Shown: piece by piece, positions 1 through 64,000 of the stretch | Layout: the number at the start of each line of letters is the position of its first letter | Numbering within the stretch: position 1 is the first letter of the stretch | Assembly (NCBI RefSeq): GCF_004342905.1 | Contig: NZ_SMAN01000012.1 | Coordinates: 1-64,000 of the forward strand | DNA from: Melghiribacillus thermohalophilus | GTDB taxonomy: Bacteria > Bacillota > Bacilli > Bacillales > Alkalibacillaceae | Length of the DNA stretch: 64,000 nt | Reading direction: 5' to 3' | Translations under genes and position numbers: made by a program | The notes under the pieces: generated by a model | Told to the model about the DNA's origin: nothing | The model's database searches: none | The model's input: the letters and a program-made list of their open reading frames with translations, nothing else

Positions 1-426
1 TCTTCCTTTCTATTGGTTTTGGTTTGGGTTACTATTAACAATAGAGGAAGATTCTGCATTTTTCAATTTTCAGCACACTTCATTGGGGAGAGCCAGCATA
101 AGCTATAATCACTAAAATCAGTAAGTGTACGAATTCCAGCATCATCAGTCTGAAACTGAAATAAACCCCGTATCTAGTAATTTTTTTGAATGGTAATAAT
201 CATCACAATACCGAAAAACGGGGAAAAAGGGAAGGCATCCAAACAATCAAGACTCTCCTTATAGCTGAACAGCAAGCTATGTTTAGATTTTTTAAGGAAT
301 GGGAACACCAAATCCTGATTCCCAACCTCATCCCTTTAAGAGTGACTTCAAGTCACCTTTTTCATAAATTCGACATGTGCCAGGAATTTATCAGGTTTTG
401 ATATATTTTGTCGAACAACCCTTCTT
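1..426. other. No convincing gene; small inverted repeats
   Basis: I see no coding region with a credible ribosome site here. Bases 1-15 and 39-51 form an imperfect inverted repeat (TCTTCC..CTATTG against CAATAG..GGAAGA). A short palindrome at 342-356 (GTGACTTcAAGTCAC) is followed by five T on the + strand and could be a weak terminator for a gene left of the window. Confidence 0.4.
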
Positions 427-1266
427 TTATAACTGGCTAAAATCAGCCACCATTCGATCAAATAATTCTTGTTCCTCCAGATACGGTACATGGTTACTGT
501 GTTCAAAAATATATAGCTTTGATGCCGGGATTAAATCGTGGATTTCTTTCGAGCAATCCAGCGGACACTGGGCATCATGCCGTCCGCAGTAAACGATGGT
601 GGGGACGCCAATGTTTTTAAGATCTTCTCTAATATCGTATTCAGGAAGCTCTTGAAACGAATAATAGTCCAGTCTTCTGTTGACAACCCTTCCGCTGCTG
701 GGCTTTGCAAAATATTCATCAAACTTTTCCGGGTGATGCAGTGACATCTCTGTCCACTCTCTGCCGGCTTTTGCTTTTTCCTCTTTTGATGCTTCCTTTG
801 ACTTCAAAATTGAAAAAATTTCTTTCAATCTTGGATTCAGCGGATTTTGCCTGCTGTATATGCTCCCTGGATGTTCCATATACTCTTGGGATGCCGCTGC
901 TCCGCCTACCATGAGTTTTGTCAACGATTCCGGGTATGATGCTCCATAAACGAGGCCAATCATACCTCCGGTGGAATGACCGGCAAACCCCCACTTTTCA
1001 ACATTTAAAGCTTTTCTCAAGGCTTCCAGATCTTTGACGGTTTCTTTCATGCTTAATTCCTTATCATCCTTCACCCGGCTGGAGGAGCCTGTCTCTTTCA
1101 GGTTTACAAGATAAACCGTAAACTGATTCACAAACCGATCGGAAAAATAATCTCCCCGCTCATTGAACTCACTATATAAATGGGTGACACATAAAGGCTC
1201 TCCTTCTCCACACACAAAAACTTCAAAATCTCCCCGTTTGGTAGAAACCATTTTCCTTGTCCACAT
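427..1266 (-). CDS. alpha/beta hydrolase fold protein
   Basis: A cytoplasmic alpha/beta hydrolase of 279 residues, within the usual size for the family. The nucleophile elbow GHSTGG sits near residue 96, the acid is probably the Asp of GRHDAQCP near residue 229, and the catalytic His lies in HSNHVPYLE close to the C terminus. The start at 1266 has GGAGG seven bases upstream. There is no signal peptide. The substrate cannot be read from sequence; proline iminopeptidase-like or ester hydrolase activity are both possible. It stands alone, 130 bp downstream of the kinase-like gene on the same strand. Confidence 0.9.
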   Translation of the reverse strand: MWTRKMVSTKRGDFEVFVCGEGEPLCVTHLYSEFNERGDYFSDRFVNQFTVYLVNLKETGSSSRVKDDKELSMKETVKDLEALRKALNVEKWGFAGHSTGGMIGLVYGASYPESLTKLMVGGAAASQEYMEHPGSIYSRQNPLNPRLKEIFSILKSKEASKEEKAKAGREWTEMSLHHPEKFDEYFAKPSSGRVVNRRLDYYSFQELPEYDIREDLKNIGVPTIVYCGRHDAQCPLDCSKEIHDLIPASKLYIFEHSNHVPYLEEQELFDRMVADFSQL

Positions 1267-1396
1267 GCCACTTCCTCCATGTTGAAAATATTCCCCTAAT
1301 CAAATGTTCTATACAAGTCGGTTTGTTCCCTTTATTGTTTCTCTGTTATTACAAATCTATTTGGAGGAAAATTAGTTCATAACCTATATATACCCC

Positions 1397-1951
1397 TCAA
1401 CCTTTTACGAGTTTAATAATCTCCCGAATAACAGAATCAACTTCATCTGGCTTTTGAATCACCAACAGATAATCAGCTTCATCTTCTCTCGGAAAATTTG
1501 CACTTTCCTCATTCATCAGCTCTTGCTGTCTTGCCAGCAGTTCTTGATAAGAGATGGGCATCCTAAATATGTTAGTGCTGCGCTTACTTTTCCCAACCCG
1601 CTCCTCAAGAACATCATCAGCCAAATCAAAAAACACCAGAACACGTATAAACCCCTTATTACGATAGTATTCAAGCCACTTGATCCGATCCTGCCGATTC
1701 AGGTTCGAATTGCATAAAATAAGATGGTGATTGGTTTCGCGAACCGCATAGTCCACAAGGGTCTGGGTGAGGGCATGCTTAATTTTATTTGGCCCCTGTT
1801 TCGGCAATAATGCCGGGTAATACGTGTTGAGGAATTCAGCCTGATGATCCTGGTCGATGACGACGGAGTTGGGCAATTGTTTTTCTAAGGATTTTGCAAA
1901 TGTCGTTTTCCCGCTATGGGTTTTTCCGACGGTCATGATGACTAGTCTCAT
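1397..1951 (-). CDS. P-loop ATPase / kinase-like protein
   Basis: A 184-residue P-loop NTPase. The Walker A motif GKTHSGKTT lies at residues 9-17, and LILCNSNLNRQDR near residue 80 resembles the loop of small-molecule or nucleic-acid-end kinases (zeta-toxin/AAA_33 type). The segment VFFDLADDVLEERVGKSKRS resembles their lid region. No second domain is present. It starts 15 bp after the hydrolase stop at 1967, so the two are probably co-transcribed. The phosphate acceptor is unknown. Confidence 0.85.
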   Translation of the reverse strand: MRLVIMTVGKTHSGKTTFAKSLEKQLPNSVVIDQDHQAEFLNTYYPALLPKQGPNKIKHALTQTLVDYAVRETNHHLILCNSNLNRQDRIKWLEYYRNKGFIRVLVFFDLADDVLEERVGKSKRSTNIFRMPISYQELLARQQELMNEESANFPREDEADYLLVIQKPDEVDSVIREIIKLVKG

Positions 1952-1966
1952 GAAAGCTCACTCCAA

Positions 1967-2806
1967 TCACATCATTGTCTTAACAAAATTCTCAATACCT
2001 TTCTCCAGTTCTCTCTGATTTTCCAGGTATGTATGGTGAGCGCCATTTATTTTCATGATTTGGGAATGTGGGAACTGGAAGGTTCGGTAATGGTCAGGGC
2101 CTATTGCGTGATCATGTTCTCCTGTGATCACTAAAACCGGTTTTTCTATTTCTCTAGTTAACGGGGTGAAGTCCTTAAAATATTCTTCTGATGAAAAAAC
2201 ATATTGTTGAAATGAAGACTTCATTTCCAATGACTGGTCAATGCGGTCTATTATTTTTTTGTTATCAGGGTTCATAAATTGAAATGAATCATAAAGATCA
2301 CGTTTTCGAAGCTCCTCTAAAGTTCGATTGAATAAGGCGGTTAATTCTTCTATGTGATCTCTCGGTATTTCAACAGAAGGCAGCTGCAATGTCCGAAGCC
2401 CCTTTTGAATCTGATATTCTAATGAATCCTTCATGTTTAATGTAGCATTGAATAAAATCACCCCTTTTGTATACTCCGGATATTGATCAGCATAGTTAAC
2501 AGCCAGAATTCCACCAAAGGAATGTCCCATGAGTACCCATTCATCGATATGAAGCTGCTGCCTGATATCCTCCAAATCATCCACCAGCTTTTTTAACGAA
2601 TAATGTTCTTCTGGATCCGGATCTGAACGACCGCAGCCTCTTTGATCCAGGTAGATCATATCCAGATGTTCCTCAAGGATAATGCCCGCTATTTCTTGAA
2701 AAGATTTGCTCCAGTACCCCGGGCCTCCATGCAGGTAAACACACGGAATTCCCCTTCCGCTGCGTTCCACGTTTAATTGAATTCCATCTCTAACGGTTCG
2801 TTTCAT
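1967..2806 (-). CDS. alpha/beta hydrolase, proline iminopeptidase-like
   Basis: A 279-residue alpha/beta hydrolase of the prolyl-aminopeptidase-like type. It shows the oxyanion signature HGGPGYWS, the nucleophile elbow GHSFGG, an acid in TGEHDH and the catalytic His in GAHHTYLE. An open frame continues upstream to 2956, but the ATG at 2806 has GAGGAGG about seven bases away and the upstream codons fall in a repeat array, so 2806 is chosen as start. It is the first gene of a two-gene unit with the downstream kinase-like protein. The substrate, peptide or ester, is not determinable. Confidence 0.88.
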   Translation of the reverse strand: MKRTVRDGIQLNVERSGRGIPCVYLHGGPGYWSKSFQEIAGIILEEHLDMIYLDQRGCGRSDPDPEEHYSLKKLVDDLEDIRQQLHIDEWVLMGHSFGGILAVNYADQYPEYTKGVILFNATLNMKDSLEYQIQKGLRTLQLPSVEIPRDHIEELTALFNRTLEELRKRDLYDSFQFMNPDNKKIIDRIDQSLEMKSSFQQYVFSSEEYFKDFTPLTREIEKPVLVITGEHDHAIGPDHYRTFQFPHSQIMKINGAHHTYLENQRELEKGIENFVKTMM

Positions 2807-2923
2807 ATTTACACCTCCTCTATTTTCATTCCTATTGACGGATGATACCTCTTCATTTTTCCTTCCTGGTCTCTTTGGAACTTCCAGCCGATTCAAGTTT
2901 CCCGGTTGAACGTTAAGGAATAA

Positions 2924-3112
2924 ATCAGGGGTTACATCCCCTGAATCAGGATTCATCTACCAGGTATCAGGATTCAGACACCAGGAATCAGGGCTTACAT
3001 GCTAAATATCAGGATTCAGTCAACGGAAATCAGGACTTATATGCAAAATATCAGACTTCGCACACTGATTATCAGGACTTATTCATCAAGGATCAGACTA
3101 AAAAAACTGACC
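2924..3112. repeat. Nine-unit degenerate 21-bp tandem array
   Basis: ATCAGG or ATCAGA recurs at 2924, 2945, 2966, 2987, 3008, 3029, 3050, 3071 and 3092, every step exactly 21 bp. The unit head is ATCAGGAyTyA; the remaining ten or so bases vary freely. The last unit runs into the uspA terminator. Two turns of B-DNA is about 21 bp, so all heads face the same side of the helix. No stem-loop, dyad or open reading frame runs through the array. Confidence 0.85.
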
Positions 3113-3135
3113 TGTACATATGGCATCAGGTCAGC
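3100..3135 (-). terminator. Rho-independent terminator after uspA-like gene
   Basis: Read on the minus strand, CTGACCTG and CAGGTCAG pair around a 12-base loop and are followed by seven T. It lies just past the stop of the universal stress protein. Confidence 0.8.
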
Positions 3136-3148
3136 TATATAAACATGT

Positions 3149-3580
3149 TTACGGAACAATGGTTACCGGACAGCTGGATTCATGGAGTACGCTGTAACTG
3201 ACACTTCCAAGCACTTTGCTTTTCATCATGCCGAGTCCTCTGGATCCCATAATAATGCCGGTACATCCTGGCAATTCTTCAGCAGCCTTAATGATTTCCT
3301 TTTCCGGAAGTCCAATTAACATTTTCTTCTCAATATTTACTTTTGCGTCTTTTATATGTGGCTCCATTTTTTCGAATACTTCTTTGGCCATCATTTCTCG
3401 ATATTCAGCCAGCTGGCTTTCTTTTATGAATCGTTTGACGTAATGAACATTTTGATAGCTTGGCTGAACATTGACAAGCAGGATATCAGAATTGGTTTCC
3501 TCAGCTATGTCAAGGGCATATTTCAACGCTTTCACAGAATGTTCAGAACCATCAACTGGTACAATAAATGTTTTTCCCAT
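3149..3580 (-). CDS. Universal stress protein (UspA family)
   Basis: A 143-residue cytoplasmic UspA-type protein. The N-terminal IVPVDGSEHS motif and the C-terminal GSRGLG...GSVSYSVL segment form the ATP-binding pattern of nucleotide-binding Usp proteins (G-2x-G-9x-G-S). The frame opens at 3598, but the ATG at 3580 is preceded by AAGGAGG at proper spacing, so it is taken as the start. It follows the TerC gene by 90 bp on the same strand and may have its own promoter. Its role would be stress or stationary-phase survival, which is inferred from the family only. Confidence 0.93.
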   Translation of the reverse strand: MGKTFIVPVDGSEHSVKALKYALDIAEETNSDILLVNVQPSYQNVHYVKRFIKESQLAEYREMMAKEVFEKMEPHIKDAKVNIEKKMLIGLPEKEIIKAAEELPGCTGIIMGSRGLGMMKSKVLGSVSYSVLHESSCPVTIVP

Positions 3581-3670
3581 ATATTTTTCCTCCTTCATAC
3601 ATTAACATTTCTACAAAAAATGATATTATCCTATCGTATTATTGAACTTCTTGTGAATCATTCCCTGGAA

Positions 3671-4447
3671 TCAGACAGCATTTTCCCTTTTCCGCTTTTG
3701 TCCTTTTGACGAAAGAAACCATCCAGCAGCTGCAGTCCCCACAAGTACTGTATAGAAAATCAATTTCCAGAGAGTTGAATGGGCAAAATGCTCGGAAATG
3801 AGCCCAATGTCAGGATGTGCCAGGGTGATGACAGACAGTTTTATACCGACCCATCCCACGATTAAAAAGGCGGCTGTTTCGAGTCCGGGCCTGCTGTTTA
3901 ACAGATTGACAAACAGATTCGCTGCAAAACGCATAATGATGACACCAATCATTCCCCCGGCAAACACGACCAAAAATTGTCCTCCATCCATGCCCCCGAT
4001 TGTCGGAAGGGGTGTTGCCGGCAATGCGACAGCCAGTGCCACAGCAGCCAGAATGGAATCCACTGCAAATGCCAGATCGGCAAATTCTACTTTCGCTACT
4101 GTTCCCCAGAATCCGGATGGGGCTTTCTTTGGTTTTTTGCTCTTATGATGATCTTCTTTTCGGACATATTTTTTGATTAAGTAATTGATGGCGATATACA
4201 GAAGATAGAGCGCACCAATGGCCTGTACCTGCCATACATCCACCAGGAATGAGATAATAAATAAAGACCCAAGACGTAGTATCATGGCACCCAGCAATCC
4301 ATAAAACAAAGCTTTCTTCCGTTTGTCTTCTGGAAGGTGCTTAACCATGATCGCAAGCACCAGCGCATTGTCCGCTGCCAGAATCCCTTCCAGTCCAACC
4401 AGGACAAGCAATACCCAGCCATATTCCATCAATAAACCCCAATCCAT
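3671..4447 (-). CDS. TerC family integral membrane protein (probable Mn2+ exporter)
   Basis: A 258-residue membrane protein with about seven hydrophobic segments. The TerC signature acidic motifs are present: EGILAADNALV near residue 20 and VEFADLAFAVDSILAAVAL near residue 116. TerC/YkoY/MeeF-type proteins export manganese, in part to metallate secreted enzymes. The start at 4447 has AAAGGAG upstream. A yybP-ykoY Mn2+ riboswitch lies directly upstream, which strongly supports manganese as the ligand and substrate. The last residues GQKRKREN are basic and probably cytoplasmic. Confidence 0.93.
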   Translation of the reverse strand: MDWGLLMEYGWVLLVLVGLEGILAADNALVLAIMVKHLPEDKRKKALFYGLLGAMILRLGSLFIISFLVDVWQVQAIGALYLLYIAINYLIKKYVRKEDHHKSKKPKKAPSGFWGTVAKVEFADLAFAVDSILAAVALAVALPATPLPTIGGMDGGQFLVVFAGGMIGVIIMRFAANLFVNLLNSRPGLETAAFLIVGWVGIKLSVITLAHPDIGLISEHFAHSTLWKLIFYTVLVGTAAAGWFLSSKGQKRKRENAV

Positions 4448-4568
4448 TGAACATCCACTCCTTTAACTATTGGTTAAACATCGTGAGAGTGCGCTGATAC
4501 GTCGATGTGATTTGTACTTTGTGGCAGTTACCCTTATCTTCTGCAACCTGTACCATTTTAAGCAAATT

Positions 4569-4598
4569 AAAAAACCTTTACCGCGCATGCGATAAAGG
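4569..4598 (-). terminator. Second terminator in tandem, upstream of terC
   Basis: CCTTTATCGC and GCGGTAAAGG pair on the minus strand and are followed by six T. It sits five bases beyond the first terminator's T-run and shares its CCTTTA core, so it could act as a fail-safe or compete for pairing with the same aptamer strand. Confidence 0.65.
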
Positions 4599-4603
4599 CC
4601 CGT

Positions 4604-4639
4604 AAAAAAGACCTTTACGCATTCCGCACGTAAAGGTCT
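4604..4639 (-). terminator. Riboswitch expression-platform terminator 1
   Basis: AGACCTTTACG and CGTAAAGGTCT pair on the minus strand and are followed by six T. The 5' arm overlaps the aptamer's 3' P1 strand, giving the switch its mutually exclusive fold. Confidence 0.85.
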
Positions 4640-4720
4640 CGCTAACAACTTATCGTTGCCAATAAAGCCGGAGAGGTTACCTCTCGTAATGACGACTTTA
4701 TTGTCCAGCTACTCCCCTTT
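4631..4720 (-). promoter_or_regulatory. yybP-ykoY Mn2+ riboswitch aptamer
   Basis: On the minus strand, AAAGGGGAGTAGCTGG (4720-4705) is the characteristic 5' half of the yybP-ykoY aptamer, and GAGACCTTTA (4640-4631) is its 3' closing half, pairing as P1. Between them, hairpin segments with CGAGAGGTAACCTCTCCGG are visible. The 3' half of P1 is shared with the following terminator stem, as expected for an ON switch in which bound Mn2+ frees terC transcription. The motif match is by eye. Confidence 0.88.
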
Positions 4721-4771
4721 AGAAGAGAAAAAGATCGATTCAGTTTTCTGATTCCAATTATACATCATTCA

Positions 4772-6442
4772 CTATGAATTTACGAATGATTTTGATTCTG
4801 GTTTCATAATTTCCGCAAATTTTTTGACCGGGAGCATGTCTTCGTCTAATCCATAGTCCCCGAATAAATGATCAATCATTAATTTTGCGATGGTTTCATC
4901 CCGCTCCGTTTCAGCCCGCTCAATAGCATGGGCAGCTAAATAAATGTCCGTCATCATATTGGCCAGACGTTTGGCATGATAAGTCTGGGCGTCTTCATCC
5001 TGATCCTGTAAATACTGAAGGGCTGTCTGCAGTTTTTTCATTTTCTTTTGAATCGGCTGGAGCCAGGTTTGATCCATGGTGCTGCCATCGAGCATCTGGT
5101 GGATTTTTTTGAAAAAGAGCTCGTGGACCTGATATTTTTTGATCAGTCGCAGCACTTCCAGTCCGAGGATGTTGGCGGTTCCTTCCCAGACGGTCAGCAC
5201 CTGGGCATCACGCAGTAGCCGGGGGGTGACAAAATCTTCAATATACCCATTGCCCCCGTGCATTTCAATAGCTTCATGAGAAAAATCAATGGCTTCATCT
5301 GCTGTTCGGGCTTTTAATAAAGCGATCAGCAAACGGTTCATGGCTACTTGTTCATCTGTCACACGATCCCGATCATTCATCACCTGGTCAAACATTTCAA
5401 TCAACTCATATAGGGCAGAAAGCTGAATTTCATAACGGGCCTGCAGATTTGTCAGGGTTTCCTTGACCATTGGATATTGTATAATTTTGTTCCCGAAGGC
5501 TTCCCGCCAGCCCGCATACTCGTGGGCTTCCTTCAAGGCCCGCTTCATGATGCCAACAGAAGCGATGGCGTTACAGACCCTGGATAAGTTCAGCGCTTCC
5601 ATCATATAGTAAAACCCTTTTTTCGGGTCCCCCACCAGATAGGCCCTGGAACCTTCAAACACAATTTCTGCTGACGGAACAGCTCGAACGCCGAGCTTAT
5701 CCTTAAGCCGGCGCACCTGTATATCATTGATCGATCCATCTTCTTTTCGCCAAGGAACCAAAAAGAGACTCAGTCCTTTTGTACCTGGCTCACTCCCCTC
5801 TATCCGGGCGAGAACTGCTGCCACTCCACATTGCCCGGCATTGGAGGCAAAATATTTTTCCCCAAACAGACGGTATCCATCACCATCCTGGACAGCCTTC
5901 ACCTCATTGGCCCCTACGTCGGATCCGCCCTGACGCTCCGTTAAAAAGGTCGCCCCTTCATAAAGCTCCACTTCGCCAGTGGAAAGCACATGGGGGAGGA
6001 AGGTTTCCCGCAAATGATCATCGGCAAAATGATCGATTAAGTACGCTACGGCCATGGTCAAAGTGACCGGGCAATAAAAACCAGGTTCCACCTGTGAGAG
6101 TAAGTACCCCTGGGCATAGCTGTATAAATAATTCCCTTTCCGGCCCAGTTCGGGAATTGGTTTGTGGACATACCCCACAATTCCCGCATTGTACGTATCT
6201 TCAACCGTCTTTTGATAGCCTTCATTCACCCAGATTTCCGATACATCATCACCAAAACGGTTATATTTAATCAGCTTCGGCTGCCCTTCCCGATCGGTAT
6301 GAACGGCCCGGGGGTCAAATTCTTCGTAGCATTTGTCATAAAACGTCTCCAGTTCCTGGACGGCATATTCGTACAATTCGGGATCCAGTTTGTCCTTTAA
6401 AATTCTTAGCAGTACGGCTTCCTGATCATAAAATTTACTCAT
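4772..6442 (-). CDS. Acyl-CoA dehydrogenase, AidB-like
   Basis: A 556-residue FAD-dependent acyl-CoA dehydrogenase of the AidB-like branch. LTERQGGSD near residue 166 is the flavin-binding loop, and EMHGGNGY and WEGTANI near residues 393 and 421 carry the substrate and catalytic-Glu region. It is longer than the 380-residue short-chain enzymes because of an extended N-terminal domain and a C-terminal helical tail. It probably oxidises an acyl-CoA made by the upstream ligase, passing electrons to ETF. Its ATG overlaps the ligase stop by four bases, so the pair is translationally coupled. Confidence 0.93.
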   Translation of the reverse strand: MSKFYDQEAVLLRILKDKLDPELYEYAVQELETFYDKCYEEFDPRAVHTDREGQPKLIKYNRFGDDVSEIWVNEGYQKTVEDTYNAGIVGYVHKPIPELGRKGNYLYSYAQGYLLSQVEPGFYCPVTLTMAVAYLIDHFADDHLRETFLPHVLSTGEVELYEGATFLTERQGGSDVGANEVKAVQDGDGYRLFGEKYFASNAGQCGVAAVLARIEGSEPGTKGLSLFLVPWRKEDGSINDIQVRRLKDKLGVRAVPSAEIVFEGSRAYLVGDPKKGFYYMMEALNLSRVCNAIASVGIMKRALKEAHEYAGWREAFGNKIIQYPMVKETLTNLQARYEIQLSALYELIEMFDQVMNDRDRVTDEQVAMNRLLIALLKARTADEAIDFSHEAIEMHGGNGYIEDFVTPRLLRDAQVLTVWEGTANILGLEVLRLIKKYQVHELFFKKIHQMLDGSTMDQTWLQPIQKKMKKLQTALQYLQDQDEDAQTYHAKRLANMMTDIYLAAHAIERAETERDETIAKLMIDHLFGDYGLDEDMLPVKKFAEIMKPESKSFVNS

Positions 6443-7959
6443 TGCGCATGCTCCTTTTCCCGCAGTTGATGTTTTAAAATTTTTCCGGTGGCATTGCGGG
6501 GCAGTTCGACGATTTGCTCATACACCCGTGGGATTTTGAATTTTGCCAGTTTCCCTTCCAGGAAGTCTTTGCATGTCTCTTCCATGTTTTCCATCGGCTC
6601 ACCTGCCACCACGAAGGCTTTCACCGTTTCGCCCCAGTCTGGATGTGGTGTTCCAATAACGGCCACATCCTCAATGGCCGGATGGGTTTTCAGCGTATCC
6701 TCAATTTCTTTTGGATAAATGTTGACACCCCCGGAAATAATCATGTCATTCTTTCGGTCCACAATCCAGATATAGCCGTCTTCATCAAATCTCGCCATAT
6801 CGCCGGTATAGAGCCAGCCATCCTTTATCGCTTCCTTCGTTTTTTCGTCATCTTTGTAATAGCCGACCATATTGCCTTCTCCTCGCAGGATGATCTCCCC
6901 GATTTCGCCCGGTTCAACATCCTCACCTTCCGCATTGACAATTCGCACCTCACAGTTCAAAGCAGCCCGCTTGCCGATACTTCCGGCTTTCGTTTGATGA
7001 TCTTTTGGGCTAAGGAACGTGCCGTTTGGTCCGGCTTCGGTGAGACCATACACACACATGAGCTGATCTGTCTGGAATTTTTCCTGAACAAATTGCACTT
7101 CCACCTGGGACAGTGGAGCTCCCCCATAAATCCATCGCTTTACACTGGACAAGTCATATTGTTCAATTTCTGGGTGTTTGGCAGTCAGCAGGTAGGCTAC
7201 AGGTGCTCCAAAAAAGTGGGTGACTTTTTCTTTAGATACAAGCTGAAGCAGTAGATCTGGTGTGAAGGTTGGTGCCAGTACATGGGTTGCCCCCACATAC
7301 GTTCCTGCGACGAAAAAGAGGTGCAGCGGTGCTGAGTGGCTAAGAGGCATCATATGCAGAATCCGTGAGTCATCGTTCATTCCGGTTTCAATGCACATCA
7401 TGGTGGCAACCGTTAAGGCACACCGCTGGGAAAGCAGCACACCCTTTGGTTTGCCTGTAGTACCGGATGTATACAGCATAGTGGATAGGTCATCTTCTTT
7501 TAGGGTACATGCAATTGGCGTATTGGAACCGCTTTCAATTACGTTATGTAAAATTTCCACGCCGGGATGACTCGGTTTTCCTGTGGTGATCCAGAGTATC
7601 GGATATTCTTCAACCAGCGGGGCTGCCTGTGCCCAGATCAGTTCATGACCAATCAATGCCTTTGCCTCACTATGTTCGAGAATGTATCGGATTTCCTCAG
7701 TAGTGAGTTTGGCGTTTATCGGCACAATGATGGCGCCAAGACGCTGCACAGCAAAATAACTGTACACAAAATCCATCGTATTTGGTGAAAATAAAATCAC
7801 CTTGTCCCCCTGAGTAATTCCTTTTTCTTTTAAGGCACTGGCCAGCTGATTGACCTTTTGATCCACCTCTTTATACGTGAAACGTTCCTTTCCTGAGACA
7901 AATCCCTCTTTGTTCGGAAACTTTCTCGCATTTCTTGCCAGCAATTCGGAAATATTCAA
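6439..7959 (-). CDS. Fatty acyl-CoA synthetase (AMP-forming)
   Basis: A 506-residue member of the ANL adenylate-forming family. MLYTSGTTGKPKGV near residue 163 is the AMP-binding P-loop, YGLTEAGP the A5 motif, GWLYTGD and DRKNDMIISGGVNIYP the A7-A8 hinge, and GKILK near the C terminus carries the catalytic Lys. It would activate a medium- or long-chain carboxylic acid with CoA and ATP in the cytoplasm. The gene overlaps its neighbours by four bases on each side, forming the centre of a MerR-ligase-dehydrogenase operon. Confidence 0.94.
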   Translation of the reverse strand: MNISELLARNARKFPNKEGFVSGKERFTYKEVDQKVNQLASALKEKGITQGDKVILFSPNTMDFVYSYFAVQRLGAIIVPINAKLTTEEIRYILEHSEAKALIGHELIWAQAAPLVEEYPILWITTGKPSHPGVEILHNVIESGSNTPIACTLKEDDLSTMLYTSGTTGKPKGVLLSQRCALTVATMMCIETGMNDDSRILHMMPLSHSAPLHLFFVAGTYVGATHVLAPTFTPDLLLQLVSKEKVTHFFGAPVAYLLTAKHPEIEQYDLSSVKRWIYGGAPLSQVEVQFVQEKFQTDQLMCVYGLTEAGPNGTFLSPKDHQTKAGSIGKRAALNCEVRIVNAEGEDVEPGEIGEIILRGEGNMVGYYKDDEKTKEAIKDGWLYTGDMARFDEDGYIWIVDRKNDMIISGGVNIYPKEIEDTLKTHPAIEDVAVIGTPHPDWGETVKAFVVAGEPMENMEETCKDFLEGKLAKFKIPRVYEQIVELPRNATGKILKHQLREKEHAQ

Positions 7960-8351
7960 CGTGATTCCTCCCCCTTTAGTTGTTGAAGGCGTGATTGAAA
8001 ATCTTGAAGCAATGATTCCATTTCCTCCCTCAGCGCGACCATATCCTGAATTTTTTCATCCACCTCCTTGATTTTTTTCCTGCCATACTGGATCGTAACC
8101 TCCAGCTGCTTTTTCCCGGAGCGGTCCTGATCAAACATATTGATCATTTCGGCAATTTCCTCAAGGGAAAAGCCAAACCGCTTCCCCCGCAAAATGAGCC
8201 GGAGATGCGTCCGGTCTTTTCGGGAATAGATTCGCTGCCCGCCCTCTGTCCGGCCGGGATGAATCAGCCCCCGCTCCTCGTAATAGCGAATAGTTCTGGT
8301 ACTGATATCAAATTCATGGGCAAGATCGGATATGGTGTAGGTTTGTTCCAT
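7956..8351 (-). CDS. MerR family regulator (LiuR-like)
   Basis: A 131-residue MerR-type activator or repressor. The winged helix is ISDLAHEFDISTRTIRYYEE at residues 7-26, followed by the second wing RTEGGQRIYSRKD and a C-terminal coiled coil. No cysteine cluster is present, so it is not a metal sensor. MerR proteins of this shape fused to acyl-CoA catabolic operons (LiuR type) respond to acyl-CoA or branched-chain intermediates. A palindrome inside its own promoter fits autoregulation. It is the first gene of the operon. Confidence 0.92.
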   Translation of the reverse strand: MEQTYTISDLAHEFDISTRTIRYYEERGLIHPGRTEGGQRIYSRKDRTHLRLILRGKRFGFSLEEIAEMINMFDQDRSGKKQLEVTIQYGRKKIKEVDEKIQDMVALREEMESLLQDFQSRLQQLKGEESR

Positions 8352-8388
8352 TTTATTTCACAACTTCCTGAAAATTTTGTGTACTTCT

Positions 8389-8417
8389 ATTCTAGTTTAC
8401 GTTAACGTTAATGTCAA
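8389..8417 (-). promoter_or_regulatory. Promoter with MerR/LiuR-type operator
   Basis: Minus-strand TTGACA (8417-8412) and TAGAAT (8394-8389) are 17 bp apart. The spacer holds TTTACGTTAACGTTAA (8396-8411, + strand), an inverted repeat centred on GTTAAC that resembles LiuR sites. An operator in the spacer is the usual MerR arrangement. Confidence 0.75.
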
Positions 8418-8520
8418 TGATGAATAAAGGCATTGCATCCCCTCATAGCTTAACGGGCAACTTTTAAAGAGGGCATTCGTATCAATGGTCTTGCTGGTCA
8501 CCTTTAACCCAATTAAACAC

Positions 8521-8552
8521 AAAAAAAGTCCGTCAACAATCTTTTCACGGAC
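8521..8552 (-). terminator. Terminator downstream of the cupin locus
   Basis: On the minus strand GTCCGT and ACGGAC pair around a 13-base loop, followed by seven T. Confidence 0.75.
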
Positions 8553-8637
8553 AAAATGAAGCATCTTTTGTTTTTTAGGAAAAGTCGGAGACAATAAATC
8601 CTTAAGATTCGGCACACATTGTTAAATACTTGAAGCA

Positions 8638-9182
8638 TCATTTTGCATACGTTTGAATTAACTCCTGATCAATCCCTTTATTTCTTCCTCTCTTCGCGAG
8701 ATAATTAAGCAGCAATTTTAACAAAAATGGCAACTTGACCACACGTGAATCCTGCATATCCAATATTAAGGCTGCATGGATTTTATTGTGCGGCAAACCT
8801 TCTTCATCCGTTTTGCCGTCTTCAATTAAACCGTACAAAATTCTCATCGACTGCTCAAACTGATGGGCAGGCTCAATTTTCACCCCAAATGTAACGTCGT
8901 TTTCATCAGATGCATTCAAAAACGTATGATTGGTTTCCTTTGGAACAACAAGCGTGTTTCCTGCTTTTAATACTTTTTCTCCTTCCCCATAAAGAATCTT
9001 CAACTCACCTTCAAGCACCTCAAAACTTTCTTCAAAATTTTTGTGGTAGTGCAAAGGCGGACCTTCCCCTCCCGGCGGCAAAAATACTTCGATATGCTCA
9101 TATGCACCGTCTGTTTCATCGCTCGTTTCCAAAAACGTAATTCTTTCTCCCGTAAATTTGTGAGTACTTCAACTTCAGACAT
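8638..9182 (-). pseudogene. Cupin-domain protein, frameshifted near its N terminus
   Basis: The body, read from 9132, is a single-domain cupin with metal-ligand motifs PPLHYHKNFEESFEVLEG and KETNHTF, and a C-terminal helical tail (about 180 residues in all). The true N terminus MSEVEVLTN lies in another frame and starts at 9182 behind AGGAGG. Restoring one T near 9152-9155 joins it as MSEVEVLTN-FTGERITFLE. This is either a one-base deletion that inactivates the gene or a sequencing error. Cupins of this type bind small molecules or act as regulators; no specific function can be assigned. Confidence 0.75.
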
Positions 9183-9426
9183 ACGCATCCTCCTTGCATG
9201 ATGGATCTTATTGTTTTCTATTTCATTATTTTATCATATTTTTATGAAAGTTCAGTTAATTTTTGTGATCTAGTTCCAACCTTTTAAGTTATGCTGAGTT
9301 ATAAATATCTTTTGTGGTCAATGATGAATCTTGGCATAAACTATCGCTAACCTTTCATTTAATTTATTGCCTTGGATAAAGGGTTATTTGCTATGGTACA
9401 ACTTGAAATTTTTCACATATTTCTGC

Positions 9427-10066
9427 TTATGATTTGGAGGGACTTGCAAGGGCGGAGAAGAGCCCTAAAACAATATATAAATAGCCACTTACCCGATTCA
9501 GTATTTTTGAACTCACTTTACTTCTCATAATCCTCTCTCTAATACTTGCTGCAAGAACAGCATACAGACCATCACTAATGAGAGCTAGTATAATAAATAT
9601 AGTTCCTAAAAACAAAAATTGTACTGCAACTGATCCGGCAGAAGGTGATATGAATTGTGGTAAGAAGGCTAAAAAAAAAGAGTGCAGTTTTAGGGTTCAT
9701 GACTTCTACAAGCGCTGATTGGTAAAAAAACTTTAATAAATTATTGGACGGAGATTTTTGAGTTTCTGAAGTTGCATGATCAGATGTAGAGAACAAAGTT
9801 TTATACCCCAAATAGATAAGATAAACAGCACCCAAGTATTTAACAATATTAAAGGCTGTTGCTGATGTCATAAGGACAGCAGAAACTCCGATTGCTCCAG
9901 CTAAAACGTGAACAATCCCCCCAAGTGAAACACCTAGAACGGATACCAGGCCTGCTTTCTTCCCTTGCTCTATACTTCTTCCCATAATGTAGAACACAGC
10001 TGGCCCTGGTATTATTAACAATGTGGCCGCAGCAATTGAAAATAGCCAAACCGTTGATAATTCCAT
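9427..10066 (-). pseudogene. LysE/RhtB-family amino acid exporter, frameshifted
   Basis: The N-terminal part from 10066 reads as a LysE/RhtB exporter with the family motif IIPGPAVFYIMGRS near residue 18 and hydrophobic helices up to NPKTALFFF. There the frame breaks in a run of nine A (9671-9679, + strand), and the remainder (LAFLPQF.., then the last two helices) continues in another frame to 9427. The joined product would be about 213 residues, normal for the family. The break is in a homopolymer, so slippage, phase variation or a sequencing error are all possible. A paralogous exporter would move an amino acid out of the cell. Confidence 0.8.
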
Positions 10067-10123
10067 GAATATTCATTCCCCTTGTAACATTTTTAGCACA
10101 TGATTTAACTTCGATAGGCCTTC

Positions 10124-10747
10124 TTACTTAAATAATCCTTTCCGTTTCTCACGCATCCACTTTGCAACCTGGATTTCCTCTTTTTGATTTGATTTTTCAA
10201 GCTCTGCAACAATCGATTTGTAATCCGTGTCACTCCGATTCTGACTCATTTTTGCTGCAGCTTGTATCGATGTAATTTCAAGTTCAAAGCCAACTATTCC
10301 TTTCATTTGCCTCCTAATAAAATCTGGATCAAACGTATCCCACAGCCTGCCATTTTCTCGATGAGACTCATAGTGTTTAAGCATATTACCTAAAGCCGAT
10401 ATCAGCTCGTCATCAGTGATGACACGCGATGTTCCATACGCATGTACAGCTATATAGTTCCATGTAGGAACATCTTCCTTTTCATACCAACTGGATGAAA
10501 TGTAAGCATGCGGTCCTTGAAAAATGAGTAGCACATCACGATTATGATCCAACGTTTTTTTCTGCATGTTTCCATATGCAATGTGCCCAGTCGCATATAA
10601 TTTCCCCTTTTCAGCACGAATTTCTACAGGAATATGTGTTGCCAACGGTCGATGTTCATCCAAAGAAATCAATATAGCAAACGGGTAAGACTTCATGATT
10701 TGAACTGCTTCATCATGATCCAAACGATCTTTTTCAGAGATGTACAC
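10124..10747 (-). CDS. PaiB-like FMN-binding regulator
   Basis: A PaiB/YP_028783-type protein of about 207 residues with a split-barrel flavin-binding fold. Family landmarks are FAILIS..RPLATHIPVE near the N terminus, GHIAYGN and WYEKEDVPTWNYIAVHAYG in the middle and GFELEI toward the end. PaiB represses sporulation and degradative-enzyme genes in Bacillus; here this is inferred. The frame opens at 10795, but an AAAAGG site fits the GTG at 10747, giving the family-typical MYIS start; the ATG at 10756 abuts the site. It is divergent from the MocR regulator gene. Confidence 0.87.
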   Translation of the reverse strand: MYISEKDRLDHDEAVQIMKSYPFAILISLDEHRPLATHIPVEIRAEKGKLYATGHIAYGNMQKKTLDHNRDVLLIFQGPHAYISSSWYEKEDVPTWNYIAVHAYGTSRVITDDELISALGNMLKHYESHRENGRLWDTFDPDFIRRQMKGIVGFELEITSIQAAAKMSQNRSDTDYKSIVAELEKSNQKEEIQVAKWMREKRKGLFK

Positions 10748-10892
10748 AATAATCATCCTTTTCAACTTGTCATTGTGTTCAATAAATACAAGCATTAAAT
10801 ATAAATTAAAATCTGTAAAAATATAATACTATACAAACTGACATAAATATAGATACAATAATAATAAAATATACATGTCAGAGGGGATGTAA

Positions 10893-12275
10893 ATGAAAAA
10901 TATCATTTTTCATTTAAATGACAACGGCCCAAAATATAAGCAAATCTACGAAAGATTAAAATCATTTATTGAGCAAGGTGACCTAAAGACGAATGAACCA
11001 TTACCCTCTATTCGTCAACTGGCAGATTCCTTAAATGTGAGCCGTAATACAACTTTAATGGCATATGAACTCCTTGTTGCGGAAGGTTATATACGTGGAG
11101 AGAGCCGAAAAGGTTATTTTGTAAATGAGTTAGAGCCCCTTTTATACCAGGAAACTCACAACCCTTCTGATTATCACGAGCAAACAAAGCCCGTTCAGCC
11201 ATTTTGTATTGATTTCCGTGCAGACGTGGTTGATCAACAGCATTTCCCTTTAAAGACTTGGAGGAGACTCTCAAACCAGGTATTAACGGTAAAGGACTGT
11301 TTTCGATACGGGGACCCTTTTGGAGAATTATGTCTGCGCGAACAAATTGCAGGTTATTTATTCCAGTCCCGAGGGGTGAAAACTGATCCAAATGCAATTG
11401 TTATCGGAAGTAGTACTCAACAAATGCTTATATACCTTGGGCATATATTGAAGGATGAGTTCCAGAGTATTATTGTTGAAGATCCTGGCTTTGACGGTGC
11501 TAGGGAAGCATTTCAATTCCATCGTTTTATGTTTGAAACTTTGCCGGTTTATGAAACAGGTGCTGAGCTGTCACACCTAGATCAAATGAAATCACGATTA
11601 ATTTATGTAACCCCTTCTCATCAAAGTCCCATGGGAGTAAGCATGACTATTCAACAACGGCACATGCTTATTCATTGGGTAAACAAAATGCGTGGATATA
11701 TTCTCGAAGACGATTATGATAGTGAATACCGTTATACACAAAAACCATTTCCTGCTCTTGCTTCTATTGATTCAACAAGGGTCATTTATTTAGGGAATTT
11801 CTCAAAATCATTCCTTCCGGGAATCCGTTTAAGTTACATGGTGTTGCCGAAACCCCTATTAGATCGCTATAAACATCAATTCCGTCTTTTCGAAAGTACG
11901 ACTTCAATACTTAACCAACTCACTATGGCTAAATTTATGAAAAATGGAGAATGGATTCGCCACCTTAAACGTATGCGTCTGGTATATAAACGAAAAATGC
12001 AACACCTAGTAACAGTATTAAATAAAGAATTTGAGCAAAACATTTCCATTATTGGTGAACAATCGGGGTTATTTTTATTGGTGAAAGTACACTTGAACCG
12101 TTCAGAAGAATGGCTAATCGAGAGTGCTTGTGCTTATGGTGTCAAAGTGTATCCTACCTCTCGTTACTTTGTTAAAAACTATCCTGAAAAACCCATGATT
12201 AAACTTGGATTTAGTCATCTTTCTTTTGATGACATCCAACTTGGTGTAGAGCTCTTAAAAAAAGCTTGGTTGTAA
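10893..12275 (+). CDS. MocR-family regulator (GntR HTH plus aminotransferase domain)
   Basis: A 460-residue fusion: an N-terminal GntR winged helix (PLPSIRQLADSLNVSRN, residues 34-50) and a C-terminal fold-type I aminotransferase-like domain that binds PLP, with the Schiff-base Lys in YLGNFSKSFLPG. Such proteins regulate vitamin B6, GABA or amino-acid export genes. AGAGGGG precedes the ATG. The divergent intergenic region holds repeated ATACAA elements (about 10830-10860), a layout typical for MocR operators. The neighbouring PaiB and the broken LysE exporter may be its targets; in other genomes MocR-LysE pairs are common. Confidence 0.92.
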   Translation: MKNIIFHLNDNGPKYKQIYERLKSFIEQGDLKTNEPLPSIRQLADSLNVSRNTTLMAYELLVAEGYIRGESRKGYFVNELEPLLYQETHNPSDYHEQTKPVQPFCIDFRADVVDQQHFPLKTWRRLSNQVLTVKDCFRYGDPFGELCLREQIAGYLFQSRGVKTDPNAIVIGSSTQQMLIYLGHILKDEFQSIIVEDPGFDGAREAFQFHRFMFETLPVYETGAELSHLDQMKSRLIYVTPSHQSPMGVSMTIQQRHMLIHWVNKMRGYILEDDYDSEYRYTQKPFPALASIDSTRVIYLGNFSKSFLPGIRLSYMVLPKPLLDRYKHQFRLFESTTSILNQLTMAKFMKNGEWIRHLKRMRLVYKRKMQHLVTVLNKEFEQNISIIGEQSGLFLLVKVHLNRSEEWLIESACAYGVKVYPTSRYFVKNYPEKPMIKLGFSHLSFDDIQLGVELLKKAWL

Positions 12276-12381
12276 TAACACTCATGAGCGGATCTATCAA
12301 AATATGCGGAAGCTAAGAAGAAGGGAAGGCAGAGGTTCAAATGTGAATAATGAAAGGCAAATAAACAAGAGATGATGAGGC

Positions 12382-12658
12382 TCAGTATAACAATGCAAAG
12401 TCTCCCTTTTCGATTATCGATGCATGTCGGAAGATTATGCCCCCAAAGATAACTTGAACCGTTTTTACATCATCTTTGATGACAGTCCAACCCTCTTCCT
12501 GTTTTTGTTTCTTAATGGCTTGATTCAACTGGGTAAAAATGTCCCCCCAATAAAGAAGCTAATATCTCATGCATATACGTCTTGATGCAATCTTCAAGTT
12601 CGATTAAGTTATCAGTGTTATTTATTATTTCATACGATATTAATTTAATCTTTTCCAT
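12382..12658 (-). pseudogene. Remnant of an ISLre2/UPF0236-type transposase N terminus
   Basis: Read on the minus strand from 12658, the start MEKIKLISYEIINN and LIELEDCIKTYMHEILASLL match my memory of the ISLre2-family (UPF0236) transposase N terminus. A frameshift near 12545 moves the rest into another frame (QLNQAIKKQKQEEGWTV, VQVIFGGIIF), which then stops at 12382. The catalytic domain and inverted repeats are missing, so this is a dead fragment of about 90 codons. Confidence 0.65.
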
Positions 12659-12811
12659 GGGAAGGACTCTCTCTCTTCCAAACATACACTTATGATAGAG
12701 TGCCTTCCCTCATTTACCATAATTTAGACTAAAGATCCTCAAGAAATATTTTGCACATAGGTTTACTATTATCTGTTTTCCACCTGGGGTGCGGTGAATT
12801 TTTACATGTGC

Positions 12812-12840
12812 AAACAGCTGAAAAACCACAGGAGATACCT
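12812..12840 (-). terminator. Possible terminator after adaA
   Basis: Minus-strand ACAGG and CCTGT pair around a five-base loop, followed by GGTTTTT. The stem is short, so this is tentative. Confidence 0.4.
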
Positions 12841-12849
12841 GTTTGATAG

Positions 12850-13419
12850 CTACATTTTCCTGTATTCCCCGGGTGAACAGCCTGTCACATTTTTAAATGC
12901 TTTGTAAAAACTAGATAAATTCTCATAACCGACCTGAAAGCCAATTTCCGTGCTGCTCAGATCGGTGGTTTTTAGAAGCAAAACGGCTTTCTGGATTCGA
13001 ACCTTCTCTAGATACTGTCGGGGTGTGAATCCTGTTTTTTCTTTAAACAGCCTGTTTAGATAAAATGGGCTTAACCCCACGTCCTGAGCCAGATTTTTTA
13101 ATTGGATTTTTTCATCATAACGGTTTTCCAGAATCGTTTGAACATCCTCTACTATTTCCTGTGATGGATCGTAGTGCCTGACATATATATCAGGACGACA
13201 TCTCTTGCACGGGCGAAACCCTTCTCTCAAAGCCTCTTGAGCATACTTAAAGAAACGGACATTGTTTAATTGCGGGGTTCTGGATTTGCAGGAAGGTCGG
13301 CAAAAAATCCCTGTTGTTTTAACGGCATAAAAGAATTCTCCATCGTAACGGGCATCACAAGTAACCGTGGCTTTCCACATGACTTCTGCTGTTAGTTTAT
13401 CTGATATGTTCATGAGCAT
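12850..13419 (-). CDS. adaA: AdaA-like methylphosphotriester acceptor and activator
   Basis: A 189-residue two-domain Ada protein. The N-terminal zinc domain has the acceptor Cys in TGIFCRPSCKSR (residues 33-44) and the second Cys pair in RPCKRCRPD near residue 70. The C-terminal AraC-type double helix-turn-helix runs from about residue 95 to the end. It takes methyl groups from DNA phosphotriesters and then activates alkylation-repair genes. The O6-alkylguanine transferase half (AdaB) is not fused and not adjacent. Its start overlaps the permease stop by 23 bases, so the two share a transcript. Confidence 0.92.
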   Translation of the reverse strand: MLMNISDKLTAEVMWKATVTCDARYDGEFFYAVKTTGIFCRPSCKSRTPQLNNVRFFKYAQEALREGFRPCKRCRPDIYVRHYDPSQEIVEDVQTILENRYDEKIQLKNLAQDVGLSPFYLNRLFKEKTGFTPRQYLEKVRIQKAVLLLKTTDLSSTEIGFQVGYENLSSFYKAFKNVTGCSPGEYRKM

Positions 13420-14683
13420 CCATCCTCCCGGGTTCCGAACGTTTCTTTTGCAGGAACATCATATATCCGAAATAGAGCCCCGTAATTATAATCGGCACCG
13501 AGATGAACCATTCAAAAAAAGGAAGTACCAGGAGACAAAGAATAAGGGAAAGCGCTGAACACCACCGTGGTAGTGTTTGTCCTTTGAAAAGCCTGACTCC
13601 GGCAGCCATTGAAAATATATAGACAAAAATGCCAAGGGATGTCGGAATAAACAGGAAATCATCAAAGGTCATCGAAAAAAAGTCTGTCATCACAACACCT
13701 GCTGAAGCAAACCCAATGACAAAAACAACCATCCGTCGGGGAATTTGTTGAACCGGATGCAAAACAGATAATATTTTGGGAAAAGCTCCATCCCTGCTCA
13801 GAGAATATCCCAGCTGAGTTAAACTGGCCACAAACGCATTGGATGTACCTGTACAAATCATAAAGGCCATAATCCCTGTAGTCATCTTTGCGCCTATTCC
13901 CAGTCTTTCTCCAATCATCACGCCGAGGGGAGAAAGATTACGTTCCATACTTCCATATGTCCCTGTTCCAATGGTGACGATACTTAATGCTAAAAACAAT
14001 GTTCCAATAATGACCGCACTAATGATGGTACTCCGCACAATATTGTTTTCAGGCTTTTTAAAATGATCGGCCAGATTCGTGATCGCTTCCCAGCCAAAAA
14101 ATGACCATAAAATAAAAGTCATCGCTTTCCCGACAGAAAACCACCCATGGGGAAGAAAAGGTGAAAACTGCTCCCACTCCATCATCGGAAATGCAGCGAA
14201 AACAGCAATTAACAGTATTAAGAGCAAACATGTACTGAGAACGAGTGCCACTTTTCCGCTTACCTGGACCCCATAATAATTCGTGATACCGGCAATGGTT
14301 AATATCAATATAGCAATTAAAGGTGTGACTCGCAGCGGCAAATCAAAGGCGTGACTGACATAAAATGCCCCGGTTAACGATACAATGGTCTGTCCCACGG
14401 CAGCCGTAACAAAATAAAACCATCCCACCAGATTTCCGGAATGAAAACCAAATGCCTTTCTTACAAATGTTGCTGCCCCTCCAGCATCAGGATAATCACG
14501 TGCCAGACAGGCAAATGAGTAGGCTAGAGGAAAACTGAGAATGATCACTAGCAACCAGGACAATATAGATGCCGGACCTGCAATCGAAGCCGTCACCCCT
14601 GATAAAAACAGAACACCAGAACCTAAAACGGCCGCCATATAAAGGGCAATACCTTGATATAAACCTATGGGCTGTTTTTCCAT
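13397..14683 (-). CDS. APC-superfamily amino acid permease
   Basis: A 428-residue inner-membrane permease with about 12 hydrophobic helices. The first helix has the APC glycine-rich unwinding motif (AAVLGSGVLFLSG, residues 14-26), and AFACLARDYPDAGGAATFVRKAFG follows helix two as in the family. It probably takes up or exchanges an amino acid driven by cations; the substrate is not evident. It lies upstream of adaA in an overlapping unit, which is unusual company for a DNA-repair regulator. Confidence 0.9.
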   Translation of the reverse strand: MEKQPIGLYQGIALYMAAVLGSGVLFLSGVTASIAGPASILSWLLVIILSFPLAYSFACLARDYPDAGGAATFVRKAFGFHSGNLVGWFYFVTAAVGQTIVSLTGAFYVSHAFDLPLRVTPLIAILILTIAGITNYYGVQVSGKVALVLSTCLLLILLIAVFAAFPMMEWEQFSPFLPHGWFSVGKAMTFILWSFFGWEAITNLADHFKKPENNIVRSTIISAVIIGTLFLALSIVTIGTGTYGSMERNLSPLGVMIGERLGIGAKMTTGIMAFMICTGTSNAFVASLTQLGYSLSRDGAFPKILSVLHPVQQIPRRMVVFVIGFASAGVVMTDFFSMTFDDFLFIPTSLGIFVYIFSMAAGVRLFKGQTLPRWCSALSLILCLLVLPFFEWFISVPIIITGLYFGYMMFLQKKRSEPGRMDAHEHIR

Positions 14684-15087
14684 CTTGATTCCCTGCCTTT
14701 TCTCTTTTGACCTAATCCTAACAGCCCATTTATGTAAGATTCACTTCTTTTTTTGCTCTTTCATTTTGACCCATACATTCAAAGTTATTTGATCGATTAC
14801 TCTTCTGCCTCCATTTTCAACAAGCTTTATCCCTCTGATCGGATCTCCCTGTACTAGAGAACAGTCCATATAGATTCTTATAATATAAAATAATGACTCC
14901 CGATATCTGAAATAACCACGTTTCCAAAGATGAATTCCCCTTAAATTTTCTCTCTTCCTGCCTTCTTAATTGAATAGGATCTTGACAAATTGTTTGATCA
15001 TACAAAACGAAACTAAAAAAAGTGAGACATATTTACCTTAGACACAGTCTAAAATATTGAAGAATTCCTCATTGAAGGTAGGTGTTT

Positions 15088-15225
15088 TTGATATTGTTCA
15101 ATTCGAATCAACTTTCTAACAGAAAAAATGACTTTGAAAACATTATGATCATATATGGAGAAGATCTAAAACGTTTAATTTATACCTATGTACATGATTG
15201 GAACGAAACAGAGGATTTTGAATAA
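15088..15225 (+). pseudogene. N-terminal stub of an ECF-type sigma factor
   Basis: From a TTG at 15088, behind AAGGTAGG, the frame reads about 45 residues. The segment DFENIMIIYGEDLKRLIYTY followed by VHDWNETEDFE resembles the start of region 2 of ECF/sigma-70 factors. It ends at a stop exactly where the next helices (IVQEVF in relatives) should begin. The rest of the sigma factor is absent and an opposite-strand gene follows 33 bp later. A perfect palindrome TTAGACacaGTCTAA at 15038-15052 lies upstream. The remaining intergenic stretch back to 14684 shows no gene. Confidence 0.55.
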
Positions 15226-15258
15226 GAACAACAAAAACTTTAATCATTATCCCTGACG

Positions 15259-15750
15259 TTATTTTACTTTTTCCTTTACTTTATTAATCAATTCAATTTC
15301 ATTAAAAGTTCCTTGCAAACCTTTTATTTTAGATTTAAACTTACTGTTCTTTTTTGGCACAATTGATACATTAGTTAGTTCGTAGTAATATCCATCTGAG
15401 CCTTTTGAAAGAAACATTAAATACTCTTTACCTATATCCACAAAATTATATGCTTGATTTAAAATGATCTCTTTTTCCGGCTTACCTTTTATGACCTCTT
15501 TTATTTTTAGTGTAGAAAATTGCCTTTTTAGCCCAGCTTCTTTTTCTACTTTAGATTCTTTCATTTTTTTATCTTTTACTTTAACTATCGCGATTAAATC
15601 TGAATCTTTAATTAATTCATCTATATCTTTGTGAGGCCAATCCCCCTGGACTTCTGGAGATTCACTGTCATAGTTTATGATTAACCCGACAGATATCAAT
15701 GATCCAATAGTAAATAAGCATGCTAAAAATATAAACCTACTTTTTTTCAC
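15259..15750 (-). CDS. Hypothetical exported or membrane-anchored protein
   Basis: A 163-residue protein that I do not recognise. The first 26 residues (MKKSRFIFLACLFTIGSLIS..) form an uncleaved signal anchor or signal peptide; there is no clear lipobox. The rest is lysine-rich and appears globular, with IKEVIKGKPEKEIILNQ and KEYLMFLSKG resembling the small beta-domain found in some exported Bacillus proteins. The start is GTG at 15750 with AAAGGGAG upstream. Base composition is AT-rich. It faces the truncated sigma fragment; a sigma/anti-sigma or sensor link is possible but unproven. Confidence 0.75.
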   Translation of the reverse strand: MKKSRFIFLACLFTIGSLISVGLIINYDSESPEVQGDWPHKDIDELIKDSDLIAIVKVKDKKMKESKVEKEAGLKRQFSTLKIKEVIKGKPEKEIILNQAYNFVDIGKEYLMFLSKGSDGYYYELTNVSIVPKKNSKFKSKIKGLQGTFNEIELINKVKEKVK

Positions 15751-15842
15751 TTAAAATTACTCCCTTTCATCAAGTAAAACCTCTATTTGCATTTAGATCA
15801 TCTGAGGACATAAACATATAAAGAGAGGAAGGCTGATTTGTT

Positions 15843-16083
15843 TCAGGGTTGGGAAGGCTTAATTTCATAAGTGAGTGGAATGCTTATAAGGAGTGAATGC
15901 ATGTTTCCAGTTTTTTCTAAAGTGATTCCTTCTGCAATGGGTTCCATTGTGATGTTCAAATTATTGGTTCTTTGAACAACATTCCAATCATGTATGTACT
16001 TGTCTTCTGGATTCAGGTAGTTATAACTACTGGCCAGCAGCCATCAGAAACATAAACATAATCACCGGGAATTTTCGTTTCAT
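15843..16083 (-). pseudogene. Small secreted protein, frameshifted after the signal peptide
   Basis: The ATG at 16083 has GGAGG seven bases upstream and reads MKRKFPVIMFMFLMAAGQ then stops. In the next frame the text continues SSYNYLNPEDKYIHDWNVVQ and ends ...TYEIKPSQP at 15843. A one-base change near 16035 would join them into a protein of about 80 residues with a signal peptide. I do not recognise the family. A short + strand open stretch at about 16110-16180 (YKASNDGVMDIRFSN) may be another fragment, but it has no start signal. Confidence 0.5.
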
Positions 16084-16401
16084 CTAATAACCTCCACAGT
16101 AACGATCTTCCGTTACAAAGCAAGCAATGATGGAGTGATGGACATCCGATTTAGCAATCCTGTAACTAAGGAAACATTAGAATAATGCTGTGCTGTTCCT
16201 GCAGACATTTATAACCTTTATTTAACTGATGACGAATGATTTGAATGAGATTTACTGCCTCCCCTCCATGTTACCATATTGCAGTAGCACAAGTTTATTA
16301 ACGAATCATATATTACATTTTTTTACAAACCATTTTTCATAGGCAAATGACCATTAATGTGCTATGGTTTGTATATGACAATAAAAAAGTGGATGAAAGC
16401 T

Positions 16402-16441
16402 GTCGCCCGTTTGTCTTTTTTGACCAATCGGGCGGCATTTT
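16402..16441 (+). terminator. GC-rich hairpin 40 bp upstream of the MFS gene
   Basis: GTCGCCCG (16402-16409) pairs with CGGGCGGC (16429-16436) and is followed by ATTTT. It could terminate upstream transcription or act as an attenuator in the leader of the MFS gene; no competing structure was identified. Confidence 0.55.
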
Positions 16442-16481
16442 CTAGTTCAAGATGATGTTTATGTAAAAGGTGGAGAACGAT

Positions 16482-17672
16482 ATGCAGCAGAATGCAAGAT
16501 TGTGGACGTTGCCCTTTGTCTTGTTAATTTTGGGGAACGGCTTTACGTTTATGAGCTTTCAGATGCTTATTCCAACCCTTCCCCCGTACATTGAAGATAT
16601 CGGAGCTACGGCGACACAGGTCGGTCTGGTGACAACCCTGTTTTCTATAGGGGCGATTATGATTCGGCCATATATCGGCTTTTTACTGGAAAGCCAGACT
16701 CGGAAAAAACTCGTTTTAATCGGTTCGTTGTCGTTACTCTTACTAACGATGGTGTATCCGCTCACTCAAATTATTTTCCTCCTTCTGTTTTTGCGTTTTA
16801 TTCATGGTGTGGCCTGGGGCTGGTCTACAACAGTAAATGGGACAGCGGGCGTGGATTTAGTTCCCAGAAGCAGAATTGGAGAAGGAATGGGATACTTCGG
16901 TCTTTCCGCTACAATCGGAATGATTATTGCTCCCAGCCTCGGCATTTTTATTTTTCAAAACTATTCCTTTAACCTGTTGATTATGATATCTGCAGTTTTA
17001 GGTACAGTAGGATTTATACTGTTTTCATTGACGGCCTTTCGCACACCCGAGGCTGTTCAGAAAACTTCCATAAAGGATACAAAATTTTCTTTTTTTGGAT
17101 CATTGATTGACAGAAACAGCTGGTACCCGGCCTTTGTGACGCTGATGACCACCTTTGCCTATGGATCTATTATTACGTTCCTGGTCATCTTTGGGGAAAA
17201 CCGGGGGATTGAACATATTTTTCTTTTCTATCTGGTGAATGCCATTATGGCGACCATTTTCCGTCCACTGTCCGGAAGGTTTTATGACTTAAAGGGGCCA
17301 TGGCTTCTGATTCTGGGTTCTTCGCTGATTGCGTTTGTGGCTATGTGGATTCTTGTGTATGCCCATCATTCCTGGATGCTCGCCCTTTCCGGAGGATTAT
17401 TCGGAATTGGATTCGGTTCGATGATGCCCGGACTGCAGGCCTGGGTAATTTCTAAAACGACTGTCGAACGCAGTGGAGTCGCCAATGGTATGTTTTATTC
17501 TGCCATCGATCTGGGGATCGGGATGAGCGGCATTTTGTTCGGTTCCATAGCTCAAATGTTCTCCCTGGAGCTCGGCAGTGTATTTGCCATGTCCAGTTTC
17601 TTCTTCTTAATCGTTTTCTTGCTCACCTGGATGGACTACAAAAAAGAAAAAACGCTGACTGGACAGATGTAA
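16482..17672 (+). CDS. MFS transporter
   Basis: A 396-residue major-facilitator protein with 12 hydrophobic helices. The loop between helices 2 and 3 carries the motif-A-like RPYIGFLLESQTRKK, and its repeat in the second half reads RPLSGRFYDLKGPW. It resembles YfkF/ staphyloferrin- and drug-type exporters of Bacillus, but no substrate can be named. The frame opens at a GTG (16470) inside the AAAGGTGGAG ribosome site, so the ATG at 16482 is preferred. A strong terminator follows directly, making it monocistronic. Confidence 0.92.
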   Translation: MQQNARLWTLPFVLLILGNGFTFMSFQMLIPTLPPYIEDIGATATQVGLVTTLFSIGAIMIRPYIGFLLESQTRKKLVLIGSLSLLLLTMVYPLTQIIFLLLFLRFIHGVAWGWSTTVNGTAGVDLVPRSRIGEGMGYFGLSATIGMIIAPSLGIFIFQNYSFNLLIMISAVLGTVGFILFSLTAFRTPEAVQKTSIKDTKFSFFGSLIDRNSWYPAFVTLMTTFAYGSIITFLVIFGENRGIEHIFLFYLVNAIMATIFRPLSGRFYDLKGPWLLILGSSLIAFVAMWILVYAHHSWMLALSGGLFGIGFGSMMPGLQAWVISKTTVERSGVANGMFYSAIDLGIGMSGILFGSIAQMFSLELGSVFAMSSFFFLIVFLLTWMDYKKEKTLTGQM

Positions 17673-17673
17673 T

Positions 17674-17705
17674 AACCCCCGTATGCTCACATCCATACGG
17701 GGGTT
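17674..17705 (+). terminator. Terminator after the MFS gene
   Basis: AACCCCCGTATG and CATACGGGGGTT form a perfect 12-bp stem with an eight-base loop. The T-run is short. Confidence 0.8.
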
Positions 17706-18000
17706 ACATATGTGCACGTCCCCCAAATTCATATTCAAATTTATCAAACCTCACACATATCATGTTGATTGATGGGTGGAATATGATTGACGGCTGCCTT
17801 ATTGTTGCCCTCGAAATCATAAATAATATTCTGTTGATCAATTAAGAAGATTGACACAAATTGGTGTTTGATTGGTAAAGTTGTTGTTCGATCTGGAAGT
17901 AAAGAGGGATTTGCTAAATTGACAGGCAAAAGGTTTCTTTTTGTCTAGATAAAAAGGTTTCTATAGGAAGAAAGTCGAATCATACGTTAGGACCATATGA
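17706..18000. other. Intergenic stretch with a doubtful small ORF
   Basis: About 300 bp between the MFS terminator and the GltB-like gene. A minus-strand open frame (17744-17929, from TTG) encodes 61 residues ending HIPPINQHDMCEV, with no ribosome site; it may be a gene fragment. Nothing else is seen. Confidence 0.3.
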
Positions 18001-18015
18001 AGGAGGATGTTTCTG

Positions 18016-19578
18016 TTGGGTGAAATATTATCAACCATTATTATGATCATTTTATTGATTCCTGGTTTATTCGCGATTTATTTCTTTTTCTTTGACCGCC
18101 GGCAGCAGAGCCATTCGGTACTCCGAAATTACCCGATTATCGGAAGGATTCGATACTTTTTGGAACATATCGGGCCGGAACTGCGCCAGTACTGGTTTAT
18201 CAACGACAATGATGGTCAGCCTTTTTCACGAAAAGACTACCAGGATATTGTGATTCCAGCAAAGTACAACAAACGTCTGTTAGGATTTGGATCGAAACGA
18301 AATTTTGAAGAACCCGGCTTTTACATAAAAAACACCATGTTTCCAAAACAATCCGATGAGCTTCGGATGGATCAGGAACCAAAAATCATGACAAAAGTAT
18401 ATGAGATTGATAAAGAACTATTATTCGCCCGAAAGGAACATCGGGAGGACAGGTTGATTGACCCCTATCTATTGACCGATGAGGATGCTGTTGTGATTGG
18501 TCCCAACTGCCGCTATCCCTTCCGGCTGAAAGGGTTAATCGGTATGTCTGGAATGAGCTACGGAGCGCTAGGCGAACGGGCTATTGAAGCATTATCCACC
18601 GGGCTGGGACGTGCAGGGGGAACCTGGATGAATACCGGAGAAGGAGGCATTTCCGATTATCACTTGAAAGGTAATGTGGATCTCATCATGCAAATTGGAC
18701 CCGGATTATTTGGAGTCCGGACGAAGGATGGCGAATTTTCCTGGGAGTTATTGAAGAAAAAAAGCGAACTGGAGCAGGTGAAAGCGATAGAGCTGAAGTT
18801 TGCACAGGGAGCTAAAACGAGAGGCGGACACATTGAAGCAGAAAAAGTGACGCCGGAAATCGCCAAAATCCGAAACCTTGAACCATACCAATCCGTTGAC
18901 AGCCCTAATCGGTTCAACGAATTTACAGATACAGTATCAATGATTGAATTTGTGGAGGAAATCCGGTCGGTTACTGGGCTCCCGACAGGAATTAAGATTG
19001 TTGCAGGGCACCGCTCCGAGTTGGAAGAACTGGCCCGCATCATGAAAGAAACCGGGAAAGGCCCGGATTTTATAACGGTTGACGGCGGTGAAGGGGGAAC
19101 CGGTGCCACCTATCAGGAACTGGCTGACAGTGTCGGGCTGCCGCTCCGTTCTGGCCTGCCACTGGTTCACGATGTACTGTCGAAATTTGGTGTGCGTGAC
19201 CGAGTAAAAATCATCGCTTCCGGAAAATTATTTACGCCGGACCGAATCGCGGTAGCACTGGCCATGGGAGCTGACCTTGTCCATATTGCTCGGGCTTTTA
19301 TGGTGACCGTCGGCTGCATCATGGCTCAGGTTTGCCATACAAATAACTGTCCAGTAGGGGTAGCAACCACTGACCCTGACTTGCAGAAAGCTTTAAGCAT
19401 AGATGAAAAATCGTATCGAGTGACCAACTACCTCGTTTCCCTGAGGGAAGGATTGTACAACCTGGCCGCAGCCAGCGGAATTGAAAGCCCCGTTGAATTT
19501 TCCCGTAGACATATTGTGTATAAAGATCAATTTGACCGGCTGCATGAAATAAACTCGGTGAAAGGGCCAGGAGCCTGA
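18016..19578 (+). CDS. FMN-binding glutamate synthase family protein (YerD-like)
   Basis: A 520-residue protein with an N-terminal membrane helix (residues 1-25) and a large GltB-type central FMN domain. Landmarks are GMSGMSYGALGERA near residue 180, FITVDGGEGGTGATYQE near residue 355 and the Cys-rich end CHTNNCPVGVATTDP near residue 440, which in glutamate synthase contributes the 3Fe-4S site. It lacks the glutaminase domain. YerD-type proteins are annotated as glutamate synthase-like, but the substrate is unknown. The start is the TTG at 18016, nine bases after AGGAGG; the ATG at 18007 overlaps that site. Confidence 0.9.
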   Translation: MGEILSTIIMIILLIPGLFAIYFFFFDRRQQSHSVLRNYPIIGRIRYFLEHIGPELRQYWFINDNDGQPFSRKDYQDIVIPAKYNKRLLGFGSKRNFEEPGFYIKNTMFPKQSDELRMDQEPKIMTKVYEIDKELLFARKEHREDRLIDPYLLTDEDAVVIGPNCRYPFRLKGLIGMSGMSYGALGERAIEALSTGLGRAGGTWMNTGEGGISDYHLKGNVDLIMQIGPGLFGVRTKDGEFSWELLKKKSELEQVKAIELKFAQGAKTRGGHIEAEKVTPEIAKIRNLEPYQSVDSPNRFNEFTDTVSMIEFVEEIRSVTGLPTGIKIVAGHRSELEELARIMKETGKGPDFITVDGGEGGTGATYQELADSVGLPLRSGLPLVHDVLSKFGVRDRVKIIASGKLFTPDRIAVALAMGADLVHIARAFMVTVGCIMAQVCHTNNCPVGVATTDPDLQKALSIDEKSYRVTNYLVSLREGLYNLAAASGIESPVEFSRRHIVYKDQFDRLHEINSVKGPGA

Positions 19579-19623
19579 AGAGAGGGATGTTAAAAAAAAT
19601 GGATCTGGTAAACTGCACCAGAT

Positions 19624-19866
19624 TTAATGATGACCAACATTTCTATTGCTGATAAAAAATATAATTGCCAAAACGAAATGAATGACTGGAACAAATTTGG
19701 CCCATGGATATAAAGGATAAAAACTGAAATACACCGCAACAGGCGTCATCGTTAATCCACTTACGGCCATCAACCACCATAATCGTTTCCAGAAAGCTGC
19801 TATGAATGTAATGACAGAAACCGTTAACAGAAACCAGAAGAGAAATCCAGCCCAGTAAAATTCCAT
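19624..19866 (-). CDS. Small membrane protein, three helices
   Basis: An 80-residue hydrophobic protein with three probable membrane segments (FWFLLTVSVITFIAAF, LMAVSGLTMTPVAVYF, VIHFVLAIIFFI). The start at 19866 is preceded by AGGAGGAGGG; the frame extends to 19950 but without a ribosome site. I do not recognise a characterised family. It converges on the GltB-like gene, whose stop is 46 bp away. Confidence 0.75.
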   Translation of the reverse strand: MEFYWAGFLFWFLLTVSVITFIAAFWKRLWWLMAVSGLTMTPVAVYFSFYPLYPWAKFVPVIHFVLAIIFFISNRNVGHH

Positions 19867-19983
19867 ATAATCCCTCCTCCTACTTGTATTATATGCTAAA
19901 ACATGAATAAATTTAAATGTTAAATTCATGTCAGGAGGGAAAGAACACACAAACGATACACCAGTGTCACAGCATGTTCATTC

Positions 19984-20397
19984 AAATAGACCCGGTATGT
20001 CTGGAAAAGAAATATCCCTTTTCATTTTAGAGGGTGAAGGACAAATCAAGACTTAAAAATGGCATCCCATCTATAACCAAGCTCCTCAGCAACCAATCAC
20101 GCTGAGCCACAAAGTTTTATCCCACACGAAGTTCATCAAAAGACAAATCAAGACGAATACCCGAGAAACATGTTTTGCATATGGCCGATGAAGGACAAAG
20201 CCTGTCTTACATATATTGATTGTGTCCTTTATTTGGCATGTGGGAGACATATCCTGCCTTGCATACTGTGAAAATGTCCGTCAAATGTCTGGTGAAGAAC
20301 ATAACTTGCCTGACATACTGTGAAATGATCCTTCATTTCACCTGTGAAGCACAGACTTACACAAAAACAAAAAAGACATGTCTGACACTAAAAGTAA
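19984..20397. repeat. Degenerate 52-bp tandem array, about eight units
   Basis: The unit head GAAGGACA, with variants AAAAGACA, GGGAGACA, GAAGAACA and GAAGCACA, starts at 20036, 20138, 20190, 20242, 20294 and 20346, with weaker copies at 19984 and 20087. The steps are 52, 51, 51, 52, 52, 52, 52. Later parts of the unit are also shared (cTtACATAyTGTG, then a second block ATGTCC or ATCCTTCATTT). No gene runs through it. Fifty-two bp is five helical turns. Confidence 0.75.
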
Positions 20398-20441
20398 AGA
20401 TCGGCCCATTTTGTCAATTCTTTTTCCATCGAGGTTCATAT

Positions 20442-20472
20442 AAAAACGCCTGGACCATCATGTTCCAGACGT
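20442..20472 (-). terminator. Terminator downstream of lipA
   Basis: On the minus strand CGTCTGGA and TCCAGGCG pair (one G-U pair) around ACATGATGG, followed by five T. Confidence 0.8.
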
Positions 20473-20568
20473 TAGTAACTTGCTGAACCAGAATAAAGTA
20501 TACGATTTACATGAACGGCTTTGACAGCCAGAAACGGCACAACATTGACGGAAAACCAATGAACTCAA

Positions 20569-21501
20569 TTAGCTTTGATCAGCCGCTTTTTGAATATAAT
20601 GCTTTTCGTATTGTTCCCTTCTGCGCTTGGCTGCTTCGCTTACCTGCTCATCCGCATGGTAGGACGAACGGACAAGGGGGCCAGCCTGACAATGTTTGAA
20701 CCCTTTTTCACGGGCAATCCGGCTTAACTCTGCAAATTCTTCCGGACGGTAATAGCGTTCAACTTTTAAGTGTTTGCGGGTTGGCTGCAGGTACTGGCCA
20801 ATGGTTAAAATATCTACATCATGGGCCAAAAGATCATCCATGGCTTCCAGGATTTCTTCTTTCGTTTCCCCCAGACCAACCATGATGCTGGATTTCGTCG
20901 GAGTATCCGGTGCAATTTCTTTCACCCGCTTCAAAAGCTCAAGTGAACGGTCATAGGTCGCCTTTGCCCGGACTCTTGGGGTCAGGCGGCGGACGGTTTC
21001 AATATTGTGATTGAAAATATCGGGTTTCGCATCCATCAATGTGTGCAGGCTTTCATAATCTCCTTTCATGTCTGAAGGCAGTACTTCAACTGTACAGCCC
21101 GGATTGCGGCGGCGAATAGCCCGTATGGTTTCGGCAAAAACGGCTGCTCCGCCATCTTCCAGATCATCCCTTGCTACAGCTGTGACCACCACATGGCGAA
21201 GTCCCATTATTTCAACAGATTCTGCCACGCGTTCCGGCTCCTGCCAGTCCAGTTCCGTCGGTTTTCCGGTCTGAACGGCACAGAATCGGCAGGCGCGGGT
21301 ACAGATACGACCTAAAATCATAAAGGTAGCCGTTTTTCGAACAGCCCAGCATTCATGAATGTTGGGGCACTTTGCCTCTTCACAAACCGTATGTAGGCGT
21401 TTTTCCCGCATCATTTTCTTCAGACCCGTATAGTTTTTATTCGTGTTTAATTTAATTTTAAGCCATTCCGGCTTGCGTACGTATTCTTCTCTTTTGCTCA
21501 T
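20569..21501 (-). CDS. lipA: Lipoyl synthase
   Basis: A 310-residue radical SAM enzyme that inserts two sulfurs into octanoyl groups on lipoyl domains. The auxiliary-cluster motif [12 protein letters not shown] lies at residues 39-50 and the radical SAM motif CTRACRFC at 67-74; the substrate-sulfur RSSYHADEQ near the C terminus carries the RxxxS ligand. Length is typical. It starts two bases after the lipM stop, so the pair is co-transcribed: LipM loads octanoate, LipA converts it. Confidence 0.97.
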
Positions 21502-21503
21502 GT

Positions 21504-22343
21504 TTAAACCACCCCTTCTGCTTTCTCCCGTTTGTAAGTCCAGGCATCCGTGCTGTAACGGGTGTCAGCCAAATTTTGAACCTCTTCCAGCTGTTCACTG
21601 GTTAACTCAAATGGTTGAAGCTCGATACCCAATCCTGAACGGAAGCCTTCATAAAAGGCATCTTTCACTTCTTCGACCGGCACCTCTCGTTTCAGTACTT
21701 CTTCAATCGTAATCGCCCTTTCCGCAAACTTCTCCTTCGCGCGCTGCCGTATCTTGTCACTGGAATACTCAAACAGATCGAAAAGAACTTCGGTATCCAT
21801 GCTGATGGGAACAGAACCATGCTGGAGAATGACCCCCTTTTGTCTCGTCTGGGCACTTCCCGCTGCTTTTTTCCCATCAATCACAAGTTCATACCAGGAA
21901 GGCTCTTCAAAACAGACCGCCGAACTGTTTTTCCCCAGTTTACGTTCCGGTATCGAAAACTCTGCCTGAATGCCAAGGTTGCGGTAGCCTTCCAAAATGC
22001 CCTGGGAAATCACTCGGTAAGCCTCCGTGACCGTTTTCGGCATTTTTTCATGCTCCTCGCTGACCACCACACTATAGGTGAGCTCATGGTCATGGAGCAC
22101 CGCCCTTCCGCCGGTCAGCCTGCGCACCATATCAAACCCGTGCTTTTCAACGGCTTCCACACGTATTTTCCCCTGGATTTTTTGAAAATACCCGAGGGAC
22201 AAACCTGCCGGCTTCCACTGATAAAAGCGCAATACCGGCGGGATCAACCCCTGACTGTGCCAGTTTAAAAGCGCTTCATCAAGAGCCATGTTAAAAGCAG
22301 GTGTCTGAATATCTGTATCTATAAAAAACCATGTTTCCTTCAT
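21504..22343 (-). CDS. lipM: Octanoyltransferase LipM
   Basis: A 279-residue member of the biotin/lipoate protein ligase family, the length of Bacillus Lip[19 protein letters not shown] near residue 75 is the acyl-binding loop, and the Cys of [15 protein letters not shown] near residue 150 is the acyl-thioester residue typical of LipM. It moves octanoate from acyl carrier protein to GcvH. The product then serves LipA encoded next. There is no adenylation-only lipoate ligase domain, so salvage is unlikely. Confidence 0.94.
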
Positions 22344-22592
22344 ATTGCTTCCCTCGCTTTGCTGAGAGCATGACTAGAGAACATCAAAAACATTTTAACA
22401 ATCCTATGTGAACTTTACAAATATATAGTGGAATAATGATTTTTAAAAAAAAGAAAAAGACAAGAATGTGCAAAATGATTGGTTCCCTGCCGAAAAATTT
22501 TCAGTGTAAAAGGAAGTTGTGCAATCATTGTCGAATTAAGCTTATATGTCTGATTAGGGCAATAAAATAAAAAATCTTTTGGGGGGATGAAC

Positions 22593-23321
22593 ATGAAGTG
22601 TCCAAACTGCGGACAGGAAGTAGATGAAGAGTTATTTTGTTTTAACTGTGGGACTTCACTGAAAAAAGCGATGGATGAGACAGAGGAAGGTCTGTCACCT
22701 TTAGACAAACCTGCAGATGAGTCCTCGAAATCCACTAGCTTGAATGGGTACGCTCAATATTTGTTGACCTACTTCAAACAGCCCTCAAATGCCAAAAACC
22801 TGAACGAAGAAGGCTTTATATATGGCATGATCACTATGGGACTATTTGGATTCATGGTTTCACTATTTGTTTTCATATCATTGAATCATCCGCTGTTTGG
22901 AAATGTGCCGTTTTTTCAATTTTTCGTGATGCCACTTCTCGCAATTTTCGCTATGCAGTTGGTGGTGGCAGGAGCAGTGTATGGCGCCCTCTACATGATG
23001 AAAGCTGATGTCAGCTTGAAAGCGGTGTTCGCTCAATTCGGGGGCTATGTCATTCCATTTTTGATCATCTATCTGGCTGGATTTTTATTAAGTATGCTGG
23101 ATTTAAATACTCTTTCGGTTATTTTCAGTTTGATTGGAACCCTTGGTGCCCTCTTTGTCATTCCAGTATTCATTTTGAAGGAAAAATTGCCGAAAGAACG
23201 GGTCCAATCCGTTGACTTCGTATATCTGCTGTTCGGTATTTACGCTCTATCATTTATCTTCCTTAGCTTCACGATGCGGGTCTATATGCGGCTGCTCATT
23301 CCTGCTTTTATGGGGTTGTAA
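22593..23321 (+). CDS. Zinc-ribbon membrane protein
   Basis: A 242-residue protein starting with a zinc ribbon, CPNCGQEVDEELFCFNCG (two CxxC pairs, residues 3-20). A charged linker follows and then five hydrophobic segments from about residue 75 to the end. This is the layout of Bacillus YvbJ/TcaA-like or DUF-type zinc-ribbon membrane proteins, function unknown. The ATG at 22593 lies six bases after GGGGGG; an ATG six bases earlier abuts it. It is followed 40 bp later by a GNAT gene on the same strand. Confidence 0.85.
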   Translation: MKCPNCGQEVDEELFCFNCGTSLKKAMDETEEGLSPLDKPADESSKSTSLNGYAQYLLTYFKQPSNAKNLNEEGFIYGMITMGLFGFMVSLFVFISLNHPLFGNVPFFQFFVMPLLAIFAMQLVVAGAVYGALYMMKADVSLKAVFAQFGGYVIPFLIIYLAGFLLSMLDLNTLSVIFSLIGTLGALFVIPVFILKEKLPKERVQSVDFVYLLFGIYALSFIFLSFTMRVYMRLLIPAFMGL

Positions 23322-23361
23322 CCCTCGGATCATCCTGTTAATATGGCTAAAAGGAGCTGAA

Positions 23362-24216
23362 ATGATGCGCTGGATGAAATATGAACGTGCCACAGAATTT
23401 GATCGTAAAGTTAAACCTTTGTTGCTAAAACATGAAGCCTGTCATAATCTTCCCATTGGTGTGTTAAACCGCCTTCTGAATCAGCATGATCTTGGGGATA
23501 TCCTGATGGCCACCGTCGAGAATAAACAAAAGATCCTCGGGTCTTTTTTCATGACGCCTCCTCATCATTTGATTGTAACATTCCATGACGCAGATCAGAT
23601 AGCCCGTACAGCTGAGTTTGCTGCAAAAAAACTGGCCGCTTCTAAGGTCAAGATTCCCAGTCTGATCGGAGAAAAACATCAGGTCTCTGTATTCGCAGAA
23701 TCCTGGAAAAAGATTAGCGGACAGGATTACAAGTTAGGAATGAAGCAGCGGATTTATCAGCTGTCCGAAGTTGAAGATATTCCGGAAAGTGAAGGAAGTA
23801 TGCGGATGGCGACAAAAGAAGATCTGTCATTTTTAGAAGATTGGGTGCTTGCTTTCAATAGAGAAACGCCAGAACGTCCCCTCTCAAGGGAGGAAGCGGC
23901 TCAATTAGCCGAGCATAGAGTACAAGAGGGGTCTCTTTATTTATGGGAAGTGAAACACAAGCCGGTCGCCATGGCCGCTCGAACTAGAAAAACTGACCAT
24001 GGACAGACCGTTTCTCTCGTATATACTCCTATTGAAGAGCGTAAGAAAGGATACGCCTCTTCTCTGGTCAAACACCTGAGCCGGGAAATATTAAACGATT
24101 ATACCTTCTGTTTCCTGTACACTGATCTAGCGAATCCAACTTCTAATAAAATTTATACTAGAATCGGATATCAGCCCGTTTGTGATTCTCTTGTTTTAGA
24201 GATAGTAGATGATTGA
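23362..24216 (+). CDS. GNAT family N-acetyltransferase
   Basis: A 284-residue protein with a C-terminal GNAT domain: acetyl-CoA binding motif VSLVYTPIEERKKGYASSLV near residue 225, then LYTDLANPTSNKIYTRIGYQPV. The N-terminal half (about 150 residues) resembles the extra domain of YkkB/ZmR-like two-part acetyltransferases. The start has AAGGAG five bases upstream; a second ATG three bases later is equally possible. The substrate is unknown. It probably shares a transcript with the zinc-ribbon gene. Confidence 0.88.
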   Translation: MMRWMKYERATEFDRKVKPLLLKHEACHNLPIGVLNRLLNQHDLGDILMATVENKQKILGSFFMTPPHHLIVTFHDADQIARTAEFAAKKLAASKVKIPSLIGEKHQVSVFAESWKKISGQDYKLGMKQRIYQLSEVEDIPESEGSMRMATKEDLSFLEDWVLAFNRETPERPLSREEAAQLAEHRVQEGSLYLWEVKHKPVAMAARTRKTDHGQTVSLVYTPIEERKKGYASSLVKHLSREILNDYTFCFLYTDLANPTSNKIYTRIGYQPVCDSLVLEIVDD

Positions 24217-24232
24217 GTCGGGCTGTGATGGA

Positions 24233-24525
24233 ATGAACCGCAAATATACCTTGATCTTAAGCGTAATCCTATCATTCTTGTTCATCTTTGTTTCGGATGA
24301 CACTCTGGTTCAAGAGAATGGATATCGATTCGGACTTCCCTTTCAATTCATCACCTTTTATGGCTCAGAACTTCCTGAATACAAGTGGCAGCTATTTAGC
24401 TTACAAACATTCGATCGGCAACCAGTGTTCATTTCGGATACTTTTGGCTCAATGCCATGGTATTTTATGTGTTGATTCGAATTGTTACTAACGTCAAAAA
24501 ACGGCCTGGCATCTCAAATGAGTAA
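24233..24525 (+). pseudogene. Small membrane protein, frameshifted
   Basis: From MNRKYTLILSVILSFLFIFV (ATG at 24233) the frame runs through FGLPFQFITFYG and loses sense near 24420. In the neighbouring frame the text continues VHFGYFWLNAMVFYVLIRIV with a basic tail KKRPGISNE and stops at 24525. Joined, it is a two-helix protein of about 95 residues, a type common in Bacillaceae but unnamed. The break may be real decay or a sequencing slip. The C-terminal codons run into the terminator stem. Confidence 0.55.
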
Positions 24526-24543
24526 ATGCCAGGCACTTTTTTT
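24504..24543 (+). terminator. Terminator of the zinc-ribbon/GNAT unit
   Basis: GCCTGGCAT and ATGCCAGGC pair perfectly around 13 bases and are followed by ACTTTTTTT. The converging minus-strand gene ends at 24545. Confidence 0.85.
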
Positions 24544-24544
24544 C

Positions 24545-24706
24545 CTAATGTTTGATCTGGATTCCTCTCTTATAACAATGGTTACATAATTTCATTTTGT
24601 ATTCTTCCTCGGTTTTCAGTCCTCTTCCACAGCCTCGACAACATCCCAGATCCTGATCAATAAACTGATGATGGATCAACCATTCATCTGCCTGGTACAC
24701 GGTCAT
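24545..24706 (-). CDS. Small zinc-ribbon-like protein (53 residues)
   Basis: A 53-residue protein beginning MTVYQADEWLIHHQ. Two CxxC pairs (CCRGCGRG near residue 22 and CNHCYKRG near residue 41) suggest a zinc ribbon. AAAGGAG lies just upstream of the ATG at 24706. I recognise it only as a type of small Bacillaceae zinc-ribbon protein, with no known partner. The terminator follows directly. Confidence 0.65.
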   Translation of the reverse strand: MTVYQADEWLIHHQFIDQDLGCCRGCGRGLKTEEEYKMKLCNHCYKRGIQIKH

Positions 24707-24967
24707 TAGCTCCTTTCCCTCATTTATAAGGTCTTCATTTCAGTTATTCCCGATTTCATCCCCAATCAATAAAAATATTTTTACAAAATGTTGAACCTTT
24801 TCTCCCCCCTTTACCTCGCCACTCTATTGTTCTATGACAGAAAAATCATCAGGTGCGGGCTGCTTTTACCTGTTTAAGGAAAAGAGGGAACTGCCATTCC
24901 TTTTTCTTTCCTTTTCATGACTCATCTACTACAATAAAAACAGACCATCATAAATGGGGTGTGTACC

Positions 24968-25150
24968 ATGAACCGTAAAGAACTGGAACAAAAAATCGCC
25001 GAGCTGAAAATGGACTATATCCGGATTCAGGGCGACCTTGACAAAGTAGAGTCTATTGGAGGCAACGTATCACCTCTGGAAAAAACATTGCAGCACATGG
25101 AGGAAGAACTGAAAGAATTAAGGGAACAGCTCGCTGCTGCAAAGGAATAA
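24968..25150 (+). CDS. SE1832-family small coiled-coil protein
   Basis: A 60-residue protein, MNRKELEQKIAELKMDYIRI at the start, almost entirely a heptad-patterned helix rich in Glu, Lys and Leu. It matches the conserved Firmicutes SE1832 (YvlA/SE1561-like) small-protein family as I remember it. Function is unknown. The ATG at 24968 follows GGGGTG; a strong terminator follows. Confidence 0.8.
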   Translation: MNRKELEQKIAELKMDYIRIQGDLDKVESIGGNVSPLEKTLQHMEEELKELREQLAAAKE

Positions 25151-25184
25151 GCAGCCAGGCAAACTTTTGGACATATCAAGATTT

Positions 25185-25220
25185 AAACCCTCGTTACCTT
25201 TTTCAGATAACGAGGGTTTT
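25185..25220. terminator. Bidirectional terminator
   Basis: AAACCCTCGTTA and TAACGAGGGTTT pair perfectly around an 11-base loop, between the small coiled-coil gene (+) and the methyltransferase (-). Confidence 0.85.
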
Positions 25221-25245
25221 GCTTTAATTCCGGTGATACGGTCAT

Positions 25246-25974
25246 CTAGCATAAACTTTTTCGCATAATATAGATAGCCCAGCCTGTAAACTCTCTCTCA
25301 AACTGAAGATAATCCGCCTGATGTTCATGTAAAAAATCGAGCACCTCCTGTTTTTCGGGGTGATCTGGATGATGTTCCAGCCATTTGATCAGGCCATACC
25401 AGTTGTCACAAATATACCGGTCCCACTCATCCTGAGAAGAGCGAATAATATACTCCAGCTCAAACCCTGATTCTCGAATATCCTTCAGAAGTTCATATTC
25501 AGTCTGGGCTTCCTTCTGAAGTGATTCTGGTGCATCACTTCTTGACAAATATCGCTCACCAATTACTGCACGTCCTTCATCCTTCATCATAGCTTCCAGG
25601 GTTTGAAGGGTTCTTTTGAAATCTCCATAAATAAAAGTAGCTCCAAGACAGGCGACCACGTCAAACTTTTCATCCGTTTTAAATTGCTTCCCGTCCATAC
25701 AGACAAATTCCAGCCGATCCTCCAGGTTTAGTTCTTTAAACCTTGCTTCAGCCCGTTCTCTGGCATATGGCCGGATATCCACTCCAATACCGCTTATTTG
25801 AAAATGTTTTCCCCATAATGCGAGTGTTTCACCAAAACCTGCCCCTACATCCAGCACCCTTGAAGACTGGTCAACCTTCACAATTTCTCCTACTTTCAAG
25901 ATTTTTTCTGGAGATGAAGGGTTAATCACCTTCATATACTTCTCTGAAATATTAACCAGGTCAAAAAAATTCAT
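25246..25974 (-). CDS. Class I SAM-dependent methyltransferase
   Basis: A 242-residue methyltransferase. Motif I is VLDVGAGFGETLALWG near residue 46, motif post-I is GIGVDIRPYARERA, and VVACLGATFIYGDF near residue 112 is motif II. The C-terminal DEWDRYICDNWYGLIKWLE region would shape the substrate site. Small-molecule substrate unknown. The start at 25974 has AGGAGG nine bases upstream; codons further up to 26037 lack a signal. It is transcribed alone after the ncRNA candidate terminator. Confidence 0.9.
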   Translation of the reverse strand: MNFFDLVNISEKYMKVINPSSPEKILKVGEIVKVDQSSRVLDVGAGFGETLALWGKHFQISGIGVDIRPYARERAEARFKELNLEDRLEFVCMDGKQFKTDEKFDVVACLGATFIYGDFKRTLQTLEAMMKDEGRAVIGERYLSRSDAPESLQKEAQTEYELLKDIRESGFELEYIIRSSQDEWDRYICDNWYGLIKWLEHHPDHPEKQEVLDFLHEHQADYLQFEREFTGWAIYIMRKSLC

Positions 25975-26076
25975 TGAGATATTCCTCCTCATGTATTTTT
26001 CATAAAAAAGACAGGGACAGAACAGCATTGGTCCCATCCCTGCCTAAAAGGTCTGAAAATCGATCTTTAAGACGTG

Positions 26077-26337
26077 AAAAAACCGTGCGAAACAGCACGG
26101 TACCATGACGTAAACTAGTTTTTTAAGATCCATGGAATTTACCGCTGTTCTTAACCATGGCTTTGTCCAAAAACCGGTCCCTTTCTAAAGCCCTTCACCT
26201 GTTTTGGGCATAGCAAGTCCTTGTCCTTGCTGCACAATTTTTTTACAGGGACATATCAGGAGTAACAAAGCCTTATTCAATTCGTTTAGTTAGTTAAGAA
26301 CAACGACTTTCAAACAAATTTCCTCCTAACATCGATT
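26077..26337 (-). ncRNA. Candidate structured non-coding RNA
   Basis: The interval between feo and the methyltransferase has its own promoter and its own terminator (ACCGTGC/GCACGGT plus six T, 26101-26077). Three perfect nested stems close a long rod: 26301-26293 with 26155-26147 (GTTCTTAAC), 26272-26265 with 26166-26159 (GGCTTTGT), and 26252-26247 with 26182-26177 (GTCCCT). Two small hairpins (GCAAG..CTTGC, GCCC..GGGC) sit at the top. No ORF with a good start fills it, though an AGGAGG followed by a seven-codon TTG frame occurs near the 5' end. I recognise no known RNA family; 6S-like or a regulatory sRNA is possible. Confidence 0.6.
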
Positions 26338-26343
26338 ACCTAT

Positions 26344-26372
26344 ATATAATCAAGTAATGAACAGGATGTCAA
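26344..26372 (-). promoter_or_regulatory. Sigma-A promoter of the candidate ncRNA
   Basis: Minus-strand TTGACA (26372-26367) and TTATAT (26349-26344) are separated by exactly 17 bp, placing a start near 26337. The -35 box overlaps the stop region of the Cys-rich Feo partner gene. Confidence 0.7.
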
Positions 26373-26602
26373 GATTCTTTCTCCTCTTTTTTAGCTTTAT
26401 CGAGCGGCTGGTTTTCCTTTTTCATCTTCTTCAAATATTCCTGTCTTTGTTCCGGAGAAACAATGGAACAGCCGGACTGACAGCTGTCTTTTAATGAACA
26501 GGTTCCACAGGGCCCTTCTTCGTGGCTCTTTTTCCAGAACCGGTACAAGTGCCAGGCTGCATAGCCAAATATCATAACCCCAAGGAAAATACTGATGAAC
26601 AT
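26369..26602 (-). CDS. FeoB-associated Cys-rich membrane protein
   Basis: A 77-residue protein with one N-terminal membrane helix (MFISIFLGVMIFGYAAWHLY) and a cysteine cluster GPCGTCSLKDSCQSGC at residues 31-46. The tail is highly charged. This matches the FeoB-associated Cys-rich protein family, thought to aid ferrous iron handling at the inner membrane. It starts 19 bp after the feoB stop and belongs to the feo operon. Confidence 0.88.
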   Translation of the reverse strand: MFISIFLGVMIFGYAAWHLYRFWKKSHEEGPCGTCSLKDSCQSGCSIVSPEQRQEYLKKMKKENQPLDKAKKEEKES

Positions 26603-26621
26603 TTCAAAAACCTCTTCCCTT

Positions 26622-28610
26622 TTAAAATCCTAGCAGTTGCCCCACTTGATAAATCACCAGGGATACCAGATAGGCCAGAACGAGCCCGTACACGAGAGAA
26701 AAGAGCGTCCATTTCAGGGAATGGGACTCTTTTCGAATGACTGCGACTGTGGCAATACATGGCATATACAGAAGCACAAATGCCATAAAACTGTATGCTT
26801 GAAGTGGTGTGAAGCTGGCCATAATTACTCCCTTAAGGGTATCCACGTCCGGAACAAAGTAAATGATGTTCATCGTGGATATAATGACTTCCTTAGCCAG
26901 GGCACCTGTCATTAACGCAACTCCGGCTTCCCACGTACCAAAACCAATGGGGGCTAAAAGGGGGGCAACCCATTGACCTGACACTGCCAGAAAACTTTCA
27001 TCAATCGAAACATCCATGCCAGTTGGTCCTGTGTACGACAGGAGCCAGATCAACACCGTCCCCGCAAAAATGATGGTACCTGCCTTTTTGATAAAGCCTT
27101 TCCCCTTTTCCCAGGTGCTGCGAATTAAGGATCTTACCTGCGGTGTATGATATGGCGGCAATTCGACCACAAAAAAAGACCCTTCATTTCTCAAAATCGT
27201 TGATGACAGCAGTTTAGCCAGTGCAAAGGCAAGTATGATTCCCAGTACATAAAGGGATAGGACTACGATTCCCTGATTCTCGGCAAAAAAAGCACCGGCA
27301 AACAAAGCATAAACTGGCAGCCGGGCTGAGCAGGACATCAACGGAGACAGCAGCATCGTGATGAGGCGTTCTTTCGGTTGCTCTATACTTCTCGTTGCCA
27401 TCACGGCAGGGACATTACAGCCAAACCCAATAATCATCGGGATAAACGCCTTTCCGTTTAGTCCAATCTTTTCCATCACCCGGTCCATTAGGACGGCTAC
27501 CCGGGCCATATACCCCGAATCTTCTATTATTGAAATGAAGAAAAACAAAATGAAAATCTGCGGGACGAACACAAGTACCCCGCCTACACCTGCAACAATC
27601 CCATCGATGATTAACCGGTGAATAAATACGGTGGCATCCATAGCCCCAAGGAGTGCCTCCAGCCACCCTGTCAACGGTCCGGCAAAAAAGGAATCCAGTG
27701 CATCCGATAAGGGCGTGCCCAGCCAGTCAAACGTCAATTGAAAAATCAGAAACATAAGTCCAAGAAAAATAGGGATACCAAAAATCCGATGGGTCAATAC
27801 CTGATCCAGCCGTTCCGACAGGAGAACATTAGCTTTGCCTTTACGGACTGTTTTTTTCATCACATCTTGAACAAACTCCTGCCGAACCGTTTGGATATGC
27901 TGATATAAAGATCGTCCATTCAGCAGTTTTTCTGCCTGCTGTTTAAAACGATTTAAAGCATCCATCGATATGTTTTCAGATAAATATTTTTCAACGATCG
28001 GATTGCCTTCTAAAAATTGAAGGGCAAGCCAGCGGCGGTTATGGCTATCATCAGGTATATTCGCCTCGATGTTTTCGATTGCCTGTTCCACAGCATCCCC
28101 ATAATTGAGCCTCAGAGCCCGTCTAGACTTATCTGATAGCTGTGCCAGATAAGTCTGAAGCTGATCTAAGCCCTGTCCGCTTCGGGCAATAATAGGGACT
28201 ACGGGAATACCAAGCACTTCTTCAAGTTTTTGAGCATCTACATCGATCCCCCGGCGTTTCGCCACATCTACCATATTTAAGCCAATCACCAGCGGCTTGC
28301 CAAATTCCAGAAGTTGCACGGTTAAATATAAATTTTTGTCTAAATGCGATGCATCCACAATATTGACGGCACCTTCAAAAGACTCCTGCAGCAGAAAGTT
28401 CATCGCAACTGTTTCATCTTCAGATAAAGGGTTGAGGGTATATATGCCAGGGAGGTCAATGAGCTCCCCCTGGTTTCCTTTCAGTTTTCCGATCTTTTTT
28501 TCGACCGTGACACCAGCCCAGTTCCCCACAGTCTGATAAGATCCGGTCAATTGATTAAACAATGAGGTTTTCCCTGTATTGGGATTTCCAAATAACGCAT
28601 AAGTCAACAT
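26622..28610 (-). CDS. feoB: Ferrous iron transporter FeoB
   Basis: A 662-residue inner-membrane Fe2+ transporter. The N-terminal G domain has G1 GNPNTGKTS (residues 8-16), G3 DLPG and G4 NMVD; a helical GDI domain follows, then two Gate regions with many helices, including CNVPAVMATRS and SARLPVYALF. The start at 28610 follows GGTGAGGAA; the frame extends to 28718 inside feoA without a signal. It overlaps feoA by seven bases. The Fur site upstream predicts induction in iron limitation. Confidence 0.96.
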   Translation of the reverse strand: MLTYALFGNPNTGKTSLFNQLTGSYQTVGNWAGVTVEKKIGKLKGNQGELIDLPGIYTLNPLSEDETVAMNFLLQESFEGAVNIVDASHLDKNLYLTVQLLEFGKPLVIGLNMVDVAKRRGIDVDAQKLEEVLGIPVVPIIARSGQGLDQLQTYLAQLSDKSRRALRLNYGDAVEQAIENIEANIPDDSHNRRWLALQFLEGNPIVEKYLSENISMDALNRFKQQAEKLLNGRSLYQHIQTVRQEFVQDVMKKTVRKGKANVLLSERLDQVLTHRIFGIPIFLGLMFLIFQLTFDWLGTPLSDALDSFFAGPLTGWLEALLGAMDATVFIHRLIIDGIVAGVGGVLVFVPQIFILFFFISIIEDSGYMARVAVLMDRVMEKIGLNGKAFIPMIIGFGCNVPAVMATRSIEQPKERLITMLLSPLMSCSARLPVYALFAGAFFAENQGIVVLSLYVLGIILAFALAKLLSSTILRNEGSFFVVELPPYHTPQVRSLIRSTWEKGKGFIKKAGTIIFAGTVLIWLLSYTGPTGMDVSIDESFLAVSGQWVAPLLAPIGFGTWEAGVALMTGALAKEVIISTMNIIYFVPDVDTLKGVIMASFTPLQAYSFMAFVLLYMPCIATVAVIRKESHSLKWTLFSLVYGLVLAYLVSLVIYQVGQLLGF

Positions 28611-28834
28611 GATTTCCTCACCTGAATACAGGCAGCATCTTTTCGGCGGATCCCAATTTTTTGATTCTCTGTTGCCAGAATACATGGTCCGCCAAAGGGA
28701 ACCTTGCACTGATAGCAAATTTCAGAACCCTCCATTAGCCCTAAATGCTGCAAACGGCGTCGAACCCTGTCTTGGAGTCCGTTCATGCTAGTAATGGTCA
28801 CTTTTTCTCCTTCTTTTATGTCAAAGAGATTCAT
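28604..28834 (-). CDS. feoA: Ferrous iron transport protein FeoA
   Basis: A 76-residue SH3-like FeoA protein (MNLFDIKEGEKVTITSM.., LGLMEGSEI, GGPCILATENQKIGIRR). It probably modulates the FeoB G domain in the cytoplasm. The ATG at 28834 has AAGGAGAGG upstream; earlier in-frame codons lack a site. It is the promoter-proximal gene of feoA-feoB-Cys-rich protein. Confidence 0.94.
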   Translation of the reverse strand: MNLFDIKEGEKVTITSMNGLQDRVRRRLQHLGLMEGSEICYQCKVPFGGPCILATENQKIGIRRKDAACIQVRKSC

Positions 28835-28892
28835 GCCGGCCCTCTCCTTATCCATAACGTTGAAAAATTCAAATGACAACTACTTCCCTTTT

Positions 28893-28953
28893 ATTGAAAA
28901 TCATTATCAATGAGTTTGATTTTATTATACCCCCTACCCTATTTAGTTGTAAA
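28893..28953 (-). promoter_or_regulatory. feo promoter with Fur box
   Basis: Minus-strand TTTACA (28953-28948), 18 bp, then TATAAT (28929-28924). ATTGAAAATCATTATCAAT at 28893-28911 is a 19-bp near-palindrome close to the Fur consensus (GATAATGATAATCATTATC) and lies just downstream of the -10, so iron-bound Fur would block transcription. Confidence 0.85.
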
Positions 28954-29108
28954 CCGTCTTACTCTTTTACCTTGTTTAAAAAACATTCTTCATTCATTCG
29001 CTTCATGAAATATAGCTGCAGATTTTCTGATATTGCAGCCATTTTATAGTGAGCGCTTTCATATAGGTATATAATGGAATAAATATTCTGAATTTTAGGA
29101 GTGGTGAA

Positions 29109-29339
29109 ATGTCGAAAGTCGAACCGGCTGGTGCTGAAGACTTATGGAATGATAATCCGAATCCCCTTTATACAGAGAAGGACATCGGTTCCACCCGACT
29201 CCACAACAGTTTTCGTGCCGAATTGCGCCCGAATTTTTCAGAAAAGGAATATAACAAATTTGTTCGGCTAAACACGGTACGGGACTGGTCGCTGTTGACC
29301 TGGGATGAATGGTGTGGTGGCCGGGGAGCGATAGATTGA
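29109..29339 (+). CDS. Hypothetical small acidic protein
   Basis: A 76-residue soluble protein that I do not recognise; it starts MSKVEPAGAEDLWNDNPNPL and ends WCGGRGAID. AGGAG lies eight bases before the ATG. Upstream, GTATATAATGG (about 29067) could be a -10, and GAGCGCTTTCA at 29052-29062 is half of a CcpA cre site. It stands alone between the feo promoter and a bidirectional terminator. Confidence 0.6.
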   Translation: MSKVEPAGAEDLWNDNPNPLYTEKDIGSTRLHNSFRAELRPNFSEKEYNKFVRLNTVRDWSLLTWDEWCGGRGAID

Positions 29340-29410
29340 GCTGTTGGAATTTGGAAAACATTTAATGCATGCGCTGGTTTTTGTTCCATACACGATGAAG
29401 TCCGAGTATG

Positions 29411-29450
29411 AAAAAGTCGACATCCCTTTTTGAGGAGATGTCGACTTTTT
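29411..29450. terminator. Bidirectional terminator
   Basis: AAAAAGTCGACATC and GATGTCGACTTTTT form a perfect 14-bp stem. It separates the small + strand gene from the converging HIT-family gene, whose stop touches it. Confidence 0.9.
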
Positions 29451-29941
29451 TATGGTGCTGCCTGTAATTCTTTTTGCAGCAGCTGAATGGCTTTTCTGAC
29501 GCCCTGAACATGTTGTTCACCATTCATATGTTTTCTGGCATGAAGCAGAACCGGACGGACTGACTCAACTGAGCGGCCAAATTCATACATCCACTCATAA
29601 CGGGGAACCATCCAGGTGTGAAAATGGTGGGTGGTATCTTCGTTGTAGAAGTAATATACATTCTCGATTCCCAATACGTTGCGCTGAGCTTCCCGGATCC
29701 TGCGAAGAATCCGGATATAGTCTGCCGCTTCTTCATCCGTCAGCTGATCAAAGGTTTTCACATGCCGTCTAGAGGCTAGTATGACTAGCCCTTTTATGGG
29801 GTAAGCCACATCCTGATGGGCATGAAAATGGGCTGACTCCACTATGGTCCCTCCATCAGGCTCCACAATCCCGTTCACAATGGCACAGCTTAAACACTCG
29901 ACCTCCACTACCCTGCCATTGGACAATTTCATTTTTCGCAT
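29450..29941 (-). CDS. HIT-like hydrolase
   Basis: A 163-residue HIT-superfamily protein. The histidine triad reads TTHHFHTWMVPR near residue 105, close to the HxHxHxx rule with Trp in place of the third His position, as in some bacterial diadenosine-polyphosphate hydrolase-like proteins. KGLVILASRRHVKTFDQLTDEE matches the family core. An alternative GTG start at 29953 overlaps arsC; the ATG at 29941 after GAGGG is preferred. It follows arsC, though its link to arsenic is unclear. Confidence 0.8.
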   Translation of the reverse strand: MRKMKLSNGRVVEVECLSCAIVNGIVEPDGGTIVESAHFHAHQDVAYPIKGLVILASRRHVKTFDQLTDEEAADYIRILRRIREAQRNVLGIENVYYFYNEDTTHHFHTWMVPRYEWMYEFGRSVESVRPVLLHARKHMNGEQHVQGVRKAIQLLQKELQAAP

Positions 29942-29949
29942 TCGAACCC

Positions 29950-30378
29950 TCACATTTCAAGTTCATTTTTTAAAAACATCTCAATGCGGTCCTTGATTTG
30001 ATCACGTACTTCTGCAAATTTTGTCATGATCTCTTCTTCAGTACCCGTAGCTTTTGCTGGGTCTTCAAATCCCCAGTGTATCCGGTTTACATGTGGCGGT
30101 GTTGCCGGGCACCTGTCATTAGCGTCCCCACACAGGGTAATGACATAATCTGCTCGATTTAACAGATCGAGGTCAATGAGCTCAGATTGATGTCCGCTGA
30201 TGTCCACCCCGGCCTGTTTCATCGCCTCCACAGCACGGGGGTTGAGTCCATGGGTTTCCACCCCTGCACTGTAGACTTCTGCCCGATCCCCGGCCAGATG
30301 TTTCGCCCAGCCTTCCGCCATCTGGCTCCGGCAGGAATTCCCCGTACACAGAAAATAAATCATCGGTTTCTTCATCAT
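29950..30378 (-). CDS. arsC: Arsenate reductase (thioredoxin-coupled)
   Basis: A 142-residue low-molecular-weight phosphatase-fold arsenate reductase. The P-loop [10 protein letters not shown] holds the nucleophilic Cys at residue 11 and the following Cys16; the redox pair Cys lies in [11 protein letters not shown] near residues 83-90. It reduces As(V) to As(III), which Acr3 exports. AAAGGAG precedes the ATG. It is the last ars gene, separated from acr3 by 164 bp that holds repeats. Confidence 0.95.
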
Positions 30379-30399
30379 AGAAACTCTCCTTTCCTAAAT

Positions 30400-30566
30400 C
30401 AAGTGGTGCCTAGTGGTGCCTGTCTCCTGTCGAATGGTAATTACTTCTTGATAGCCCAGCTTCCTCCTGAGGGTGCCGGTCACCTGTCGAATGATCCTGT
30501 TAGCCTGAACGGGATTGAGCCCAGTCTACCTGCCAACTCTCGTTAAATGTGCCTGTCACCTGTCGG
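30400..30566. repeat. Dispersed GTGCCTGTCACCTGTCG repeats between acr3 and arsC
   Basis: Three copies of the element GTGCCTGTCACCTGTCGAAT lie at about 30412-30435 (TGCCTGTCTCCTGTCGAAT), 30474-30494 (TGCCGGTCACCTGTCGAAT) and 30548-30566 (GTGCCTGTCACCTGTCGG), the last running into the acr3 C-terminal codons. Spacing is 60-75 bp. Further copies occur in the other ars gaps. Confidence 0.8.
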
Positions 30567-31604
30567 GAAATATTTCCTGCGCAACCAGAATGCTACATTG
30601 ACCAGTGCCAGCATTACCGGCACTTCCACTAAGGGCCCAATAACAGCTGCAAAGGCTGCTCCGGAGTGAATTCCGAAGACGCCTACTGCAACCGCAATGG
30701 CCAGTTCAAAGTTGTTGCTGGCTGCGGTAAACGATAGCGTAGTGCTGACAGAGTAATCAGCCCCTGCCTTTTTCCCCATAAAAAATGAAATGAAAAACAT
30801 CACCACAAAATAAATGAGCAGTGGTATTGCTATCCGCACCACGTCAAACGGCAGTTCCACAATCATATCCGCTTTCAGCGAAAACATCACCACAATCGTA
30901 AACAATAGAGCAACCAGTGTTAACGGGCTGATTTTGGGCACAAATTTGGTTTCATACCAGTTATGGCTTTTTGTCTTCACGAAGACAAACCTGGTAATCA
31001 TACCCGCAATGAACGGAATCCCTAAATAGATAAAGACACTTTTGGCCACCTCAGCCATGGAAATATCAATAACCATACTTTCAAGTCCGAGCCATTTCGG
31101 GAACAACGTGACAAATAAATAGGTATAAACCGAATAAAAGAACACCTGGAATATGGAGTTAAACGCTACCAGTCCGGCTGCATACTCTGTACTCCCCTTC
31201 GAAAGGTCATTCCAGACAATGACCATTGCAATACAGCGGGCAAGTCCAATAATGATTAACCCAACCATATACTCCGGATAATCACGTAAAAAGATAATGG
31301 CCAGAACAAACATAAGGGTGGGACCGATCACCCAGTTTTGGAATAATGAAAGGCCAAGGATTTTAACATCCTTGAACACTTCCCCCAGCTTTTCATATTT
31401 TACTTTGGCCAGAGGTGGGTACATCATGATCATCAGCCCGATAGCAATCGGAATGGACGTTGTGCCCATTTGAAACTGGTTCAGAAAGTCCACAAATTCA
31501 GGTGCTATATTTCCGATGATAATCCCGGCTGCCATCGCCGTAAAAATCCATAACGTTAAATATCTGTCCAAAATCGATAAACGTTTTGCAATCGGTTTTG
31601 CCAA
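30543..31604 (-). CDS. acr3: Arsenite efflux transporter Acr3
   Basis: A 353-residue inner-membrane transporter of the ACR3 (bile/arsenite/riboflavin) family with ten hydrophobic helices. Typical motifs are [16 protein letters not shown] with the conserved Cys near residue 142 and [17 protein letters not shown] near residue 296. It extrudes As(III) using the proton motive force. The start is a TTG at 31604 about ten bases after GAGAGG. The extreme C terminus is encoded within one copy of the dispersed repeat. Confidence 0.95.
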
Positions 31605-31641
31605 TGTTTCTTCATCCTCTCAACAAATCCTGTTATTTGAT

Positions 31642-31668
31642 TAGTGCCTGTCACCTGTCGAATAATCT
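31642..31668. repeat. Copy of the dispersed repeat between arsR and acr3
   Basis: AGTGCCTGTCACCTGTCGAA lies in the arsR-acr3 gap in the same orientation as the acr3-arsC copies. Confidence 0.8.
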
Positions 31669-32007
31669 TTAAGCCTGTTCTAGAATGTTGCACTGAACAC
31701 TGCTGCCCTGATCCTCAATAGCTTTCAGTTCATTCGTAAGATCAGGAAGTACGGATAGATCAAAACCCAATTCTTTAAATGCTTCTTTATTCAATGAGTA
31801 GAACACCCACTTCCCCCGGCGCTCCTCTTTCACGAGACCAGCAGATTTCAACCGGAACATATGTTTTGAAATCGCTGGCTGAGAAATGCCAAACACAGGT
31901 ACAAGTTCACATACACAGCAATCTCTAACTTTCAAAAGTCCAATGATTTTTAATCGAGTTGGTTCACTTAATGCCTTCAGTTTCCCCGCCAGATTTTCAA
32001 ATTCCAT
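31669..32007 (-). CDS. arsR: ArsR-type repressor
   Basis: A 112-residue ArsR/SmtB winged-helix repressor. The metalloid-sensing motif CCVCELVPVF (residues 34-43) is the ELCVCDL-type site on the recognition helix, followed by ISQPAISKHMFRLKSAGLV. As(III) binding would release the operon. The ATG at 32007 lies nine bases after GGGGGTG; an upstream in-frame GTG overlaps that site. TATAAT at 32081-32076 is a likely -10. Confidence 0.94.
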   Translation of the reverse strand: MEFENLAGKLKALSEPTRLKIIGLLKVRDCCVCELVPVFGISQPAISKHMFRLKSAGLVKEERRGKWVFYSLNKEAFKELGFDLSVLPDLTNELKAIEDQGSSVQCNILEQA

Positions 32008-32023
32008 AAATACTTTCACCCCC

Positions 32024-32050
32024 TTCGACAGGTGCCAGGCACTTGTCGAA
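32024..32050. repeat. Palindromic copy of the dispersed repeat upstream of arsR
   Basis: TTCGACAGGTGCC and GGCACTTGTCGAA form a near-perfect 27-bp palindrome in the arsR 5' leader. It is made of two inverted half-elements of the dispersed repeat, suggesting the other copies are half-palindromes of it. Confidence 0.8.
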
Positions 32051-32390
32051 TGACAGTTTTAAGAATTCCATACTTATTATAATATAATCATATGGTTATT
32101 TGTTTTTAAAAATAAAAATCTTTACCAAAAATTTATTCAATTAATCCTGTGTCTAACCATAAAAATTAGTCCAATTTAGTCGAATCACTTTATCTAATCT
32201 TCTCGAATCGAATCGAAAAATCCTTATTTTCCCCCAAAAAATTTTTTATTTTTTTTGTAGTTTTTTAATTTTTAGGCTCAGTTTTTTCATAATTCCTATA
32301 GAAATTTTTAAAAAACTAGGGTCATTCGACAAAAATTTTACCCATTTCTTAGATTCGCATTTTATTCTGGGTTCATGTTATAACATAATC

Positions 32391-32569
32391 AAGTAAAAGG
32401 GAGGCATTCCCCGTTACAAAATAAAAAAATAACATGACCTTTACCCCAGTGGATCAAATCTGGTTTGATCACCTATCCATTTAATATGTTATTCCTGAAA
32501 TATCTCCGTTTGTACCCCTCGTTTTTCTGACGCCTCCCAATTCCGGCTCATTTTCTAGAGCCGGTTTTT
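32391..32569 (+). ncRNA. Candidate rod-shaped non-coding RNA with own terminator
   Basis: An extended -10 (TGTTATAAC, 32376-32384) would start transcription near 32391. Nested stems follow: GGGAGGC (32399-32405) with GCCTCCC (32532-32538); ACAAA (32416-32420) with TTTGT (32509-32513); AATAACAT (32428-32435) with ATGTTATT (32486-32493); and an apical hairpin GATCAAA/TTTGATC (32452-32470). A terminator CCGGCT/AGCCGG plus five T ends it at 32569. The large internal loops and the closed rod recall 6S RNA, but no match is claimed. No open reading frame with a ribosome site lies inside. Confidence 0.6.
32543..32569 (+). terminator. Terminator of the 32.4-kb ncRNA candidate
   Basis: CCGGCT (32543-32548) pairs with AGCCGG (32559-32564), followed by five T. 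Confidence 0.75.
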
Positions 32570-32757
32570 ACTTTGACCACGCTCCTTTATACTACTACTT
32601 GTAGGCGAAAATGCCAGAATATATTTTCATCCCATTAAAAAAAATCTTAAAACATACATGGGCTGCCTCATGAGTGAATTTTATTGAGAGTCGGCCCTGT
32701 CATTTTGTCATAGCTTTAACATTTTTATATGATAACGGAAGTCGCGTTCTTTTTCAT

Positions 32758-33100
32758 TTTTCTACATCGAGGTTTGTTTATCTATAGTCAGCTAGACTTT
32801 TCTACTTTTACAGTTGATTATTTAATTCTCTGAAAGAATTATCTATTCTTGCGGCAGGCTTATCTACGCCCCAAAAAAATTTATTTTCTTCTTCTATAAG
32901 ATTATCTGCACTTCATAAAAATTTATTTTCTCCTTCCATCACATTATATTTACCTCAAAAAAATTTGTCTTTTCTTGCAGCAAACTTTTCTACGCTTCGA
33001 GTCAAGATATCAACGCTTGTGTCACTATTATCAAAACTTCAGATCAAGTTATCGCACTTGAGCAGTCCTTATCCCACTCACTTGACTCTTATCAGTCATC
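32758..33100. repeat. Seventeen-unit degenerate 20-21-bp tandem array
   Basis: The head TTATCtACGCTT, with variants, starts at 32758, 32778, 32798, 32818, 32839, 32860, 32881, 32902, 32923, 32944, 32965, 32986, 33007, 33028, 33049, 33069 and 33089. Twelve steps are 21 bp and the four or five at the ends are 20 bp. A-rich tracts (CAAAAAAATT, CATAAAAATT) fall at alternate units. It fills the gap between the ncRNA candidate and the hutG terminator; the rest of 32570-32757 shows nothing. Confidence 0.8.
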
Positions 33101-33132
33101 TTATTCAGGCTAGATTTAATCTCGAGCATCAG

Positions 33133-33164
33133 AAAACCCAGCCATGACATCATGACTGGGTTTT
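33133..33164. terminator. Terminator of the hut operon
   Basis: AAAACCCAG and CTGGGTTTT pair around a 14-base loop that contains a further ATGA/TCAT pairing. T-runs occur on both strands. Confidence 0.85.
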
Positions 33165-33208
33165 CCATTCTTCAAAAAGGAAAGCACCTCATTACGAATC
33201 TAATCAGC

Positions 33209-35459
<2,251 letters not shown>

Positions 35460-35527
35460 TCAGACTTTTTTAAACATGTTATCTATCACAATCAGCCCGT
35501 CTATCATCTCTCAAAAAATAACGGAAA

Positions 35528-35562
35528 GAACAGGCATGGCGTTCTGCCGCCTGTTCTTTTTT
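35528..35562. terminator. Hairpin between hutU and hutI
   Basis: GAACAGGC and GCCTGTTC pair, with GGC..GCC inside. The longer T-run is on the + strand, so on the operon strand it may only be a partial terminator or an mRNA-processing hairpin that lowers hutIG expression. Confidence 0.6.
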
Positions 35563-35600
35563 CCTTTAAAAATTGATTACCAGCATCTATCCCCGCCTAT

Positions 35601-37259
35601 TTAATCCATCATCGGAATATGGACCCCTTTTTCCTTTGCTGTTTGGACGGCAAGATCATACCCCGCATCCACATGACGGGCCACGCCCATACCCGGATCA
35701 GAAGTGAGCACCCGCTCCAGGCGCTTTGAAGCCGCTTCGGTACCATCAGCTACAATGACCATGCCGGCATGAATGGAATACCCCATGCCAACACCGCCAC
35801 CATGGTGGACAGATACCCAGCTCGCCCCATTCACACCATTAATCAGGGCGTTTAAAATCGGCCAGTCGGCAATGGCGTCACTGCCGTCTTTCATTCCTTC
35901 TGTCTCCCGGTTTGGCGATGCCACTGATCCGCAATCCAGATGATCCCGGCCGATTACAATAGGAGCGGAGATTTCTCCGGATGCGACCATGTCATTGATG
36001 ATTCGTCCAAATTTCGCCCGCTCCCCATAACCGAGCCAGCAGATTCGGGAAGGAAGCCCCTGAAATGCCACTTTCTCCTTTGCCATACGAATCCACTTGC
36101 ACAGATGTTTATGATCCGCAAATTCCTTCAAGAGCACATCATCAATTTTATCAATATCTTTCGGATCCCCGGACAGGGCAGCCCAGCGGAACGGACCTTT
36201 TCCTTCACAAAATTGCGGACGAATAAAAGCAGGAACAAACCCCGGGAAGTCAAAGGCATTTTTAACACCAGCATGATAGGCTTCCTGGCGAATGTTATTT
36301 CCGTAATCGAAAACGACCGCTCCTGCCTTTTGTAAATCCAGCATGGCCTGTACATGTTTGGCGATGCTTTCCCTGGCTATCTTGAGGTATTCGTCCGGGT
36401 CAGACTGGCGCAGCTTTTCTCCTTCTTCCAGAGACATTCCTTCCGGCAGATACCCGTTTAATGGATCATGGGCAGACGTCTGGTCGGTCACGAGATCCGG
36501 CACCTCGCCCCTCCTGACGAGCTCAGGCAAAATTTCCGCTGCATTCCCGAGCAAGCCAATGGAAAGAGGTTTCCTCTCTGACTTTGCCTCTTTCGCCATT
36601 TCCAGGGCTTGATCCAGGGAATCGGTCATCACATCTAGATATTTGGTCTCGATCCGGCGGCGAATGCGGTGTTCATCACACTCTACCGCAATCACCACCC
36701 CTTCATTCATGGTTACGGCAAGGGGCTGGGCCCCTCCCATGCCTCCAAGACCTGCCGTAACCGTCAGGGTCCCTTTTAACGTACCATTAAAGTGCTGGCG
36801 GGCAGCTTCTGCAAACGTTTCATAGGTTCCCTGAAGAATCCCCTGGGTACCAATATAAATCCAGCTCCCGGCAGTCATCTGGCCAAACATAATCAGACCC
36901 TTTTTCTCCAGTTCACGGAACGTCTCCCAGTTGGCCCAGGCCGGAACGAGATTGGAATTGGCCAGGAGTACCCTTGGGGCATCCTCATGAGATTGAAACA
37001 CAGCAACCGGCTTTCCTGACTGCACAATCAATGTTTCGTCATTTTCAAGTTCCTTTAACGTCTCCACAATTTTGTGATAGCTTTCCCAGTTTCGGGCCGC
37101 TTTCCCGATTCCGCCGTAAACCACAAGCTCCTCCGGTTTTTCAGCCACTTCCGGATCGAGGTTGTTCATCAGCATTCTAAGAGCTGCTTCCTGAATCCAC
37201 CCCTTCGTATTCAGTTTGGTTCCACGCGGCGCACGAATCGGTTTGTGTATACTCGTCAT
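35601..37259 (-). CDS. hutU: Urocanate hydratase
   Basis: A 552-residue NAD-containing urocanase, exactly the usual length. The NAD site [17 protein letters not shown] lies near residue 175, and [12 protein letters not shown] and [19 protein letters not shown] near residues 320 and 450 are family signatures with the active-site Cys. The ATG at 37259 has GGGGGG upstream; the frame extends to 37397 without support. It follows yjiH by 23 bp. Confidence 0.97.
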
Positions 37260-37282
37260 CACTAAATCCCCCCGAAAATTTT

Positions 37283-38617
37283 TCAAAGTATCATAAATGC
37301 AATTGGAGTTGCAATTAACAGCGTCAAAATCGTCCGTTCTATCCATATGACGAATAGTTTCGGAATGCTTACCGGAATGTCTGTCGAAAGAATGCATGGA
37401 ATAGATGCTGAGAAGAAGAGTACTGATGAGATCGATACGACACCTGTTACAAACTTCGTAACCAGTGGGGCTTCTGCAACGAGAAGAGCCGGCAAAAACA
37501 TTTCGGCAATTTCAACAGCAGCAGCTTTGGCAGCCAGCATTGGCTCCGGGATTTGCAGAAGCAGTGTAAATGGATAAAACAAGTAACCGATAATGTCAAA
37601 GGTTGGAGTATACGTTGCAAGAAGCAGGCCGATGAGCCCAACAGACATGATGGAAGGCAATATGCTCATGGTCATCACAAATCCATCACGCAAGTTTTCC
37701 CAGATATTTTGCCCTAAAGAAGGAGAATTGCCTGCAGCTTTTATCCCTTCGTTCCAGGCACTTTTAATCATATTTCCTTCTGGCTCAGGTTCCTTAACAG
37801 GCTGATGAAAATAATCTTCCCTTTCCTTACTCAGGGGCCAGATCCGAACAGTTATGGCTGTCACAATAAACGTAACCAGCAACGTGGTCCAGAAAAAAGC
37901 ATTCCATATCTCCATAAACCCTAATGTTTTCGCAACGACGATCATAAAAGTTGCCGATACCGTAGAAAAGCCCGTGGCAATGATCATCGCTTCTTTGACC
38001 GAATATTTCCCTTCTTTATACACCCTGTTCGTAATTAACAGTCCAATGGAATAACTGCCAGCAAAAGATGCCACAGCATCAATGGCCGATCTCCCGGGTG
38101 TCTTCCAGATCGGCCGCATGACTGGTTTCAGCAGAATGCCAACCAGTTCAAGCAGTCCATAGCCGACGATGAAGGCAAGAAATACCGACCCTATCGGAAC
38201 AAGAATGCCTACAGGTATCACCAGTTTATCAAACAAAAACGGTCCTATATCCGGAGCCAGCAGCCACTCTGGTCCGGCCTCAAAATAAATCAGCATGGCA
38301 GCAAATACGCCTAAAACCTTTAAAAACGAAAACACCATTTCCACTTTATTTTTATTCCAGGTCTTTGTTACAAAAGGGTAAAGCGCACCGAGTACAATCA
38401 CAATAAGTGCATAAATGGGTACCAGTGAAGGAAATGTGCTTCGAACCCAGCTGACCACATGGTCCAGTGGAATAGACGACGTGCCTCCGACGGAAATGGG
38501 AATAAAAAACATAAAAATCCCAATAGCACTAAATACAACTAACTTCAAAATGGATTCGGCCAGATTTTTTTCCGGCGGCAAATTCGATTCCAAACCTGTC
38601 GTTTTCGTTTGCGCCAT
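37283..38617 (-). CDS. YjiH family nucleoside-recognition (Gate) membrane protein
   Basis: A 444-residue integral membrane protein with about ten helices and two Gate-like regions, of the YjiH family. Its place inside the hut operon, and the absence of a HutM-type permease, suggest it moves histidine, urocanate or a product across the membrane; that is inference. [13 protein letters not shown] near residue 285 is a cytoplasmic loop. It lies between the AraC-type regulator and hutU. Confidence 0.85.
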
Positions 38618-38738
38618 GGTACCCCTCCTTTTTTCTACATCATATCTCCAGGAAGGGGTTTCATCCAGTTAAAATTTTCAGAAAATAATGATTGTTTTGT
38701 TTTTAATTTGCTGGTCCAACCCCGTGCTATTTACGTTT

Positions 38739-40310
38739 TTATGACGATTTTGCTGAACTAGTGCTATTTTTTGATTTCCATTCCCTCGGTGTCTGCTGAA
38801 CCCATTTTTTAAACACCTTACTGAAATAAGCCGGGTCTTCAAAACCAACCTGACGGGCTATGTCATGAATTTTTAGCCGGGGGGTTTTTAACAACCCTTT
38901 TGCCCTCTCCACCCGAGTCTTTTGTATATAATCACTGAAAGTCCATCCGGTCTCCTGCTTAAATAGATGACTGATATAATAAGGATTTCTGTCAATTAAT
39001 CGGGACGCATCTTTAAGGGTTATAGGTTCTGCATAGTGTTCTTGAATATACTGAATCAGCTGCTGGACTAGAAGGGATTGGTACGTGCGTTCTCTTTTTT
39101 CCACAAGATCACATAACTGATAGCAAAAATAAAGGAGCTGCTGGACAATATCTGCTAGCACTTCACCATTCAAAATTCTCTCAAGCACATTTCGGTACTG
39201 GTTTTCTGCCCCTGTTAAATATTCCTTTTTGAGCATGAAGCGCCGCAGATTCGCCATGACACTGGTCAATTTAATTCTCATATCATCCGGCGAAGGAAAC
39301 CTGTCAGAAGGGTCAGGAAAGGTTCCAAACAGACGATAAAGCCAGTCTTTGATTCCCTGCCGATCGGTTTGTTCCAGGTAATGCAGCAGCTCATCCCGTT
39401 CTTCCGGTGATAAAAAGGGATCTATTCGGTAAAGGATAAACGGGTGACGATCACTAAAAACTTGATTACCTCCAAAATAAAAGCGGCGATCCAGAGCCTG
39501 TGTCGCCTCCAGGTAGGACTGATGCAGATACTTCGGGTGATCATAACTGTTTCCAATTCCTGCTGTAAGGGAAAAACGGTACTCTGTTTTTACTTTCCTG
39601 CAAAATCTGAGCATAATCTGTTCCAGGTTGGTGACGGTGGCATCCTTTGCGATGGAATGCAGGTCAAACAGCAGTACGATTTTTCGCTCCACATAGACCA
39701 CCAGAGGCCGATACTCGGCTAAATGTTCCCTGACCGTATCCAGAAGCTCTTTAGGGTTTATAGAGGTACGGCTTTCTTCATCCACATCCAGCACGACTAC
39801 AGTGGTAGGCGGTCTCTCAAATGGGAGATGTTTGGTCATGTTTTTCATTTCGTCCTGATCAATGGGAAGGCCGAAAAGCAAATGGTAGATCCACGAGGTG
39901 TCCGACCACTCGTCAGTGGTTCCCCAGTATTCAGATGACGGTTTTCGGGTTCTTCTAATCAGTTGCCGCAATGTTTTGATCCATTCATCGGTGTCAAAAG
40001 GCTTAACAAACAGGGCTCCAGCGCAGAGTTTCAATGCTCTGTAGGCAGAGTCAAAGGTTTTCCGGCCGGTATGAGCGATCAATCGGGCATCATGTTGAGA
40101 AAAGTAGTTTTCCAGAAAATGCAGTTGATCATCCGTAAACATATCCAGCTCCAGTACAATGACATCAGGCTGTTTTTTCTGGATATGTTGAATACATCTC
40201 TCAGGCTCCCTGACCTCTATCATTTCAGAATAAGGTAATTGATGAGAGGTAATCAGCCAGCGAAGTCCTTTGCGTTCTAAGTCATCTCTTTCAGCAATCA
40301 AATATTTCAT
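38739..40310 (-). CDS. AraC-type regulator with receiver-like N terminus
   Basis: A 523-residue YesN-like regulator. Residues 1-120 resemble a response-regulator receiver (MKYLIAERDDLERKGLRWLI, DVIVLELDMF, ALFVKPFDTDEW with the conserved Lys), a middle segment resembles the YesN effector linker, and residues 420-515 form an AraC double helix-turn-helix. The normal phospho-acceptor position is Glu/Asp in VLELDM, so phosphorylation is uncertain. No partner kinase is adjacent. It sits three bases after hutH and probably controls the hut operon. Confidence 0.88.
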   Translation of the reverse strand: MKYLIAERDDLERKGLRWLITSHQLPYSEMIEVREPERCIQHIQKKQPDVIVLELDMFTDDQLHFLENYFSQHDARLIAHTGRKTFDSAYRALKLCAGALFVKPFDTDEWIKTLRQLIRRTRKPSSEYWGTTDEWSDTSWIYHLLFGLPIDQDEMKNMTKHLPFERPPTTVVVLDVDEESRTSINPKELLDTVREHLAEYRPLVVYVERKIVLLFDLHSIAKDATVTNLEQIMLRFCRKVKTEYRFSLTAGIGNSYDHPKYLHQSYLEATQALDRRFYFGGNQVFSDRHPFILYRIDPFLSPEERDELLHYLEQTDRQGIKDWLYRLFGTFPDPSDRFPSPDDMRIKLTSVMANLRRFMLKKEYLTGAENQYRNVLERILNGEVLADIVQQLLYFCYQLCDLVEKRERTYQSLLVQQLIQYIQEHYAEPITLKDASRLIDRNPYYISHLFKQETGWTFSDYIQKTRVERAKGLLKTPRLKIHDIARQVGFEDPAYFSKVFKKWVQQTPREWKSKNSTSSAKSS

Positions 40311-40313
40311 GTC

Positions 40314-41852
40314 TCATCTCTCCGATCTGACACGAGTGGATGAAGGATATACATATTTATCCATTTGTTCCATGCTCAAATCCCTTAGCCAATGATTCAT
40401 AGCTTCAATATCCTTTGAAAAAACCCGGTCATTGTCAATGCGTGGAACAATCCGTCGGGCATCCTCCAAAAATCTCCTCGTAACCGTAGCCATTTTGTCT
40501 TTTCCCCGAATCTCCACTGCCTGCATGGCACAGATCAGTTCAATGGCCAGGACCCGTCTGACATTTTGAATGATCTCATAAGCATGACGGGCAGCTATCG
40601 TCCCCATGCTGACATGATCTTCCTGATTGGCTGACGACGGAATGGAATCCACGCTGGCTGGATGGGCTAACGTTTTATTTTCGGATACCAGGGATGCTGC
40701 CGTATATTGCATAATCATCACTCCTGACTGCAATCCCGGATTGGTGCTTAAAAATGGGGGGAGATCATTCAACTGAGGGTTCACCATCCGTTCCACCCGA
40801 CGTTCTGCCATATTGGCAATTTCCGCAATTCCCGTCTTCATGAAATCCATAGCCAGTGCGATCGGCTGACCATGGAAGTTGCCACCGGAAAGGACTTTTT
40901 CGGTATCAGAAAAAATCAGCGGATTATCTGTCGCCGCATTGATTTCGATCTGTAATTTTTCTCTGACATAATTCAGGCATTGCCAGGTCGCTCCAATCAC
41001 CTGGGGCATGCACCTTAAAGAATAAGCATCCTGCACCCTTAACTCCCCCTGTCGGGTTACCAGCTGACTATCCTTTAACATCAAACGTATCCGTCTGGCT
41101 GATTCCTGTTGTTCCGGATAACCTCTCACCTGATGAAGATCTTCATCAAAAGCATCAATGATTCCCCTTAGTGCTTCCAGCGTCATGGCCCCAATGAGTT
41201 CGCTCTGAAGAGCCAGTTTTTCAGCTTCAAGATAAGCAATTACCCCGACAGCTGTCATAGCCTGTGTGCCATTGATCAGGGCTAATCCTTCCTTTGCTTT
41301 TAACTGGACTGGCTCCAGTTCTTCACGCCTGAGTGCTTCGATCGCCGATATCCTTTTCCCCTGATCAAACACCTCTCCCTTTCCCGTCAAAACCTGTGCC
41401 AGGTGAGCCAATGGGGCCAGATCTCCGCTGGCACCAAGGGAACCCTGCCGGGGAATCACCGGGTGAATGCCATCATTGATTAGATCAATCAGTCTTTCAA
41501 CAATGATCGGTCTGATTCCAGAGTAACCTTTGGCAAGGGCATTGGCCCGAAGAAGTACCATAGCCCGGCTAACTGATTCAGAAAAAGGCTCCCCCACCCC
41601 ACAGGAGTGGGAATCAATCAGATGTTGCTGCAAGTCATCCAGAGCATCTTCGTCAATAACGACATCACTCAATTTCCCAAACCCTGTATTTATCCCATAA
41701 ATCACTTGCTTTTGTTTAATCATCTCTTCTATGGTTTGCCGGCTTTTACGCAATTTTTCCATACTTTCATTGGAAATGGCCACCTTTTCATGACCAAAAA
41801 CAACCCGCTCTACTTCCTGGACCGTCAAGTCATTGCCTGTTAACGTAATCAT
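40314..41852 (-). CDS. hutH: Histidine ammonia-lyase
   Basis: A 512-residue lyase that deaminates histidine to urocanate. The MIO cofactor forms from Ala-Ser-Gly in [14 protein letters not shown] near residue 144. The catalytic Tyr lies in [12 protein letters not shown] near residue 54, and [13 protein letters not shown] near 330 is typical. The ATG at 41852 begins the family-typical [11 protein letters not shown] leader ORF overlaps this start by 23 bases. It is the first enzyme gene of the operon. Confidence 0.96.
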
Positions 41853-41976
41853 ATGTCCACACCATCCCTTTATCACAATAAAGTGCGTAATGAAAAAGGG
41901 ACCTGTTATGATCCAGTGGATCCATAACAAGTCCCTGCTTTCTTATGCCTATTTTGAAACATCCATAATGATTCAT
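41830..41976 (-). CDS. Putative hut leader ORF
   Basis: The ATG at 41976 has AAAAGGAG nine bases upstream, the best ribosome site in the leader. It reads 48 residues from [15 protein letters not shown], spans the terminator hairpin at 41892-41935 and ends 23 bases inside hutH. Histidine codons occur at positions 3, 24 and 31. Translation would open the hairpin and couple to hutH. It may be a regulatory leader peptide or simply an open frame; conservation is not testable here. Confidence 0.45.
41892..41935 (-). terminator. Leader terminator upstream of hutH
   Basis: On the minus strand GGGACTTGTTATGGATCC and GGATCATAACAGGTCCC pair with one or two mismatches around ACT, followed by TTTTTC. It lies between the promoter and hutH, so it can attenuate the operon. 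HutP-type UAG repeats and a hutP gene were not found. Confidence 0.75.
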
Positions 41977-42069
41977 AGCCCAATTCTCCTTTTGATCAAT
42001 CACCCTATGATTTGAGCCAGGGTCCATCATAGCAAAATACGCGTTTACTTTATTCAATTTTCAGAATAT

Positions 42070-42108
42070 ACTTAAATTAAGTGTAAGTACTTCACCCAGA
42101 TTCGTCAA
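42070..42108 (-). promoter_or_regulatory. hut promoter with two palindromes
   Basis: Minus-strand TTGACG (42108-42103) and TACACT (42085-42080) are 17 bp apart. A perfect 13-bp palindrome ACTTAAaTTAAGT (42070-42082) covers the start, and GTGTAAGTACTTCAC (42081-42095) is a near-palindrome over the spacer. Both are likely operators, possibly for the AraC-type regulator. Confidence 0.65.
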
Positions 42109-42311
42109 TAGGCGGCCCCCTCAAGTGTTAATCAATGGTAAATATTTGTATATGAGACAGTTAGAAACGGAGGAAGGAAATCGTCTCTTTTCCATCGGCA
42201 AATACCATGAAAATACTAAAATATTTTCATGTATTGTCGATATATGTACATAAGTCAAGATTGACAAAACACGGAGAAAAACATGTCAAAACCAGATAAA
42301 GGTGATTATAG

Positions 42312-43997
42312 ATGCACAACGACAACAGCCAGATTGTGTTTAAAGAGGAACAGCTTTTCGAAATGTTTACAAAGCTGTTTGATATCGTGTTTCTGATGAA
42401 ATTTATACCTCCAAATGACTTTCGGTATCAACGGGTAAGTCAGAGTGCTAAACAATTAGCCTCTTTAAAGGAAGAAGACTTAGGCAAAACCATTCGGGAA
42501 GTTTATGACGATGATGTGGCGGACCACCTTTCCAAAAAGTACCACGAAGCCATTAAAAAAAAACACCCAATCACATACCGCGATCGTTTAAATATGGACA
42601 CTGAAGAAAGATATGGGGAATCCATTTTAATTCCGATCTCGTATAACCATGAATGGTATGTCATTGGACTAACCAGGGATATTACCCGTGTGGTCATGCT
42701 TGAGAGCGGGGCTTCGATTTCAGATCCAATTACAGGCTTTCCTTATATTGAAACATTTCTCAGTCAACTGGAAAGCAAGATACGGCTTAATACTTACCGT
42801 AATTCCATCTGGAATTTAATTTATCTTTCTTACCCTCAGATGAGTTTTTTCCATCATCCAGATCTCAAGGGCTTTGAAATGGAATGTCTTCACCACATAG
42901 TCAATCGAATCAAAACTCTATTGAAGCCAGAAGACCTGGTGAGCCGGGTTTCGAATAATGAATTTGTCATTGCCCTGCATACAGAAAACTCATTTCAAAT
43001 GAACAGCATGACTCAAAAATGGTTAGAAGAATTAAAAAAACCGATTAAAATAAAAGAAACGGAAATTCATCTGAGTCCCCGAACTGGCTCAGCCCTCGTT
43101 CACAAGGATACAGCCGACATTCGTACTGCTTTGTCAAAAGCTTTTCAGCGTATGCTGAAGGCCGATCCTGCCGGGGATAAAGCAGGCATGCAGCAGGCAG
43201 ATGACCTTCATACGGGCGAGGATAGCCGAAGCCGCAAAATTACCAGTGACCTGCCCCTGGCTTTGAACGAAAATCAGTTTTTCCTGGTGTATCAGCCTAA
43301 ATTGGATTTGCGGGACGGTCATTATAATGTAGAAGCACTTATTCGATGGAATCACCCTGAACTGGGGATTATTTCTCCCGGTGAATTTATTCCGATTGCA
43401 GAAGAAACGAATCAAATTCAGAACATCGGTAACTGGGTGATCCATCAGGTGTGCAACGATTTAGTGATTCTAAAAACATACATACCTGATCTGATTGCTG
43501 CTGTAAATATTTCACCCCTGCAACTGAAGGATAATGAATTTATCCATAAATTACAAAATGCTTTAACGGACCACCAATTGTCACCAGCTTCAATTGAGCT
43601 TGAAATTACCGAAAGTGCCCTGCTAGACATGCAAATGGCAAAGGAACAGTTTCAGCTTCTGCATAAGAATGGATTTCGGGTTGTACTGGACGATTTTGGG
43701 ACGAGTTATTCATCGTTAAGTCACCTAAAAGTACTTTCCGTGCAAAAAATTAAAATTGACAAATCTTTTATTATGAACATGGACTTTAACCAGAAAGATC
43801 AGCAAATCGCCCAGATGATGGTGAGACTAGCCAAGAATCTGGACCTTGAAGTGACAGCCGAAGGAGTTGAAAAGCCGGAACATTTGCAGATGTTGAAAAA
43901 AATGGGCTGCACCGAAATTCAGGGGTTTTATTTAAGCAAGCCGCTTCCTCTGGAAGAACTGATGGGATTTTTTAAAGAAAGCAAAACGAACCTCTAA
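42312..43997 (+). CDS. c-di-GMP phosphodiesterase, PAS-degenerate GGDEF-EAL
   Basis: A 561-residue protein: a PAS-like sensor domain (residues 10-135), a GGDEF-like domain (about 140-290) and an EAL domain (about 310-555). The GGDEF signature is replaced by SNNEF within LVSRVSNNEFVIAL, so cyclase activity is unlikely. The EAL domain keeps EALIRW, DDFGTSYSSL and IKIDKSFI, typical of active c-di-GMP hydrolases. No membrane helix is seen. It is divergent from the hut leader, with about 200 bp of shared upstream region, and a bidirectional terminator follows. Confidence 0.92.
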   Translation: MHNDNSQIVFKEEQLFEMFTKLFDIVFLMKFIPPNDFRYQRVSQSAKQLASLKEEDLGKTIREVYDDDVADHLSKKYHEAIKKKHPITYRDRLNMDTEERYGESILIPISYNHEWYVIGLTRDITRVVMLESGASISDPITGFPYIETFLSQLESKIRLNTYRNSIWNLIYLSYPQMSFFHHPDLKGFEMECLHHIVNRIKTLLKPEDLVSRVSNNEFVIALHTENSFQMNSMTQKWLEELKKPIKIKETEIHLSPRTGSALVHKDTADIRTALSKAFQRMLKADPAGDKAGMQQADDLHTGEDSRSRKITSDLPLALNENQFFLVYQPKLDLRDGHYNVEALIRWNHPELGIISPGEFIPIAEETNQIQNIGNWVIHQVCNDLVILKTYIPDLIAAVNISPLQLKDNEFIHKLQNALTDHQLSPASIELEITESALLDMQMAKEQFQLLHKNGFRVVLDDFGTSYSSLSHLKVLSVQKIKIDKSFIMNMDFNQKDQQIAQMMVRLAKNLDLEVTAEGVEKPEHLQMLKKMGCTEIQGFYLSKPLPLEELMGFFKESKTNL

Positions 43998-44091
43998 CCT
44001 TTTTGCAAACTTACAATATCCTCCTGCGATTAGCATCAAGTGATATGGAATTATAATATCCAGGGTATTCTTTCTTCATCCTCGCACACAA

Positions 44092-44127
44092 AAAACCAGA
44101 GACATGATGATCATGTTCTCTGGTTTT
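44092..44127. terminator. Bidirectional terminator after the EAL gene
   Basis: AAAACCAGAGA and TCTCTGGTTTT pair around an inner ATGATCAT palindrome. Confidence 0.85.
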
Positions 44128-44392
44128 GCTGTTTGCTGTAGCTTTTACAGTAGATGAAGACATCTGAATTCGGGGTAATCGTACACAGCAAATATTATTT
44201 TGCTTTTTCTTTCAGTAATTCAATTATTTTTTATTCTGTTCCCATCATCGTATCATTTTGTTCTTTAACCAGATGAAGTCAAACGGAAAATAATTAAGAT
44301 GACCATAACAAAATCATAGCAGCAAGAATATAGCAGATTGTAGACCATGTTCAAACGGGACGATATGAGACATCCCCTGCCATCCTTCTTTC
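44128..44392. other. Intergenic stretch
   Basis: About 265 bp, AT-rich, without a gene or clear signal; only short T-rich tracts are visible. Confidence 0.4.
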
Positions 44393-44629
44393 TTATTCAT
44401 TCTCATACATATGATCAATCACCTGTTTTTTTCCAACCTCAAACAAACCGATGATTTCTGTATGAGGCATATTTGACCAGCCAGATATGATATATCCGTC
44501 TTTTCGCCGGGCTACATAAGCCAGTGCATCTATGTTTCCCTCTTCAATTTCTTTCTCAAGAAGCTCTAATAGCATTTTCGGTGTTACCTGTCCGTTTTTT
44601 CTGGCCCTGTACTCATTCATATCATTCAT
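44393..44629 (-). CDS. Hypothetical small protein
   Basis: A 78-residue soluble protein starting MNDMNEYRARKNGQVTPKML. GGGAG lies seven bases before the ATG. IDALAYVARRKDGYIISGWSN looks like a compact alpha/beta unit, and the length and style resemble phage-derived or conserved Bacillus small proteins, but I cannot name it. It is separated from the thioesterase gene by 81 bp and may share its promoter region. Confidence 0.65.
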   Translation of the reverse strand: MNDMNEYRARKNGQVTPKMLLELLEKEIEEGNIDALAYVARRKDGYIISGWSNMPHTEIIGLFEVGKKQVIDHMYENE

Positions 44630-44710
44630 GCAATCACTCCCTAAAGTCTAGTGCCGGAACAAAAACCCCTTTGATCTATGATTGTAACATTAAAAAGGGA
44701 TCATCAACGG

Positions 44711-45232
44711 TTATTTCCCTCTTTTCCAGGGCAGGTCTGTTCCAAATTTTTCGGCAAGCTCCTTCGAATCATCTCTTCTCTGCCGGCGATATTCAGCCCT
44801 CTTTTTAGCACCTTCGTGCAGCCATTTCTCCTCTTCTGTTTCAGGATAGACCTTCGGGACCGGGGTTGGACGATTATTTTTATCCAGGGCGACCAGCGTT
44901 AAAAAGGCAGTTGCACACATTTTCCGGTCTCCAGTAATCAAATTTTCCGTTACAGCTTTGACAAATACCTCCATTGATGTGTGATGGGTATATGTGACAA
45001 AAGCTTCTAAACAGATGGTATCTCCCTCTTTTACCGGATGAAGAAAATCCACTGAATCTGTAGAAGCAGTAACAACAGGCCTCCGGGAATGCCTTTCCGC
45101 TGCAATTGCTGCTACATCATCAATATAAGCCATTAATTTTCCCCCAAATAATGTTCCATGACTGTTCGTATCCGGAGGAAGCACATGGGATATTTTAACT
45201 GCAAGGGAATCGATGCATGGTTTTGCTTTCAT
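44711..45232 (-). CDS. ykhA: Acyl-CoA thioesterase (YkhA-like, hotdog fold)
   Basis: A 173-residue hotdog-fold thioesterase of the YkhA/YciA-like family. HVLPPDTNSHGTLFGGKLMAYID near residue 13 contains the conserved catalytic-loop pattern NxxGxxFGG, and DDVAAIAAERHSRRPVVTAS follows. It hydrolyses acyl-CoA, probably for fatty-acid or branched-chain CoA turnover. The basic C-terminal tail (KRAEYRRQRRDDSKEL) is typical. It is independent of the distant acyl-CoA operon. Confidence 0.92.
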   Translation of the reverse strand: MKAKPCIDSLAVKISHVLPPDTNSHGTLFGGKLMAYIDDVAAIAAERHSRRPVVTASTDSVDFLHPVKEGDTICLEAFVTYTHHTSMEVFVKAVTENLITGDRKMCATAFLTLVALDKNNRPTPVPKVYPETEEEKWLHEGAKKRAEYRRQRRDDSKELAEKFGTDLPWKRGK

Positions 45233-45363
45233 CGGGACTACCTCACCTTTCTCTATTATATCGTTGATCGTTATTTTATCATTCCTCTTTGCTTCTTATC
45301 CTTTAATACAAATGATTTTTTGTCAACTACTAAATACCTGATGCTTGTACTTTTTTATGGTAT

Positions 45364-45705
45364 TCAGAAAAAAATCCGAATGATGCCAATAATCAGACCA
45401 GCTGTGCTTAAGACAAAGGTAACTCCCCATTTCAATGTTTTAATATGGTATTTCCGGAGACTGCTTTCCATTTCCTCTTTTATGACATAGTCTTTATCTT
45501 TTTCACTATGAACTTTGCTGATTAAAGATTGAATCTGTTCTCTGGACAAATAATGTTTATACTCCAGATAATCACTCAATAAAACTTTAATATCATTCTC
45601 AGACAATACATTTTTTAAATATTCGGCTATGTTATCATGCTGTTCCTCTAATTCGCTCAGTCTAAGCTCGATCTCCCTGATTTTCACATTCAAATCTCTG
45701 GTCAT
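45364..45705 (-). CDS. Coiled-coil membrane-anchored protein
   Basis: A 113-residue protein with an N-terminal heptad region (MTRDLNVKIREIELRLSELEEQ) and a C-terminal membrane helix (TLKWGVTFVLSTAGLIIGII). This layout resembles XhlA/holin-associated proteins and DUF1515-like membrane-anchored coiled coils, without a firm match. GGTGAG lies five bases before the ATG. No phage genes are near, so a lysis role is unlikely. Confidence 0.65.
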   Translation of the reverse strand: MTRDLNVKIREIELRLSELEEQHDNIAEYLKNVLSENDIKVLLSDYLEYKHYLSREQIQSLISKVHSEKDKDYVIKEEMESSLRKYHIKTLKWGVTFVLSTAGLIIGIIRIFF

Positions 45706-45889
45706 CTTTACTCACCATCTTTCTTTCAAGGAGGTTTCCATATATCATAAGACTGGAGAATTCTACTTGTGCAGGCAATCTAGCGGGGTAACTGAAAAGA
45801 TAGACACAAAATAGGGAGATAGCAGGATAAATAATGAGATATGGGACGTTTTTAAAGCGGAATGCAGAAACCAATAGCCAATCCGACCC

Positions 45890-46010
45890 CTGTGACGAAT
45901 AAGAAACCACGCAGGCCCCGAAGACTGCTGGAGAACCAGCGAGGAGGTTATTTCCGCTGCACAGTCCGAAGCAGCTCAAGGGTGGGTGCCGGAGCTGGAC
46001 AATCAACCCC
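45890..46010. repeat. GC-richer hairpin-bearing intergenic element
   Basis: This 120-bp stretch is clearly richer in GC than its surroundings and holds GCTGGagaaCCAGC (about 45930) and CAGTCCGAAGCAGC segments that can pair locally. It looks like a dispersed structured repeat of the kind scattered in Bacillaceae genomes, but only one copy is seen here. Confidence 0.35.
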
Positions 46011-46053
46011 CATCTGAGAATGCAAGAGACTTGTTATCCTTTCATGTTTTCGC

Positions 46054-46092
46054 AAAAAGAAGACCCTGCCGCCATCTAATAAGGCGCAGGGT
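46054..46092 (-). terminator. Terminator of the kbl-tdh unit
   Basis: On the minus strand ACCCTGCGCC and GGCGGCAGGGT pair around TTATTAGAT, followed by a T-rich tail. Confidence 0.8.
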
Positions 46093-46098
46093 TTAATC

Positions 46099-47061
46099 TC
46101 ACACGTGATTAGCGTTTTTTAATTTGCTATCCAGCTTTTTGAGCATATCTTCTGTCATTTTATCCAGGTCAAATTCAGCACGGAATCCCCATTCTTCTCT
46201 GGCTGCAGACGCATCGATGGAGTTCGGCCAGCTTTCGGCAATGGATTGTCTGACAGGATCGACATCATAATCCATTTCAAATTCTGGGATATGCTTCCGG
46301 ATGGCTTTTTCGAAATCTTCCGGAGCAGCGCTGAAGGCTGTGACATTAAAGGCATTCCGGTGTGTTAAACGATCAGGATCTGCCTCCATTAGCTGAATAA
46401 TGGCGCGGATGGCATCTGGCATATACATCATATCCATATAGGTACCTTCAGCGATATAGGACGAGTACGTTTTCTTTTTAATGGCTTCATAATAGATTTC
46501 TACTGCATAGTCCGTCGTTCCGCCCCCTGGAGGTGTCACATAGGAGATCAGGCCAGGGAAGCGTACACCCCGGGTATCAACGCCAAATTTATGATAGTAG
46601 TAATCACAGAGGAGCTCTCCTGCTACTTTATTGACTCCGTACATGGTTGTTGGACGCTGAATCGTATCCTGCGGTGTGTTGTCCTTTGGCGTTGTTGGCC
46701 CGAATGCTCCGATGGAACTTGGGGTAAAAAATTTCGTTCCGAGCTCTCTGGCCACTTCTAAAGCATTGACCAGACCGCCCATGTTTAAATTCCACGCCAG
46801 CTGCGGATTATTTTCCGCCTTTGCAGATAACAGAGCAGCCAGATGAATAATGGTATCCACCTGATATTTTTTGGCAATATCATGCATCTTCTGATCATCG
46901 GTAACATCTAAGATTTCAAAGGGTCCTGAATGAACCACGTCACCATCCATCGTTCGAATATCGGAAGCGATCACCTGGTCAGAGCCGTACTCTTCACGCA
47001 ATTTCATGACTAGCTCCGAACCAATCTGGCCTAATGCTCCTGTAACCAGGATTTTTTTCAT
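46099..47061 (-). CDS. tdh: L-threonine 3-dehydrogenase, epimerase-like SDR type
   Basis: A 320-residue extended SDR enzyme. GALGQIGSEL (residues 7-16) is the NAD-binding motif and YGVNKVAGE near residue 144 has the catalytic Tyr-x-x-x-Lys. TPPGGGTTDYAVEIYYEAIKK near residue 184 matches the short-type threonine dehydrogenase family. It oxidises threonine to 2-amino-3-ketobutyrate, which Kbl cleaves. It follows kbl by 41 bp. Confidence 0.92.
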   Translation of the reverse strand: MKKILVTGALGQIGSELVMKLREEYGSDQVIASDIRTMDGDVVHSGPFEILDVTDDQKMHDIAKKYQVDTIIHLAALLSAKAENNPQLAWNLNMGGLVNALEVARELGTKFFTPSSIGAFGPTTPKDNTPQDTIQRPTTMYGVNKVAGELLCDYYYHKFGVDTRGVRFPGLISYVTPPGGGTTDYAVEIYYEAIKKKTYSSYIAEGTYMDMMYMPDAIRAIIQLMEADPDRLTHRNAFNVTAFSAAPEDFEKAIRKHIPEFEMDYDVDPVRQSIAESWPNSIDASAAREEWGFRAEFDLDKMTEDMLKKLDSKLKNANHV

Positions 47062-47102
47062 TGAATATTCCCCCTGTCCAGTTCAAAATCGTTGATGTCG
47101 AA

Positions 47103-48293
47103 TTAAATAACGCCCAGTTCCTTACCAACCTTTTCATAGCTGTGAAGGGCTTGATCCAGCATGTCTTTTGTATGGGCAGCCGTCGGCATATTGCGTACCC
47201 GTCCAGTTCCCCTCGGCACGGTCGGGAAGACAATGGACTTAGCATAAACACCTTCTTCATAAAGTCGCTTGCTGAATTCCTGTGTGGTCTTTTCCTCGCC
47301 TATTATACATGGTGTGATTGGCGTTTCGCTCTGACCAATGTCAAACCCTAATTTTTTCAGCCCATCTTTCAGGTAGCGGCCATTTTCCCACAGTTTATCA
47401 TGAAGCTCGGTGCTTTCCATCAGCAGCTCAATGGCTTTTGTGCTGGCAGCTGCATCCGCCGGTGTTACAGCCGTTGAGAAGAGGAATGGACGGGAACGGA
47501 CTTTTAGCCAGTCAATGAGATCCCGTTTACCGGCCACATACCCTCCGATGACACCAATGGCTTTAGAAAGAGTTCCAATCTGGAAATCGACTTGATCCTG
47601 AAGGCCAAAATGTTTAACTGTCCCGGCTCCTTTTCCCGTAACACCGGAACCATGGGCATCATCTACGTACGTGATAAGGTCAAATTCTTCTGCGATTTCC
47701 ACGATCTCTGGAAGCTTCGCAATATCCCCATCCATGGAGAATACGCCGTCGGTAATGACCATAATTTTGTTATACTGGCCGGATTCAACGGCTTCTTTCG
47801 CTTTCTTTCGAAGATCATCCATGTCAGAGTGGTTGAAACGGATAATTTTCGCCCTGGAAAGACGGCAGCCGTCTATGATGGATGCATGGTTCAGTTCATC
47901 GGAAAGGATAGCGTCATGTTTATCCATTACTCCAGGGATAGCCGCAACATTACAGTTAAACCCAGACTGATAAGCAATGGCCGCTTCGGTGCCTTTAAAT
48001 TTTGCAATCTGCTCTTCCAGTTTCAGGTGAAGGTCAAGGGTTCCGTTAATGGTGCGGACAGCCCCTGCCCCTACCCCGTATTCCTTAACCGCTTCGATGG
48101 CTACTTCTTTTAGTCGTTCGTCAGTCGCTAAACCGAGATAGTTGTTAGAGGATAAATTGATCAGTTCTTTACCGTTAATGGTGATGACCGGCCCATTAGC
48201 TCCCTGAACCGGGTCAATTTCGTTATAAAGACCCCTTTCTTTCAGGTCCTGTAAATTTTCCTGAAGAAAATGATCTAAGGTTTTACTGGACAT
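47103..48293 (-). CDS. kbl: Glycine C-acetyltransferase (2-amino-3-ketobutyrate CoA ligase)
   Basis: A 396-residue alpha-oxoamine synthase. The PLP Lys lies in [17 protein letters not shown] near residue 242, [14 protein letters not shown] near 210 and SFNCN-type [12 protein letters not shown] near 103 are family signatures. It converts 2-amino-3-ketobutyrate and CoA to glycine and acetyl-CoA. It is first in a kbl-tdh unit with a cre site in its leader. Confidence 0.94.
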
Positions 48294-48311
48294 ATAAGAA
48301 CCTCCTTAATA

Positions 48312-48325
48312 TGTAAGCGTTTTAA
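48312..48325 (-). promoter_or_regulatory. CcpA cre site upstream of kbl
   Basis: TGTAAGCGTTTTAA (+ strand) matches the cre rule TGWAANCGNTNWCA at all but one position. It lies about 20 bp upstream of kbl, between a candidate promoter (TGTAAA-17-GATAAA) and the ribosome site, so CcpA would block elongation. Confidence 0.7.
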
Positions 48326-48413
48326 AAACAAATGTTCACATCCTGTGTACACTAGCTGCTTTCGGACATTTCTCCTGTTAATACTTTATCACAAATCCAA
48401 AAAAATGTTTACA

Positions 48414-48780
48414 CTAAAAGGACAGAAGAGGTGAATTGGGACATCTTCCATAAACTTTTTCTTTTTTCCTGACAGCTACCGTAACAGCCGTGACCACCAG
48501 AAAAATAAGTCCAAAAAAATCGTGCTCCCGATATAATCCGCAAATGTTTCATTATCAGAAGGGTTCCGGGAACAGGTTCAACTATTCCTGGGGCTTTATG
48601 AATGGGTTCCGTCGTGTACCTGCTCAAAGCAGATTCCCACCCTTGTTCCTCTGTCTCAAGCCAGATTTCTATAACATCATTTTTTGCGATATCCACCCGA
48701 TTTAAACCATCATATTCACCCGCCTGCCAGGAAGGAATATAGTGTAAAACACTTCCAGGATATCTAAGGTTTCTATCTGA
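48414..48780 (-). pseudogene. Decayed gene for a C-terminally membrane-anchored protein
   Basis: A minus-strand frame from about 48780 reads YPGSVLHYIPSWQAGEYDGL, then DIAKNDVIEIWLETEEQGWE and ends EPVPGTLLI. Two frameshifts follow: the text resumes as NETFADYIGSTIFLDLFF in one frame and LIFLVVTAVTVAVRKKEKVY in a third, stopping at 48414. Together this looks like an exported domain plus a C-terminal membrane helix. No N-terminal start remains. The family is unknown to me. Confidence 0.5.
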
Positions 48781-48919
48781 TCAGGAGCTCTTTTGAAAGT
48801 CAGCTGGAACTTGCGAATTTACTTATAGCAGCCGTTTTCGGACAGATCCCGGTGTCATTTTTCTACCATACCTTAACTGATAGGCTTGAATTCTTCCCGG
48901 ACTGGAAAAACCAAAATAT

Positions 48920-48948
48920 AAAAAGTGAGGATTCGTTAGTCCTCACTG
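48920..48948 (-). terminator. Terminator after niaR
   Basis: AGTGAGGA and TCCTCACT pair perfectly around eight bases, followed on the minus strand by five T. Confidence 0.85.
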
Positions 48949-49009
48949 GTACCTCTCTATATTCGATGCTATATGTGTGTAAATGGGTTCTATTTTTTTA
49001 TGTTCCCTT

Positions 49010-49549
49010 TTATGATTCAACTAAAAATCCAGCTTTCTCCAGCGCTTCTTCTACCTCATCAAGAATTTCTTCCGTTTCTGCTGTAAGGGTATGCAGATGA
49101 ATGCCGCCCGTTAATTCAGAGAGCAAAGCCGCATTGGCGGAGCGCACCTTTTCTAAAAATTTTTTGACCTCTCTGCGGTTCGAAACCATAATAGAAGCAG
49201 TAAACTCGCCATAAATCGGATGTTCTACCGTAACATTCTTAACAGTTGCACCATGATCAACGATTAAATGGAGTTCTTCTTCTGTTCGTTCGGGGGGATG
49301 GTAAAAGGCCAATGTTCGTTCATACAAATGGGATGGTTCGGAAGGTTTCATATACATATAACCCTGGCTCGTGGCAATAATGGGTTCATTTTTAGCTTTT
49401 AACAGGGAAATATCGCTGACAATCACCTGGCGGCTCACGTTGGCCTTCTCGGCAAGCTCGCTGCCGGTAATAGGCTCATGACGGCTTTTTAATTCATTTA
49501 TGATAAACTCCCTGCGCTCTTCTCCTAAAATTTTTTTGTCTTCTTTCAT
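49010..49549 (-). CDS. niaR: Niacin-responsive repressor NiaR (YrxA)
   Basis: A 179-residue regulator with an N-terminal helix-turn-helix (ITGSELAEKANVSRQVIVSD, residues 27-46) and a C-terminal 3H domain. Conserved His residues lie in LHLIVDHGATVKNVTVEHP and GGIHLHTLT, binding niacin and metal. It represses NAD biosynthesis or niacin uptake. The nad genes are not in the window. Length matches Bacillus YrxA (NadR). Confidence 0.94.
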   Translation of the reverse strand: MKEDKKILGEERREFIINELKSRHEPITGSELAEKANVSRQVIVSDISLLKAKNEPIIATSQGYMYMKPSEPSHLYERTLAFYHPPERTEEELHLIVDHGATVKNVTVEHPIYGEFTASIMVSNRREVKKFLEKVRSANAALLSELTGGIHLHTLTAETEEILDEVEEALEKAGFLVES

Positions 49550-49673
49550 ATTCGGATCTCCTCCTGGATCTTTTCAGCTAGATTTTACCACAATTCTGCC
49601 GGTATGTACGAATACAGAGAGCTGTTTTTCATCCTCCTTGAAATAGGTTAACGGCATTTTCCAATTACGGTGA

Positions 49674-49781
49674 TCAACCATTAAAGGGAAAATGTGTCAC
49701 GAAATACATGAAACCAAAATACCCTAACAGAAACAGTAAAGCCATCACCATAAAAACAACAGCGATCTTTTTGTAACTCAA
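49674..49781 (-). CDS. Small membrane protein (35 residues)
   Basis: A TTG start at 49781 lies eight bases after AGGAGGG. The 35 residues begin MSYKKIAVVFMVMALLFLLG and form one membrane helix, ending THFPFNG. The strong ribosome site and helix suggest a real gene of unknown role. Confidence 0.55.
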   Translation of the reverse strand: MSYKKIAVVFMVMALLFLLGYFGFMYFVTHFPFNG

Positions 49782-50133
49782 TTTATCGCCCTCCTGTTCT
49801 CCAAAACAGCTCTCCTGGTTCTTCCCGGAATCTTTTTACTTACCATTTTCCGATACTTGAACTACATTGCCCCTTTGTGATCCATTCAAGTTTGATGAAA
49901 CTGGATAAATTTAGTATATCATACGTTTCCTTAACCTGGCACAACTCATCATGAAGAACGGCCTTTATCCCCTCAGGAAATCTTCTAAAACTGCTTTAAC
50001 GATTGCCTTTTTCCGAATGCAATAAGACCCTCTAATATTTTCATAGCATCATCTGTTATCAAATAGGCTTCATGTCGTACAATCCAATTAAAATGATAAA
50101 TCAGAGGGGGGATGAGAATGGAGTAATTTTAAT

Positions 50134-50235
50134 TTGGAAGATGCTTTGTTTCAATTCATACATCTTGTATTAATTGGCCTGACCATCCTATTGATCGTGT
50201 CATTATTCCGTTCTAGCAGAAAACGGAAAAATTAA
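50134..50235 (+). CDS. Small membrane protein (33 residues)
   Basis: A TTG-initiated frame of 33 residues, LEDALFQFIHLVLIGLTILL then a basic tail RSSRKRKN, one membrane helix with positive-inside end. GGAG lies about ten bases upstream. A stronger GGGGGG-ATG pair just upstream is in another frame with an early stop, so the locus may also be slightly decayed. Confidence 0.35.
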   Translation: MEDALFQFIHLVLIGLTILLIVSLFRSSRKRKN

Positions 50236-50294
50236 CTCGATTGAGCGGCGAAAAACGTGGATTATATAAAAAAACGAATAGCAGCTAAAAAAGA

Positions 50295-50332
50295 TTGACA
50301 AACGTAACATATAGTGTATTATTACACTATAT
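50295..50332 (+). promoter_or_regulatory. Promoter with perfect palindromic operator
   Basis: TTGACA (50295-50300) and TATTAT (50317-50322) are 16 bp apart. ATATAGTGTA-TTAT-TACACTATAT (50309-50332) is a perfect 24-bp inverted repeat covering the -10. The AGTGTA..TACACT core is typical for YtrA/YhcF-type GntR repressors. No such repressor gene is adjacent. Confidence 0.8.
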
Positions 50333-50358
50333 TATCCCCGGATTGGGAGGGCTATTCA

Positions 50359-51036
50359 TTGAAACAAAATACCGCCATTATCATGATATCGATCATCAGT
50401 GTATGTATGATGATCGTTGCCGAACAGCTTCTCGGATTTAGCTATTTGTCCAAAACGATTTTAAAAATCGGTTTGTTCCTTGGCATCCCCCTCGTGATCA
50501 TACGTTTTGTCTGGGGAGAAAACATTTTACATGTGTTGAACCTCAAAAATACTCAGGTGAGCCAGTTAAAAACCGGCATCCTCCTTGGTTTTCTTTCGGC
50601 ATTGACGATTATTGGAGCTTACCTGATGCTGCAGAGCGTAATCGATCCATCGGCCATTATAAATGATTTAAAAACACGGCTTGACATCACGTTTCAGACT
50701 TATATTCTTGTTGCTTTATACATTGCCTTTGGCAACTCCCTTCTGGAAGAATTTTATTTTCGAGGCTTTATCTTTTTTAAAATCAGCCAGAACGGAAACA
50801 AAACCTTTGCCTATATCTATTCAGCCCTTTTATTTTCCCTTTATCACCTGGCAATTTTTGCTGTCTGGTTTGATGTTTCATTGCTGTTGCTTGCATTGGT
50901 GGGACTGTTCTCCATTGGACTTATCTTTAATTATTTAAACACGAAATCCGGCAATTTCCTGAATTCATGGATCGTTCATATCATGGCCGATATTGCCATT
51001 GTCTCTATAGGATTTTATTGGTTCTTGCACTCATAA
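50359..51036 (+). CDS. CPBP intramembrane metalloprotease
   Basis: A 225-residue membrane protein with about seven helices. CPBP (Abi/Rce1-like) motifs are present: EEFYFRGFIF (EExxxR) near residue 133, FSLYHLAIF (FxxxH) near 165, and HIMAD near 213. These form the metal site of a glutamic-type intramembrane protease. The TTG at 50359 lies eight bases after GGGAGG and is preferred over the upstream ATG, which lacks a site. Substrates are unknown; such genes often act in peptide immunity or signalling. Confidence 0.87.
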   Translation: MKQNTAIIMISIISVCMMIVAEQLLGFSYLSKTILKIGLFLGIPLVIIRFVWGENILHVLNLKNTQVSQLKTGILLGFLSALTIIGAYLMLQSVIDPSAIINDLKTRLDITFQTYILVALYIAFGNSLLEEFYFRGFIFFKISQNGNKTFAYIYSALLFSLYHLAIFAVWFDVSLLLLALVGLFSIGLIFNYLNTKSGNFLNSWIVHIMADIAIVSIGFYWFLHS

Positions 51037-51093
51037 CGTTTTGATGAGAAATGATCTGATGTTCTTCCCCTTCTGTAAGAGCAAAGACATAAA

Positions 51094-51131
51094 AGAAAAC
51101 GCTTTCATAAAAAAGCCTATTGGCGTATGAT
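51094..51131 (+). promoter_or_regulatory. Promoter and cre site of the C-S lyase gene
   Basis: AGAAAACGCTTTCA (51094-51107) matches the cre consensus at 13 of 14 positions and overlaps TTCATA (51104-51109), which is 16 bp from TATGAT (51126-51131). CcpA binding would repress. Confidence 0.7.
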
Positions 51132-51167
51132 AGAAGTAGGACCTAGTCTGTACTTAAGGGGGAGAAT

Positions 51168-52388
51168 ATGATGAAGAACAAGAAAAAACGCAGTATCAAA
51201 ATGGATACCATGGTCATTCACGATGGCTATGATGCGAATCAATTTCAGGGCAGTTTAACGCCACCTATTTTTCAAACTTCTACCTTTACATTTGAATCGG
51301 CTGAACAGGGGGAACGCCGCTTTGCTGGTGATGAAGATGGATATATTTATTCCCGACTCGGCAATCCAACGGTACGGATTCTGGAAGAACGAATGGCTCA
51401 GCTGGAAAATGGGGAAGCCGCCCTGGCTTTTGGTTCAGGAATGGCGGCCGTATCTGCCGTTTTAATCGCCCTCACGAAAGCCAGCGACCACATCATTTGC
51501 TCTCAGGGAATCTACGGATGTACTTTCGGTTTACTTTCCATGATGAAGGAAAAATATCATATCCACACCGATTTTACACCAATGGAAACGGAAGAACAGA
51601 TCCGTTCCTTAGTCAGACCAGAAACCGCTCTCATCTATGTGGAAACCCCCATTAACCCTACGATGAAACTAGTTGACCTGGAACTGGTGGTAAACGTGGC
51701 AAAAGAATATGATATTCCTGTCGTGGTTGACAACACCTTTTCTTCGCCTTACCTGCAGCAACCTTTAACGATCGGCTGTGATATTGTCATTCACAGTGCT
51801 ACCAAATATATCGGCGGGCATGGAGATGTAGTTGCCGGACTTGTTGTGGGGCCAAAAGATTTTCTTGATGAGGTATCGGTAACCACCCAGAAAGATGTCG
51901 GGGGAATCATCTCACCATTTGATGCCTGGCTTCTCCTGCGGGGACTCAAAACCCTGCCTGTTCGCCTTGACCGCCATTGTTCCAACGCCAGGAAAATAAC
52001 AGAGATGCTAAAAGAACATCCAATGGTTTCGAAGGTATATTACCCTGGTGATCCTGATCACCCCGATTATCCCATCACGAAAAAACAGATGAAACAGGGC
52101 GGTGGTCTCGTATCTTTTGAAATCAAAGGAGATAAACAGGATGCGCAGAAGTTTCTTAATATGCTGAACTTTATCCCGATTGCCGTCAGTCTTGGAGATG
52201 CGGAAACCTTAATCCAGCATCCGGCAACGATGACACACGCTGTTGTACCTGAAGAATCCCGATTAAAAATGGGAATCACCGATCAGCTTATTCGTCTGTC
52301 TGTTGGTCTCGAAGCCTGGGAAGACATCTGTGATGACCTGAAACAGGCACTGGATGAGCTGGCAAAGATGAAAAATCCCGCTTATTGA
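51168..52388 (+). CDS. Methionine gamma-lyase-like Cys/Met-metabolism PLP enzyme
   Basis: A 406-residue fold-type I PLP enzyme of the trans-sulfuration family. The Schiff-base Lys is in HSATKYIGGHGD near residue 214, YSRLGNPT near 65 is the phosphate-binding region and the neighbouring subunit Tyr lies in QGIYGCT near 118. The Cys in that last motif (YGCT) is the residue typical of methionine gamma-lyases rather than cystathionine lyases. It would produce methanethiol, ammonia and 2-ketobutyrate. The ATG follows GGGGGAG; a cre site lies upstream and a terminator downstream. Confidence 0.9.
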   Translation: MMKNKKKRSIKMDTMVIHDGYDANQFQGSLTPPIFQTSTFTFESAEQGERRFAGDEDGYIYSRLGNPTVRILEERMAQLENGEAALAFGSGMAAVSAVLIALTKASDHIICSQGIYGCTFGLLSMMKEKYHIHTDFTPMETEEQIRSLVRPETALIYVETPINPTMKLVDLELVVNVAKEYDIPVVVDNTFSSPYLQQPLTIGCDIVIHSATKYIGGHGDVVAGLVVGPKDFLDEVSVTTQKDVGGIISPFDAWLLLRGLKTLPVRLDRHCSNARKITEMLKEHPMVSKVYYPGDPDHPDYPITKKQMKQGGGLVSFEIKGDKQDAQKFLNMLNFIPIAVSLGDAETLIQHPATMTHAVVPEESRLKMGITDQLIRLSVGLEAWEDICDDLKQALDELAKMKNPAY

Positions 52389-52440
52389 AGACAAAACAAC
52401 CGATAGAGGCCAGAACAAACATTCCATAAGACCATGAAAT

Positions 52441-52483
52441 ATCCGAACATATTCAATTATCACGTGAATATGTTCGGATTTTC
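52441..52483 (+). terminator. Terminator of the C-S lyase gene
   Basis: ATCCGAACATATTCA and TGAATATGTTCGGAT form a perfect 15-bp stem with a nine-base loop, followed by TTTT. Confidence 0.9.
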
Positions 52484-52539
52484 CCTCCGGCAAATCTCCG
52501 CTATCCGGCCCGGTCTACATCGGTTACTTCAATTCAAAA

Positions 52540-52730
52540 ACCAAAATATTTCGCTGAATTATAAGAATATTCAAATCGGACCTTCACTAAAGACGAAATA
52601 GAAAAAATTAGAGAGGCAAACCACGAAGAGATCAAAGGAAATTAAACAAAACTTAGTGATCAAAAGTTGGATGAATGATCGGAAAGGACCAAAAAATTTC
52701 AAGATTTACCTAACAAACAAAAATAAGTAA
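52540..52730 (+). other. Possible decayed short gene
   Basis: A + strand frame reads EYSNRTFTKDEIEKIREANH then stops; a neighbouring frame resumes TKLSDQKLDE, stop, SERTKKFQDLPNKQK. This is a charged helical protein fragment with at least two breaks and no start signal. I do not recognise it. Confidence 0.3.
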
Positions 52731-52736
52731 ACACAC

Positions 52737-52781
52737 AAAAAGTAAGGCCTATTCTCTCTATTCAAGGATCGTCCTTACTTT
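52737..52781. terminator. Terminator-like stem
   Basis: AAAAGTAAGG and CCTTACTTTT pair around a 25-base loop, between the + strand remnants and the minus-strand membrane gene. Confidence 0.55.
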
Positions 52782-52837
52782 TATATTTAATAAATACCAC
52801 GAATACATATATACACCCCTACACCTATCTCAAATAT

Positions 52838-53406
52838 TTAAAAAGAGCTTACAAAATACCATTTATTGTCAATCCTTTCAGTTTCTTTAACTCTATTAAT
52901 AAAACTAATATTATCGGGACTCTTACTGTTAGGTATGTATAAAAAACCTGAGAAATTATCTAGTAAACCACGATAAGTAAAAAATAATATTGAATAGGTT
53001 GTTTGGTTTTTTTCAATTAATACTTCTCCTCCGCCTTTAGATAAGTGAGCATAGTCATCTGGTAATTGAATAAGTCGTGAATCATTATTCGGTTTTAATT
53101 TTCCTGTTTCGATCATTTTTACAACTTCATTTCTTTCTGCTTGATGTAACTTGTAACCAACCGTTAACATAATTTGTTGCAAAGGCATAAAAAGAAGTAT
53201 AGCTATAGTAATACTATAAATGATTACTGGTTGATGATATATAAAAGTCTGTGTAAATGTTTTTTGCTTCTGTCCATAAAAAAATCCATTACAATGGAAA
53301 TGATAATCACACAGACAATTCTTCGTATCGGGCTTTTAAAGGTTTTATACTTGATGAGGAATACGTAGGAGATATATCCATTTGTTAAAGGGAGCAGTTG
53401 AAACCT
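52838..53406 (-). pseudogene. Broken AT-rich membrane protein gene
   Basis: The C-terminal part (MPLQQIMLTVGYKLHQAERN onward, from 53188) is intact for 116 residues. Upstream, a second frame reads LLPLTNGYISYVFLIKYKTF and IVMDFFMDRSKKHLHRLLYI up to a stop near 53220, and joining the two at IIN-QPVIIYSITIAILL would give about 190 residues with two membrane helices. No start codon precedes 53406 in frame, so the N terminus is also lost or shifted. The family is unknown; base composition is much more AT-rich than the backbone. Confidence 0.5.
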
Positions 53407-53479
53407 TTAAAAACGCAAGAATAATTTTGTAGGAAAAGATTAAGATTTATGACTCTCTTTGAAAAAATGATTAATGGAA

Positions 53480-53968
53480 TTAAATAGCGAAAACCAATAT
53501 GAGTATAATTAATAATGACCAAAAATAGGTATAATGTATCACCTCTTTTTTTGTTTCCAAAAATCTGTACACAAAAGACATTATAAAATAGAAGTATAAT
53601 ATAATAAAATAAACGACAATTAAATAAAATAATGCATTCCATGTATCTAATAATGTAGAAAATAGATCAAAAGAAGCAAAAGTAAATAGAGCTAAAATAG
53701 AAAAAAAGCTAATGATCCCTACAAAAAGTGGGGCAAATTTCCATTTATGAGATTCTAACATCCTTGGCTTTTTGTTTATTTGTAAACTAGTTATTATATA
53801 TAACCAGGATATTGTAAGAAATATCAATCCTCCGGTTAAATACATGCTTCGGTTGTCATTAATAGGTACACCTTGACGATCAAGGGAATAGTGCATGATA
53901 AGTAATATAAGTATGAAAATTATAGTTGTAACTATTTGAAAAGCAGAGTGGTTTTTTTTCTTTTGCAC
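53480..53968 (-). CDS. Hypothetical multi-helix membrane protein
   Basis: A 162-residue hydrophobic protein with about five membrane helices (FQIVTTIIFILILLIMHY, YLTGGLIFLTISWLYIIT, FVGIISFFSILALFTF, ALFYLIVVYFIILYFYF, WSLLIILILVFAI) and short basic loops. I do not recognise it. The gene is strongly AT-rich and lies beside a transposase remnant, suggesting horizontal origin. GAGGAGG precedes the ATG. It may pair with the broken membrane gene downstream. Confidence 0.65.
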   Translation of the reverse strand: MQKKKNHSAFQIVTTIIFILILLIMHYSLDRQGVPINDNRSMYLTGGLIFLTISWLYIITSLQINKKPRMLESHKWKFAPLFVGIISFFSILALFTFASFDLFSTLLDTWNALFYLIVVYFIILYFYFIMSFVYRFLETKKEVIHYTYFWSLLIILILVFAI

Positions 53969-54044
53969 AGTTTACCTCCTCGTCTATTATATTTAACATT
54001 TATCTCTATTATAACAATGGACAAGTTTTTACGCACTTAGTCCA

Positions 54045-54600
54045 GGTATAAACGATCTGACCCTATCCAAACCGTCATTGGACTGGCTGTTACCAGGGAA
54101 GGGATTCCCATTCATCTCACCCTACTTATGGGAAGTATATTCGCCTTTTAAAGGTGGTCGATTAAAACTGACAAGCAAGCGATTCGAGAGGCAGAGAAAT
54201 ACGATGGAACGTACTTCATTCTTACGTCCGACGACACGCTGTCGGTCGAAGATGTCGCCCTGGGCTATAAGCAGCTATTACCGGTCGAAAATGCGTTTCG
54301 CATATTGAAGTCAACACTGCATCTACGCCCGATATACCATCGGTTGGAAGAAAGGATTCGAGCACATTATATTAATCAGTTGGTTAGCTCTTCTGTTGGT
54401 TCGGATAGTTGAGGTTGAGACGGGTTCAACCTGGAAACAAATTCGAAGAGAAATGGAGCGTATGCATTTAAGGTATTTTTCTTCAAAAAACAGAGATCTG
54501 TATCAGCGCACAGAATGAACATTGAAACAGCGTGAAACCTTTGTGGATCTAGGAGTTGAGGCGCGTCCAAACATCATTGAAATTGAGCCAAAACCCTGGT
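54045..54600 (+). mobile_element. Remnant of an IS1634/IS4-type transposase
   Basis: Frames on the + strand give IQTVIGLAVTREGIPI, then DGTYFILTSDDTLS and VALGYKQLLPVENAFRILKS, then LISWLALLLVRIVEVETGST, and finally RETFVDLGVEARPN. The order and motifs (including the YxLLxxVExAFRxLKS block with the catalytic Glu region) fit the C-terminal half of IS1634-like DDE transposases. At least two frameshifts (near 54150 and 54362) and one stop (54516) kill it. Terminal inverted repeats and the N-terminal half are missing. Confidence 0.8.
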
Positions 54601-54616
54601 CACACCTAGTCTGTCT

Positions 54617-54658
54617 AAAAACGCCCACCAACGCTTTTATATCAAAGGTTCGTGGGCA
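54617..54658 (-). terminator. Terminator of the gene at 54.7 kb
   Basis: Minus-strand GCCCAC and GTGGGC pair around a loop of about 24 bases, followed by GTTTTT. Confidence 0.6.
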
Positions 54659-54690
54659 TTTCGTTTACCTAGCAACTGTCGAACTCGAGG

Positions 54691-55140
54691 TTATTCCTCC
54701 GCGTCAATCTCATCTAAAATCGGATATACTGCTTCAACTCCTTTTTCAGCCACTACACAGGCAACCCCCAGGGGCGTGTCCCAGAACGACTCCGGAATAA
54801 CCGGATTCTTCGTGCCCGCTGATGTAAACAGCGCCCGGTAAATTCTTTGCAAGTGACGCTGTGTCTCTCCCCGGTCATACTCCTTTTCTCCTCTCGCCAG
54901 CAAAAACACATACCGCATCGATTGAAACAAATTATTCCCCGGCATAAACGTATATTCTTTAAACAGGGACAGCTGTTTTTCCGCCTTTGGTTTCAGGCCA
55001 TTGCTGATGGCCAGATCCTCCATATGTTCACGCAGATGACGATAAACTTGCTGAAAAACCCTCCTTTTTTCCTGCTGCATGATCTCATCCGTATAAATGT
55101 CCTGTAATTTTCTATAGGCTTTTTCTGGTGTCCAATCCAT
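54691..55140 (-). CDS. Hypothetical cytoplasmic protein
   Basis: A 149-residue soluble, mainly helical and basic protein, starting MDWTPEKAYRKLQDIYTDEI. FMPGNNLFQSMRYVFLLARG and FWDTPLGVACVVAEKGVEAV are the most distinctive segments; the second might line a small ligand pocket. I do not recognise the family. The ATG at 55140 follows GGGGTG; an upstream ATG at 55164 has no site. It lies at the edge of the accessory patch. Confidence 0.7.
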   Translation of the reverse strand: MDWTPEKAYRKLQDIYTDEIMQQEKRRVFQQVYRHLREHMEDLAISNGLKPKAEKQLSLFKEYTFMPGNNLFQSMRYVFLLARGEKEYDRGETQRHLQRIYRALFTSAGTKNPVIPESFWDTPLGVACVVAEKGVEAVYPILDEIDAEE

Positions 55141-55638
55141 CCGATCACCCCAAAATTTTTCCATTATTTATTTATCATATATTCTGTTCTTCCCGTTTTC
55201 GGACCGTCGTATCGTTGTGATGTGCGGCATGCATTCCCAAATATCCCTGAACAGAGGATTGAAAGGATAACTTTTTTTATTTTTTTCTCATAGAAGGTTG
55301 TATTTTCTTCTGGAACTTCCACTTTATATAATAGGTACTGTTTAAAAGCAATTTTCTCAAAAAAAGTTTAGCTGTTCAATAAAAAGGGGATCCGAGATCA
55401 CCGATTTTCAAGTATGATCATACAGAAGGAGTCATGAGTGAGCAGCTATTTGGAGAAACTGTCCATAACATTCTTTATATTGTGTTTTGTTTTTGCTGAT
55501 ATTTGCTTTAAGAGACATGTTACTCATGGTATCGGAATGGATAGGCTATAGCTCCTATTTTTAGGCTGACGAATGATGAAGGAATTTAAGTTAACCTTTT
55601 CCCTCATTTTATCCGCCGATGAGATTTGAAAAAGCTTT
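55141..55638. other. Intergenic stretch, about 500 bp
   Basis: Upstream region of the 54.7-kb gene. No gene, promoter pair or repeat stands out; GGAGTCATGAGTGAGCAGC at about 55427 looks like a start signal but the frame closes within a few codons (SEQLFGETVHNILYIVFCFC). Confidence 0.35.
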
Positions 55639-55672
55639 AAAAAAGCACGAACGAGTCCGTCCGTGCTTTTTT
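55639..55672 (-). terminator. Terminator after the FmdB-like gene
   Basis: AAAAAAGCACG and CGTGCTTTTTT pair around a 12-base loop containing GGAC/GTCC. Confidence 0.85.
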
Positions 55673-55709
55673 CCGTTGCCATGGACCCATGGCAGACTTA
55701 ACAGGATGC

Positions 55710-55913
55710 TCAGGTGAAACCGCTGTTTCCCGCTGGAGCCGAGCTGGATGATGAACCGCCTGATGAAATGGGTCCCTTTATATTGGCTTTATATATTCGT
55801 TCATTATTGGTGTGACCGCACTTTGGACAGGCAGCTTCTTTTATTTTTGAAAAAGAAACCATTTTTTGAAACTCATTTCCGCAAGCTGTACACTTTAAAT
55901 CAAATAATGGCAT
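55710..55913 (-). CDS. FmdB-family zinc ribbon protein
   Basis: A 67-residue protein with a single zinc ribbon (CTACG near residue 8 and CPKCGH near 34) and a Gly/Ser-rich disordered tail. It is the FmdB/CxxC_CXXC_SSSS regulatory-protein family, often found near amidase genes. Here a divergent amidase starts 165 bp away, which fits that association. The regulatory role is inferred only. Confidence 0.9.
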   Translation of the reverse strand: MPLFDLKCTACGNEFQKMVSFSKIKEAACPKCGHTNNERIYKANIKGPISSGGSSSSSAPAGNSGFT

Positions 55914-56083
55914 CTTCTCACCCCCTATACACCTCCAGGTATATTATGATTCGGTTCAGCATCAAATGCAACCTTTCAGCACAAAATAAGGCAACATATA
56001 CCAGCTATTGCTTAACCGTTTCAATTATTCTGAAAATTTTGTAATATAGAATTAATACACCAAATGAAACAGGAGAGATGATA

Positions 56084-57556
56084 ATGGAAAATCCAGAATT
56101 GGCCAAACGGGTGGACGACTGGTTATTGGAAGCTACTTTTAAAGATATGCAAAAGGCAATGGATTCAGGGGAAATAACAGCCAGAGACCTGGTTCTGATG
56201 TATATGGATCGGATCAGCCGCTTCGACAAAGGAGAAAACGGCATGAATTCCGTGCTGGAAATCAACCCCGATGCGGTTCAGATAGCCGAGGCCCTTGATC
56301 TTGAGCGAAGACAAAAAGGAAAGCGGGGGCCACTCCACGGTATCCCGATTTTATTAAAAGATAACATCGATACAGCAGATAAGCTTCATACGAGTGCAGG
56401 ATCTCTGGCCCTGAAAGATCATGTGGCAAGCAAGGATTCCTTTGTGGCGAAAAAACTGCGGGAAGCCGGTGCTGTCATCCTGGGAAAAGCAAACATGACC
56501 GAATGGGCGAATTTTATGACGGAACATATGCCTAACGGATATAGTTCAAGGGGAGGACAGGTGAAAAATCCATATGGTCCCGGCACCTTTGATGTGGGGG
56601 GGTCTTCAAGCGGTTCGGGGGCAAGTGTGGCTGCCAATTTGACGGCCGGGGCCATTGGAACGGAAACATCCGGTTCCATTCTGAGTCCGGCAAGCTCCAA
56701 TTCAGTGGTCGGAATCAAGCCAACTGTGGGACTTGTCAGCCGTTCAGGCATCATTCCGATTTCCCACAGCCAGGACACCGCTGGACCGATTGCCAGAACA
56801 GTAGAAGATGCAGCACGGATATTAGCGGCTATTTCCGGAACCGATCCCGATGATCCGGTTACCCTGACAAATCCTTCACAAACGATTCAAAATACAGCCT
56901 TTCTCAACCCGGCCGGACTGAAAGGCGTCACCATTGGGGTCGCCCGTGATCCTTATTTTTCCCATTTAGATGATGAGGAAAAAGAACTGATGGAACGTGC
57001 CATTTCCATTATGAAGCAGGAGGGGGCCACAATAATGGACCCGGTGGAAATCCCAGCGGCCCATGAAAAATGGAACCTGAATACACTGATCTATGAATTT
57101 AAACCTGCATTAAATGCTTACCTTCATCATGTGGAATCCCGGATCCCGGTTCATTCTCTGAAAGAATTAATTGCCTTTCATGAGGAACATTCAGAGGAAA
57201 TGCTGAGATTTGGACAAACCCTGCTTATCAAGTCCGAAAAAACCAGCGGGACCCTGACGGAAGCTGAATATGTTCAAACCCGGGAGAAGGATATCTACCT
57301 TTCCCAAACCAGGGGAATTGATGCAGCCATGGAACAGTATCATCTGGATGTGATTCTGTTTCCCAATAACCTGGGAGCCGGAATTGCCGCAAAAGCCGGA
57401 TATCCATCCATAACCGTGCCCGGAGGTTATACCAGTGCAGGAAAACCCCTTGGGGTCACCTTTACAGCCGGAGCGTTTGAAGAAGAGAAATTAATCGAGA
57501 TAGGATATGCCTTTGAGCAGGCAACCCGGTTCCGAAAACCGCCTGAATTGTCCTGA
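56084..57556 (+). CDS. Amidase (amidase signature family)
   Basis: A 490-residue AS-family amidohydrolase. The catalytic Lys is in ILLKDNIDT near residue 90, the cis-Ser in the loop FDVGGSSSGSGASVAANL near 170, and the nucleophile Ser in ETSGSILSPASSN near 192. It would hydrolyse an amide in the cytoplasm; no signal peptide. The ATG at 56084 lies eight bases after AGGAG. It is divergent from the FmdB-like gene. Confidence 0.94.
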   Translation: MENPELAKRVDDWLLEATFKDMQKAMDSGEITARDLVLMYMDRISRFDKGENGMNSVLEINPDAVQIAEALDLERRQKGKRGPLHGIPILLKDNIDTADKLHTSAGSLALKDHVASKDSFVAKKLREAGAVILGKANMTEWANFMTEHMPNGYSSRGGQVKNPYGPGTFDVGGSSSGSGASVAANLTAGAIGTETSGSILSPASSNSVVGIKPTVGLVSRSGIIPISHSQDTAGPIARTVEDAARILAAISGTDPDDPVTLTNPSQTIQNTAFLNPAGLKGVTIGVARDPYFSHLDDEEKELMERAISIMKQEGATIMDPVEIPAAHEKWNLNTLIYEFKPALNAYLHHVESRIPVHSLKELIAFHEEHSEEMLRFGQTLLIKSEKTSGTLTEAEYVQTREKDIYLSQTRGIDAAMEQYHLDVILFPNNLGAGIAAKAGYPSITVPGGYTSAGKPLGVTFTAGAFEEEKLIEIGYAFEQATRFRKPPELS

Positions 57557-57595
57557 TGGGTCCCGGCTTCTCATTTTGATGATCGAAAAAAGACT

Positions 57596-57638
57596 AGAAC
57601 TGCCCAATGATTTTTATCATCTGGTGCAGTTCTTTTTC
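57596..57638 (+). terminator. Terminator after the amidase gene
   Basis: AGAACTGC and GCAGTTCT pair, with CCA/TGG and ATGAT/ATCAT inside, then five T. Confidence 0.85.
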
Positions 57639-57677
57639 ATATGATATAGGAACTCTATTTTAAAGGAGGTTCAGTTC

Positions 57678-57872
57678 ATGAGTACCCTTCTTAACGTCAT
57701 GCTCGCACTGATTCCTTTTATTTTGCTGTATACCTTTTTTGCGATGATGAAACTTCATGACATCAAAAGGAGAGTTTCGCCGGATCAAGAAGTCCATTCC
57801 ATCAAGCCCATTGAACAAAGAAAACTCCTGTTATATCATCAAAAATGCTTTGGCCAGGGCCCCTGGAGTTAA
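57678..57872 (+). CDS. Small membrane protein (64 residues)
   Basis: A 64-residue protein with one N-terminal helix (LLNVMLALIPFILLYTFFAM) and a basic cytoplasmic tail. AAAGGAGG lies before the ATG. No family is recognised; it may sense or anchor something at the membrane. Confidence 0.65.
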   Translation: MSTLLNVMLALIPFILLYTFFAMMKLHDIKRRVSPDQEVHSIKPIEQRKLLLYHQKCFGQGPWS

Positions 57873-57933
57873 AAGGCTTTTTTTTTCGCTGTTCACCCTA
57901 TAAATTGTTCCATTTTCTAACCGCAATCCCCCA

Positions 57934-58473
57934 CTAATGGACCGGCTCGTAATCAATGGAAAGAAGCCTCTTGCCTGGATCTTCGCTATTTCTCATAACG
58001 ATTTCTAAAGATGAACCCGAATTCAGGATAACAGCATATCCTTTACTCAGGTGTTCACTCCCGCGTTCCATAAACTGATAGCTTTTCACGTCACCGTTTC
58101 GTTTCATCTCTTTTAATTTCTCCGCATAAAAAGACATGAAATCGTAAAAATCCGTGTAGGTGATATAAAAAGGCGAACAGAAATCTTCTCTTCCCTTAAG
58201 CACGGTCCGTTCTGGAAGGGGAATTGGCAATTCTTCGAGTTCATCGGCATAACCACATACAAATTCGCTGCTGGAGAATAAATAACTTTTCACCCAGTCA
58301 TTAAAATCCAAATTCCAGTAGTAAAACTGGATCAGAACCACAACCGGAACAGCGGCCATGAAAAAATGTTTAGCCGCCCTGTTCCCTGCTTTTGAGGCAA
58401 GGATAAAACTGATCAAGATGACTGCTAAGATTATGAAAATCGTATACGGTATGTATAACAGATTCCCCGCCAC
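57934..58473 (-). CDS. Hypothetical membrane-anchored protein
   Basis: A 179-residue protein with two N-terminal membrane helices (YIPYTIFIILAVILISFIL and HFFMAAVPVVVLIQFYYW) and an extracytoplasmic domain of about 120 residues. Two Cys (FVCGYAD, REDFCSPFY) may form a disulfide. GTG start at 58473 after AGGGGATG. I do not recognise it. Confidence 0.7.
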   Translation of the reverse strand: MAGNLLYIPYTIFIILAVILISFILASKAGNRAAKHFFMAAVPVVVLIQFYYWNLDFNDWVKSYLFSSSEFVCGYADELEELPIPLPERTVLKGREDFCSPFYITYTDFYDFMSFYAEKLKEMKRNGDVKSYQFMERGSEHLSKGYAVILNSGSSLEIVMRNSEDPGKRLLSIDYEPVH

Positions 58474-58572
58474 ATCATCATCCCCTAAATTTTTGGTACT
58501 GTTATTTTATCATAATAACCCGGTCTTGATTTGAGCTGCCGGAGATCAATCTGATTTACTGCTTTCACAAAT

Positions 58573-58604
58573 AAAAAGAGGCTGCCCGGCATAGGGCAGC
58601 CTCT
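58573..58604 (-). terminator. Terminator after the YeeE-like gene
   Basis: AGAGGCTGCCC and GGGCAGCCTCT form a perfect 11-bp stem with a five-base loop, followed by five T. Confidence 0.9.
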
Positions 58605-58618
58605 CCGATTGTATATCT

Positions 58619-59875
58619 CTAACAAAAACGATCCTTTTTATCTGGTACAGAAAGTCCAAAGAGTGGGCGGATATATAACGCAAAATAAGATCCTACAAGG
58701 CCCATTACCATCCACAGGTAGCCATGGAGACTAAAAGACGCAATTCCGCCAAAATAGGCACCGATATTACAGCCAAATGCAATCCGGGCTCCATATCCCA
58801 TCAACAGTCCGCCAATTAAAGCAGCAAGACCAACTTTAAAAGGTATTTTTCTTACTGTAAACAATCCTCCGGCTGCTGAAGCGAGAAATGCTCCTAAAAT
58901 CACACCAAAGTTCATGACACTGGTAGTATCAAAGAAAACAGACTGGGTCAGGGCATCAGCTTTTGCACCCTGCCAGTAAGTCCAGCCGGTGACATCAATC
59001 CCCATTGCCATCGCTGCTTTGGATCCCCAGAGGGCAAAGGCGGAAGTAATTCCCCATGGATTTCCCCTCATCATCAATGTAATCGCGTTTAGAACCGCCA
59101 GCACCAGGGCAGCAACCCATAACGGCCAGGATCCCCGAATGAGACGAGCCCAGAATCCTTTTGTCGTGGGCAATGGACGTAATTTAGGCGGCTTGCGTTT
59201 TTTCTCAATCATAATCGTCAGGGCAAAAATCCCTCCCAGAATGAGCATTTGCAGCAGCCAGCCTCCAAAAACACCCATACCGGCATTTTCAATCAAAGAG
59301 ATGGCCGGGAGTGCCGGAGTTTCATTCATCCAGAAGCCCCAGTGCCACGCACCAACGACAGATCCTGCGATAAATCCGAGTAATGTAATCACCATTTCGG
59401 TTCTTCCCTGACCTACTGCATACAGGGTTCCGGATGCACATCCATTTCCCAGCTGCATTCCGAGCCCAAACAGGAAAGCCCCCACAGCCACACTGACTCC
59501 TGCAGGGAAGACATAACCGGAAGGCTCCACGCCAAAAAATCCGATTCCAGTGGTCAAAATGATGGCGAATAATGTACTGGCAGCAGCCAGCATGATCATA
59601 TGCGCCCTGATCTGTTCCCCATTTCCAACGGCCAGAAGGCGCCGAAATGCAGATGTAAAGCCAAAGCGGGCATGAAATAATGCATATCCTAGAAATAATC
59701 CGATCCAGATCAGTAAAGCCTGCTGCAAGCCTGCTATTTGATAAGCAATCACACTGAGCACCAGCGTTGTGCCAAGCCCCAGAGTCATATTCCGCTTTTG
59801 GGGAGAAGATAGGTCCAGTGGAGACCCTGAGTTGCCGGTGTTGACCGCTTTTTGATTTGCAGTTGATATTTCCAT
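58619..59875 (-). CDS. YeeE/YedE (TsuA-type) thiosulfate transporter
   Basis: A 418-residue integral membrane protein with two repeated halves and about 10-12 helices. The conserved Cys motifs are LGNGCASGTLYAVGQG near residue 140 and FGCNIGAYFGG near 372, which in TsuA pass thiosulfate along a chain of Cys. A usual sulfurtransferase partner (TusA/YeeD) is not adjacent. The sulfur substrate is therefore inferred from the family. It has its own promoter region and terminator. Confidence 0.9.
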   Translation of the reverse strand: MEISTANQKAVNTGNSGSPLDLSSPQKRNMTLGLGTTLVLSVIAYQIAGLQQALLIWIGLFLGYALFHARFGFTSAFRRLLAVGNGEQIRAHMIMLAAASTLFAIILTTGIGFFGVEPSGYVFPAGVSVAVGAFLFGLGMQLGNGCASGTLYAVGQGRTEMVITLLGFIAGSVVGAWHWGFWMNETPALPAISLIENAGMGVFGGWLLQMLILGGIFALTIMIEKKRKPPKLRPLPTTKGFWARLIRGSWPLWVAALVLAVLNAITLMMRGNPWGITSAFALWGSKAAMAMGIDVTGWTYWQGAKADALTQSVFFDTTSVMNFGVILGAFLASAAGGLFTVRKIPFKVGLAALIGGLLMGYGARIAFGCNIGAYFGGIASFSLHGYLWMVMGLVGSYFALYIRPLFGLSVPDKKDRFC

Positions 59876-60244
59876 AGAGGTTTACCCCCTTATTCCTATA
59901 AATTTAGTATGAATTAGGATAATATGTATTCTAATACATTGGTGTAGATAAGTAAATAGATATTTATCCAGGATAAGATTTAAAGGTCAGTCATAAAGCC
60001 ATGTTCAACTATCAGTAAGGTGTCAGGGGGAAATATGATTCATCCAGGGGGTTCTAAGAAAAGGCTTCTGCTGAATCGATTGTCTCGTTTACCGCAGAAA
60101 CAAAAAAATTAAAGTGGATCGCTGTAATACTGACCGTCCATTATTCAGGTACTACTCTTTTTCTATAAATTCCACTAATGTAAATAGGAACTGCCAAAAC
60201 GACAACTCCTTATTTCAGCTATGCCAAACGTTCTGTTCAGGCAG
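59876..60244. other. Intergenic stretch
   Basis: About 370 bp between the YeeE-like start and the HAD stop. No gene is supported; the region is AT-rich with no clear hairpin. Confidence 0.4.
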
Positions 60245-60904
60245 TTATTCATTTAATACATGTATAATTGATTGTAGATCAATTAAATCATCAATTACCA
60301 CATCAGCCTGAGATAGTTCGTCTTCTAGCGCAAAGTCAAAGTTACACCCTATTGATACAAGACCATTATCTTTAGCTGCATTTATATCGGATAGCCGGTC
60401 TCCTACTACCGCTCCAGTAGTGATACCGTATTTCTTTACAATACGATGGACTAAGTCTGATTTATTCAAAGATTGAATTTGTTGGATACTAAATGTTTCC
60501 GTAACCCATCTATCCAAATGATAATAACTGACAATGGTGTTTAAATAATCTGTTAATCCATTACTAGCTATGTATATAGAATAGTTATTCTCTTTCAAAT
60601 ATCTAAAGACTTCTTTCACGTTAGGATATAAAGCACCTTTCCCGCTTCTTATATTCTCAATCAGTCGTTCTAGAAAGTACGCATCGACTTTTGCTCTTTC
60701 TTCATCGGAATGTTGAGGTAATAATTTCTCCCATACTTTTGGCAGAGGGACTCCAAGAATCTTACGATATTGATCAATAGGCGTATCCGTATTCCATTTA
60801 TTTAATGACCGTAATCGACTAAAAACATCATCCAGCGATACTTCTAATATTTTGTCTGTTTGAAATAGTGTTCCATCCATATCAAAGATGATTGCCTGTG
60901 TCAT
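60245..60904 (-). CDS. HAD-family hydrolase (phosphoglycolate phosphatase-like)
   Basis: A 219-residue HAD hydrolase. Motif I is FDMDGTLFQTD (residues 7-17), the cap domain follows, SNG near residue 116 is motif II and VVGDRLSDINAAKDNG near 167 is motifs III-IV. A Gph/PpaX-like phosphatase is likely; the substrate is unknown. No operon partner on this strand other than short ORFs upstream. Confidence 0.9.
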   Translation of the reverse strand: MTQAIIFDMDGTLFQTDKILEVSLDDVFSRLRSLNKWNTDTPIDQYRKILGVPLPKVWEKLLPQHSDEERAKVDAYFLERLIENIRSGKGALYPNVKEVFRYLKENNYSIYIASNGLTDYLNTIVSYYHLDRWVTETFSIQQIQSLNKSDLVHRIVKKYGITTGAVVGDRLSDINAAKDNGLVSIGCNFDFALEDELSQADVVIDDLIDLQSIIHVLNE

Positions 60905-60958
60905 TATCCTCTCTCCCTCGTAAATAAATCTAATTCCTAATTGGATTTTAACATAAGT

Positions 60959-61018
60959 TTACAAATCCTTTTGAAACTGATCTGTAATATTCCCATCCCT
61001 CTTGCCTAACCCGATCAT
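60959..61018 (-). CDS. Possible micro-ORF (19 residues)
   Basis: AGGAGG lies about eight bases before an ATG at 61018, which reads MIGLGKRDGNITDQFQKDL and stops at 60959. Strong ribosome site, very short product; it may be a leader peptide for the HAD gene or the start of a truncated gene. Confidence 0.3.
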   Translation of the reverse strand: MIGLGKRDGNITDQFQKDL

Positions 61019-61079
61019 TTTTTATCCTCCTGGAGAATAACTAATATGCATTCCAAAAAACCACTCTCCCCAGCGGATT

Positions 61080-61211
61080 CTACAGGTTATGTTCTTTTAT
61101 CTTTTTATCTATATTATTCAGCTTTGCCCCGATATACAGATTGATTTGAAGTATAACCTGCAAAAACACAAGAATAATGCTGATCAGCACAATCGTGATC
61201 TGTATCTTCAT
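61080..61211 (-). CDS. Small membrane protein (43 residues)
   Basis: A 43-residue protein, MKIQITIVLISIILVFLQVI then a basic amphipathic end (KLNNIDKKIKEHNL). One membrane helix. The ribosome site is weak (GGGTCG). The clean residue pattern favours a real gene of unknown role. Confidence 0.45.
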   Translation of the reverse strand: MKIQITIVLISIILVFLQVILQINLYIGAKLNNIDKKIKEHNL

Positions 61212-61295
61212 CGACCCAAAACGGTAGTTTTATTAAAAAACACTAAAAAGTAATTTTGGAATCGAATTTTTCCCTTGTTGCACCCACATGATAAG

Positions 61296-62744
61296 TTAGT
61301 CCAGTTCCATCCCCTTTAGCCTTTCATAAGCTTTTTTCCGCTCCAGGTTGAAAGATTGCCATGACCTCGAATCATGAATCATCATTTCTTTCCGATCGGC
61401 AAGGATTTTTTTCAGTTCGGTCAATTGGGGATTCAATTCATACAGGTCCATCAATCCCATCAGTCCTGAGTAGGACAGCTGATTGAAATAATCGATATCT
61501 ATTTTCCCGGTTTCTTCATATCTTTCGAGATTTTTTTCTACGATCAGACCATTCACATTCACCACATTTAAAGCGGTATAAAACAGAATGGAAAAGATCA
61601 TATAAAACCGCATCAATGACAGGTGCTCAATCCACACTCTGATCAGGGTATACAGAAAAATAACCCCAAGAAAAATCATGAAAGCGTGGGCCAGAATCCG
61701 ATCCAGAGTGTATCCATAGGCCTCCTCATACATATGAAGGCGCAAATAAGCGGAAGCCAGCATAACCCCGCTAAACACAATCATAAGAGTAAGCATCACC
61801 TGTATGGCCCGCTTCAGCCCCGGGCCGATTTTTCTGCCAAAATTCAAAACCGCCAATAACACGGACCAATTAATCAGGGTGACCATGATCAGTTCAAAGA
61901 AACCTCTCCTGGCGTACTGGGCATAGGTATAATCGCCATACAACTGCCCGCTGAAAAAATAGTGAAACTGAACCAGGACAAACAATCCATAAATCATGTT
62001 GAGCAGCGTCAGTACTGTTATGATCATAATGCCATCGAGATGCAGGATCCCCTTGCCGCCCGATCCAGGATTGGGTTCCCATTTTTTATGCAGAGCCTGG
62101 AACTCTCCGTAAAACCCAAGGGAGAATATGATGACGATCACCATTCGGATTGTCATTTCTAGTCTTACAAAGGAGAAAAACCATTCTGGAAGTCTGATCA
62201 CAAGACGGCTGAACGCTGGATCTGCCATCATGAGCAAAAATAGGACTACAACCACAATCGGAGAGGCGATCAATACCCCCAGCAATATCTTCTTAAAAAT
62301 GTTCCGTTTTTTTTGATCCAGCCCCTTCAGCATCAGGTCAACAACAGAAGAAAACAGGTGAATGATGTTTTTGACCGAGTCGGCCATCCGTGTAAATGCT
62401 GCCTGCAAATAGGGCAGGCGATCCCAGGGCCATGATGCTGGGCTGGTGATGATGATCATCTGCAGGAACATCAGCCCGGGGATAACGAGCAGGTTAAAGG
62501 CATAGAAAAACGGGTTTGAATAAAACAGATAAGAAGCTGATAAAACCCATATGCTGACGGTAAACAGCAGCCCCAATTTTAAGTTTGCGAACGGATGGTC
62601 CCGGAAAATCCAGAAGAACCCTAGATAAAAGAGGGTTATAAACACAGGGAAAGAAAGACCGATTTCCCCGTGAAAGAAGGAAATTTCCGCACCTATTCCC
62701 AGGATAAAAGCCATCCCAAATATAATCCAATCACGTTTTGACAT
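61296..62744 (-). CDS. DUF4173 multi-spanning membrane protein
   Basis: A 482-residue membrane protein with about 12 helices, resembling DUF4173/DUF4153 proteins. The C-terminal tail (DSRSWQSFNLERKKAYERLK) is cytoplasmic and charged and preceded by VNVNGLIVEKNLERYEETGK. Function unknown. It follows the HAAS-domain gene by 80 bp and belongs to the PadR-controlled unit. Confidence 0.85.
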   Translation of the reverse strand: MSKRDWIIFGMAFILGIGAEISFFHGEIGLSFPVFITLFYLGFFWIFRDHPFANLKLGLLFTVSIWVLSASYLFYSNPFFYAFNLLVIPGLMFLQMIIITSPASWPWDRLPYLQAAFTRMADSVKNIIHLFSSVVDLMLKGLDQKKRNIFKKILLGVLIASPIVVVVLFLLMMADPAFSRLVIRLPEWFFSFVRLEMTIRMVIVIIFSLGFYGEFQALHKKWEPNPGSGGKGILHLDGIMIITVLTLLNMIYGLFVLVQFHYFFSGQLYGDYTYAQYARRGFFELIMVTLINWSVLLAVLNFGRKIGPGLKRAIQVMLTLMIVFSGVMLASAYLRLHMYEEAYGYTLDRILAHAFMIFLGVIFLYTLIRVWIEHLSLMRFYMIFSILFYTALNVVNVNGLIVEKNLERYEETGKIDIDYFNQLSYSGLMGLMDLYELNPQLTELKKILADRKEMMIHDSRSWQSFNLERKKAYERLKGMELD

Positions 62745-62824
62745 TCAAGCATCCTCCTTATGTTCAATACATTGTTTTTCTATTTATATAGTTTTTCTAG
62801 GTACATATGTAAAAAAATATGGGG

Positions 62825-63466
62825 TCAGACCGAAGCCCTTCTGCCCCAGTAGTACGCCATCCAGCAAATGGGGTACAACAAAGCGGTTAACACGATACAC
62901 GTTACAATAAAGGGGGTATTTAATAACGGACTAAACCAGTGATAAGGAATCATCCGCAGGACAGTAAGAGCCATCAGCACCAGGTTGGGAACAAGGGCAA
63001 GAGTGAATGTTTTTTTCAGCAAATGTTTCCCCTGATAGCCAAATTCTTTCCCCATTTCATAGCCCAGAAACACCCAGAACCCTATGTAAAGTAAAATAAT
63101 GAGAAAGGGAATATCGGTTAAGTATAGCCACAGGGCATCCGCCCAGGTCCATTCAAAAGCGTGATAAATAAAAGTTAACAGTCCCCCGCCCAGAAACAGT
63201 GTGATATTGATGATCACAAACATCCAGCTGGTTTTTTCCGGGTGGACCTTTGCTTCTTCCTTCCACATGGATGCAATCTCTTCGGGACTCCCCAGGCGTT
63301 CGACCACAGACGACATGATCTGTTGCTCATCTTTCATTTCAAATGTCCGTTCATGAATGATTTCTTCCAGATGGGACTGGTATTCCGCGACAATTTCCCG
63401 ACAATCAGGGTGAAAGGATAGTTCCTGTTCCAGTTTTCGCAGAAACGCTTCTTTAGACCGAATCAT
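62825..63466 (-). CDS. HAAS-domain membrane protein
   Basis: A 213-residue protein with an N-terminal HAAS signalling domain ([45 protein letters not shown], residues 1-65) and four C-terminal helices. HAAS proteins are encoded after PadR regulators and transmit an unknown membrane signal. Its start overlaps the PadR stop by 14 bases, so translation is coupled. Confidence 0.88.
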
Positions 63467-63794
63467 TTCCCGATCCCCCCATCACCTGGTTCATCACCTG
63501 CACATATTTTTGCCACTCTTTGGTTTTTTCCTGAAGCACTTGTTTGCCGGCTTCGGTAATCCGGTAATACTTGCGGGCAGGTCCCTTCTCCTGCTCCTTC
63601 CAGTAATGCTCCACATAGGCCTGCTTCTCTAATTTATGCAAAGCTGGATAAAGGGTGCCTTCCTTCATCTGAAAATGATGGTCACTGCGGCGGTCCATTT
63701 CCTTTACAAGCTCATAGCCGTACATATCACGCTCATGCAGTAGTTGAAGTATCAGTAAAGATGTACTGCCTTTTACCAGTTCCCGGTTAAACAC
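63453..63794 (-). CDS. PadR family transcriptional regulator
   Basis: A 113-residue PadR-type winged-helix protein: [20 protein letters not shown] and [20 protein letters not shown] are the DNA-binding helices, and [17 protein letters not shown] the wing. The GTG at 63794 lies seven bases after AGGTAGG; the frame opens at 63803. It is the first gene of PadR-HAAS-DUF4173 and probably represses its own promoter. Confidence 0.92.
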
Positions 63795-63818
63795 GATGAA
63801 CACCTACCTAGTTTTTAG

Positions 63819-63859
63819 AGGTATATAGATATCTTACCTATGTTTGTTTGATTTGTAAA
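63819..63859 (-). promoter_or_regulatory. PadR-operon promoter and operator
   Basis: Minus-strand TTTACA (63859-63854) and TAAGAT (63836-63831) are 17 bp apart. AGGTATATAGATATCTTACCT (63819-63839) is an inverted repeat with AGGTA/TACCT ends over the -10 and start, a fitting autorepression site. Confidence 0.7.
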
Positions 63860-63972
63860 GGATTCAATGAGTAAAATATGGACATTAACGTTTTGTTAAT
63901 ATTTAGGAAATTAAAGGTGTAATTTATATTTTTATGTATAATATATGTTTCATTTTAAATGAGGAGAGTTAT

Positions 63973-64000
63973 ACGCGAAAAAAGATAGCAGTAGCCAATA
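63973..64000 (+). CDS. Partial gene at the window edge, possibly ACG start
   Basis: AGGAG at 63963-63967 is followed six bases later by ACG, after which the frame reads RKKIAVAN to the edge, a typical Bacillaceae N terminus that would normally begin MRKKIAVAN. TATAAT at 63937-63942 is a possible -10. Either the start codon is a rare ACG, or a T-to-C change has damaged it. Only nine codons are visible. Confidence 0.3.

Follow-up and report, generated by a model that had tools for sequence, protein, structure and literature searches.

The 64,000-nt stretch of Melghiribacillus thermohalophilus DNA analysed in this study (contig NZ_SMAN01000012.1, positions 1 to 64,000; referred to below as the window) carries on its minus strand an RNA element which is, very probably, a ribosome-mediated transcription attenuator, i.e. 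a leader-peptide switch of the gene located downstream. On the evidence of its sequence, the element belongs to a new RNA family, absent from Rfam, whose proposed mechanism is of a known kind. The earlier note on this DNA had described a free ncRNA of about 260 nt. The structured RNA is real; its best reading, however, is that of a cis-acting leader, because it contains a conserved leader ORF followed by two terminators and then a gene, and because its relatives are placed likewise before genes encoding a MutS2 paralog (MutS2L). The unit had also been mis-bounded: it runs from position 26372 to 25246, through the second terminator into a methyltransferase gene.

The element lies on the minus strand, immediately after feoA, feoB and a small ORF associated with FeoB (PF12669). 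The promoter, read directly from the sequence, consists of TTGACA (26372-26367), which overlaps the end of the FeoB-associated ORF (26369), a 17-nt spacer and TTATAT (26349-26344). This TTGACA-17-TTATAT arrangement, as originally noted, is present with a perfect -35 box and is kept in the sister genome G001, but its -10 box is weak, matching the consensus at 3/6 positions (an alternative TATATA at a distance of 18 nt matches at 4/6), and a promoter scan listed nothing at 26372-26344. Further downstream, a Shine-Dalgarno (SD) sequence, AGGAGG (26327-26322), precedes a leader ORF of seven codons, TTG AAA GTC GTT GTT CTT AAC TAA (26313-26290), encoding the peptide MKVVVLN; the stop codon is TAA in the window and TGA in G001. 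Since this frame is kept across the family, the former statement that the unit lacks a convincing ORF does not hold.

Folding and alignment place the 5′ arm of the closing helix P1, CGUUGUUCUUAAC (26305-26293), over the leader codons. By folding, its 3′ arm is GUUAAGAACAGCG (26155-26143), which is also the predicted antiterminator strand. The three perfect stems reported earlier are exact: (i) the 9-bp stem GUUCUUAAC (26301-26293) with GUUAAGAAC (26155-26147), (ii) the 8-bp stem GGCUUUGU (26272-26265) with ACAAAGCC (26166-26159) and (iii) the 6-bp stem GUCCCU (26252-26247) with AGGGAC (26182-26177), the latter two being located inside P1 and equivalent to helix P3 of the family. Besides the helices, two motifs are conserved in the family alignment and recognisably kept in the window: GAAUUGAAUA (26283-26274), 3′ of the stop codon (consensus AAUU(U)nAUA), and CUUGCUAUGCC (26217-26207; consensus UUAUUUnGCUAUG). 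The terminator scan confirmed the known terminator, T1, composed of ACCGTGCTGTTTCGCACGGT and a T run (26101-26082), and revealed a second one that had been overlooked, T2, with a 15-bp stem and a T run (26045-26009). By eye, T2 of the family's elements often holds a UUGUUC stretch resembling one in the 5′ arm of the leader. The methyltransferase gene (25974-25246; class I SAM methyltransferase of the YjhP family by homology, 242 aa) has its own SD, GAGGAGG, within 25992-25972.

Folding of the window RNA finds the stems, yet its energy is only modestly unusual (z -1.78; 12 of 200 shuffles were as good), so it is the comparative evidence that carries the case. Single-sequence folding was rejected as proof, being too weak, with the opposite strand no worse (z -2.48). 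Eight relatives folded with z between -2.6 and -5.5; P1 and P3, a long inner hairpin, form in all eight, and P2, a short hairpin just 3′ of the stop codon, forms in six. The view that the RNA matches no known family was borne out by Rfam, where the window gave no match at the gathering score. The search of 14 further loci yielded purine riboswitches only, in two loci and outside the element, and none of the matches of 10 more loci at E<=1 reached the gathering score. Matches obtained at permissive thresholds were far under the gathering scores and were discarded.

Relatives were sought in several collections. Two genomes emerged from a DNA search of 60: the sister G001, at 94% identity, and G056, of another family, with a match of 39 nt. 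This match comprises the SD, the leader ORF and the P1 arm of another element, again encoding MKVVVLN. A pattern search gave matches in 12 of the 397 genomes of the order, including that of the window; 11 were taken as real and one (L015), lying in a coding region and scoring E 0.26 with model R2 (see below), as chance. In a collection of named genomes the leader pattern occurred at 51 loci, with Pontibacillus as its main carrier. Only six loci had both the SD and the 3′ arm (L019, L025, L027, L035, L037 and L051), and the remaining 45 were discarded as chance occurrences. The search of plasmids with the window element gave no match, and the same search with a Pontibacillus element gave one in Cytobacillus spongiae (L108) and two inside rhaB, which were taken as chance.

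Two covariance models were applied. The E-value of the window with model R1 (5.7e-11) proves little, since the window was in its training set. Model R2 was built from 45 MutS2L-associated elements, and the window, the sister genome and elements associated with GNAT acetyltransferase genes were kept out of it. R2 finds the window element at 26335-26133 with a score of 42.4 bits (E 1.6e-7); the runner-up within the 64 kb has E 1.3. With a threshold of E<=0.01 it also recovers 12 of 18 MutS2L loci outside the training set and misses six (L202, L203, L215, L217, L221 and L222); one of its matches (E 0.0091) is on the strand opposite to the L216 element. At the same threshold R2 gave no match in 15 loci of canonical mutS2, 14 of which are informative (L230 has no upstream sequence). 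R1, at E<=0.01, had a match in 136 of the 397 genomes, representing 44 of the 136 genera of the order; for many of these genomes only the match itself was examined, and at least two (G102 and G232) are chance matches in coding sequence. Twenty R1 matches were examined further: 15 are located before MutS2L (identified by eye, and with interrupted frames in three cases), three before other genes, and two are due to chance. Loci L189 and L190 were discarded as chance matches in coding sequence. At L181, L182 and L191 (genomes G123, G136 and G030) the mutS2L frame is interrupted, through decay or sequencing error, though the element is kept.

The gene located downstream of the element in Pontibacillus encodes a 640-aa MutS2 paralog, which we designated MutS2L. 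Of 249 genomes of the order, 74 encode MutS2L according to a protein search (E<=1e-150), the open frames measuring 639-734 aa. The element is present upstream of all 74 genes: in 70 cases by reading of the upstream region and in four (G075, G103, G110 and G208) by coordinates only, as a model match directly upstream. An exact rule located the element in all 30 regions L077-L106. Among 40 more regions, it was found in 39 when a few mismatches were allowed (L110 and L119 fail the exact rule and pass this one) and in a divergent form in the remaining one, L143, which has the peptide MLIVLSFIQ, altered pairing arms and an R2 E-value of 0.0034. As a control, none of 14 canonical mutS2 genes with upstream sequence is preceded by the element. 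The iron link raised by the feo neighbourhood is not supported: among 11 loci with neighbours listed, feo genes lie upstream only in the sisters G000 and G001, of the window's genus, and at the eight Pontibacillus loci the neighbours are instead NupC-like, YdcF-like or histidine-kinase-like (names by eye).

MutS2L retains the MutS_V ATPase domain and aligns to residues 1-553 of B. subtilis MutS2, and the Walker A motif is kept in both of the MutS2L proteins inspected. The Smr domain (PF01713) was detected in none of four MutS2L proteins tested and in all three canonical MutS2 proteins. PF20297 (KOW/MSSS) was found in one of the four at 12.2 bits, i.e. below the cut-off, although the C-terminal region appears KOW-like by eye. 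In a 45-tip tree, MutS2L forms a clade separate from canonical MutS2 (support 1.0).

The association extends across the phylum. MutS2L genes of Paenibacillus plasmids have the leaders MSVNVLN and MTTGVLN, and that of the clostridium Acetoanaerobium noterae has MSVIVLL. Further genes were found in a search of 299 phylum-wide genomes, in which MutS2L and canonical MutS2 were told apart by frame length. The leaders read in these genes comprise MSV, MSVASI, MLEVVLN, MSVSELTN, MSDLVL, MSASVQI and MSESVIN/MSESVTN, as well as MLVTVLN/MLVSVLN, MLNVSVMVIFN, MSEVVHYRL and MSVRSVMLALN. Each leader examined sits behind an SD-like sequence; those without V-L-N were picked by eye. At one further locus (L180, 566-733, genome G027) an element with the leader MSVFVLN is followed by no MutS2L gene in 4.2 kb, and this may be a site of mutS2L loss. 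A two-component system and an ABC exporter lie approximately 800 nt behind this element; the efflux operon was dismissed as its target, since with the first gene this far on the link is weak.

For the comparison of leaders and structures we used 71 elements, i.e. 70 located by script plus that of the window; L110, L119 and L143 were left out, the first two not being located by the exact rule and the third being divergent. The 71 elements have 30 distinct leader ORFs, each of exactly seven codons, with ATG (25), TTG (3) or GTG (2) as the start and TAA (29) or TGA (1) as the stop. A script rule recognised an SD before 29 of the 30. Codons 5-7 are GTT CTT AAC in 29 leaders, with ATT occurring once, a constancy that is partly built in because the elements were located by this motif. 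Codons 2-4 are variable and include synonymous changes (GTC/GTT/GTG/GTA, GGT/GGA/GGG).

All 57 aligned elements form P1, with a single G-U pair and a single mismatch at its outer pair; the invariance of P1 is likewise due in part to the picking of elements by the P1 motif. The earlier note had proposed covariance analysis across relatives. RNAalifold on alignment A2 recovered P1 alone and no covariation; compensatory changes in P1 occur at three loci. In L179, GUUCUUAAU pairs with AUUAAGAAC (AAC to AAT and GUUA to AUUA; synonymous for Asn); in L181, GUUUUUAAC pairs with GUUAAAAAC (C to U and G to A; Leu to Phe); and in L204, GUUCUCAAC stands opposite UUGAGAAC (CUU to CUC and AAG to GAG; synonymous for Leu). 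L179 and L181 are among the loci located by a looser rule. Single wobble changes in P1 were found in L186, L192, L195 and L198.

The sequences of helix P3a are unrelated between elements, yet the helix pairs in every one. The native P3a duplexes have an energy of -14.42 kcal/mol vs. -6.90 kcal/mol for swapped partners, and none of 2000 permutations was as good (n=61). These 61 elements remained of 70 after a crude redundancy filter; near-duplicates such as L116/L117 persist among them, and the sister of the window (L002) is included. The ORF also pairs better with the stretch located 45-165 nt downstream in its own locus (-18.63 kcal/mol) than in swapped ones (-14.22 kcal/mol), with none of 5000 permutations as good (n=16). 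The latter loci are the 18 outside the training set less the near-duplicates L210 and L222; four of them have a canonical P1. The partner-swap tests make no correction for relatedness.

Under a loose rule, at least one terminator is present behind P1 in each of the 71 elements, and two or more in 61. A strict rule assigned T1 to 55 elements and T2 to all 71; the T1 tests draw on these 55 and leave out the other 16. After redundancy filtering (55 to 41 elements for T1 and 71 to 48 for T2), the region of the 3′ arm was found to pair more strongly with its own T1 than with swapped ones (-10.63 vs. -9.26; n=41) and, similarly, with its own T2 (-14.35 vs. -11.56; n=48), with none of 5000 permutations as good in either test. 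When a ribosome was modelled on the end of the leader, the mean number of pairs between the 3′ arm and T1 increased from 2.20 to 7.46 (55 elements); the number rose by at least two in 39 of the 55 and fell by at least two in none.

When the window RNA is cut where T1 ends, P1 and T1 fold if the leader is free, and blocking of the leader yields a minimum-energy fold in which the antiterminator replaces T1. Once the RNA is extended through T2, T1 re-forms in the blocked minimum-energy fold, and the model thus needs a polymerase that has already passed. Blocking of the leader changes T2 by two pairs in none of the 71 elements; T2 still folds, and the simple model consequently gives no full read-through. 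With the window RNA cut at mid-T1, there are 7.8 antiterminator pairs in the free and 11.5 in the blocked state, and the P1 probability is 0.38, vs. a mean of 0.96 for the 55 elements with a strict T1. As the antiterminator is largely formed without a ribosome and the probability of P1 is low, the predicted switch of the window is less sharp than that of its relatives. Control at T1 is nonetheless supported by these computations, less sharply for the window than for the relatives.

We propose the following mechanism. RNA polymerase would start near position 26340, as judged from the promoter, and make the leader. When the seven-codon ORF is translated freely, ribosomes would leave, P1 would re-form and its 3′ arm GUUAAGAACAGCG would be tied up, so that T1 could fold and the gene would be off. 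A ribosome stalled on the leader, most likely by a ribosome-targeting antibiotic or another block of translation, would cover the 5′ arm; the freed 3′ arm could then pair with the incoming 5′ half of T1, and transcription would continue towards the methyltransferase gene. The window shares three features with attenuators of the rli80-hflXr type: an SD and a short 5′ ORF, an overlap of this ORF with the strand competing with the antiterminator, and an intrinsic terminator. Further points against the model are that the link to the methyltransferase is present in two sister genomes only and that the conserved unpaired motifs are more than a simple attenuator needs.

These motifs, AAUU(U)nAUA and UUAUUUnGCUAUG, conserved besides the helices, would be expected of a riboswitch-like sensor whose junction binds a ligand (possibly a drug), the ORF being secondary. 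We give this reading very little credence, since an ORF with an SD is found in the MutS2L leaders examined, very divergent loci included (with one exception to the SD rule), and since the position of P1 inside the ORF points to the ribosome as the sensor; the two kinds of sensing are, moreover, compatible and not exclusive. The ORF itself could be taken to sense a shortage of branched-chain amino acids, as in ilv/leu leaders, given the three Val codons and one Leu codon of MKVVVLN. Such an amino-acid attenuator is very unlikely: among the 30 leaders the constant part is just one Val(Ile)-Leu-Asn, those found elsewhere include MSV, MSVASI, MSVSELTN, MSASVQI and MSEVVHYRL, and none of the downstream genes examined is biosynthetic.

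The promoter-like sequence of its own and the strong terminators would also suit a stand-alone small RNA, which ends at T1 and acts in trans, with the methyltransferase gene as a separate unit. A short RNA as such does not discriminate, as it is predicted by both views: the off state of an attenuator makes one. The conserved seven-codon ORF inside P1, the constant placement before MutS2L in many genera and the predicted antiterminator make a stand-alone RNA very unlikely, and they favour the ribosome-mediated attenuator.

As to the signal sensed by this attenuator, the peptide of the window has neither an RLR motif nor an Ala, Ser or Thr codon. The C-terminal V-L-N-stop is near-constant in Bacillales, and stalling could therefore occur when translation terminates, which is reported for MsrDL and, with erythromycin, suspected for ToiL (PMC12121999). 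Stalling close to the start codon, or anywhere, is compatible with the very short or different leaders found elsewhere (MSV, MSVASI) and with the recurrent MS start. A general sensor of stalled ribosomes is more likely than a sensor of one specific drug, and the genes behind the switch probably counter ribosome stress or antibiotics, which for MutS2L and the methyltransferase would mean protection from ribosome stalling or its repair.

A close parallel is the rli80-hflXr attenuator of Listeria, which responds to lincomycin and erythromycin; HflXr, a homolog of a ribosome-splitting factor existing beside HflX, is controlled by this leader-peptide attenuator and confers resistance (PMC6310831). 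Both systems have a short ORF in the anti-antiterminator and alternative terminator and antiterminator structures (predicted in our case), and both control a homolog of a ribosome-splitting factor (MutS2L, in relatives of the window). They differ in that rli80-hflXr has an ORF of 14 codons with an RLR motif and an HflX homolog, a protein unrelated to MutS2L, whereas the present element has seven codons ending in V-L-N, no RLR, two terminators, and a MutS2 paralog or a methyltransferase gene. RLR, described as a signature of macrolide leaders in the same source, is absent from the 30 distinct leaders and from the 18 leaders outside the training set.

In E. coli, topAI-yjhQ-yjhP is induced by ribosome-targeting drugs through the uORF toiL (PMC12121999). 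The likeness lies in the short ORF (8 codons), in pairing that is disrupted by antibiotic-stalled ribosomes, and in the operon, which holds the E. coli relative of the window methyltransferase. By comparison, toiL differs in acting on topAI translation and then on Rho, whereas the window has intrinsic terminators. The toiL leader ORF encodes a peptide other than MKVVVLN; as the leader peptides differ, the YjhP gene family seems to have been brought twice under ribosome-sensing control, and convergence on the same gene family is likely. If this is right, there is a second, unrelated leader-peptide control before a YjhP-family methyltransferase. Ribosome-mediated control of Gram-positive resistance genes is also a feature of vmlR, cplR and vga(A) (PMC12121999) and of bmrCD; the genes controlled there are others, encoding ABC-F factors and an ABC exporter, respectively.

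B. subtilis MutS2 uses its ATPase to split collided ribosomes, and its loss makes cells hypersensitive to chloramphenicol, tetracycline and erythromycin; KOW or Smr mutants show only slight erythromycin sensitivity, and deletion of Smr strongly reduces ribosome binding (PMC10897456). MutS2L shares the ATPase region with this protein, with Smr occurring only in the canonical proteins tested. The effect of the Smr deletion on binding speaks against the Smr-less paralog acting in just the same way. The leader-peptide control of MutS2L, similar to that of HflXr beside HflX, is a strong hint that it acts on stalled ribosomes, and the comparison suggests that MutS2L probably serves as an inducible factor of ribosome rescue or resistance. 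Among the top-ranked papers of the open-access literature searched, none described an MutS2 family without Smr or placed a leader peptide or attenuator ahead of mutS2; PMC8632094 has no occurrence of mutS. If our reading is right, the element represents a widespread regulatory RNA family missing from Rfam, and it suggests a testable function for a large orphan family, the Smr-less MutS2 paralog.

The window methyltransferase matches the YjhP structure PDB 1nkv (E 4.5e-34 over residues 6-237 of 242) and shares 29% identity with E. coli YjhP. A methyltransferase gene is located downstream of the element in two of 249 genomes, both of them sisters. In the window genome the element occurs once; the genome encodes a canonical MutS2 (frame of 795 aa) and a second, more distant MutS-type protein (895 aa), but no MutS2L. 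In the window's genus the methyltransferase gene stands where most of the relatives examined have MutS2L. In PMC12096079, a yjhP knock-out was tested for mRNA m6A.

A GNAT acetyltransferase gene stands behind an element copy in two genomes of one genus (G193 and G218). In the latter (L187, 4047-4208, minus strand) a one-base insertion changes the leader to MKVVVL, with the pairing arms intact and the GNAT gene behind. Assignment of the G193 protein as a YjhQ ortholog was rejected as not specific (79.7 bits for YjhQ vs. 77.8 for YhbS). It is about an even bet that the element is a Bacillota-wide switch, an ancient leader-peptide RNA, containing a structured junction, which senses stalls caused by several drug classes, induces MutS2L, a so far undescribed family of resistance factors that split ribosomes, and was re-used for the YjhP methyltransferase and GNAT. 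If so, YjhP-type enzymes would belong to the response to ribosome poisons in E. coli and in this bacterium by independent routes.

In genome G092 a second element copy (L188, 3740-3870, minus strand) precedes an alpha/beta hydrolase gene; although this copy retains the RNA (R2 E 2e-8), its leader frame is disrupted (MRSYS). We do not claim the hydrolase as the macrolide esterase EstT, as it scores 32 bits against a cut-off of 450.

Elsewhere on the minus strand of the window, an arsenate-reductase-like ORF (29950-30378) and an Acr3-like arsenite transporter ORF (30543-31604) adjoin a HIT-like ORF (29450-29953). A histidine-utilisation-like cluster (33209-38617, minus strand) contains formimidoylglutamase-, imidazolonepropionase- and urocanase-like ORFs, followed by a membrane protein; all of these names were assigned by eye.
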